Of a stretch of DNA of 42,424 nucleotides, positions 1-42,424 are shown in pieces; position 1 is the first letter of the stretch, and every line of letters begins with the position of its first letter. The translations under genes were made by a program, and so were the position numbers. Source of the stretch: Caldifarciminota bacterium. Its GTDB lineage: Bacteria; Hydrothermota; Hydrothermia; WGAB01. The notes beneath the pieces are model-generated. The model worked only from the letters and a program-made list of their open reading frames with translations. It was not told the DNA's origin and did no database searches. The DNA lies in NCBI GenBank assembly GCA_027069855.1, contig JALXEF010000134.1, positions 1 to 42,424 of the forward strand. Direction: 5' to 3'.

Positions 1-180
1 TTCCTCTACTTCCTGTTCCAGAGCCACCTGCCCATGACCCCCTCGCCCATGCCCGACAACATCAACCTCGGCATCGGCTTCGGCATCTTCCGCCAGTTCG
101 TGGCGCCCTTTGAGGTGCTGTCGGTGTTGCTGCTGGCGGCCATCATCGGGGCCATCGTGCTGGCCCGGAAGGAGGATTGA
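1..180 (+). CDS. nuoJ: NADH-quinone oxidoreductase subunit J, C-terminal fragment
   Basis: The window opens inside this gene; 59 codons remain before the TGA at 178-180. The visible part has a polar loop, then one hydrophobic helix rich in Leu, Ala and Ile, and ends in ARKED, as NuoJ proteins commonly end in a short charged tail after the last helix. NuoJ is a membrane-arm subunit of complex I, and its position directly before nuoK is the usual gene order. The start of nuoK lies at or overlaps the end of this gene. Identification rests mainly on that order and on the tail, since most of the protein is outside the window. Confidence 0.85.
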   Translation, partial: FLYFLFQSHLPMTPSPMPDNINLGIGFGIFRQFVAPFEVLSVLLLAAIIGAIVLARKED

Positions 181-182
181 CC

Positions 183-479
183 ATGCTGACCCACTATCTG
201 GTGCTCGCCTTCCTCCTGTTTTCCATCGGCGCCTTCGGCGTGCTCACACGCCGGAACGCCATCGCTATCCTCATGGCCATTGAGCTCATGCTGAACGCCT
301 CCAACATCGCCCTGGTCACCTTCTCCCGGCTTCATGGCAACCTCGGCGGGCAACTCTTTGCCTTCTTCACCATCACCATCACCGTGGCCGAGGTGGCGGT
401 GGGGCTCGCCATCGTGGTGCTCATTTACCGCCTCCGCAAAACGGTCAACGCCGACGAAATGGACTTCTTAAAGGGGTAG
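183..479 (+). CDS. nuoK: NADH-quinone oxidoreductase subunit K
   Basis: A 98-residue, three-helix membrane protein of complex I (NuoK, MrpC-like), close to the usual length of about 100. The family glutamates are visible in AIELMLNASNIAL and in TVAEVAVGLAIVV; in studied complexes these membrane glutamates belong to the proton path. I chose ATG 183 because GGAGG at 171-175 lies seven bases upstream. An in-frame TTG at 177 would add two residues and overlap nuoJ, but sits too close to that site. It lies between nuoJ and nuoL in the standard order and is surely co-transcribed with them. Confidence 0.95.
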   Translation: MLTHYLVLAFLLFSIGAFGVLTRRNAIAILMAIELMLNASNIALVTFSRLHGNLGGQLFAFFTITITVAEVAVGLAIVVLIYRLRKTVNADEMDFLKG

Positions 480-483
480 AGCG

Positions 484-2367
484 ATGAACGGCAACCTTTT
501 ACTGTGGACCCTTTTGGTGCTGCTGCCACCCTTTGTGTCCTTTGCCTGGAACGGCCTGGTGATCCCCTGGCGGCGCGCCGGGAAACCGGCGGCGTATCTT
601 TCCATCGTCGCCATCCTCACCTCGCTCGTGGCCTCGCTGGTGGTGGTCAAACTCGTGCTGGCGGATCCCGGCCCCCACACCTGGCAGGCCGTGTGGATGC
701 CCCTGAAGCACGCGCCGTCCATCACCGTGGGCCTGTACCTGGATCCCCTGGCCGCCATCATGCTGGCCGTGGTGGCGCTCGTGGCAGCCATGGTGCAGAT
801 CTACTCCCTGGGCTACATGAGCGAGGAACCGCCGGGCTCCCTGGGCCGGTACTTCACCTACCATTCGCTGTTTGCCTTTTCCATGCTGAACCTGGTGGCC
901 GCCGGCACCCTGATCCAGATCTACGCCTTCTGGGAACTCGTGGGCCTCTGCTCCTACCTGCTGATCGGCTTCTGGTACTACAAGCCCTCGGCCGCCAACG
1001 CCGCGGTCAAGGCCTTCTGGACCACCAAGTTCGGGGATGTGGGGTTCGCCATCGGCCTCGTGCTCCTGTGGGCCTTCGGCGGCTCCTATTTCCTGCCGGA
1101 CCTCTTCCATAAGGCCGCTTCCGGGGAAATCCAGGCTGCCGTGCTGAGCCTGTCCATGCTGCTCGTGTTCTTCGGCGCCATGGGCAAGTCGGCCCAGTTC
1201 CCGCTGCACATCTGGTTGCCCGACGCCATGGAGGGCCCGACCCCGGTGTCCGCCCTGATCCACGCCGCCACCATGGTGGCCGCCGGTGTGTACCTGGTGT
1301 CGCGTGTGTTCCCCATCTACACCCATACTCCAGAGGTGATGCTCTTCATCGCCTACATCGGCTCCTTTACCGCCTTCTTCGCAGCCACCATCGCCCTGGT
1401 GCAGGAGGACATCAAGCGGGTGCTCGCCTACTCCACCATCTCGCAGCTCGGGTACATGATGGCCGCCCTGGGTGCGGGCAGCCTGATGGCCGGCTACTTC
1501 CACATGTTCACCCACGCCTTCTTCAAGGCCCTGCTGTTTCTGGGCGCGGGCAGCGTAATCCACGCCATGCATACCAACGACATCTGGAAGATGGGGCGGC
1601 TGTTTGGCAAGATGAAGCACACGGCCCTCGTGTTCCTCATCGGCACCCTGGCCCTCGCCGGGATTCCGCCCTTCGCCGGCTACTACTCCAAGGACGAGAT
1701 CGTGGTGAAACTCTTTGAGAGCGGGCTCACGATCCCCTTCCTGTTTGCGCTGGTCACGGTGTTCCTCACGGCCTTTTACATGTTCCGGGTGATCTTCGTG
1801 GTGTTCTTCGGCAACAAGGAGCCCGAAGGCCATCCCCACGAGTCGCCGCCCGTGATGACCGTTCCCATGTGGATCCTGGCCATCCTTTCCATCGTGGCCG
1901 GGTTCCTGTTCAAGGGCACCTTTGAGCACTTCTTCGGCGCTGCGGCCGGCCACGGGGCCGAAGCCGCCGAGGCCGCGGCCCATGCCGGAGGCCATTCCCC
2001 CGTGGCCCTGGTGAGCCTGGTTCTTGCCTTCGCCGGTATCTTCTTCGCCTGGCTCATCTACCAGAAGGAGGCCGTGAGCCACGAACGCCTCCGGAACGCC
2101 CTGAAGCCGCTGTACATCATGCTCCGGAAGAAGTACTGGCTGGACGACATCGCCTACTTCCTGTACCGCCGGGTGCTCGTGGACGGCCTGGCCTTCCTCA
2201 TCGGCTGGTTCGACCGCTACATCGTGGACGGCATCGTGAACTTCGTCACCTGGCTCACCCAGCAGAGCGGCATCCTCCTGCGGTCTCTGCAAAACGGCAA
2301 GGTGCAGGACTACCTGTACGGGGTGGTCCTGGGCATCTTGCTCATCCTCCTGCTTGGAGCCCTTTAA
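484..2367 (+). CDS. nuoL: NADH-quinone oxidoreductase subunit L
   Basis: A 627-residue antiporter-like subunit at the far end of the complex I membrane arm. It carries the glutamate-bearing helix in YAFWELVGLCSYLLIGFWY and the highly conserved FPLHIWLPDAMEGPTPVSA with its lysine just before (MGKSAQFP), both marks of the NuoL/Mrp family. The C-terminal part holds the lateral helix region and final transmembrane helices. Around residues 485-500 there is a low-complexity Ala/Gly/His/Glu stretch (AAAGHGAEAAEAAAHAGGH) in a loop, which varies among homologues. Length is slightly above the E. coli protein. The start ATG follows nuoK by four bases. Confidence 0.96.
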   Translation: MNGNLLLWTLLVLLPPFVSFAWNGLVIPWRRAGKPAAYLSIVAILTSLVASLVVVKLVLADPGPHTWQAVWMPLKHAPSITVGLYLDPLAAIMLAVVALVAAMVQIYSLGYMSEEPPGSLGRYFTYHSLFAFSMLNLVAAGTLIQIYAFWELVGLCSYLLIGFWYYKPSAANAAVKAFWTTKFGDVGFAIGLVLLWAFGGSYFLPDLFHKAASGEIQAAVLSLSMLLVFFGAMGKSAQFPLHIWLPDAMEGPTPVSALIHAATMVAAGVYLVSRVFPIYTHTPEVMLFIAYIGSFTAFFAATIALVQEDIKRVLAYSTISQLGYMMAALGAGSLMAGYFHMFTHAFFKALLFLGAGSVIHAMHTNDIWKMGRLFGKMKHTALVFLIGTLALAGIPPFAGYYSKDEIVVKLFESGLTIPFLFALVTVFLTAFYMFRVIFVVFFGNKEPEGHPHESPPVMTVPMWILAILSIVAGFLFKGTFEHFFGAAAGHGAEAAEAAAHAGGHSPVALVSLVLAFAGIFFAWLIYQKEAVSHERLRNALKPLYIMLRKKYWLDDIAYFLYRRVLVDGLAFLIGWFDRYIVDGIVNFVTWLTQQSGILLRSLQNGKVQDYLYGVVLGILLILLLGAL

Positions 2368-2379
2368 GGAGAGGAAGCC

Positions 2380-3927
2380 ATGCATGGATTTCCGGTACTG
2401 AGTTTGATTCTGGCTGCGCCCTTCATCGGGGCTCTGATCGTGATGTTCACGCCCCGAAACTCCTACTACGCGCCCCGGGTCCTTTCGGCCATCGCCGCCT
2501 CCATCTCGCTCCTCGCCTCCCTCTATGTGCTGTTCACCTACAACTGGCACGCTGGAGGGTTCCAGTTTGAGGAACTTGTGCCCCTGATTCCGGCCCTGGG
2601 CATTCAGTACCATGTGGCCGTGGACGGCATGAGCGTGGCCCTGCTCATCCTCACGGCCTTCATCATCTTTACCGGGGTGTTTACCTCCTGGACCGTGCCC
2701 GAGCGGGCCAAGGAGTTCTACGCACTGCTGCTGCTCCTGGTGACCGGCGTGTTCGGGGTGTTCATGTCGCTGGACCTCTTCCTGTTCTTCCTCTTTTACG
2801 AATTGGCCGTGCTGCCCATGTACCTCCTGATCGGCATCTGGGGGTCCACCAAGTACATCGTGCCCCGGGGCGTCTTCGGCCGGATGTTCCAGGAGCTCAA
2901 GGTGGGTACCAAAGAGTACTCCGCCATGAAGCTCACGCTCTACCTGCTCTTCGGCTCGGCCTTCATCCTGGTGGGCATCCTCGCCATCTACAAGGTTTCG
3001 GGCCAGTTCCTGCCCCAGAACACCTTTGACTTCCTGCAACTCAGTTCCGTGCACTTCCCCAGGGAGTTCCAGCGCATCTTCTTCCTGGTGATCTATGTGG
3101 GCTTCGGGGTGCTGGCGGGCATCTGGCCGCTGCACACCTGGTCGCCCGACGGCCACGCCGCCGCACCGGCCGCCGGTTCCATGATGCACGCCGGCGTGCT
3201 CATGAAACTCGGCGCCTACGGCGTGGTGCGGGTGGGCATGCAGCTCATGCCCGAGGGCGCCCTCATGTGGGCCTGGCTCGTGGGTACCATCGCCACCATC
3301 AACATCGTGTACGGTGCGCTCTCGGCCATGTGGCAAACCGACCTCAAGTACATCATCGCCTACTCGTCGGTGTCCCACATGGGCGTCGTGATGCTGGGCG
3401 CCGCCACCCTCACGGAGCCCGGGCTCAACGGCTCCATCTTCCAGATGGTGGCCCACGGGTTCATGACCGGGCTCATGTTCGCCCTGGTGGGCCTGGTGTA
3501 CGAGAAGACCCACACCCGGAACATCCTGGAAATGGGCGGGCTCGGCAAGCGCATGCCCGGGATCGCCACCTTCTTTACCATCGGCGGCCTGAGCTCCCTC
3601 GGATTGCCGGCCCTGGCCGGCTTCGTGGCCGAGTTCCTGGTGTTCCTGGGTGCCTGGAAGAGCCACAAGTGGTACTGGCTGATCCCTGCCGTTGCCGGTG
3701 CCTTCTTCACGGCCGTGTACGTGCTGCGCGCCCTCAAGATCATCTTCTGGGGCCCCTTCAACGAGAAGTACAAAGATGTGCCCGACGCCCAGGGGCCCGA
3801 GTGGGTCTCGCTCGTGGTGTTGAGCGGCCTGCTCATCATCATGGGGGTTCTGCCGTTCCTCCTGCTCCGTCCCATCAACGCGGCCGCCGTTGAACTGCTC
3901 ACCACCATCAAAGGAGTGTTGCCATGA
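2380..3927 (+). CDS. nuoM: NADH-quinone oxidoreductase subunit M
   Basis: A 515-residue antiporter-like membrane subunit of complex I. Family motifs seen are FLFFLFYELAVLPMYLLIG, with the conserved membrane glutamate, and WPLHTWSPDGHAAAPAAGS followed by HAGVLMKLGAYG with the conserved lysine. An AAGGAGAGGAAG purine run precedes the ATG at 2380. Its stop overlaps the nuoN start as ATGATGG, so translation of the two is probably coupled. The length and the position between nuoL and nuoN are both standard for the family. Confidence 0.96.
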   Translation: MHGFPVLSLILAAPFIGALIVMFTPRNSYYAPRVLSAIAASISLLASLYVLFTYNWHAGGFQFEELVPLIPALGIQYHVAVDGMSVALLILTAFIIFTGVFTSWTVPERAKEFYALLLLLVTGVFGVFMSLDLFLFFLFYELAVLPMYLLIGIWGSTKYIVPRGVFGRMFQELKVGTKEYSAMKLTLYLLFGSAFILVGILAIYKVSGQFLPQNTFDFLQLSSVHFPREFQRIFFLVIYVGFGVLAGIWPLHTWSPDGHAAAPAAGSMMHAGVLMKLGAYGVVRVGMQLMPEGALMWAWLVGTIATINIVYGALSAMWQTDLKYIIAYSSVSHMGVVMLGAATLTEPGLNGSIFQMVAHGFMTGLMFALVGLVYEKTHTRNILEMGGLGKRMPGIATFFTIGGLSSLGLPALAGFVAEFLVFLGAWKSHKWYWLIPAVAGAFFTAVYVLRALKIIFWGPFNEKYKDVPDAQGPEWVSLVVLSGLLIIMGVLPFLLLRPINAAAVELLTTIKGVLP

Positions 3928-5369
3928 TGGACTTCAACTGGACCCTTTTGAACACCGAATTTTTCCTCGTGGGGCTCATGCTCCTGGTGTTCCTGGTGGA
4001 TCTGTTTGTGTCCGACAAACGGATCCCCGCCTGGCTCACCATCGCGGGCCTTGTGGTGCTCTTCTTCGTGAACCTCTGGGCCCCCCATTACGGCAGCACC
4101 CTGAACGGCACCCTGGTCCACAGCTCCTTTACCGCCTTCCTCAAGGGCGTGTTCCTCCTGGCGGGCATCATCGCCTCGCTGGGGGCGATCAGCACCCTCC
4201 GGCAGTTTGAGAAGCGCGCCGGCGAGTACTACCTGCTGCTCCTGGCCTCGCTCCTCGGCATGATGCTCGTGGTGATGGCCCGGGAACTGGTGCTCTTCTT
4301 CGTGGCCTTTGAACTGATGAGCATCCCGCTCTATGTGCTCGCCGCCTACGACAAGGCCGACGACCGCAGCGTGGAGGCCGGGCTCAAACTCTTCATCTAC
4401 GGCACCTTCTCCTCGGCCCTGCTGGCCATGGGGGTCACCCTGATGTACGGTGTGGTGGGCTCCACCCTGTTCCGCGACCTGGCCAGCGGCCTGACGCAGG
4501 CCGAGCCCCTCGCCATCCTGGGGCTCGTGCTCTTCCTGGCCGGCGTGGGCTTTAAGGTGGCCATGGTGCCGTTCCACATGTGGGTGCCCGACACCTACGA
4601 GGGGGCGCCGGCGCCCTTCGTGGCCTTCCTGTCGGTGGCGCCCAAGGCCGCCGGCTTCGCCATCCTGTTCGTGTTCCTGCTCAGCCTGTTCCAGGATATG
4701 GCGCCCTTCTGGAAGGTCACCGTGGCCTTCTTCGCCGGCATCACCATGATCCTCGGCAACCTGCTGGCCCTGCCCCAAACCAACCTGAAGCGACTCCTCG
4801 GGTACTCCGGCATCGCCCACATCGGCTACATGCTGCTGGCCGTGGCCGCGGGTACCGAACGGGCCATCGCCTTCGTGCTCTTCTACTTCGTGTCCTATGT
4901 GCTGAGCAACATGGGTGCCTTCCTGTTCGCCGAGGTGGTGCGGCAGAACGAGGGCGGCGAAACCCTGGAAAAACTCCACGGCTACGCCCAGCGGAACCCG
5001 CTGCTGAGCCTCTACATGCTGGTGTTCCTCCTGAGCCTGGGGGGCATCCCCTTCGTGATGGGGTTCTGGGCCAAACTCTATGTGTTCCTGGCGGCGGTGC
5101 AGTCGGGCCTCGTGCTCCTCGTGTTCCTGGGGGCCGTGCTCACCGTGGTGGCGCTCTTCTACTACTTGAATGTAGCCCGGCAGATGTACATTGAGAAGCC
5201 CGAGCAGGCCGAAAAGCTCCAGGCTCCCGTGCGGGTACCGGGATCCATCCACCTGGCGCTGGCCCTGGCGACGCTGGCCGTCGCCGTGCTGGGACTGTAT
5301 CCGAAACTCGTGGTGTCGCCCGCCCTGTCGGCGGCCCACACCTTTTTGCAAACCCTTGCAGGGTTTTAG
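3924..5369 (+). CDS. nuoN: NADH-quinone oxidoreductase subunit N
   Basis: A 481-residue antiporter-like subunit, the last of the complex I membrane arm genes. The glutamate helix LVLFFVAFELMSIPLYVLAA and the motif VPFHMWVPDTYEGAPAP, followed by SVAPKAAGFAIL with the conserved lysine, are clear. Two ATGs are adjacent (3924 and 3927); AAGGAG at 3911-3916 is seven bases before the first, so I use that one. The gene ends with a small hairpin over its stop codon and then runs into the ferredoxin oxidoreductase genes after about 20 bases. Confidence 0.96.
   Translation: MMDFNWTLLNTEFFLVGLMLLVFLVDLFVSDKRIPAWLTIAGLVVLFFVNLWAPHYGSTLNGTLVHSSFTAFLKGVFLLAGIIASLGAISTLRQFEKRAGEYYLLLLASLLGMMLVVMARELVLFFVAFELMSIPLYVLAAYDKADDRSVEAGLKLFIYGTFSSALLAMGVTLMYGVVGSTLFRDLASGLTQAEPLAILGLVLFLAGVGFKVAMVPFHMWVPDTYEGAPAPFVAFLSVAPKAAGFAILFVFLLSLFQDMAPFWKVTVAFFAGITMILGNLLALPQTNLKRLLGYSGIAHIGYMLLAVAAGTERAIAFVLFYFVSYVLSNMGAFLFAEVVRQNEGGETLEKLHGYAQRNPLLSLYMLVFLLSLGGIPFVMGFWAKLYVFLAAVQSGLVLLVFLGAVLTVVALFYYLNVARQMYIEKPEQAEKLQAPVRVPGSIHLALALATLAVAVLGLYPKLVVSPALSAAHTFLQTLAGF
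5350..5367 (+). terminator. Weak hairpin with T-run over the nuoN stop
   Basis: A 7-bp stem (AAACCCT / AGGGTTT) with a three-base loop is followed by a short T run that merges into the TAG stop of nuoN. It looks like a poor intrinsic terminator, an attenuator or an RNA processing site inside the nuo-por run. The stem is short, so it may be chance. Confidence 0.25.
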
Positions 5370-5392
5370 CCTCATACCAGGAGGTGATACCT

Positions 5393-5962
5393 GTGATTGA
5401 GATCCGGATCCACGGCCGGGGGGGTCAGGGAGGCGTGGTCGCCTCCGAAATCCTGGCCAAGGCCTTCTTTAAAGAGGGCAAATATGTGCAGGCCTTTCCC
5501 CACTTCGGCGTAGAACGTCGGGGCGCTCCGGTGGCCGCCTTTGTGCGTGTCGGAGAGCCCGGCAGCTTCTTCGTGCGCACCAACATCTACGAGCCCGACC
5601 ACATCATCGTGCTGGACCCCACGCTCATCACCGCGGTCAATGTGCTGGAGGGACTCAAGCCCGGGGGCTGGGTGGTGGTGAACTCACCGGCCGAACCCCA
5701 CGAACTGGGCATTCCCGAACAGTACCGGGTGGCCACCGTGGACGCCACCAGCATCGCCATCCAGCACAAACTCGGCTCCAAGACCACGCCCATCGTGAAC
5801 ACCGCCATCCTCGGCGCCTTCGCCCGGGCCTTCGGGGCTCCGTCCCTGGAAACCCTGATCGCGGTCATCCGCGAAGAAGCCCCGGTGAAGCCCGATGAGA
5901 ACGCCGCCGCAGCCCGCGACGCCTACGAACGCACCAAACTCTCGGCGGAGGTACAGGTATGA
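5393..5962 (+). CDS. porG: 2-oxoacid:ferredoxin oxidoreductase, gamma subunit
   Basis: A 189-residue subunit of a pyruvate or related 2-oxoacid:ferredoxin oxidoreductase, which oxidatively decarboxylates a 2-oxoacid to the acyl-CoA and reduces ferredoxin. The family opening IEIRIHGRGGQGGVVASEIL and the later NTAILGAFARAFG segment are clear. I start at GTG 5393 because the near-perfect site AGGAGGTGAT at 5379-5388 is placed correctly for it. The in-frame GTG at 5384 lies inside that site. It is first of four por genes in the order gamma, delta fusion, alpha, beta, and its end overlaps the next start by four bases. Which 2-oxoacid is used cannot be read from the sequence. Confidence 0.92.
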   Translation: MIEIRIHGRGGQGGVVASEILAKAFFKEGKYVQAFPHFGVERRGAPVAAFVRVGEPGSFFVRTNIYEPDHIIVLDPTLITAVNVLEGLKPGGWVVVNSPAEPHELGIPEQYRVATVDATSIAIQHKLGSKTTPIVNTAILGAFARAFGAPSLETLIAVIREEAPVKPDENAAAARDAYERTKLSAEVQV

Positions 5963-7644
5963 GCAACAACGGCAACCGCTGGGACCCCAAGAAGTTCAAG
6001 GCCGGGGAGATCCCGGACACCTCGGTCACCCTCACCGACTCCCTGAACAACAAAACCGGCTCCTGGCGCAGCATGAAGCCGGTCATCGAAGACAAGTACG
6101 CCCCCTGCATCAAGGCCTGCCCCACCAACACCCTCATTCCCCAGTACTTTGACCAGTTGATCCGCGGCAACCTGGACGCGGCCGGCTGGATCCTGCTGGA
6201 ACACAACCCCATTCCCTCGGTCACCGGCCGCGTGTGTCCCCACCCCTGCGAACTCGGCTGCAACCGCGGCCGGTACGACCAGCCGATCTCCATCCGCGAG
6301 ATTGAGCGATTCGTGGGCGACCACATCCTGGACAAGAAGGGCATCCCGCCCAAGGTGGAAACCGGCAAGCGCGTGGCCGTGGTGGGCAGCGGCCCGGCCG
6401 GCATGTCGGCCGCCTTTTACCTGCGCCGCCGGGGCCACACAGTGGTGGTGTACGAAAAGGAAGAAAAGGGCGGGGGCGTGCTCCGCTACGGCATCCCTGA
6501 GTACCGGTTGCCGAAGAAGATCGTGGACCGCGAGTTCCAGGCCCTGGAGCGCATGGGCGTGCAGTTCAAGTACCGCACCACCGTGGGCAAGGATGTGACG
6601 GTGGAACAACTGCTCCAGGAGTACGATGCGGTGTTCCTGGGCCACGGCGCCATGAAGGAACGGCACATGGGCATCCCCGGCGAAGAGCACTTCCTGTCGG
6701 GCCTGGAGTTCCTGTGGGAGGTGAACCACGGCAACCTGACGCCGCCCGGCAAGAAGGTGGCCGTGATCGGCGGCGGCAACGTGGCCATGGATGTGGCCCG
6801 GGCCCTGCTCCGGCTCGGCGCCGAGCCCATCGTGCTGTACCGCCGCACCGAGAAGGAGATGCCCGCCCTCAAGGAAGAGGTGGAACGCGCCCTGGAAGAC
6901 GGCATTGAGTTCCGGTTCCTCACCCAGCCCGTGGCCGCCCGCAAGGAAAACGGCAAAATCATTCTCACCTGCGTGAAGATGCAACTCGGCGAGCGCGACC
7001 GCTCCGGCCGCCCGCGGCCCGTTCCCGTGGAAGGCTCCGAACACGACCTGGAGTTCGACGCCGTGGTGGCCGCCATCGGCGAGTATGTGGACACCTCGTT
7101 CCTGCCCAAGGAGGCCCTGGACAAGGACGGCTGGCTCGTGGCCGACAGGAAAACCGGCCGCACGCCGGTCAAGGGCCTGTACGCCGGCGGCGACGCCGTG
7201 CTCGGCCCGGCCACCGTGGTGGAAGCCGTGGGCATGGGCCGCCGCGCCGCCGAAGCCATTGACGCCTACCTCAACGGCGTGGAAGACTACAAGCCCGCAC
7301 CACTGCCCCGTACCGTGTCCTTCAAGTACATCATGACCGAGTACTTCCCCAAGGCCCCGCGGGTGGAGGTGCCCGAACTTCCCGTAGAGGAGCGCATCAA
7401 GGACTACTTCAAGGAAGAGGTGCTGGGCTACGACCTGGACCGTGCCGTAAAGGAGGCGCTGCGCTGCTTCTCCTGCGGCCACTGCAACAGCTGCGGCAAC
7501 TGCTATGTGTTCTGCCCGGACTACGCCATCAAGTGGGTGGACGACAAGCCGGTGGTGGACTACGACTACTGCAAGGGCTGCGGCATCTGCGCGCAGGAGT
7601 GCCCGCGCGGCATCATCACCATGGAATTTGAACGGCTGTTCTGA
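5959..7644 (+). CDS. GltD-like flavoprotein fused to ferredoxin-type delta subunit
   Basis: A 561-residue two-part protein. Residues 1-470 look like the small subunit of glutamate synthase or NfnB. N-terminal cysteines for iron-sulfur clusters sit at about 50, 54, 93, 97 and 101. An FAD site VGSGPAG lies near 142-148, and an NAD(P) site VIGGGNVAMDVARALLRLG near 270. Residues 500-561 are a two-cluster ferredoxin with CxxCxxCxxxC at about 509-519 and 538-548, plus an extra CxxC at 503-506. In archaeal-type enzymes the delta subunit is only the ferredoxin. Here it is joined to a pyridine-nucleotide flavoprotein and sits between the gamma and alpha genes. It probably passes electrons between the oxidoreductase and NAD(P)H or ferredoxin; the direction is inference. 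Confidence 0.88.
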   Translation: MSNNGNRWDPKKFKAGEIPDTSVTLTDSLNNKTGSWRSMKPVIEDKYAPCIKACPTNTLIPQYFDQLIRGNLDAAGWILLEHNPIPSVTGRVCPHPCELGCNRGRYDQPISIREIERFVGDHILDKKGIPPKVETGKRVAVVGSGPAGMSAAFYLRRRGHTVVVYEKEEKGGGVLRYGIPEYRLPKKIVDREFQALERMGVQFKYRTTVGKDVTVEQLLQEYDAVFLGHGAMKERHMGIPGEEHFLSGLEFLWEVNHGNLTPPGKKVAVIGGGNVAMDVARALLRLGAEPIVLYRRTEKEMPALKEEVERALEDGIEFRFLTQPVAARKENGKIILTCVKMQLGERDRSGRPRPVPVEGSEHDLEFDAVVAAIGEYVDTSFLPKEALDKDGWLVADRKTGRTPVKGLYAGGDAVLGPATVVEAVGMGRRAAEAIDAYLNGVEDYKPAPLPRTVSFKYIMTEYFPKAPRVEVPELPVEERIKDYFKEEVLGYDLDRAVKEALRCFSCGHCNSCGNCYVFCPDYAIKWVDDKPVVDYDYCKGCGICAQECPRGIITMEFERLF

Positions 7645-7655
7645 GGAGGCAGGCC

Positions 7656-8831
7656 ATGAAACTTCTGGAAAACAGCACCTATACGGTTCTCAAGGGCAAC
7701 CACGCCGTCTCCGTGGGAGCCAAACTGGCCCGGGTGGAGGTGATTTCCGCCTATCCGATCACCCCGCAAACCACCATCGTGGAGCTCCTGTCGGAGATGG
7801 TGGCGAGCGGCGAGCTCCGGGCCCGGTTCATCACCGTGGAATCGGAACACTCGGCTATGGCCGGGTGCATCGGTGCGTCGCTGGCCGGCGCCCGGGCCTT
7901 CACCGCCACTTCGGCCCAGGGCCTGGCCCTGATGCACGAAATGCTCCACTGGGCCGCCGGTGCCCGCGCGCCCATCGTCATGGCCAATGTGAACCGGGCC
8001 ATGGCCCCGCCATGGTCCATCTGGACCGAGCAAACCGACTCCCTGTCCCAGCGGGATACCGGCTGGATGCAGATCTACAACGAGTCCAACCAGGAGGCCC
8101 TGGACTCGGTGATCCTGGCCTATAAGGTGGCCGAGCAGGTGCGCGTGCCGGCCATGATTGTGCTGGACGCCTTCATCCTGTCGCACACCTCCGAGCCCGT
8201 GGAAGTGTATCCCCAGGAGGTCGTGGACGCCTACCTGCCTCCCTACGAGAACCCCAACGCTCTGAACCTGGAGCACCCCCACGCCATCGGCAGCCTGGCC
8301 GACCCCAATGTGTACATGGAGTTCCGCTACAAACTGCAAAAGGCCCACGAGGAGGCCCTTCGGGTGTTCAAGGAAGAAGGGCAGCGCTTCAAGGAGTACT
8401 TCGGCCGGGCCTACGACACCCTGGAAGCCTTCTACCTGGACGATGCCGACTATGTGCTGGTGACCGCCGGCAGCATGACCTCCACGGCCAAGTACACGGT
8501 GGCGCAACTCCGCGAGAAGGGCGAGAAGGTGGGCATCCTGAAGATCCGCCTGTTCCGTCCCTTCCCCTTTGAGGATGTCCGCAACGCCCTGCGGGGCCGC
8601 AAGAAGGTGGCGGTGATCGACCGCAACATCTCCTTCGGCCATTCCGGCATCTTCTACTCCGAAATCAAAAGCGCGCTGTACCGGGATTCCGGTGCGCCGC
8701 CCGTGTTCGGTTACATCGCCGGCCTCGGCGGCCGGGATGTGCGCCCCAACGACATCGTGGAGATCTACGAAGACCTGAAACAGCGGGAAGAACCCGCCGA
8801 ACCCATCCTCTGGAAGGGGGTGCGAGTATGA
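7656..8831 (+). CDS. porA: 2-oxoacid:ferredoxin oxidoreductase, alpha subunit
   Basis: A 391-residue alpha subunit matching the PorA family. It has the N-terminal pyrimidine-binding domain with AYPITPQTTIVELLSE and the glutamate in TVESEHSAMAGCIGASLAGARAFTATSAQGL, which in the family activates the thiamine diphosphate held by the beta subunit. The C-terminal half has the transketolase-C-like segment VLVTAGSMTSTAKYTVAQLR. GAGGAG lies a few bases before ATG 7656. Its end overlaps the beta gene by four bases, so the two are probably made in equal amounts. Confidence 0.93.
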   Translation: MKLLENSTYTVLKGNHAVSVGAKLARVEVISAYPITPQTTIVELLSEMVASGELRARFITVESEHSAMAGCIGASLAGARAFTATSAQGLALMHEMLHWAAGARAPIVMANVNRAMAPPWSIWTEQTDSLSQRDTGWMQIYNESNQEALDSVILAYKVAEQVRVPAMIVLDAFILSHTSEPVEVYPQEVVDAYLPPYENPNALNLEHPHAIGSLADPNVYMEFRYKLQKAHEEALRVFKEEGQRFKEYFGRAYDTLEAFYLDDADYVLVTAGSMTSTAKYTVAQLREKGEKVGILKIRLFRPFPFEDVRNALRGRKKVAVIDRNISFGHSGIFYSEIKSALYRDSGAPPVFGYIAGLGGRDVRPNDIVEIYEDLKQREEPAEPILWKGVRV

Positions 8832-9763
8832 CCTGGTGGTGGAAAGAGGTTGACAATCAGACCGATCTTTTGAACCCTGGACACCTGGCCTGCCAGGGCT
8901 GTGGAGCCACAGTGGCCATGCGGCTCGCCCTCAAGGGGCTCGGCAACCGGGTGATGGCCACGATCCCGGCCTGCTGCTGGACCATCATTGACGGCGCCTG
9001 GCCGAACCACGCCCTCAAGATCCCCCTGATGCATACGGCCTTTGAAACCGCGGCCATCGCGGCCTCGGGCATCCGGGCCGCCCTGGATGTCAAGGGCGAG
9101 GAGGATGTCACCGTCATGGCCTGGGCCGGCGACGGCGGCACCTTTGACATCGGACTGCAGGCCCTTTCCGGTGCGGCCGAACGCAACGAGAACATCATCT
9201 ATGTGACCTACGACAACGAGGCCTACATGAACACCGGCATCCAGCGCTCCAGTGCCACCCCCTACGGTGCCTGGACCACCACCACACCGGTGAAACATCC
9301 GGAGAGCCGCCCCAAGAAGAACATCATGGAGATCATGGCGGCCCACCGCATTCCCTATGCGGCCACGGCCACCATCGCCTTCCCCGACGACTTCGTGCGC
9401 AAGTTCCGCAAGGCCAAAGACATCGTGGGCATGCGGTTCTTCCACATCCTCTCGCCCTGTCCGCCGGGCTGGAAGATCCCCTCGGACATGTCGGTGAAGG
9501 TGGCCCGGATGGCCGTGGAAACCAAGGTGTTCCCGCTGTACGAGATTGAGGACGGCGAACGGGTGACCATCAACTACTGGCCCGAGGGCCGGCCGGTGCG
9601 GGACTACCTCATGATGCAGGGCCGGTTCAAGCACCTGACCGACGAGCAGATTGAGCACATCCAGCAGTTCGTGGACCACCAGTGGAAACGCCTGGTCCAC
9701 CTGCACGAACTCACCCACGGCTCCCTGCCCGAAGAGGCCCAGGCCACGCTAACCTCCCGATAA
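8828..9763 (+). CDS. porB: 2-oxoacid:ferredoxin oxidoreductase, beta subunit (thiamine diphosphate binding)
   Basis: A 311-residue beta subunit, which binds thiamine diphosphate and one [4Fe-4S] cluster. The diphosphate/metal motif GDGGTFDIGLQA and the YDNEAYMNTGIQRS segment are typical. Candidate cluster cysteines are in HLACQGCGA near the N-terminus, PACCW, and the later SPCPPGW. The motif TPYGAWTTTTP is also standard. It is the last gene of the nuo-por run and is followed by a strong hairpin. The ATG overlaps the stop of the alpha gene. Confidence 0.94.
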   Translation: MTWWWKEVDNQTDLLNPGHLACQGCGATVAMRLALKGLGNRVMATIPACCWTIIDGAWPNHALKIPLMHTAFETAAIAASGIRAALDVKGEEDVTVMAWAGDGGTFDIGLQALSGAAERNENIIYVTYDNEAYMNTGIQRSSATPYGAWTTTTPVKHPESRPKKNIMEIMAAHRIPYAATATIAFPDDFVRKFRKAKDIVGMRFFHILSPCPPGWKIPSDMSVKVARMAVETKVFPLYEIEDGERVTINYWPEGRPVRDYLMMQGRFKHLTDEQIEHIQQFVDHQWKRLVHLHELTHGSLPEEAQATLTSR

Positions 9764-9766
9764 ACC

Positions 9767-9808
9767 CCTTGGCCCGCCCGCCCCGCAAGCGGGGCGGGCG
9801 GGCCAAGG
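9767..9808. terminator. 19-bp GC-rich hairpin between convergent genes
   Basis: A perfect 19-bp stem with a four-base loop lies between the end of the por run and the convergent amidase gene. The arms run 9767-9785 and 9790-9808 and contain GGCCCGCC and its complement. Only a broken T-rich stretch (TTTCCTT) follows on the plus strand, so it is not a textbook intrinsic terminator, but position and stability make it a likely bidirectional one. Confidence 0.7.
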
Positions 9809-9837
9809 TTTCCTTCCGTCCCCTAACCCGTCGAAAA

Positions 9838-11550
9838 TCAGCCGGACTGGCTCCTCAGGAAGGACACCAGGCCCTCGGTGAGCAGCGTTGCCAGGTCGGC
9901 GGCGGACACCACGCCGTTGATCTGGGCCCGTGGCGGATTGGCCTGGATCAGGAAGTAGTTGGATCCGGTGCGCGCGGTCAGCGGCGAGCCGGTCGCTGCC
10001 GCGGCCCGGGCCAGGGCGTCGGCCAGGGCCCGCGAGGGCTTGCTCCGGTAATAAGCATACACTCCCCGGGGCCAGCGGTAATAGGTGTCCAGCAGCACGA
10101 TGGCATCCGGCTGCAGGGCTTCCACCTCGTTGACCAGCCGGTGGCCGTGGTGGTGCACCTGATGGGGCTCCAGGACCACCATCTCCACCCCCCAGTCCCT
10201 TTCCAGTTGCTGCCGGGCGAGCCGAACCCCGGTGCGCCAGGCATCGCACCGATCCATCAGCAGAACCACCACCCGTTTTCCGGCCAGCGGCTTGGGTTGC
10301 AGCACGATAACCCCGGGGACCGGCGCCTTCAGTTCCTGGGGCCGGTATTTCCGAAACCGCAGGGTAACCGGCAATCCGGCTTCTTCGGCCACCCCCACAT
10401 ACCCGGGGAAAACCTGTACACCGGCAACGGGAGGATCCAGGTCCGGAACCTCGTTAATCCCCCGGCCCCGGGGATCCTCCAGCCGTACCGCCCGGCCGGG
10501 CTCGGGTGCCAGGCGATAGCCGGGCCCGGGCTCCCATACCACCCGGGCTTCTTCAAAACGGGGCCTGAGTTCCAGGGCACGAAAAACGAACAGCCAGGCC
10601 CGCGTTCCGATCCAGCGATGCTCCACACCATCGGGCACCTGCACCTCGGGCCGCACGGGTTCGCCGAGGTAATCCAAATACTCCAGTTCCAGGGCGGCAA
10701 GGCCCGGCCCCTGAATCCGCCGAAGCCTGCGCACCCGCACCGCGCGGCGCTCCACCCGCACCTGCGCCTCGCGGCTGACACTCCGCCCCCGGGCCGGCCG
10801 CACCTCCACCCGCAGGGTATGGCGGCCAGCAGGCAACCGGTAGGGCACCCAGACCCGGGTTTCACGGCCCTCCAAGGCGCGGGAAGCCTGCTCCCGCCCG
10901 TGGTGCCACACCACCACCTCACCGGCCACGGGCTCTTCCAGCCGTACCCGAACCCCGCCCGGGAACGCCACCACCCGCCGCACCCGGGGCTCGCGGGCCT
11001 CAAAGAACCGGAGGATGCCCTGGAAGATGGCCTCGGCCTCGCCCAGCTGGTACCGCCGGTCGGCCAGCAGCCGTTCCACTTCGCGGTTTGACAGGTATCC
11101 GGGCTCCAGCAGCACGCTTAAGGGCACATTTTCCCGCAGCACCCGGTACCGGGCCGGCATGGGCGGCGCCAGGAAAAAGCCGGAGTACTCCTGCAGCGCC
11201 TGTCCGATGAACCAGGCCAGGTCGCGGGCCTCAGGCAGGTTGTCCCAGGGGTAATAGACCTCAATGCGGTTGCGCAGGGGATCGGGCGGCTCGGTGGCGT
11301 TGTGGTGCACAGAAACGAAGAGGTCGGCCCCCAGGCGGGGCGCCAGATGGGCCCGGTTTTCCAGGGTCCAGTGGTCCAGGACATCCCAGGTGACCCACAC
11401 CGTGGCGCCGGCCCGCTGCAGCAAGCCCTGCAGGTGACGGGTCACCCGGATGTTCACCTCGCATTCCAGGGTACCGCCGCGACCGATGGCGCCCGTGGCG
11501 CCCTGGCCATGCCCCGGATCCAGCACAATGCGTTTTCCCAGCAGTTTCAT
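9838..11550 (-). CDS. N-acetylmuramoyl-L-alanine amidase with a second, degenerate amidase-like domain
   Basis: A 570-residue protein. Residues 1 to about 180 form a zinc amidase of the Amidase_3 family, which cuts the bond between muramic acid and the peptide stem of peptidoglycan. Zinc ligands are visible as His14 in LDPGHG, Glu29 in TLECEVNI and the first His of SVHHNA; the catalytic Glu is in LLEPGYLSN. A middle region has short beta-rich segments. The last 150 residues repeat the amidase plan (KRVVVLLMDRCDAWRTG, then DAIVLLDTYY, then ARTGSNYFLIQ) without the metal ligands. I start at ATG 11550, with GGAG about ten bases before; an upstream ATG at 11604 would add 18 residues that look like neither signal peptide nor domain. 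No signal peptide is seen. Confidence 0.8.
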   Translation of the reverse strand: MKLLGKRIVLDPGHGQGATGAIGRGGTLECEVNIRVTRHLQGLLQRAGATVWVTWDVLDHWTLENRAHLAPRLGADLFVSVHHNATEPPDPLRNRIEVYYPWDNLPEARDLAWFIGQALQEYSGFFLAPPMPARYRVLRENVPLSVLLEPGYLSNREVERLLADRRYQLGEAEAIFQGILRFFEAREPRVRRVVAFPGGVRVRLEEPVAGEVVVWHHGREQASRALEGRETRVWVPYRLPAGRHTLRVEVRPARGRSVSREAQVRVERRAVRVRRLRRIQGPGLAALELEYLDYLGEPVRPEVQVPDGVEHRWIGTRAWLFVFRALELRPRFEEARVVWEPGPGYRLAPEPGRAVRLEDPRGRGINEVPDLDPPVAGVQVFPGYVGVAEEAGLPVTLRFRKYRPQELKAPVPGVIVLQPKPLAGKRVVVLLMDRCDAWRTGVRLARQQLERDWGVEMVVLEPHQVHHHGHRLVNEVEALQPDAIVLLDTYYRWPRGVYAYYRSKPSRALADALARAAAATGSPLTARTGSNYFLIQANPPRAQINGVVSAADLATLLTEGLVSFLRSQSG

Positions 11551-11610
11551 CGGTCTTGCTCCGGTTCCGGCCCTGATTTTTGGGGCACAGAGCACCAAAG
11601 GCAACCCGTA

Positions 11611-12333
11611 TCAGCCGCAGAGGTCCGGGAACCACTCCAGCAGGAAGGGGTTATGGCGACACTCCCGGGCCAGGGTGGTTTCAGGGCCGTGGCCCGGATA
11701 GATGCGGGTTTCCGGAGGCCAATCTTCCAGGATCCGGCGCAGCGACCGACGAAGGGCCGCGGGATCGCTCCCCCGGAGGTCGGCCCGGCCCACGCTGCCC
11801 TCAAACAACAGGTCGCCCACCAGGGCGAAGTCCGGCCCCCGGAAACACACCGAGCCGGGGCTGTGGCCGGGGGTATGAACCACCTGGAGCCCCGGGCTGT
11901 GGGCCGGCGGCGCCTCACCCCAAACCACCTCTCCGTTCCGCACCACGGTGAACACGCCGTGGCTCCAGTACACGGCATCGCCGTCCTGCAGCAGCACCTC
12001 CGGGGCAGGGATCTCGCCCGGGTCCAGGCCGAAGTGCTCCAGGAGATAGGCCCGCTGGCGCTGGAGCACGGGTACCTCCTCGTGGTGCAGGGCATGGGGG
12101 ATTCCAAGGCTCTCCTTGAGGGGGCGAAGGGCCAGCACATGGTCAAAGTGGGCGTGGGTGTTGAGGATGCCCACGACCTGAACGCCGAGGTCCTGCATCC
12201 AGGTTATAAGGCCCGGGGCGTCGTCGCCCGGATCCACGATCAGCGCATAGGGGCCGGCCGCCACCAGGTAGCAGTTGGTGGCCAGGGGCCCTACCACCCT
12301 GCGATGAACCCTAAGGCTGGCGGATGCGGTCAT
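11611..12333 (-). CDS. Metallo-beta-lactamase-fold hydrolase (glyoxalase II-like)
   Basis: A 240-residue protein with the complete binuclear zinc pattern. THAHFDH is near residues 59-65, HTPGHSPGSVCF is in the middle, GDLLFEGSVGR follows, and the final His is in PGHGPETTL. The opening VGPLATNCYLV is typical of glyoxalase II-like thioester hydrolases such as YcbL. Such enzymes often cleave hydroxyacyl-glutathione or other thioesters, but the substrate cannot be read here. Its 5' end overlaps the HAD gene by 23 bases and its stop lies 60 bases before the amidase start I chose. No clear ribosome site was found for the ATG at 12333. Confidence 0.85.
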   Translation of the reverse strand: MTASASLRVHRRVVGPLATNCYLVAAGPYALIVDPGDDAPGLITWMQDLGVQVVGILNTHAHFDHVLALRPLKESLGIPHALHHEEVPVLQRQRAYLLEHFGLDPGEIPAPEVLLQDGDAVYWSHGVFTVVRNGEVVWGEAPPAHSPGLQVVHTPGHSPGSVCFRGPDFALVGDLLFEGSVGRADLRGSDPAALRRSLRRILEDWPPETRIYPGHGPETTLARECRHNPFLLEWFPDLCG

Positions 12334-13012
12334 GGTCCAGGCCCAAGAACTCCCAGAAGGCCGGATCCTGGAGGGTGGAAACCAGGAGATCGGGCCGGGC
12401 GTTCCGGAGTTCTTCTTCGGTGCTGGGTCCGGTACGAACGATCACCACTTCGGCGTCGGCCTCGCGGGCCGCTGCCACATCCAGCGGGGTATCGCCCACC
12501 ACAATGACCCGGGGATGGTTCAGACCCAGGCGGCGGGCCCGGCGCAGGCCCTCCTCGCGGGCCTGGTGTACGATCTCCCGGCGCACGAAGGTTTCGCCGT
12601 AGGCGCCGAAGGAAAAGAAGCGGTACAGGTCGCCGCGCGCCAGTTTGATCCGGGCCCCTTCCCGTACATTGCCCGTGGCCAGGCCCAGGAGCACCCGGGG
12701 GTGTCGGCTCAGGGCTTCCAGGGCGGGCCGCACCCCGGGCAGCACACGGTACCCTTCGGACCGGGCCACCTCTTCGGGAAGGTACCGGACATAGTGGGCG
12801 ATGATGGTTTCCACCTCACCGGGCCGGGGATCGCGTTTCAGGTGCCGCTGAACCAGTTCCGCCGCGATCAAATAATCGGTTTTGCCCTGGGGCGGATACC
12901 CTTCCATGGCGCGTTCCACGCCGAAGAGTTCCCGAAAGGCGCGTTCAAAGGCCCGGCGGCCGGCACCTCCGGAAAGGATCAGGGTTCCGTCAATGTCAAA
13001 CAGCAGAATCAT
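12311..13012 (-). CDS. HAD-superfamily phosphatase (phosphoglycolate phosphatase-like)
   Basis: A 233-residue HAD hydrolase with all four motifs. The nucleophile motif FDIDGTL has its Asp at residue 6, the Thr motif is in LGLATGNV, the Lys lies in the following KLARGD segment or nearby, and the acidic motif is VIVVGDTPLDVAAA. A helical cap lies between motifs 1 and 2, as in phosphoglycolate phosphatases and related small-molecule phosphatases. It overlaps the thioesterase gene at its start by 17 bases and the metallohydrolase gene at its end, so it sits in one operon with them. Its substrate is unknown. Confidence 0.85.
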   Translation of the reverse strand: MILLFDIDGTLILSGGAGRRAFERAFRELFGVERAMEGYPPQGKTDYLIAAELVQRHLKRDPRPGEVETIIAHYVRYLPEEVARSEGYRVLPGVRPALEALSRHPRVLLGLATGNVREGARIKLARGDLYRFFSFGAYGETFVRREIVHQAREEGLRRARRLGLNHPRVIVVGDTPLDVAAAREADAEVVIVRTGPSTEEELRNARPDLLVSTLQDPAFWEFLGLDHDRIRQP

Positions 13013-13418
13013 GGCGCTCCACCGGTACCCGGAGCATCAGGGACTCTGCAGAAACCAGTACCCGGCCCTGATGCCGGATTTCGGCCCGGGCGCGCACGCG
13101 CCGCCCGGAGGCCTCCAGCACCCAGCCCCGGATCTCCAGGGGTTCTCCCACGGGCACCGGGCGCCGGTACTTCACGGTCAGGGTACCGGTCACCACCGGC
13201 AACCCCTGAAAGAAGGAAGCCCACACCATCACCTCGTCCACCAGGGTGGCGGCGATGCCGCCGTGGAGCACGCCCTCGTAGCCCTGATACTCGCGTGCCG
13301 CCGTGAAGTGGGCCACGGCACCTCCCTCGGGATGGGGCTGAATCTTCAACTTGAGGCCGATGGGATTGGCCGGACCACAGGCGAAGCAAAAATCGTCCAT
13401 GCCGAACTGGGTTGCCAC
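12996..13418 (-). CDS. PaaI-type hotdog-fold thioesterase
   Basis: A 140-residue single hotdog-fold domain. FCFACGPANPIGLKL near the start and HGGIAATLVDEVMVWA in the middle are the family pattern; the acidic residue after HGG belongs to the active-site helix in studied members. I start at GTG 13418, since AGGAG lies eight bases upstream. ATG 13400 would lose six residues and has no such site. The frame stays open upstream into the tRNA, but that part is not real protein. The first gene after tRNA-Ala on the same strand, it may be read from the same promoter. Confidence 0.8.
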   Translation of the reverse strand: MATQFGMDDFCFACGPANPIGLKLKIQPHPEGGAVAHFTAAREYQGYEGVLHGGIAATLVDEVMVWASFFQGLPVVTGTLTVKYRRPVPVGEPLEIRGWVLEASGRRVRARAEIRHQGRVLVSAESLMLRVPVERHDSAV

Positions 13419-13449
13419 CGGGGGAACTCCTGTTTGGAGGGGAAAGAAG

Positions 13450-13522
13450 TGGAGCCGGTGGGATTCGAACCCACGACCTTCAGACTGCCAGCCTGACGCT
13501 CTCCCAACTGAGCTACGGCCCC
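13450..13522 (-). tRNA. tRNA-Ala (anticodon GGC)
   Basis: A full cloverleaf reads from 13522 down to 13450. It has a 7-bp acceptor stem with one G-U pair, a D arm GCTC/GAGC and an anticodon loop CTGGCAG that gives anticodon GGC. The T arm is GTGGG TTCGAAT CCCAC, and the discriminator base is A. The CCA end is not encoded (ACT follows), so it must be added after transcription. Confidence 0.96.
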
Positions 13523-13535
13523 ACAGGCGGCGGAT

Positions 13536-13564
13536 ATTGTATGCCGAACCCGAACAGGATGCAA
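13536..13564 (-). promoter_or_regulatory. Promoter candidate for tRNA-Ala
   Basis: On the minus strand TTGCAT and TACAAT are 17 bases apart, with the -10 box ending 13 bases before the tRNA. A start near 13529 would leave a leader of about seven bases. The -35 box matches only three of six. Confidence 0.55.
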
Positions 13565-13571
13565 GGTCGGG

Positions 13572-13600
13572 TTGCAGCCCCTTCGGGGGCGGCGTATAAC
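13572..13600 (+). promoter_or_regulatory. Promoter candidate for the 13623 gene and cinA
   Basis: TTGCAG and TATAAC are 17 bases apart, giving a start near 13607 and a leader of about 16 bases that contains AAGGAGG. It lies back to back with the tRNA promoter. Confidence 0.6.
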
Positions 13601-13622
13601 TACCGTTCACGAAAGGAGGTCC

Positions 13623-14003
13623 ATGAACGCCGTCGCCGGCATTCTGCTCAGCCTTCTGGCCCTGAAGCCCACCGTGGGCTCGGTCATTGGAACCCTGACC
13701 GACCTCCGGTCGGTACTCCACGATAAGCCCTGCGACACCTCGGCCCGGTTCCTACACCTGGACGGCCTGGAGAACGCACCGGTGGTGGTCACCGAAAAGG
13801 GTAGCGTGCTGCACCTTCTGGGGGTGCCTGCCGAGGTCCTGAACCGGTACCGCTGCCGCCAGGTGATGGTGATCGGCAACTTTTACATTGACGCCCTGAC
13901 CATTGAGGTGCGACGCCTGCGTATCCAAAGGGACGGCAGGTGGCAAAAGGTATGGGAACGGCCGCGGGAGACCGTTCCCGACACCCTGGAGGCATCGCCA
14001 TGA
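13623..14003 (+). CDS. Small exported protein of unknown function
   Basis: A 126-residue protein I do not recognise. It begins with a hydrophobic stretch (AVAGILLSLLAL) that looks like a weak signal peptide or membrane anchor. After that come beta-rich segments such as APVVVTEKGSVLHLLG and RCRQVMVIGNFYIDALTIEVRRLRI. It has one Cys pair candidate (C44-type position in DKPCDTS and RYRCRQ). AAAGGAGG directly precedes ATG 13623, which decides the start over longer frames. Its stop overlaps the cinA start (ATGA), so it is translationally coupled to cinA. A role in the envelope is inference from the signal-like start alone. Confidence 0.7.
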   Translation: MNAVAGILLSLLALKPTVGSVIGTLTDLRSVLHDKPCDTSARFLHLDGLENAPVVVTEKGSVLHLLGVPAEVLNRYRCRQVMVIGNFYIDALTIEVRRLRIQRDGRWQKVWERPRETVPDTLEASP

Positions 14004-15202
14004 AGGCCCTGGTGATCTCAACGGGCTCGGAACTGCTCCGGGGGCTTGTGAACGAGGATGTGCCCCTGGTTACCGGCTTCTTCTTCCGGTACGGGGTACC
14101 CACCATTAAGGAGGTCACCCTGCCCGACGATGCCGACGCCCTGCGGGCCGAGATCCAGCAGGCCCAGGAACTGGCGGAAATCGTGGTGGTCCTGGGCGGC
14201 CTGGGGCCCACCCACGACGACCTCACCCGGCAGGTGCTGGCCGAGGTGGCCGGTACCCGCCTGCGGTTCCATGAGGCCTATTACCAGAAGATTCTGCCCC
14301 GGCTGCAACGCGCGGGCTTTGATAACCTGGATCTCTTTCGGGAGTTTGCGGTGCTCCCCGAGGGCTATGAGGTGCTGTACAACCCGGTGGGTTTGGCACC
14401 TGGACTCCTGAGGGAAACTGCACCGGGGCGGTACCTTGTGGCCCTGCCCGGCCCGCCCCGCGAGGTGCGGGCGGTGCTGCCGGCCCTGCACGAACGCCTG
14501 CAGGCCGTGCTGGGGAAGCAGCCCCGGTACCGCACCCTGCATGTGTTCGGCTACACCGAGCCGGAGATCCTGCAGGTGCTCCGGCAGGTGATCCCGGAGG
14601 GCACCGATTATTCCATCATCGCCAACGCCTCGGGCATCCACCTGACCGTGCCGGTGGAACCTCCGGAGATCGTGGAACGCCTGCGCGAGGCATTGGGGAC
14701 CGACCTGTACGGCGAGGAAGGGGAAAGCCTGGCCTATGTGGTGGGCCGGCTGCTTCGCCGCCGCGGCTGGACCCTGGCGGTGGCGGAATCCTGCACCGGC
14801 GGCCTGGTGGCCAGCACGCTGACCGACTTGCACGGCAGCTCCGATTACCTGGTGGGCAGCCTGGTCACCTATTCCAACGAGGCCAAGGTGCGGATCCTGG
14901 GGGTGGATCAGGCGGTGTTGCTCACGGAAGGGGCGGTTTCAGAGCCGGTGGCCGCCCAGATGGCCGAGGGCGCCCGCCGGCAACTGGGCACCGATGTGGG
15001 CATCTCCACGACGGGCATCGCCGGCCCCACCGGGGGCACACCCCGGAAACCCGTGGGGCTGGTGTATCTGGGGATTTCGGTGCGGGGCCACACCGAGGTG
15101 CACCGACACCTGTTTTCCGGCGACCGTTTGCGGGTGAAGGCCCGCAGCACCTTTACGCTGCTGGATCATCTCCGCCGCCGGCTGCTGGAATCGCCGACCT
15201 GA
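14000..15202 (+). CDS. cinA: CinA family protein (competence/damage-inducible, nicotinamide-nucleotide amidase)
   Basis: A 400-residue protein with both CinA parts. The N-terminal MoaB-like domain has VVVLGGLGPTHDDLTRQVLAEV. The C-terminal domain has VAESCTGGLVASTLTDL and GISTTGIAGPTGG, matching the nicotinamide mononucleotide deamidase fold. The N-terminal domain of studied homologues has ADP-ribose pyrophosphatase activity, so the enzyme belongs to pyridine nucleotide repair and salvage. The length of about 400-415 is standard. ATG 14000 overlaps the previous stop, with GGAGG just upstream. It converges on the cytidine deaminase gene with only three bases between the stops. Confidence 0.93.
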   Translation: MKALVISTGSELLRGLVNEDVPLVTGFFFRYGVPTIKEVTLPDDADALRAEIQQAQELAEIVVVLGGLGPTHDDLTRQVLAEVAGTRLRFHEAYYQKILPRLQRAGFDNLDLFREFAVLPEGYEVLYNPVGLAPGLLRETAPGRYLVALPGPPREVRAVLPALHERLQAVLGKQPRYRTLHVFGYTEPEILQVLRQVIPEGTDYSIIANASGIHLTVPVEPPEIVERLREALGTDLYGEEGESLAYVVGRLLRRRGWTLAVAESCTGGLVASTLTDLHGSSDYLVGSLVTYSNEAKVRILGVDQAVLLTEGAVSEPVAAQMAEGARRQLGTDVGISTTGIAGPTGGTPRKPVGLVYLGISVRGHTEVHRHLFSGDRLRVKARSTFTLLDHLRRRLLESPT

Positions 15203-15205
15203 GGC

Positions 15206-15634
15206 TCAATCCTCCGGCTGCCGGGTTTCGGGGTTCAGGCGGAACCCGGCGGGCAGCAGGTCCCCGAGGCGCACCTCCCGGCGCGCGCCCTGGAGGGTAA
15301 CGGCGATCACCTGGAGGTCGGGTCCCCCAAATTCGTACAGCACCTGGCGACAGGCCCCACAGGGCATCACCGGGGCCGGCGTATCCGTGGCCACCACCAC
15401 GGCCACGGCCCTTCGTTCGCCCTCGGTGACCATCCGGAAGAGGGCCACCCGTTCGGCGCAGATCGTGAGGCCATAGGAGGAGTTTTCCACATTCACCCCG
15501 GTGTACACCCGGCCCGAGGCGCCCACGACGGCCGCCCCCACCCGAAAGCCGGAAAAGGGTGCATAGGCGCGTTCCCGAACCGCCAGGGCCGCTTGAACGG
15601 CCTGTTCCAGCAGATCTTCAGGGATTCCAGCCAA
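15206..15634 (-). CDS. cdd: Cytidine deaminase
   Basis: A 142-residue homotetramer-type cytidine deaminase, which turns cytidine and deoxycytidine into the uridine forms in pyrimidine salvage. The zinc site is complete: CAE in TICAERVALF, with the catalytic Glu, and PCGACRQ with two Cys. AYAPFSGFRVGAA and NVENSSYGL bind substrate in the family. The start appears to be TTG 15634, two bases after the stop of the B12 gene. No ATG fits upstream of the conserved region, and GGTGAGGA lies about ten bases before. The start is the least sure point. It is the last gene of the minus-strand run that begins with the SPFH gene. Confidence 0.92.
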   Translation of the reverse strand: MAGIPEDLLEQAVQAALAVRERAYAPFSGFRVGAAVVGASGRVYTGVNVENSSYGLTICAERVALFRMVTEGERRAVAVVVATDTPAPVMPCGACRQVLYEFGGPDLQVIAVTLQGARREVRLGDLLPAGFRLNPETRQPED

Positions 15635-15636
15635 GG

Positions 15637-16050
15637 TCAGGCGTCCTCACCCCGGTGTTCCCGGTACCATTCGCGGATGTAGTCCACGATCTCCTGGGTG
15701 GGGGTACCCGGCCCGAAGAGTTTGCCCACGCCCATCTCGTAGAGCTTCTGCTTGTCCTCCTCCGGGATGATGCCGCCGCCGAAGAGCAGCACATCGTCCA
15801 GGCCCTTCTCGCGCATCAGCCGCAGCACCTTGGGGAAATAGGTCATGTGGGCGCCCGAAAGGATGGAGAGCCCGATGACATCCACATCCTCCTGCAGGGC
15901 GGTTTCCACGATGGCTTCAGCGGTTTGGTGGAGACCGGTGTAGATGACCTCCATGCCGGCATCCCGCAGGGCCCGGGCGATCACCTTGGCCCCACGGTCG
16001 TGGCCGTCCAGGCCGGGCTTTGCGATGAGCACACGGATCTTCCTCGCCAT
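15637..16050 (-). CDS. Stand-alone B12-binding subunit, methylmalonyl-CoA mutase type
   Basis: A 137-residue adenosylcobalamin-binding domain of the kind that forms the C-terminal part or small subunit of methylmalonyl-CoA mutase and relatives. The lower axial ligand motif DxHxxG is DGHDRG at residues 15-20 (His17), followed by LSILSGAHM and [12 protein letters not shown]. The partner large subunit with the TIM barrel is not in the window. I start at ATG 16050, with AAGGAG nine bases upstream; 15 extra in-frame codons are possible but unlike the family. Mutase activity on methylmalonyl-CoA rather than isobutyryl- or ethylmalonyl-CoA cannot be told. Confidence 0.9.
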
Positions 16051-16104
16051 GGGTTCTGCTCCTTGGTTAACGCCTCGGTTGCCGGTTGGCTGCAATCATA
16101 CGGC

Positions 16105-16572
16105 TCAAAACCCGAGAAGTTGCAACAGGGTTTCCATGTGCCGGGCCGCCAGGGTGCCGATGAGGCTTTGCTGCACCACTCCCGGCCAGAGGTTGTGCCG
16201 CAGCAAAAAGGCGAACACACCGCCGATCAAAAGCCAGGTTTCCACAAAGGCAAGAACGGCGCCGCCCAGGCGGTCCAGGGGACTGAGCAGGAACGCCCGC
16301 AGCATGGTGCGCAGGGTGATGCCCACAATGTTGGCCACCACCACGGTGATCACAAACAGGGCCAGAAAGATCAGGGCCCGCTTCACCGCCAGGATGTCGT
16401 TGGGCAGGAAGGCGAGCAGGGGCAACAGGCGGTCGGTATAGGTCAGGCCGAGGGCGATCCCCGCGACAATGCCGAGGATGGAGAAAAACTGGAGCACCAG
16501 TCCCTTCCGTAGGCCTCCGAGGGAGTTGCCCACGAGGATCAGGGAGAGTACCAGGTCCAGGATCCAGGCCAT
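16105..16572 (-). CDS. CvpA family membrane protein
   Basis: A 155-residue protein with about four transmembrane helices: LVLSLILVGNSLGGLRKGL, GIVAGIALGL, FLALFVITVVVANIVGI and FVETWLLIGGVFAFLL. The early GGLRKG turn and the later PLDRLGGAVLAFVE segment match the CvpA (colicin V production) family, whose role is envelope related but poorly defined. It starts at ATG 16572, three bases after the metallophosphoesterase stop, and lies within the SPFH-to-cdd run. Confidence 0.8.
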   Translation of the reverse strand: MAWILDLVLSLILVGNSLGGLRKGLVLQFFSILGIVAGIALGLTYTDRLLPLLAFLPNDILAVKRALIFLALFVITVVVANIVGITLRTMLRAFLLSPLDRLGGAVLAFVETWLLIGGVFAFLLRHNLWPGVVQQSLIGTLAARHMETLLQLLGF

Positions 16573-16575
16573 GGG

Positions 16576-17064
16576 CTAAAACTCCACGATCTCCGCCTCC
16601 AGGCGTTCCAGGTCCAGCACCGCGAAGGTGCGGCGGCCCGTGAGATAGCCGCAGGCCTCGCCCGGATTCAGGATCAGGTGACCCGGCGCGGGTTTTTCCA
16701 CCCGCAGTTCGTGGGTATGCCCGTAGAGCACCACATCAAAGGTTTGGGCCAGGGCCTCGGGGGCGAAGGGCTCGTGGGTCATGTGGATCCGGCGACCGTG
16801 GAGTTCCAGCACCACCGGCTGCACCCGGATCTCGGCGTTGAATTTCTGGAAGGTATCGCGCAGGAACAGGCGTTCGCCGTCGTTGTTGCCATAGACGGCG
16901 AGCAGCCGGCCATCGTACACCTCGCGCAGAAACTGCACCACAAAGGGAGCGATGACATCCCCCAGGTGCAACACCTGCCGGATGCCCAGGTCCTGGATCC
17001 GGCGGAACGCCTCCTTTACTGCCGGAATGTTGTCGTGGGTATCGGAGATCACCGCGATCTTCAT
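16576..17064 (-). CDS. YfcE/MJ0936-type metallophosphoesterase
   Basis: A 162-residue calcineurin-like phosphoesterase. The metal-binding blocks are all present: SDTHDN near residues 7-12, LGDV, GNND, HEPF and GHTHELRV. Small proteins of this family cleave phosphodiesters in vitro; the natural substrate is unclear. GGAGG lies eight bases before ATG 17064, which I prefer over an ATG five codons upstream that overlaps the prenyltransferase stop. Confidence 0.88.
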   Translation of the reverse strand: MKIAVISDTHDNIPAVKEAFRRIQDLGIRQVLHLGDVIAPFVVQFLREVYDGRLLAVYGNNDGERLFLRDTFQKFNAEIRVQPVVLELHGRRIHMTHEPFAPEALAQTFDVVLYGHTHELRVEKPAPGHLILNPGEACGYLTGRRTFAVLDLERLEAEIVEF

Positions 17065-17066
17065 GG

Positions 17067-17891
17067 TCAAAACCTCCACAGGGCCAGCGCCACCAGCCCC
17101 ACAAGCATCAGGGTTTTCATGGTTTCCGAAACGCTTTGGGGCTCAGCGGATTCCAGTTTCAGGATAAGGGAAACCAGCGGAAAATCAACCCCGAGGACCA
17201 CCACGGCCAGGTACCAGGGGCCGTAGGCCCCGAGAAAAAAGGGCAGCGGGGTGATCAGGATCAGGAGTGCCAGCACCACGCGAACCAGGGTCAGCACGCG
17301 CCGGCGGGGCCACACCAGCGCAAGGGTCCGGCCCGCAGCCACGAGGTCGCCCTCCCGGTCCTGCAGGTCCTTGACCAGTTCCCGGGCCAGGTGCAGCAGG
17401 AACGCGAAGGCAAAGGGAAACACCTCCCGTTCCGGCCGGCCCAGTACCGCCCCTGCGAACACGAAGGTGAGGCCGGAAACCAGGCTCACGATGAGGTTGC
17501 CCAAAAGGGGGATCCACTTGCCCCTGAGGTCGTAGAACACAAGGAGACCGGCGGCCACGAGGGCGAGGCCGAAGGGCCCGGAGCCCAGCGGCCAGGCCGC
17601 CGCCACCCCGAGCAAAAGGAACGCCACCGCCACCGCCAGGGCCAGGGTGGATGAAACCTCGCCCCGGGGCAGAGGCCGTTCCGGATGGGCCACCCGGTCC
17701 ACGGGCAAATCGGCCACATCGTTCAGGATGTTGCCCCCGGCGGTGATCAGGGCCACAACCAGGAAGGCCAGCAACCGGGCCCAGGGCAACGGACACTGGC
17801 CGGCGAGGTTGAACCCCACCTGCACCACCAGCAGGGCGATGAGAACATTGAGGGGGCGGCTGAGGCGCCAGAGGGCACGGAGCGTGGTCAT
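17067..17891 (-). CDS. UbiA-family prenyltransferase
   Basis: A 274-residue integral membrane prenyltransferase with about eight or nine helices. The first Asp-rich motif lies in NILNDVADLPVDRVAHPERP, followed by LPRG; the second is ELVKDLQDREGD. This spacing and the RPLPRG block resemble geranylgeranylglycerol-phosphate geranylgeranyltransferases and homologues seen in several bacteria. It could also act in quinone or other prenyl lipid synthesis. Its ATG overlaps the SPFH stop (ATGA) and its stop lies two bases before the next start, so it is firmly inside the operon. The acceptor substrate is not known. Confidence 0.85.
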   Translation of the reverse strand: MTTLRALWRLSRPLNVLIALLVVQVGFNLAGQCPLPWARLLAFLVVALITAGGNILNDVADLPVDRVAHPERPLPRGEVSSTLALAVAVAFLLLGVAAAWPLGSGPFGLALVAAGLLVFYDLRGKWIPLLGNLIVSLVSGLTFVFAGAVLGRPEREVFPFAFAFLLHLARELVKDLQDREGDLVAAGRTLALVWPRRRVLTLVRVVLALLILITPLPFFLGAYGPWYLAVVVLGVDFPLVSLILKLESAEPQSVSETMKTLMLVGLVALALWRF

Positions 17892-18844
17892 TTGCCCCGT
17901 TTGAGCACCTCGCCCAGGTTCAGAATGGTGCCCTGGTCCGAAACGATCACCTGCACCTGGTCGGAGAGCTTGTCCACATACAGGTACCGGATGTACTCGG
18001 GATGCTTCTTGAGCTGCTGCGACACGATCTCAATGGCCCGGGCCTTGCCTTCGGCTTCAATCTGCTTGCGCTTGGCCTCCATCTGTTCCTTTTCCAGCAC
18101 ATACTTCATGCGCTCGGCTTCCTGCTGGGCGATCTGCTTCTGCTCAATGGCGCGGGCGAAGTCCGGGGTGAAGTGCACGTCCCGCAGCACGATCTCCTCC
18201 ACGATGAAGCCGTCGGGCTCCAGGAGTTTCCGCAGCCGGTCCAGGATTTCCTGCTGGATGTACAGCCGTTTGGCCGAGTACACATCCATGATGGGGTACT
18301 CGGAGATCACATGTCGCACGATGGACCGGATGGCGGGCCGTACCACCTTTTCGTCGTAATCCGGGCCGATGCGGCGGTGCACGGAGATCAGGCTGTCGGG
18401 ATTGATGCGGTACCAGCAGGTGAGGTCGATGCCCACCTGGAGCCCCTCCTTGGTGGGCGACCACAGGGAATCGTCAATATCGCGGCGTTTGCCCTCGCCC
18501 TTGCGGGCCGACATGGTGTACTCCTGCCGGCGCAGGTCGTACAGGTAGGTGTTGTAAATCAGGGGCGGCACGAAGGTGACACCCTCCCCGGCCACGGAAA
18601 AGGTTTTGGTGAGGACATTGAACTTCACCAGCGCGTGGCCCACGGGCACCACCCGGATGCTCAGGGCAAGGAAGAGCACGAGGAGGACACCGACGACGCC
18701 TCCGAGGAGCGGCACGGTCAGGTTGATCCGTCGCACGGCCATGATCTCGCCCTCCCGCTCGGTGATCACCACCCGCACGGAGGTCTTATAGACCCAGTAG
18801 GCGATGGCCGCGAGGACCAGGAGAACCACCAGAATCGTCCACAT
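17888..18844 (-). CDS. SPFH/Band 7 (prohibitin-like) membrane protein
   Basis: A protein of 318 residues from the chosen start. It has two N-terminal transmembrane helices (about 3-18 and 43-62), then the SPFH domain with VVPVGHALVKFNVLTKTF and GITHVP-type YDLRRQEYTMSA. A charged coiled coil rich in Glu, Lys and Gln follows (about 235-275). It is unusual for the prohibitin group in having an extra first helix. I place the start at ATG 18844. A near-consensus promoter would put the RNA start at or next to this ATG, while the upstream ATG at 18853 lies within the -10 box. Such proteins form rings in membranes, often with proteases; no protease gene is next to it. Confidence 0.82.
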   Translation of the reverse strand: MWTILVVLLVLAAIAYWVYKTSVRVVITEREGEIMAVRRINLTVPLLGGVVGVLLVLFLALSIRVVPVGHALVKFNVLTKTFSVAGEGVTFVPPLIYNTYLYDLRRQEYTMSARKGEGKRRDIDDSLWSPTKEGLQVGIDLTCWYRINPDSLISVHRRIGPDYDEKVVRPAIRSIVRHVISEYPIMDVYSAKRLYIQQEILDRLRKLLEPDGFIVEEIVLRDVHFTPDFARAIEQKQIAQQEAERMKYVLEKEQMEAKRKQIEAEGKARAIEIVSQQLKKHPEYIRYLYVDKLSDQVQVIVSDQGTILNLGEVLKRGK

Positions 18845-18851
18845 CGCCGCC

Positions 18852-18880
18852 ATTGTAAGCGTCCCCTCAGAGGGTGTCAA
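18852..18880 (-). promoter_or_regulatory. Near-consensus sigma-70 promoter for the SPFH operon
   Basis: On the minus strand TTGACA (18880-18875) and TACAAT (18857-18852) are exactly 17 bases apart. The -10 box ends seven bases before ATG 18844, so the RNA should begin at or within one base of that ATG and carry no leader. Confidence 0.75.
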
Positions 18881-18904
18881 GGAACGGGAACCGCCCGGTG
18901 GCAC

Positions 18905-18933
18905 CTGAAAATTCGGGGGTTGCCCCGTATCCT
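18905..18933 (+). promoter_or_regulatory. Weak promoter candidate for fabD
   Basis: CTGAAA and TATCCT are 17 bases apart, each four of six to consensus. It lies in the 116-base space between the divergent SPFH and fabD starts and would give a leader of about 20 bases with GGAAGGGAGG. Confidence 0.35.
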
Positions 18934-18960
18934 TGGCACCACACGGAAGGGAGGCAGCCG

Positions 18961-19863
18961 ATGAAGACCGTATGGATGTTTCCCGGCCAGGGCAGCCAGC
19001 AGGTGGGCATGGGCCAGCGCCTGTACGAACGGTTCGCCTGGGCCCGGGAGATGTATCAACAGGCCGAGGACATCCTGGACCTGCCCCTTGCCGAGGTGTC
19101 CTTCAAGGGGCCTGAGGAACGGCTCACCCAAACCCTGTTCGCCCAGCCCGCCCTCTTCGTGTACGAAGCCGCCCTGGTGCGATGGCTCCGGGAACAGGGG
19201 TCCGAACCCGACCTCACCCTGGGCCATTCCCTCGGGGAACTCACGGCCCTGTTCGCCGCAGGTGCCGTGGACTTTGAAACGGGCCTGCGGCTCGTGGGCA
19301 AACGCGCCCGGCTCATGCAGCAGGCGGCGGAGAAAAGGGCCGGCACCATGGCGGCGGTCATCGGCCTGGAACCCGAGGCCATTGACGCCGTGCTGCGCCA
19401 GGTTTCGGGCACGGTGGTGGCCGCCAACTTCAACTCGCCCGGCCAGGTGGTGATCTCCGGCGAAGAGGCCGCGGTGCTGGAGGCCATGGAGCGCCTCAAG
19501 GCTCTGGGCGCCAAACGCGTGATCCGGCTCCGGGTGTCCGCAGCGTTCCACTCCCCCCTGATGGAACCGGCCCAGAAGGAGTTTGCCGAGTTCGTGGATA
19601 CCCTGCCCTTCCAGGAACCGCGGTGCCCGGTGATCCCCAACGCCACGGCCCGGGCCACCCGCGACCCCGGGGAGCTCCGAGAGGCCCTGAAGGTGCAGCT
19701 CCGCCAGCCCGTGCGCTGGGTGGATTCCCTTCGGGAGGCGTACCGCGTGGGCGGGCGCCGCTTCGTGGAAATCGGCCCCGGCAAGGTGCTCCAGGGCCTG
19801 GCCCGCAGGACCCTGGAGGGCATCACCGTGGAAGGAATCAACGAGGAGGATGCGGCCCCATGA
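18961..19863 (+). CDS. fabD: Malonyl-CoA:ACP transacylase
   Basis: A 300-residue acyltransferase that moves malonyl from CoA to acyl carrier protein to feed fatty acid elongation. It has the opening MFPGQGSQQVGMG, the active-site GHSLGELTALFAAGA, and the catalytic His in AAFHSPLM. The family length is near 300-310. GGAAGGGAGG lies upstream of ATG 18961. Its end overlaps the Nudix gene by four bases. No other fab genes are near, which is unusual since fabD commonly sits with fabH, fabG and acpP. Confidence 0.94.
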   Translation: MKTVWMFPGQGSQQVGMGQRLYERFAWAREMYQQAEDILDLPLAEVSFKGPEERLTQTLFAQPALFVYEAALVRWLREQGSEPDLTLGHSLGELTALFAAGAVDFETGLRLVGKRARLMQQAAEKRAGTMAAVIGLEPEAIDAVLRQVSGTVVAANFNSPGQVVISGEEAAVLEAMERLKALGAKRVIRLRVSAAFHSPLMEPAQKEFAEFVDTLPFQEPRCPVIPNATARATRDPGELREALKVQLRQPVRWVDSLREAYRVGGRRFVEIGPGKVLQGLARRTLEGITVEGINEEDAAP

Positions 19864-20360
19864 AGGAAGCCCCTGCTCCCCGCCGACAGCTGGCCTACCT
19901 GCAGGACCTCCCCAAAAAGCAAATGGCCGTGGGTGTGCTCCTGCCCAACGCTCTGAGGCAGCTCCTGCTGGTGAAACCCGTGTATCAGGAGCACTGGGGC
20001 CTGCCCGGCGGCGTCGTGGAGGCCAACGAGTCGCCCGTGGAGGCCGCCTATCGGGAGGTGCAGGAGGAACTGGGCCTCCGGGTCCGAATCCTGCGGTGCG
20101 CGGGCGTGGACTACTTCCGGCGACAGGTAAACGGGCAACCGGTAGAGGGTTTGCAGATCCTTTTTTGGGGTGCCCTGCTCACCGAGCCCCAGATCCAGCA
20201 GATCCGGCTCCAAACCGAGGAACTGGAAGCGTATCGGTTCGTGGAACCCGGGGCACTGTCCCAATTTCTGCCTGGCACGGTCGCCCGACGCCTGATGCCC
20301 CTGCTCCGGTACCCCCACCGCTGCATCTATATGGAACACGGACAGCCCCTCTCCGATTGA
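19860..20360 (+). CDS. Nudix hydrolase
   Basis: A 166-residue Nudix protein. The full Nudix box runs over about residues 52-74, from GGVVEANESPVEAA to YREVQEELGL, giving the metal-binding glutamates. Such enzymes cleave nucleoside diphosphates linked to another group; the substrate cannot be told. The start ATG 19860 overlaps the fabD stop, showing coupling to fabD. The C-terminal part after the box (FVEPGALSQFLPGTVARRL) is typical of the group. Nothing that looks like a terminator follows in the next 60 bases. Confidence 0.85.
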   Translation: MKEAPAPRRQLAYLQDLPKKQMAVGVLLPNALRQLLLVKPVYQEHWGLPGGVVEANESPVEAAYREVQEELGLRVRILRCAGVDYFRRQVNGQPVEGLQILFWGALLTEPQIQQIRLQTEELEAYRFVEPGALSQFLPGTVARRLMPLLRYPHRCIYMEHGQPLSD

Positions 20361-20416
20361 ACCTGGAAGGGCATCTGCATCGCCGTGGCGGCAGGGCTCT
20401 GGAGCACGGCCATTCC

Positions 20417-20445
20417 TTGACTTGCCCGAGGGGCATGTATATGCT
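20417..20445 (+). promoter_or_regulatory. Promoter candidate for the V/A-ATPase genes
   Basis: TTGACT and TATGCT are 17 bases apart. The predicted RNA start near 20452 leaves about 12 bases before ATG 20464, with no good ribosome site in that short leader. Confidence 0.55.
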
Positions 20446-20463
20446 AATAGCCTTCAAAAGCCC

Positions 20464-22347
20464 ATGATCCAGCGCATGTCAAAGATTGAAATCCTGGGCG
20501 ACCGGGATATTCTTGTCCCGGTCACCCGTCTGTTATACGAGTTGGGTGTGGCCCATCTGGAGGAAGCCCCGGTTTCCGAGCATCTCCAGAAGGAAGAGCC
20601 GCCCGACGAGCAGCGCGAGCACGAGCGCCGCGTCATCAACGCTCTGGCCATCCTGCGGGAAATGGAAAAGGGCCTGGGTCGGGTGCCCCTTCTGCCTGAG
20701 GGCATAGAACCTGAAGGGGATCCCCTGAAGGCCCTGGAGACCCTGAAGGCCGAGTACGACCGGCGGCTGCATCGGCTCAACACCCTGGAAACCGAGTATC
20801 GCACCCTCCAGGACTATGTTCGGTTGTTCCGGGCCATGGAACCCCTCCTGAAGCGCATCCAGGGCGAGAACCTGGAGATGCTCGGTGTCACCCTGCCCCG
20901 TTCCGAGGCACGGCTGATTGACCTCCTGCGGGAAGCCCTGGAGGAGCGGGTGGGCAAGGACAACTTTGAGATCCACCGGGCGGACTTCGGCGCCGACCGG
21001 ATCGTGGCCCTGATCCTGCTGCCGGCCGACCAGCTGGAGGAATTCCGGCGGTATCTGCGCCAGGAGGGGCTGAACGAACTGGTCATGCCCGAGAAGTACC
21101 AGGATCGTCCGCTGCCGGAGGTGCTCCAGGCCCTGGAGGCCGACCTGCAGCGGCTGCCCGCCGAGATCCAGGAGGCCCGGCAGCAACTGGAGGCCTTCAA
21201 ACAAGAGCATTTGCAGGAAATCCAGGCGCTGAAAACCTATTTTCAGGACCAGTACAACCTGTTTCGGGCGGTCCGGTCGTATCCCAGCCTCTCGCACCTT
21301 CTGTTCTTCCTGAGGGCCTGGGTGCCGGCCCGGGAGGCCGACCGGGTGGTGGCCCGCCTTCGCCGGACCTTCGGCAACCAGATCCATGTGGAGGTGTTTC
21401 AACCGGCGAAGGCCGAATACCCGAAGGTGCCGGTGAAACTGGAAAATCCCCGGCTGTTCCGCCCGTTCCAGGCCCTGCTGTCCATCTTTACGCCGCCGAT
21501 TTACGGCACCGTGGATCCCACACCCTTCCTGTACCTGTTTTTCCCAATCTTCTTCGGCTTCATGCTGGGCGACATCGGCTACGGGCTGATCGGCACCCTG
21601 CTGTTCGGCTTTCTGTGGCTCAAGAGCAAGCCGGGGAGCCTGATGCGGGGCATCGCCACCATGTTCCTGTGGACCATGCTCTGGACCCTGATCTTCGGGT
21701 TCCTGTACGGCGAGTTCTTCGGCGAAGTCGGCGAGGCCTTCGGGCTGCATCCGATTCTGGTCCACCGAACCCACCAGGTGCGCCCTGTCCTGGTGACCGC
21801 CGTGGGATTCGGCGTGGTGCAGGTGCTCCTGGGGTTGCTCCTGGGGGTGATCAACCAGATCCGACTGGGGCACCGACGCCATGCCTGGTACGAGTTCGCC
21901 CGGCTGATGGGCCTGACCGGCATCGTGCTCTTCTTTGTGGGGCCCATCCTGTTCCTGATCGGAGGCTGGCAGGGCTGGCCCAGGGAACTGGTGTATCTGG
22001 GGATTGCCCTGCTGGCGATTGCGGTGCCCATGGTGGTGAAACTCCACAACTTCGTGGCGCCGTTGGAGCTGCTCTCGGCCGTGGGCAACATCTTTTCCTA
22101 TGCCCGACTCATGGCCATCGGGCTGGCCTCCGCCATCCTGGCCATGATCGCCAACATGTTCAACGGCATTATCGGCGTGTTCATCCTGGGCCTTGCGGTG
22201 GCCCTGATTTTCCATGCGTTGAACACCGTGCTTGGAATCTTTGACCCCACCGTACAGGGGCTTCGTCTTCAGTTCGTGGAGTTTTTCTCCAAGTTTTACC
22301 TGACCGGTGGAAAACCCTACACACCCTTCAAAAGAGGAGGTCAATAA
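20464..22347 (+). CDS. atpI: V/A-type ATPase subunit I (a-subunit homologue)
   Basis: A 627-residue stator subunit of the V/A-type ATPase. The N-terminal half is a soluble, mostly coiled-coil arm. From about residue 340 come seven or so transmembrane helices with FFPIFFGFMLGDIGYGLIGTL and a later NIFSYARLMAIGLASAILA, whose Arg is the family residue facing the ring glutamate. Length is normal for prokaryotic subunit I (600-660). I start at ATG 20464; ATG 20476 (MSKIEIL) is also possible, and neither has a clear ribosome site. The gene is followed within one base by subunit K. Confidence 0.92.
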   Translation: MIQRMSKIEILGDRDILVPVTRLLYELGVAHLEEAPVSEHLQKEEPPDEQREHERRVINALAILREMEKGLGRVPLLPEGIEPEGDPLKALETLKAEYDRRLHRLNTLETEYRTLQDYVRLFRAMEPLLKRIQGENLEMLGVTLPRSEARLIDLLREALEERVGKDNFEIHRADFGADRIVALILLPADQLEEFRRYLRQEGLNELVMPEKYQDRPLPEVLQALEADLQRLPAEIQEARQQLEAFKQEHLQEIQALKTYFQDQYNLFRAVRSYPSLSHLLFFLRAWVPAREADRVVARLRRTFGNQIHVEVFQPAKAEYPKVPVKLENPRLFRPFQALLSIFTPPIYGTVDPTPFLYLFFPIFFGFMLGDIGYGLIGTLLFGFLWLKSKPGSLMRGIATMFLWTMLWTLIFGFLYGEFFGEVGEAFGLHPILVHRTHQVRPVLVTAVGFGVVQVLLGLLLGVINQIRLGHRRHAWYEFARLMGLTGIVLFFVGPILFLIGGWQGWPRELVYLGIALLAIAVPMVVKLHNFVAPLELLSAVGNIFSYARLMAIGLASAILAMIANMFNGIIGVFILGLAVALIFHALNTVLGIFDPTVQGLRLQFVEFFSKFYLTGGKPYTPFKRGGQ

Positions 22348-22665
22348 ATGATGCGGAAGCTGTGGGCTGTACTGGCCGGACTCACAGGACTGCTCTCGAT
22401 GGTTTCCATTGCCTTTGCCGAGCAGGCTGCGGAAGCAGCTGCGCAGGGAGGGGCCCAGTCCGGGATGCTCTACCTGGGTGCCGCCCTGGCCATTGGTCTG
22501 CCCGCTCTGGCCACCGGGTACGCCCAGGCCAAGATCGGTGCGGCCGGCGCCGGGGCCCTGGCCGAGAAGCCGGATCTGATCGGTCCCATCATCATCATGA
22601 TCGCGATTCCGGAAACCGCGGTGATCCTCGGGTTCGTGGTGTCCATCCTGCTTTTCGTGCTCTAA
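22348..22665 (+). CDS. atpK: V/A-type ATPase subunit K (rotor ring proteolipid)
   Basis: A 105-residue proteolipid. It has an N-terminal signal-like segment ending near AFAEQA, then a single two-helix hairpin, unlike the four-helix form of Enterococcus. The pattern ATGYAQAKIGAAGAGALAE and the ion-binding Glu in IPETAVILGFV closely follow what I remember of the Thermus proton-type ring subunit, whose signal segment is cleaved. The Leu-Pro-Gly-Thr-Gln motif of the Enterococcus sodium site is not seen, so proton use is more likely. AGGAGG precedes the first of two adjacent ATGs. Confidence 0.92.
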   Translation: MMRKLWAVLAGLTGLLSMVSIAFAEQAAEAAAQGGAQSGMLYLGAALAIGLPALATGYAQAKIGAAGAGALAEKPDLIGPIIIMIAIPETAVILGFVVSILLFVL

Positions 22666-22680
22666 GGCAACGGTGGATGC

Positions 22681-23295
22681 ATGGGCCGGAACTATGAAGA
22701 GGGGGTTCTCCGAACCCTCCAGACGGCATTAGAAAAGCGAAAACAGGAGATCTTCGCCCGGGCCCAGGAGGAGATCCGGCACATCCAGGAAGAGGCGGAA
22801 GCCCAACGCGAACAGATCCTGGCGCGCCGGCTCCGGCAACTGCAGCAGGAGATGGCCGTAGAACGGGCCCGGGAGTTGGGCCGGGCGCACCGGGAAGCCC
22901 GGGAAGAGGTGCTGGCCGCCAAGTACGAGGTGATTCGGGCCATTGAGGAACGCGTTCGGCAACGGCTGGGCCAATTGACCGAAGCAGACTGGCAGCAAAC
23001 CCTGGTACGCTGGTTCCAGGAACTTGTACCCTATTTGAAGGAGGCCGAAGGCGAAGTGATCGTACGGGTGCCCGCAGGAGCCGCAGCACCCCTGGAACGG
23101 GCCCTGAAGGACACGGCACAGGGGTTGCGGGTACGCTTTCAGGCCGATCCTTCGCTGGAACAGGGCATCGTGGTGGAAGACCCGGCCCGGGGGTTCCGGG
23201 TGCAGAACACCCTGGAAGACCGGTTCCGCAGGGCCCGGATCTACATGCTGGAACGCATGGCCCATCTCCTGGAGCAGTGGGAGGGTGAATCTTGA
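22681..23295 (+). CDS. atpE: V/A-type ATPase subunit E (peripheral stalk)
   Basis: A 204-residue peripheral stalk protein. The first 100 residues are a long charged helix (ALEKRKQEIFARAQEEIRHI onward) suited to a right-handed coiled coil with subunit G. The C-terminal globular part carries DPSLEQGIVVEDPARGFRVQNTLEDRF, the family pattern. The order I-K-E is normal, but the catalytic A and B subunits and C, D, F do not follow. The next gene overlaps its stop and belongs to polysaccharide export. Confidence 0.87.
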   Translation: MGRNYEEGVLRTLQTALEKRKQEIFARAQEEIRHIQEEAEAQREQILARRLRQLQQEMAVERARELGRAHREAREEVLAAKYEVIRAIEERVRQRLGQLTEADWQQTLVRWFQELVPYLKEAEGEVIVRVPAGAAAPLERALKDTAQGLRVRFQADPSLEQGIVVEDPARGFRVQNTLEDRFRRARIYMLERMAHLLEQWEGES

Positions 23296-23882
23296 TCGCA
23301 CTGTTGCTGAGCCTGCTGGCCACGGCCTCGGCACCCCAGGGGAACCTCATCGGGCCCCGGGACGCCCTCTGGATCCGGAGCCTGGTGCACACCGAATTCC
23401 AGGACACCCTCTGGATCCGGCCGGATTCCACGGTGTCCCTGCCCTATCTGGGCGAGATCAAGGTCGCGCCCATGTCGGTAAAGGCCTGGCGCGATACCCT
23501 GAATCAACTGTACGCCCAATACTTCACGGATCCGGCCATTGATGTGCTGCCCCTGCGGGTGGTGTATGTCTTCGGCGATGTCAAAAAGCCGGGCCGCTAC
23601 TTTCTGCCGGTGGGTGCAGGAGTGGTGGAAGCCCTGGCCCTCGCCGGAGGCCCCAATGTGTACGCGAACCTCAAGGGAACCACCCTGCGTCGGGACCAGC
23701 ACCTGCAAAAGGTGAACCTGGAGCAAATCCTGCGGGGCAAGCAGCCGGATCTGGAGCTCCGCTCCGGGGATGTGCTCTTTATTCCGCAAAAGAGTTTCAT
23801 CTTCCGGATCACCAACTTCCAGACCCTGGTGGCCCTGGCCAGCCTGGCCTGGAGCGTGTACCTGACCTTCGGAAGGAGATAG
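23292..23882 (+). CDS. Wza-like polysaccharide export protein (Poly_export/SLBB)
   Basis: A 196-residue periplasmic export protein. A signal-like start (IALLLSLLATASA) is followed by a polysaccharide export domain (IGPRDALWIRSL, LPYLGEIKVAPMSV) and an SLBB-type repeat (VVYVFGDVKKPGRYFLPVGAGVVEALALAGG). The C-terminus has one hydrophobic helix (TLVALASLAWSVYLTF) in place of the long Wza barrel helix. It lacks the lipobox Cys of Wza. The start is TTG 23292 with GGAGGG six bases upstream; it overlaps the subunit E stop by four bases. Its neighbours, a sugar dehydrogenase and a tyrosine kinase, support capsule or exopolysaccharide export. Confidence 0.83.
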   Translation: MIALLLSLLATASAPQGNLIGPRDALWIRSLVHTEFQDTLWIRPDSTVSLPYLGEIKVAPMSVKAWRDTLNQLYAQYFTDPAIDVLPLRVVYVFGDVKKPGRYFLPVGAGVVEALALAGGPNVYANLKGTTLRRDQHLQKVNLEQILRGKQPDLELRSGDVLFIPQKSFIFRITNFQTLVALASLAWSVYLTFGRR

Positions 23883-23884
23883 GC

Positions 23885-25198
23885 ATGTCGCCCAAGGAGC
23901 AACTGCTGCAGCGCATTGAAAACCGGAGCGCCGTGGTCGGCGTGGTGGGCCTGGGCTATGTGGGGCTCCCGCTGGTCCAGGGGTTCCACGACGCAGGTTT
24001 CCGCGTGGTGGGGGTGGATGTGGACGCCCGCAAGGTGCAGGCCCTTAAGGAGGGCCGGAGTTATATCACCGACCTCAGCGACGAGGAGGTGCAGCACCTG
24101 CAAAGGAGCGGCCGGTTCCATCCCACTACCGACTATCGGGCCCTGGAACAGGCCGATGCCATCCTGATTACGGTGCCCACCCCCCTCTCCAAAACCCGAG
24201 ACCCGGACATCAGCTATGTGATGGCCGCCGTGCGGGAAATCCAGAAGATCCTCCGGCCCGGCCAGGTGGTGGTCCTGGAAAGCACCACCTATCCCGGCAC
24301 CACCGACGAACTGGTGAAGCCCGAACTGGAACAAAGCGGGCTGACCTGCGGCCGGGACTTTTTCCTGGCCTTTTCGCCGGAGCGCATCAACCCCGGCGAC
24401 AGCGTCTACGCCCTGCGCAACACCCCCAAGGTGGTGGGCGGCGTGGATCCGGATTCCACGGAGGTCGCCACCCGATTGTACGAGCAGGTGATTGAACGGG
24501 TGGTGCCGGTCTCCTCGGCCAAGGTGGCCGAGATGTCCAAACTCCTGGAAAACACCTTCCGCAGCGTGAACATCGCTCTGGTCAACGAAATGGCCATTGC
24601 GGCCAACATCCTGCAGATTGACATCTGGGAAGTGATTGAGGCCGCCGGCACCAAACCCTTCGGCTTCATGAAGTTTTACCCGGGGCCGGGCATCGGGGGC
24701 CACTGCATTCCCATTGACCCCCATTACCTGGCCTGGAAACTCAAAACCCTGAACTACAACGCCCGGTTCATTGAACTGGCCTCGGAGATCAACACCTTCA
24801 TGCCCCGGTATGTGGTCACCCGGATCCAGGATGTGCTCAACGAGCAGGCCAAGCCCCTGAAGGGCTCCCGGATCCTGGTGCTGGGCGTGGCCTATAAGCC
24901 GGATGTCAACGATCTCCGGGAATCGCCGGCCCTGGATGTCATGCAACTGCTCCTGGAAAAGGGGGTGGATCTGCAGTACCACGACCCCTATATCCCCGAG
25001 GTACGGATCGGCCGGCAGGTGTTCCGTTCGGTTCCCCTGACCCCCGAGGTGCTGCGGGGGGCCGACCTCACGGTCATCCTCACCCATCACTCCAACGTTG
25101 ACTATGAAGCCGTGGTCCGGCATGCTCCCCTGGTGTTTGACACCCGAAACGCCACCCGGGGCGTGCAGGGAGCCGAACAAAAGGTCATGAAACTGTAA
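23885..25198 (+). CDS. UDP-sugar 6-dehydrogenase (UDP-GlcNAc/ManNAc type)
   Basis: A 437-residue NAD-dependent nucleotide-sugar dehydrogenase that oxidises C6 of a UDP-hexose to the uronic acid. The NAD site VGVVGLGYVGLPLVQGF and TVPTPLSKTRDPD are clear, as are ESTTYPGTTDE and the catalytic Cys near residue 273 in GIGGHCIPIDPHYL. The longer LSKTRDPD and PIDPHYL details are closer to the N-acetyl sugar (WbpA/WecC) group than to UDP-glucose dehydrogenase, but this is a soft call. AAGGAG precedes ATG 23885. It should supply an acidic sugar for the polymer exported by the neighbours. Confidence 0.92.
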   Translation: MSPKEQLLQRIENRSAVVGVVGLGYVGLPLVQGFHDAGFRVVGVDVDARKVQALKEGRSYITDLSDEEVQHLQRSGRFHPTTDYRALEQADAILITVPTPLSKTRDPDISYVMAAVREIQKILRPGQVVVLESTTYPGTTDELVKPELEQSGLTCGRDFFLAFSPERINPGDSVYALRNTPKVVGGVDPDSTEVATRLYEQVIERVVPVSSAKVAEMSKLLENTFRSVNIALVNEMAIAANILQIDIWEVIEAAGTKPFGFMKFYPGPGIGGHCIPIDPHYLAWKLKTLNYNARFIELASEINTFMPRYVVTRIQDVLNEQAKPLKGSRILVLGVAYKPDVNDLRESPALDVMQLLLEKGVDLQYHDPYIPEVRIGRQVFRSVPLTPEVLRGADLTVILTHHSNVDYEAVVRHAPLVFDTRNATRGVQGAEQKVMKL

Positions 25199-25214
25199 GG
25201 GGGCAAACGGGATT

Positions 25215-27638
25215 ATGCGCGAAGAGGTTCGATTTACCGATTACCTGGATGTGCTGTTTCGGTATCGGCGACTGATCCTGGCCTTTATGCTGGGAGGGGT
25301 CGTGGCCGGGGGGCTGAAGGTGTTGCTCTCACCCCGAATCTATGAAGCCCATGCCCTGGTCCGCCTGTCGCTGACCGAAACCCGCATCCCGGTGTTGCCC
25401 CAGGTTTCCTTCAGTCAACCCTACATCTACGATCCCCTGGAAAGTGAAATCGCGCTGATGTACTCCCGCACTTTACAAACGCGGGCGGTCATGCGCATCG
25501 GGGGCAACCTCTGGCTGGAGAAAAACCGGTATGTCCAGATGGACACCGCCTATTCGGAGGCCGTGGTCAAGGATGGGGAATACACCCTGCAACTGAAGGG
25601 CGATTCCGTGGCCGTGTTCACCGAGGGGGACACGCTGGTGTTCCGGGGTACGATCCGGGACACGATCCGGTGGGGCGGTTTCGCCTTCACCCTCAAGCCC
25701 CTGGTGGATGATCTGGAGGGGGTCAACGCCAAACTGTCCCTTGTGGTGGCGAAACCCACCGATGTGGGTTTGAAGGTCAGTGTGCTCCAGAAAGGCCGTA
25801 CCAACCTGGTGGAGATCACGGCCCGGGGCAACAATCCCAAAACCGCCGCGCGCCGGGCCAACGCCCTGGCCACGGAGTACATTGAATACACGCTGTACGG
25901 CCTGCGCGAAGAGGCACGACATACCCGCAAGTTCATTGAGGAACAATTGGCCAAGCTGGAACAGGAGTTGGATAGCGCCGAAGCCGAACTTCAGCGCTTT
26001 AAAGAAGAAGCCGGCATCCTGCTCCTTTCAACGGCCGCTGAAGCCATTTCCTCACGGCTGGCCAGCCTGGAGAGCCAGCGGGCCAAGGCCGTCGCCGATC
26101 GCGCCGAGGCCGAAATGCTGGCCCAGAAGTATCTGGAGGAACTCAAGGGGAGCGGCTTTTACGAGGAATACAAGCGCATCATCTCCAATCCCGAGATCTC
26201 CACCAATCCCCTGGTGTCCCAGTTGAAACAGCGGATCACCCAACTGCAGGTACAGCGGGCCCAGCTGAGCAGCGAGTACGGGCCCTCCCACCCCAAGATC
26301 GTGGCGATCGACCGGGCCATCCAGGAAGCCGAGAGGGAACTGGAACGGGCCCTGGCCGCATCTCTGAAGTACGGCCCTTCGGCCGAAGACCCGGTGTACC
26401 AGATGCTGATCACCGGCATCGTGGAGGCCGAAGCCCGAAAACAGGCGCTGGACGGCAAGATCCAGGCCCTCACCCGCCTGATCCAGGAAACAGAGAAGCA
26501 GATGCGGAAGTTCCCGGCCAAGGAGGTTCGCCTGGCCGAACTGCAGCGCCGCGTTTCCGTGACCCGGGAAATCTACAACACCCTGCTGGACCGCTTGCAG
26601 GAGGCCCGGATCGCAGAGGCCAGCAAAACCAGCGACGCCAAGGTAATTGACTATGCCCAGCCGCCTCGGGGGCCTATCTCGCCTAAGCCCAAAAAGGATC
26701 TGCTGCTGTGGACCGTGATCGGGTTGCTCCTCGGGGTGCTCGGGGCCTTTGTGTTGGAGTACCTGGACAACACTGTGAAGACCAGCAAAGAGGTGGAAAA
26801 ACTCCTGGGGCTGCCGGTGCTCGGCGTCATCCCCTGGATGGAACTGCCGGATGAGGAAACCCAGCCCCTGGTGACCCACTTTGACCCCAAGTCGCCGGTG
26901 GCCGAGGCGTATCGCACCCTGCGGTCCAATGTGCGATTCGCCGCCCTGGGGAAACCCCTTAAGGTGCTACTGGTGACCTCCAGCGTGGCCAAGGAAGGAA
27001 AAACCTCCACGGCCACAAACCTCGCGGTGGCCATGGCCCAGAGTGGCCAGCGGGTGCTGCTGGTGGACGCCGACCTCCGCAATCCCCGGTTGAACCGCGT
27101 GTTCAAAGTGAAGCGGGAACCCGGGCTCTCGGATGTGCTCATCGGTCGCGCTTCTTTGAGCGATGCAGTGTACGAGGTGTCCGACATTCCGAACCTTTAT
27201 TTGTTGCCCTGCGGCCCGATTCCTCCGAACCCGGCCGAACTCCTCTCCTCCGAGGCACTCCAGAATCTGCTGGAATCTCTGAAGCAGGAGTACGACCTGG
27301 TAATCCTGGACTCGGCTCCACTGCTGCCTGTAAGTGACAGCGTGGAACTGGGGAAACTGGCCGACGGCGTGATCCTGGTGGTGCGCGCCGGCGTAACCGA
27401 GCGGGACTTCCTGGAGGAGGTCAAGCGGATCCTGGAGAACGCCCGGCTGCAGGTGCTCGGCGTGGTGCTGAACGCCGTAGACCTGGCCCGCCACTACGGG
27501 TATTACCGGTACCGGTACTACCGCTATTACCGGTACTCCTACAGCCATGTCAAGGAGTCACCGCCCACTCTGTGGGGCAAAATCCAGAAACAACTGGTGC
27601 GTTGGAACCAAAAACTGCAAAAGGCATTGCGAAGATAA
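25215..27638 (+). CDS. Wzc-like tyrosine kinase and chain-length regulator
   Basis: An 807-residue fused protein. It has a Wzz domain with a first transmembrane helix near 18-36, a long periplasmic coiled-coil region, a second helix near 494-516, and then a cytoplasmic BY-kinase. Walker A is SSVAKEGKTSTATNLA (near 587), A' is LLVDADLRNPRL and Walker B is LVILDSAPLLPVSD (near 694). The C-terminus has a tyrosine cluster, HYGYYRYRYYRYYRYSYSH, the usual autophosphorylation tail and here very dense. A proline-rich PPRGPISPKPKK segment just before the second helix is typical. Phosphorylation of the tail normally controls polymer length and export. Confidence 0.94.
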   Translation: MREEVRFTDYLDVLFRYRRLILAFMLGGVVAGGLKVLLSPRIYEAHALVRLSLTETRIPVLPQVSFSQPYIYDPLESEIALMYSRTLQTRAVMRIGGNLWLEKNRYVQMDTAYSEAVVKDGEYTLQLKGDSVAVFTEGDTLVFRGTIRDTIRWGGFAFTLKPLVDDLEGVNAKLSLVVAKPTDVGLKVSVLQKGRTNLVEITARGNNPKTAARRANALATEYIEYTLYGLREEARHTRKFIEEQLAKLEQELDSAEAELQRFKEEAGILLLSTAAEAISSRLASLESQRAKAVADRAEAEMLAQKYLEELKGSGFYEEYKRIISNPEISTNPLVSQLKQRITQLQVQRAQLSSEYGPSHPKIVAIDRAIQEAERELERALAASLKYGPSAEDPVYQMLITGIVEAEARKQALDGKIQALTRLIQETEKQMRKFPAKEVRLAELQRRVSVTREIYNTLLDRLQEARIAEASKTSDAKVIDYAQPPRGPISPKPKKDLLLWTVIGLLLGVLGAFVLEYLDNTVKTSKEVEKLLGLPVLGVIPWMELPDEETQPLVTHFDPKSPVAEAYRTLRSNVRFAALGKPLKVLLVTSSVAKEGKTSTATNLAVAMAQSGQRVLLVDADLRNPRLNRVFKVKREPGLSDVLIGRASLSDAVYEVSDIPNLYLLPCGPIPPNPAELLSSEALQNLLESLKQEYDLVILDSAPLLPVSDSVELGKLADGVILVVRAGVTERDFLEEVKRILENARLQVLGVVLNAVDLARHYGYYRYRYYRYYRYSYSHVKESPPTLWGKIQKQLVRWNQKLQKALRR

Positions 27639-27641
27639 ACA

Positions 27642-30082
<2,441 letters not shown>

Positions 30083-30086
<4 letters not shown>

Positions 30087-30688
30087 CTGCATGGATGCTT
30101 GTGCTGGCCTCCTGGCTGCCCGCCAAAGCCCTGGCCCTGTCGCTGGTCCTTCCCGGTGCCGGTGAGGCTTCGCTGGGGTATTCGGCCCGGGCGGTCCCCT
30201 TCTGGACGGCGGAGGCCGCCTCCTGGGTATCGCTGTTCACCTTCAAGAACCTGGAATGGCGTACCCAGGAAACCTACCGGGGCTTCGCCTACCACCATGC
30301 CGGCGCCGATGCCCGCCGCACCGACGAGGCCTACTGGCACGCCCTGGAGTTCTACCGGGACCGCGAGGCCTACGAAGAGGCCCTGTGGATGGAGGCCCGG
30401 GCCCTGTACCCCGACGATCCCGAGGCCCAGGCCGCCTATGTGGCCCGCCACGATGTGGGCGGCACCTGGGCCTGGCCCAGCCGGGACCTCTGGTTCCGGT
30501 TCCAGGACCTCCGTGAACGTGCCCGGTCTTACGAAAGCTGGGCCACCCTGTCCCTGGGATTGCTGGTGGCCAACCGGCTGGCCAGCGTGATTGATGTGTT
30601 CCTTTTGAGCCACAGCCGGGGGCGGGTGGGCTTTGACGTCCAGGGGAACCCCCACCAGGTACAGGCAGGAATCCGCTGGCACCCGTAG
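30083..30688 (+). CDS. Exported protein of unknown function, DUF5683-like
   Basis: A 201-residue protein whose ATG overlaps the gyrA stop. A signal-like start ([18 protein letters not shown]) precedes [27 protein letters not shown], a pattern I associate with DUF5683-type or related small exported proteins with an LPG-x-GE motif; this link is from memory. The middle is rich in Tyr, Arg, Glu and Trp ([19 protein letters not shown]), and a helix near 155-175 may re-enter the membrane. Its job is unknown; the coupling to gyrA probably reflects operon packing. A weakly spaced 92 bases follows before groES. Confidence 0.7.
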
Positions 30689-30697
30689 GTTTCCGGG

Positions 30698-30726
30698 TTG
30701 CCCGACTTCGGATTTCCTGATATAAT
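30698..30726 (+). promoter_or_regulatory. Strong extended -10 promoter for groES-groEL
   Basis: TTGCCC and a perfect TATAAT are 17 bases apart, and TGA directly before the -10 box makes it an extended -10. It is the best promoter on the plus strand. The start near 30733 gives a leader of about 48 bases with GGAGG before groES. Confidence 0.85.
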
Positions 30727-30737
30727 ATTGTGACAAT
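30727..30737 (+). promoter_or_regulatory. Small palindrome at the groES transcription start
   Basis: ATTGTGACAAT is a perfect dyad of five-base arms around one G, lying just after the -10 box and across the predicted start. It could be an operator. The CIRCE element used by HrcA (TTAGCACTC with its inverted copy) is not present here. Confidence 0.4.
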
Positions 30738-30780
30738 TTCTGATAACGACGTGCGAATCCCACGAAACGGAGGTGCAGCC

Positions 30781-31074
30781 ATGAAGAAGGTGCAGCCGTT
30801 GGCTGATCGGGTGCTCATCAAGCGCATTGAGGAAGAAGAGCAGAAGGTTGGCGGCATCATCATCCCCGATACCGCGAAGGAAAAGCCCCAGAAGGGCGAA
30901 GTGGTGGCCGTTGGACCGGGTCGGCTGGACGAGACCGGCAAGCGGATGCCCATGGAAGTGAAGCCCGGCGATAAGGTGATCTTCTCCAAGTACGCCGGCA
31001 CCGAGGTCAAGATTGAAGGCGAAGAGTATCTCATCATGCGCGAGGACGACATCCTTGCCATCATTGAGGAATAA
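30781..31074 (+). CDS. groES: Co-chaperonin GroES
   Basis: A 97-residue co-chaperonin that caps the GroEL ring. [20 protein letters not shown], the mobile loop [14 protein letters not shown] and the roof and base segments [20 protein letters not shown] are all standard. The length is normal. GGAGG lies eight bases before ATG 30781, and longer upstream frames are ruled out by the promoter. groEL follows after 23 bases, which include AAGGAGG. Confidence 0.97.
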
Positions 31075-31079
31075 CCTGA

Positions 31080-32726
<1,647 letters not shown>

Positions 32727-32738
32727 TCCGGAAAACCC

Positions 32739-32778
32739 CCGGTGGCGGCCCGCCGCGTACGCGGCGGGCCGCCACCGG
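32739..32778 (+). terminator. 40-base perfect palindrome after groEL
   Basis: Both 20-base arms pair perfectly around a central GTAC, starting 12 bases after the groEL stop. There is no T run, only CCCTTTAC. It may terminate or protect the groE transcript, and it ends 14 bases before the fmdB-like ATG, so some transcription must pass it unless fmdB has its own start. Confidence 0.6.
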
Positions 32779-32792
32779 AACCCTTTACAACC

Positions 32793-33053
32793 ATGCCCAT
32801 CTACGATTTTGAGTGCCCCCGCTGTGGCCACCGGGAAGAGGTCCTGATCCTCCCCGGAGATAACGGCGAAGTGCCCCGGTGCCCCAAGTGCGGCACCCCC
32901 ATGAAACGGGTGTTCTCGGGGTCCGTGGGCCTTGTCTTTAAGGGCTCCGGGTTCTACATCACCGACTACAAGAACAAGTCTTCCAGCCCTTCCAGCCAAA
33001 AGGAGCCCTCGGAAAAGTCCTCCTCGGGCTCCAAGGAATCCGACGCCTCCTGA
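32793..33053 (+). CDS. FmdB-family zinc ribbon protein
   Basis: An 86-residue protein starting MPIYDFECPRCGHREEVL, with a second knuckle RCPKCGTPMKRVFSG, so one zinc site of four cysteines. FmdB-like proteins are common small regulators or metal-binding proteins of unsure role. After the ribbon comes FKGSGFYITDY, a frequent FmdB tail motif, and then a Ser/Lys/Glu-rich disordered end. No ribosome site is clear before ATG 32793. The next gene begins seven bases after its stop. Confidence 0.85.
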   Translation: MPIYDFECPRCGHREEVLILPGDNGEVPRCPKCGTPMKRVFSGSVGLVFKGSGFYITDYKNKSSSPSSQKEPSEKSSSGSKESDAS

Positions 33054-33059
33054 GTTTCC

Positions 33060-33965
33060 ATGCCCCCACGGGTGGCCCTCATCGGCTCGCCGGTTCTGGA
33101 TACCCTCCGGCTGACCGATGGCACTGAATTTCGGTCCTTTGGGGGCATCCTCTATTCGCTTGCGGCCATGGCCCGCCACGCGGGCGACCGCCTGGCCCTC
33201 TATCCCGTGTTCTACATCGGCGAAGCGGAACGACCCGCTCTAGAAGCCCTGCTCCGCCAGTGGCCCGGCGTGCACCCCGACCACATCAAAACCGCCGAGG
33301 CCACCCACAGGAACCTCTTGGTGTACCACCCCGACGGCTCCCGCACCGAGTACTTCCAGGCCCGCGGCCGGGGTTTGAGCCTCCAGGACCTGCTTCCTGT
33401 CCTGGAGTTTGAGGGCTTCTTCGTGAACTACATTCACCCCTCCGACCTGCCCCGCGAGGTGTTTCGCTCGCTTTCCCGGGGCACCACCGGCTGGCTCTAC
33501 CTGGATGTCCACAGCCTGATCCGGACTCCGGACGACGCAGGCGTGTACCGGGCCCGGCAGCTGCCCGGCTGGCAGGAGGTGCTGAGCTGGGTGGATCTGG
33601 TGCAGATGAACGAGGAGGAGGCCCGGGTGTTGACCGGCCTGGAGCTGCCCCCGGGGCCCGAGGGCCTGGCCGTGCTCCTGCAGATGATCCTGACGCTCGG
33701 GCCCTCGGTGGTCACCGTCACCCTGGGGAGTCAGGGGGCCCTGATGGCCGAGCGGCTCCGCAGGAAAAACCGGGCTCCGGTGCTCCGCCGCCCAGCCCAG
33801 GTGGTGCAGGCCCGGCACACCACCGGCTGCGGTGATGTCTTCGGCGCCGTGTTCTTCGCCGAGTTCCTGCTGACCGAAGACCCCTACCGAGCCCTGGAGG
33901 CCGCGCTCCGGCGGGCCGCGGAGCACGCCGCCGGCACCTTCCTGCCCTTCCCCCTCGGCCTTTAA
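33060..33965 (+). CDS. PfkB-family carbohydrate or nucleoside kinase-like protein
   Basis: A 301-residue ribokinase-fold protein. The C-terminal PfkB signature is TTGCGDVFGAVFFAEFLLTE, with the catalytic Asp in GCGD. The N-terminus has IGSPVLDTLRL and SFGGILYSLAAMARHAG, matching the early Gly-Gly block. VQMNEEEARVLTGLE and VTVTLGSQGALM are the mid-domain landmarks. The second signature has Cys in place of the usual Ala in TGAGD, also seen in distant members. The sugar acceptor cannot be told. The gene is packed between fmdB-like and hydrolase genes. Confidence 0.83.
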   Translation: MPPRVALIGSPVLDTLRLTDGTEFRSFGGILYSLAAMARHAGDRLALYPVFYIGEAERPALEALLRQWPGVHPDHIKTAEATHRNLLVYHPDGSRTEYFQARGRGLSLQDLLPVLEFEGFFVNYIHPSDLPREVFRSLSRGTTGWLYLDVHSLIRTPDDAGVYRARQLPGWQEVLSWVDLVQMNEEEARVLTGLELPPGPEGLAVLLQMILTLGPSVVTVTLGSQGALMAERLRRKNRAPVLRRPAQVVQARHTTGCGDVFGAVFFAEFLLTEDPYRALEAALRRAAEHAAGTFLPFPLGL

Positions 33966-33999
33966 AGGGCCGGGACCCCAAGCCGTATCATTAGGCCAT

Positions 34000-34632
34000 A
34001 TGGAGACCCTGGTGATTGAAAAGGTGCAGGATCGGCCGGTGAAGGGCGCCTATTTCAAGGGCACCCCGGGCTGGCCGGGGGTCATCCTGTCGCACGGCGC
34101 CAACAACGACATGGACCATTACCTGCTGACCCGCACGGCCGACCTGCTACAGGAGGAAGGCTGGAGCACCCTGCGCATCACCTTCAGCTTCCGGGTACAG
34201 GGGCGTCCCCCAAAAATCCAAGAACTCCTGGAGGAACTGGAGTTCTGGAAAAACTTCCTGCAAACCCGGGCCCCGGTGTCGCGCCTGGTTCTGGTGGGCA
34301 AATCCCTGGGGGGCTATGCTTCCACGGTGTATGTCGCCCACCAGGATCCCCAACAGGAGATCCGGGCTGTAGGGGTGTTCGGCTATCCCTTCCTGTCGCC
34401 CCAGGGCGAGCCCATTTACGCCGAACACCTGCGCCAGGTACGGGTGCCGGTGCTGTTCCTGCAAGGGGAAAACGATCCCCTGGGGCCGCCCGAACAGCTG
34501 CGGGCGTTCCTGAAGGAAATGCCGGAGGTCCCCATAGAAATCCAGGTGATCCCGGACACCGACCATTCTTTTCACCGGCATCAGGACGAGGCCGTGGAAC
34601 GGATGGTCGCCTGGCTCCTGGAGCATGTGTGA
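34000..34632 (+). CDS. Alpha/beta hydrolase (KANL3/Tex30-like)
   Basis: A 210-residue alpha/beta hydrolase. The oxyanion region is ILSHGANNDMDHYLL, the nucleophile elbow is LVGKSLGGYAST, the acid lies in LFLQGENDPLGP, and the His is in PDTDHSFHRH. This fits the dienelactone hydrolase/KANL3-Tex30 group. The substrate is unknown. ATG 34000 is preceded by a short AT-rich stretch with no clear ribosome site, so the start is less sure. It ends 55 bases before the lipoprotein gene. Confidence 0.8.
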   Translation: METLVIEKVQDRPVKGAYFKGTPGWPGVILSHGANNDMDHYLLTRTADLLQEEGWSTLRITFSFRVQGRPPKIQELLEELEFWKNFLQTRAPVSRLVLVGKSLGGYASTVYVAHQDPQQEIRAVGVFGYPFLSPQGEPIYAEHLRQVRVPVLFLQGENDPLGPPEQLRAFLKEMPEVPIEIQVIPDTDHSFHRHQDEAVERMVAWLLEHV

Positions 34633-34687
34633 AACCGTACCGTTCCGAACCGATTCACCGGAACGGCTTGAAACCAAGGAGTACATG

Positions 34688-35329
34688 ATGAAGTGGAGTG
34701 TATGGAGTACGGCCGGTCTCGTTCTGGCCCTGCTGACGGTCACCGCCTGCAGCAAGGGCGGCAATACCGACTACCGTGCCGACTATGCGGCTGCCCGCGG
34801 GTTTTTGCAAAAGGGGCAGTACGACTCCGCCCGGGTTCACTTTGAACGGGCATGGAAGGCGGCCGAACGGGCCGGGGCCGATACGGTCATGCTGGATGTA
34901 TCCCTGGGCCTCGCCTACACCCACATCGCCCTGGGCGACACCTCCCAGGGGGTGGAGATCATTGAAAAGGCATTGGATCAGGCGGCCAAAGACTTCGGCG
35001 ATACCAGCGTATTGTATGCCGGTGTGGCTACCCAGACCGCGGTGAACCTGGCCCGCGCAGGCCTGCTGGAGGAGGCCGACACCCTGGTGGGCCGGGCCAT
35101 CCACGCCTGGACCGATGTACCGGGCAAGGAGGCCAACCTGGCCGGCGCCTGGTTCACGCGGGGTGTGATCCTGGAGATGCAGGAGGACTACGCCTCCGCC
35201 CTGAACGCCTACAAGAAGGCCCAGGCCATTTACCAGAACGCCGCCAATGCCACCGAACAGAACCGACAACTGCTGGAGCAGAAGATCCAGCAAATGGAAG
35301 AACAACTGAAGGCAGGCTCTCAGGGCTAA
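34688..35329 (+). CDS. TPR-repeat lipoprotein
   Basis: A 213-residue exported lipoprotein. The signal peptide MKWSVWSTAGLVLALLTVTAC ends in a lipobox with the acylated Cys near residue 21. It is followed by tetratricopeptide-like helices, for example GFLQKGQYDSARVHFERAWK and GVILEMQEDYASALNAYKKA. A Gln-rich coiled-coil tail ends it. AAGGAG at 34676-34681 is six bases before ATG 34688; the ATG one codon earlier is only three bases away. TPR lipoproteins serve as scaffolds in the envelope; the partner is unknown. Confidence 0.8.
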   Translation: MKWSVWSTAGLVLALLTVTACSKGGNTDYRADYAAARGFLQKGQYDSARVHFERAWKAAERAGADTVMLDVSLGLAYTHIALGDTSQGVEIIEKALDQAAKDFGDTSVLYAGVATQTAVNLARAGLLEEADTLVGRAIHAWTDVPGKEANLAGAWFTRGVILEMQEDYASALNAYKKAQAIYQNAANATEQNRQLLEQKIQQMEEQLKAGSQG

Positions 35330-35593
35330 ACTCCCTCCCTTTCCCCACTTCGGTCCTTGCAGGGCGCACCGATTCAGCCGTGAGTGCCATGTCCTGTCCC
35401 CTACGAGACTCTTGGCAGCCATGGGCCTCATAAGGGCAGGGAACATACCTATACTTGTGCTCATTTGTTTGAGATGATTTCTAAATACACCCGGATTACC
35501 TTGACTTTAGCGTCCTTTCCCCTCTAAACTACAGCGCTCACGGAGGGGGGAACCCCTAACCAATAACCAAACCTTATCAAAGGAGGTGTCACC
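35330..35593 (+). other. Intergenic space before the Roadblock gene
   Basis: The longest space in the window, 264 bases. It is more AT-rich in its last 130 bases, where a promoter candidate is marked. I see no open frame with a ribosome site, no RNA gene and no strong hairpin in it. Confidence 0.6.
35501..35530 (+). promoter_or_regulatory. Promoter candidate for the Roadblock operon
   Basis: TTGACT and TAAACT are 18 bases apart. The start near 35537 would give a leader of about 57 bases with AAAGGAGGTG before ATG 35594. Confidence 0.5.
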
Positions 35594-35971
35594 ATGGCTA
35601 TGGTGGATGTCAACGCTGTCGCCGCCAAGGGCGAGGATGTGCTGAAGGAGTTCGTAACCAAGATGGGCCTGGAAGGGGCCATCGTGGCCTCCAGCGAAGG
35701 CCTGGAAATCGTGCACTACTTCGTGGCCAACATGGATACGGACATCATCGCCGCGGAGGCGGCGTCCGTGCTTTCCGCGGTGCAGGGTTTCCTGGCCGAC
35801 GCGAATAAGGGGAACCTCCACGAAATCATTACCAAGGCCGACAACGGCTATGTGGCAGTCATGGCCTTGGGAGGCGATGTGGTGCTGGCCGTCATGGCGC
35901 CCCAAACTCAGAAGCTGGGAGTCCTTACAATCGCCATGAGGCAACTGGCAAGCAAACTCCAGTCTCTTTGA
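35594..35971 (+). CDS. Roadblock/LC7 domain protein (MglB-like)
   Basis: A 125-residue protein with a single Roadblock fold: EGAIVASSEGLEIVHYFVA, then an amphipathic helix ADMDT-type DIIAAEAASVLSAVQGFLADA, then EIITKADNGYVAVMALGGDVVLAVMA. In bacteria such proteins act with small Ras-like GTPases such as MglA, or bind other regulators. No GTPase is in the window. The ribosome site AGGAGGTG is very strong, which suggests high expression. It is followed 36 bases later by a 69-residue protein gene and an intrinsic terminator. Confidence 0.8.
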   Translation: MAMVDVNAVAAKGEDVLKEFVTKMGLEGAIVASSEGLEIVHYFVANMDTDIIAAEAASVLSAVQGFLADANKGNLHEIITKADNGYVAVMALGGDVVLAVMAPQTQKLGVLTIAMRQLASKLQSL

Positions 35972-36007
35972 GGGTACTCTCAGGATACCTGAAAAGGAGA
36001 ACTGGCC

Positions 36008-36217
36008 ATGGGAGATAGCAAGATGGCAAAGGAAGAACTGAAAGCATTAATGGACAAAATGCGAACCCATGAGATTGATCCGCTGACCTTCGTCCGTGGA
36101 ATGACCAAGATCCTGGACAACATGGACATCACGAACGAAGACCTGCAGGGTGTAACGCCCCTCCTCCTGAACTTCGTGAATCGCCTGATCCAGAACATGG
36201 AAAAGCGCGGCGCCTGA
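36008..36217 (+). CDS. Small helical protein of unknown function
   Basis: A 69-residue soluble protein I do not recognise. It looks almost wholly helical: KMAKEELKALMDKMRTH, then DPLTFVRGMTKILDNMD, then DLQGVTPLLLNFVNRLIQNM. It has no signal peptide or membrane helix. AAAAGGAG lies about ten bases before ATG 36008. It is cut off from other genes by the following terminator, so it forms a two-gene unit with the Roadblock gene and is probably a partner or regulator of it. Confidence 0.7.
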   Translation: MGDSKMAKEELKALMDKMRTHEIDPLTFVRGMTKILDNMDITNEDLQGVTPLLLNFVNRLIQNMEKRGA

Positions 36218-36238
36218 CAAACTGCCAGAAACGAACCG

Positions 36239-36274
36239 ATCAGGGGGCGGCCAAAAGGCCGCCCCCTGATTTTT
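36239..36274 (+). terminator. Intrinsic terminator after the Roadblock operon
   Basis: A perfect 14-bp stem (ATCAGGGGGCGGCC and its complement) with an AAAA loop is followed by five T. It ends 12 bases before the end of the convergent saccharopine dehydrogenase gene. Confidence 0.93.
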
Positions 36275-36285
36275 CACGCCAGTCT

Positions 36286-37623
36286 TTACATCTTCGCCGA
36301 GAAGGTTTCCACCTTCTCCCGCATGATCGTGCCCAGGTTCTGCAGTTCCTGGAGCACGGGCTCGTAGATCTCCGGATGGGTGGGAATCCAAACACCCGTG
36401 AGGGACACCCGGCCCTCCAGGATCAGCCGGGCGGCGATGGCGGCCGGCAGGGAAACCGTGCGGGCCACGGCCGTTTCCTTGCCCACCACGCCGAAGTCCA
36501 GGAGTACCGATTCGTGCCGCTCCCGGCGGCCGTCTGGCAACTCAGCCACCACAATGTCCTGGAGGATCACCATATCCCGCTCGCCCTCGCGGTACTTCAG
36601 TTTCTGGAGCATGAGGTGCAACAGGAGATCCAGGGGCGTGCGGGCGTCCTCGGGCACCGGGGCCTCCTCCAGCAGCCCCAGCCAGGCGAAGCGTTCGATC
36701 ACCGGTGCATCCTCGGGCACACCGAGCCGCCGGGCCAGCGCCCGCCGCAGGTCCTCCTGGGGGCTAACCTCCAGTTTCCGCCGCAGGAACCCTGCGTAGG
36801 TCAGGCCCTGGGGGTCTATGGTTTCCTCTTCCGTCAGGTACCCGAGGTGCGCCAAAGCGGCCATGGACTCGGCCCATCCGGGCCAGCGCACCGTGCCCCG
36901 GAACAGGGTGTGCACCTCGGGAATGCGGTAAAGATCGCGGTACTGCAGCGAATCCCGGTTCGGGTACACCTCCACGGTGCCCACATCCTCCAGGGTGTGG
37001 GTTTCCACATGGTCAAAGATCTCCACCCCCTTCACCTCGTATATGGTGCCGTTCCTCAGGAACCGGGCCGCGCGGGTGGAGGCCTGCAGCACCCCCTTCG
37101 GACTCCAGGAAAACTTGTAGCCCCAGGGGTTGTCGTTGGCCTCCGGCGCCGGCAGGGCGCCGCAGTGGGACTCAAACGAGAGGATCCGCGCCCCCTGGGC
37201 CCGGTAATGGTCAATGGTGCGCATCGCCGACATGTGGTCAATGCCGGGGTCCAGGCCGATTTCGTTCAACAAGAGCACGCCCCGTTGCCGGGCCTCGGTG
37301 TCCAGGGCCTTCATCTCAGGGCTCACATAGGAGGTGGTCACCAGGGGTTTCCCGAGGTCCAGGCACAATCGGGCCACCTGGACATGAAAGCCGTGGGGCA
37401 ACATGCTAATCACCACATCGTGGTCCTGGATCATGTGGCGCAGGGTGCCCAGGTCGTCGGTGGTCCAGGCGACGGTGCGGCCGCGGGGATGGCCCTGCAC
37501 CATCGCGATGGCCTTCTGCTCGGTGCGCGAAGCCACGGTTACCCCAAAGGGGGTGTGTTCCAGGAGATAGCGCACCATCGGACGGGTCACAAGCCCGGCT
37601 CCCAGTACCAGAGCCTGCTTCAT
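36286..37623 (-). CDS. Saccharopine dehydrogenase, glutamate-forming (LYS9/AASS C-half type)
   Basis: A 445-residue NAD(P)-dependent enzyme that splits saccharopine into glutamate and 2-aminoadipate semialdehyde, or the reverse. VLGAGLVTRPMVRYLLEH is the nucleotide site. The stretches LLNEIGLDPGIDHMSAM, then CGALPAPEANDNPWGYKFSW and SPKGVL, closely follow the SDH half of the animal and plant AASS (LKR/SDH) protein as I remember it. YPNRDSLQY and TLFRGTVRWPGW are further landmarks. The gene starts three bases after the stop of the reductase gene, so the two form an operon. Confidence 0.93.
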   Translation of the reverse strand: MKQALVLGAGLVTRPMVRYLLEHTPFGVTVASRTEQKAIAMVQGHPRGRTVAWTTDDLGTLRHMIQDHDVVISMLPHGFHVQVARLCLDLGKPLVTTSYVSPEMKALDTEARQRGVLLLNEIGLDPGIDHMSAMRTIDHYRAQGARILSFESHCGALPAPEANDNPWGYKFSWSPKGVLQASTRAARFLRNGTIYEVKGVEIFDHVETHTLEDVGTVEVYPNRDSLQYRDLYRIPEVHTLFRGTVRWPGWAESMAALAHLGYLTEEETIDPQGLTYAGFLRRKLEVSPQEDLRRALARRLGVPEDAPVIERFAWLGLLEEAPVPEDARTPLDLLLHLMLQKLKYREGERDMVILQDIVVAELPDGRRERHESVLLDFGVVGKETAVARTVSLPAAIAARLILEGRVSLTGVWIPTHPEIYEPVLQELQNLGTIMREKVETFSAKM

Positions 37624-37626
37624 GGC

Positions 37627-38937
37627 TCACTCCTTTGTCAGAAACGCCTCCATGTAGGTGAACGCAGGTGTGAACTTCCCCCGCAAAAGGATGACCGCCC
37701 GCTTGACTTCGGCAGGCAGGTCCAGGTGTTCAAAGTCCTGGGTGTAATCGGCCCGGGCGATGGCCGGCACATAGGGTTTGAGGGCCTCGCTGAAGGCCCG
37801 GGAGGCGTCGCGGGGCAGTTCCGTGGGCCAGATGTCCACGGCCAGGATCAAGAGCCCCGGCGCATCCAGATCGTCGGTATATTGACCGGTTAGGGGGTCA
37901 TAGACATACCCGGGATGGCCGGGATCACCCCCCTTGATGGTGGCCTCAATGGACCCCTCAATGTCCAGGGTGATGTCACCGATAACCTGCAGTTTGGGGC
38001 GCTCCTGCTGCTGCCACAGGTGCCGCAGGTGCTGCCGGGTGACGAGCTTGGGATACCGTTCTTCCCAGTAGATGCCGTTGACCAGGACCGTGAGGTAAGG
38101 CAAGAACTCGGGCATCCGCGATTCAAAACGCTCGGGATGCTCGTAGAACTCCTGGTCGTGGAAGGGCTTGCCCTCCCGATGCCGATACCGGTCCTTTTTG
38201 CCGAACACCACCTTGTAGATGACCCGGTCGGAGGCGTGGCGGGCCAGGTCGGGCAATTCACCGGGCGAAATCTCCTCGGTGGGCAGGGCCTCCAGGATCT
38301 CCCAGGCTCCGTGGGACACATGGCCGTGGCCGGTGATGCCGATCACCAGGGGCACAAGATCCCGGGGCAGGCCCTCACTGGCAATAGCCTTACCGATCCA
38401 TTCCAGGTCTTCCAGGGCATGGGACAGGGAATAGTACTCAAAGGCGCGGCGAACCCAGGAAAAGGGCGTATCGTGGCCCGAAAGGCGCAGGCGTCGGCCC
38501 AGACCCCACAGGGTGTCGATCATGCCGGCCAGGCCGGCGAACCGCCCGAAAAAGATCAGCCGGTTCCCCTGCTCGTCGGTGATTTTTTCGTAGTCAATGA
38601 GGGTATCCTGGAGTTCCACCAGCCGGCGGAGCATGGGGATGTTCTGCTTCTGGCCCTTGAAGGTGTGGGAGAAGATGACATAGGTTTTGCCGGGTTCCAG
38701 GTACTGGGGCTGGATCTCCTTGATGCCGAAGATCACCGGCACATCCGAGAGGTCCTCCTGGATCCGGGCCCCTGCTCTCTGGTACTCCTCTTCGCGGAAG
38801 ATGCGGCGGGCTGAAGGCTGCACCACCACCTCCAGGTGATGGTTCTGGATCAGATCGCGCACATCGTTGGGGGTCAGCGGGGCCCTCCGTTCCCATTCCC
38901 ACTTGGTTTCCCTGCGAATCCCAATCTTCGCACGCAT
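37627..38937 (-). CDS. Lysine-ketoglutarate reductase (AASS N-half type)
   Basis: A 436-residue enzyme that condenses lysine and 2-oxoglutarate to saccharopine, or the reverse. The N-terminal domain, of the alanine dehydrogenase type, begins KIGIRRETKWEWERRAPLTP, followed by VQPSARRIF and YVIFSHTFKGQKQNIPML, then LIDYEKITDEQG. FFGRFAGLAGMIDTLWGLG and LVNGIYWEERYPKLVT match animal LKR sequences well. I start at ATG 38937, since a promoter candidate puts the RNA start at that codon; ATG 38943 is two codons upstream and neither has a ribosome site. With the downstream gene it gives the complete saccharopine pathway as two proteins. Confidence 0.92.
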   Translation of the reverse strand: MRAKIGIRRETKWEWERRAPLTPNDVRDLIQNHHLEVVVQPSARRIFREEEYQRAGARIQEDLSDVPVIFGIKEIQPQYLEPGKTYVIFSHTFKGQKQNIPMLRRLVELQDTLIDYEKITDEQGNRLIFFGRFAGLAGMIDTLWGLGRRLRLSGHDTPFSWVRRAFEYYSLSHALEDLEWIGKAIASEGLPRDLVPLVIGITGHGHVSHGAWEILEALPTEEISPGELPDLARHASDRVIYKVVFGKKDRYRHREGKPFHDQEFYEHPERFESRMPEFLPYLTVLVNGIYWEERYPKLVTRQHLRHLWQQQERPKLQVIGDITLDIEGSIEATIKGGDPGHPGYVYDPLTGQYTDDLDAPGLLILAVDIWPTELPRDASRAFSEALKPYVPAIARADYTQDFEHLDLPAEVKRAVILLRGKFTPAFTYMEAFLTKE

Positions 38938-38944
38938 GGGCATT

Positions 38945-38973
38945 AGGATACGCTACGCTCCCAGGGGCAACAA
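38945..38973 (-). promoter_or_regulatory. Promoter candidate for the LKR-SDH operon
   Basis: On the minus strand TTGTTG and TATCCT are 17 bases apart. The -10 box ends seven bases before ATG 38937, the same spacing as in the SPFH promoter, so the transcript should be leaderless. Confidence 0.5.
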
Positions 38974-39023
38974 GGGGAAGCCCTGGGGGTCAGGGGCTGC
39001 AGCCGAACCTGCCCGCTTTGGGG

Positions 39024-39052
39024 TTGACCCCCCTCCGGGGGCTCCTTAAGAT
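39024..39052 (+). promoter_or_regulatory. Promoter candidate for alaS
   Basis: TTGACC and TAAGAT are 17 bases apart. The start near 39059 leaves about four bases before ATG 39063, too few for a ribosome site. It lies back to back with the LKR promoter. Confidence 0.55.
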
Positions 39053-39062
39053 TTGCGGCGCT

Positions 39063-41681
<2,619 letters not shown>

Positions 41682-41690
41682 CCTATCTCC

Positions 41691-42424
41691 TCAAGCCTCC
41701 TCTTGGGCATTGGCCCAGGAGCGAATCCGCACGGCGTGGGGATTCCGGGTCAGAAAGGTCTTCCGCAGGGCCGGGTCTCCCAGCGTCTGCGCCAACCCCA
41801 GGAGAAAACGGTAAACCTCCTGAAGATGGGTTAAGAAGCGGGGATCCCGGGCCCGTCTCAAGGCCTCCAGCAGAAACCTCTGGTCTGCAAGGTTCAGCAG
41901 GGCATCCACGCTCTTTTTCCTCTTTTCCCATGCTTCCAGAAAGGACGGCAGGGTCGCCCGCGTCACCTGGAATGCCTGTTGCCAGAGGCGTAATTGGTTT
42001 GAGAACCGGAACCGACGGCATTGTTCCAGGGAGTTTGCCTCCTCCGGACGGCCCAGGGCCAGCAGGGTTTTGATCCAGTTGTGGCACACCTGGAGCACCA
42101 CCTCCGAGTCGCCGGCTGTTCGGGCCTCCTGAAGCACGGACTCCAGGATCTTCCGTCCCTGTTCCTTCTGGCCCCGGAGCAGTTCAATCTCCCCCTCAAT
42201 TCCCCGGGCAATCCGCATATGGTAGGGATTCCGGAGAGCCTGGAACAGGTTGAAGGCTCGCTGAATCAGGGCAAGGGCCTGTTCGTAGCCTCCGATGTCC
42301 TGATACAGCAAGGCCAGATGGATACTCCATAGGCCTTCATCCACCAGATGGTGCATCTGACGAGCGTAGTACAGGGCTCGTTCCAGAAGTTCCAAAGCCC
42401 GCCCCAGGTGTCCCCGCTTCATTT
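41691..42424 (-). CDS. TPR-containing protein, C-terminal fragment
   Basis: At least 243 residues, open at the right edge of the window, so the gene is probably longer. The N-terminal part seen is made of TPR-like helix pairs, such as GRALELLERALYYARQM, GGYEQALALIQRAFNLFQAL and GQKEQGRKILESVLQEA. The C-terminal 100 residues are charged and helical without clear repeats. The style resembles the TPR sensor regions of large regulators such as serine/threonine kinases or LuxR-like activators, but no such domain is visible here. An in-frame ATG at 42422 exists but has no room for a ribosome site. Confidence 0.7.
   Translation of the reverse strand, partial: MKRGHLGRALELLERALYYARQMHHLVDEGLWSIHLALLYQDIGGYEQALALIQRAFNLFQALRNPYHMRIARGIEGEIELLRGQKEQGRKILESVLQEARTAGDSEVVLQVCHNWIKTLLALGRPEEANSLEQCRRFRFSNQLRLWQQAFQVTRATLPSFLEAWEKRKKSVDALLNLADQRFLLEALRRARDPRFLTHLQEVYRFLLGLAQTLGDPALRKTFLTRNPHAVRIRSWANAQEEA

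Follow-up and report, generated by a model that had tools for sequence, protein, structure and literature searches.

Stand-alone genes for an AASS-type reductase and dehydrogenase in a Hydrothermota-type bacterium, most likely serving lysine breakdown

Two adjacent genes of a Hydrothermota-type bacterium encode separate counterparts of the two halves of the fused animal and plant enzyme AASS, a predicted lysine-2-oxoglutarate reductase (LKR) followed by a predicted saccharopine dehydrogenase (SDH). They lie in a stretch of 42,424 nucleotides that was analyzed as a whole (hereafter, the window). With a probability of roughly 0.8, we read the pair as a short operon whose two products act as separate enzymes in lysine breakdown by the saccharopine pathway. 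An earlier inspection of the DNA (hereafter, the original prediction) had noted an AASS-type reductase followed, three bases on, by an AASS-type dehydrogenase. This observation is confirmed by the open reading frames and by database matches, whereas the interpretation attached to it is partly supported.

Organization of the gene pair

The LKR gene (37627..38943, minus strand) encodes a stand-alone protein of 438 aa from an ATG at 38943; position 38937, given as the outer end in the original prediction, corresponds to the second in-frame ATG of this gene (M-P-M). The SDH gene (36286..37623, minus strand) encodes a stand-alone protein of 445 aa from an ATG at 37623, and the spacer between the LKR stop codon and this ATG consists of the three bases GCC (37626-37624). 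The order, LKR and then SDH, is the domain order of fused AASS. Unlike AASS, however, the pair does not form one polypeptide: besides the intervening stop codon, a Shine-Dalgarno-like AAGGAG can be read in the sequence at 37630..37635 (minus strand), within the last codons of LKR and 6 nt ahead of the SDH ATG, so that two separately started proteins are expected.

The divergent upstream neighbor was recognized by eye as an alanyl-tRNA synthetase-like gene; downstream of the pair lie small genes, one of which (35594-35971) appears, also by eye, roadblock-like. No further lysine gene was recognized beside the pair among the neighboring open reading frames of the window. Elsewhere in the window (5384-9763), the list of open reading frames includes four genes resembling an operon for a 2-oxoacid:ferredoxin oxidoreductase, an enzyme that would be in keeping with the breakdown of amino acids.

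Family assignment of the two enzymes

The matches that assign LKR and SDH to their families are far beyond chance. LKR aligns end to end (residues 4-433, about 36% identity, E=2e-79) with the reductase domain of human AASS (8dda), whereas in the same kind of single-sequence search yeast LYS1, the lysine-forming enzyme of the shared superfamily, matches the N-terminal third only (5e-13). With a profile of 48 LKR homologues the gap grows, to 2.9e-132 for the human domain vs 1e-29 for LYS1. The Pfam assignment of LKR is AlaDh_PNT_N. The predicted LKR model (pLDDT 95.5) has human LOR (8e8u) as its top PDB match, with a TM score of 0.90/0.92, compared with 0.63-0.66 for LYS1. Lys75 (38719..38721, minus strand) and His93 (38665..38667, minus strand) of LKR align with Lys77 and His96 of LYS1, which we take to be catalytic, and both are invariant in the alignment of 48 sequences, as are G205, G207 and V209 of the glycine-rich nucleotide motif. 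Judged by these matches and by the model, LKR is a member of the AASS-type lysine-ketoglutarate reductase family, with the corresponding activity predicted. In the reductase domain of human AASS, Ser266 and Arg267 have been tied to NADPH use (PMC9490328). These positions fall in a gapped stretch of the alignment, where LKR of the window reads FGKKD, and the attempt to read the LKR cofactor off them was dropped for this reason.

SDH also matches its relatives end to end, namely yeast LYS9 (4e-87), Magnaporthe LYS3 (1e-84) and the SDH domain of human AASS (4e-77), and both Sacchrp_dh_NADP (74.1 bits) and Sacchrp_dh_C (261.9 bits) are over the Pfam cut-off. By family it is a saccharopine dehydrogenase of the glutamate-forming type and would be expected to have this activity. 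Thus, both proteins match AASS-type enzymes over their full length and are not distant lysine dehydrogenases.

In Rossmann folds, an RT-type motif where the second strand of the nucleotide fold ends goes with NADP and an acidic motif with NAD. At this site, SDH of the window reads ASRT, the fungal enzymes ACRT and the human enzyme GSDM, while GD or AD is found in many SDHs of Bacteroidota and Aminicenantes. This suggests that the ASRT/ACRT group would use NADP, and the GD/AD group, together with the human enzyme, NAD. Across the prokaryotic SDHs (loci L004-L168 and the window), the same split separates NADP-like ASRT or ATRT from NAD-like GD or AD, the latter being mostly from Bacteroidota and Aminicenantes. 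The motif split is a possible marker of pathway direction; the NADP-type motif alone does not decide it.

Breakdown or synthesis of lysine

The source genome (2.14 Mb in 178 contigs, scored 100% complete) lacks recognizable genes of lysine synthesis: neither DapA nor DapF was found in the 178-contig assembly, nor was any HMGL-like protein (control, 14/14), and hence there is no homocitrate synthase. LysX was not over the cut-off in the source genome or in any of 100 related genomes. The absence of DapA and DapF also bears on the peptidoglycan diamine of the source organism, if it has one; the sole cultured WOR-3 strain has been reported to carry DAP-type genes (PMC12285271).

On the breakdown side, the source genome encodes two glutamate dehydrogenases and an acyl-CoA dehydrogenase whose best PDB match reaches 6.5e-144. 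Of its top ten PDB matches, nine are named glutaryl-CoA dehydrogenase and the tenth only acyl-CoA dehydrogenase, which marks it, by sequence, as a clear glutaryl-CoA dehydrogenase. Since the genes of lysine synthesis are absent and glutaryl-CoA dehydrogenase is present, breakdown is favored and is most likely the direction in which the pair runs. The original prediction had left the choice between lysine breakdown and synthesis to a search for biosynthesis genes, and the outcome of this search speaks for the former and against the latter.

In the proposed pathway, LKR would convert lysine and 2-oxoglutarate to saccharopine, from which SDH would form 2-aminoadipate semialdehyde and glutamate, and glutamate dehydrogenase would regenerate 2-oxoglutarate. 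The carbon skeleton would pass from aminoadipate through 2-oxoadipate and glutaryl-CoA to crotonyl-CoA. Lysine would probably be imported from outside and used as fuel.

Two points stand against breakdown. The first is that no ALDH7/AmaB-type semialdehyde dehydrogenase was found in the 178-contig assembly of the source genome. In favor of breakdown, the enzyme for this step, L-piperidine-6-carboxylate (semialdehyde) dehydrogenase, is over the cut-off in three relatives of the same class (G022, G025 and G028), and at loci of the Ignavibacteriota type LKR is immediately preceded by an ALDH7/antiquitin gene. The source genome has four aldehyde dehydrogenases, with no clear semialdehyde candidate among them. 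The best of the three that were scored reaches 387.8 bits against the semialdehyde dehydrogenase family (cut-off 730), and all three were set aside, one as a P5C dehydrogenase and two as better fits to other families; the fourth (L034) was judged by reading only. By eye, there is no obvious lysine gene cluster around the aldehyde dehydrogenase in L031 or around the glutaryl-CoA dehydrogenase.

The missing dehydrogenase would also suit a different fate of lysine, in which the pair feeds the formation of pipecolate or a proline-like osmolyte instead of full breakdown. In plants, animals and bacteria, the saccharopine pathway has been connected to pipecolate and to osmotic stress (PMC7253579). 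However, the glutaryl-CoA and glutamate dehydrogenases are present, and no gene specific for pipecolate was recognized next to the pair, so we regard this fate as improbable.

The second point is the NADP-type motif of SDH. The protein resembles LYS9 and LYS3 over its full length and shares their RT cofactor motif, and fungi run this NADP enzyme toward lysine synthesis. By analogy, the pair might run the fungal way, from aminoadipate semialdehyde and glutamate to lysine, and replace the DAP pathway. The distribution of DapA in the class (40 genomes, the source genome included) would agree with such a replacement: LKR and DapA never occur together, DapA being missing from all 12 LKR-bearing genomes and present in 20 of the 28 without LKR. 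The exclusion tracks families, though, and is not independent evidence, as it may be due to inheritance; moreover, LKR and DapA coexist in 19 genomes of the wider phylum. The fungal direction also lacks a source of aminoadipate, given that HMGL-like proteins are missing from the source genome and from 12 of 12 LKR-bearing genomes of the class, and both the LysX result and the glutaryl-CoA dehydrogenase argue against it. We therefore hold lysine synthesis by the pair to be very improbable in the source organism. For the class, we give slightly less credence still to the proposal that the pair stands in for the absent DAP pathway and makes lysine through a fungal, NADP-type SDH, with aminoadipate coming from an unrecognized source. 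Lysine breakdown is the reading retained below.

Distribution of the pair in prokaryotes

The original prediction held that this form of the enzymes is rare in bacteria, a claim that does not survive a wider comparison. LKR is present in 41 of 100 related genomes of the phylum, and the set of genomes with strong SDH matches is almost the same; where LKR is present but a full SDH is missing, the assembly is mostly fragmented or incomplete. LKR of one relative from the class (G011; L008) is identical to that of a Hydrothermota record (L147), which makes the WOR-3/Hydrothermota group the most likely origin of the window. Across 84,980 species genomes, a scan yielded at least 578 confirmed LKR loci, and the phyla among the matches listed include Bacteroidota, Aminicenantes, Acidobacteria, Myxococcota, Chloroflexi, Thermoplasmatota, and Heimdall- and Hodarchaeota. 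At 109 examined loci, SDH directly follows LKR in 74 and lies further downstream in 13; it is upstream in three, and none was found in the available stretch in 19. LKR followed by SDH is thus the general prokaryotic operon order, and no fusion of the two came to light. The pair of the window is real but, given how often bacteria and archaea carry such a pairing, unsurprising.

Several loci carry additional genes. In a deltaproteobacterial contig (L166:336-2892), two SDH-like genes lie in tandem upstream of LKR. At four loci of one family of the class (L043:9948-13158, L044, L045 and L049), SDH is followed by a two-gene FAD/iron-sulphur amino-acid dehydrogenase that is proline- or opine-oxidase-like. 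In seven loci (L059:12854-14143 and six others, Thermoplasmatota included), no more than a few kb separate LKR from a class III aminotransferase-like gene that closely resembles an archaeal gene annotated as 4-aminobutyrate aminotransferase.

The type itself has been described. Judging by their titles, as cited in PMC9490328/PMC7253579, Serrano et al. (2012, FEBS Lett 586:905) reported LKR and SDH of the saccharopine pathway in bacteria and their relation to the plant and animal enzymes, and Neshich et al. (2013, ISME J 7:2400) dealt with the saccharopine pathway in bacteria, so the pathway appears to be shared with the pair described here. As this kinship was published in 2012-2013, the two proteins of the window are ordinary members of an already known type, although their Hydrothermota-type lineage may have been outside the earlier sampling.

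Relation to the eukaryotic fused enzyme

It had also been proposed that the pair may show how the fused eukaryotic enzyme arose. In its strongest form, the window would hold a close and still extant relative of the two genes whose fusion produced AASS, as the shared order and domain types could indicate. The order is general across prokaryotes, however, and phylogeny with the eukaryotic enzymes did not place the pair beside them. In the SDH tree, the human, yeast and Magnaporthe proteins form one clade (support 99) apart from all 38 prokaryotic sequences, and SDH of the window groups with that of its family mate G001 (99). The LKR tree contains a single eukaryotic sequence, the human one, on a very long branch, and its nearest neighbor is a Thermoplasmata archaeon, without starred support; among the matches listed, the Thermoplasmata LKR at L091:5001-6281 is also the nearest to human AASS LOR (41% identity). 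A clade of human and window LKR is not rejected by the AU test (p 0.65), but little is rejected by it because of the one long human branch, and since several other groupings pass as well, the result is no evidence of descent. The attempt to place eukaryotic LKR by tree was dropped on these grounds. We regard descent of AASS from a close relative of this pair as extremely unlikely.

The notion that the pair is one stop codon away from fusion was likewise discarded: LKR and SDH of the window share a reading frame, and so do 26 of the 74 close pairs, near the chance expectation of about one third. None of these 74 pairs is fused. The two-gene form is common across bacteria and archaea alike, so no special intermediate has to be assumed for the fused enzyme; the joining of two already adjacent genes would suffice to produce AASS.

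Implications

For the enzyme family, the split of SDHs into NADP-type and NAD-type motifs offers a cheap, testable lead on the direction of the pathway. For the organism, the gene content points to a WOR-3/Hydrothermota-type lineage that relies on lysine from outside and is able to burn it.
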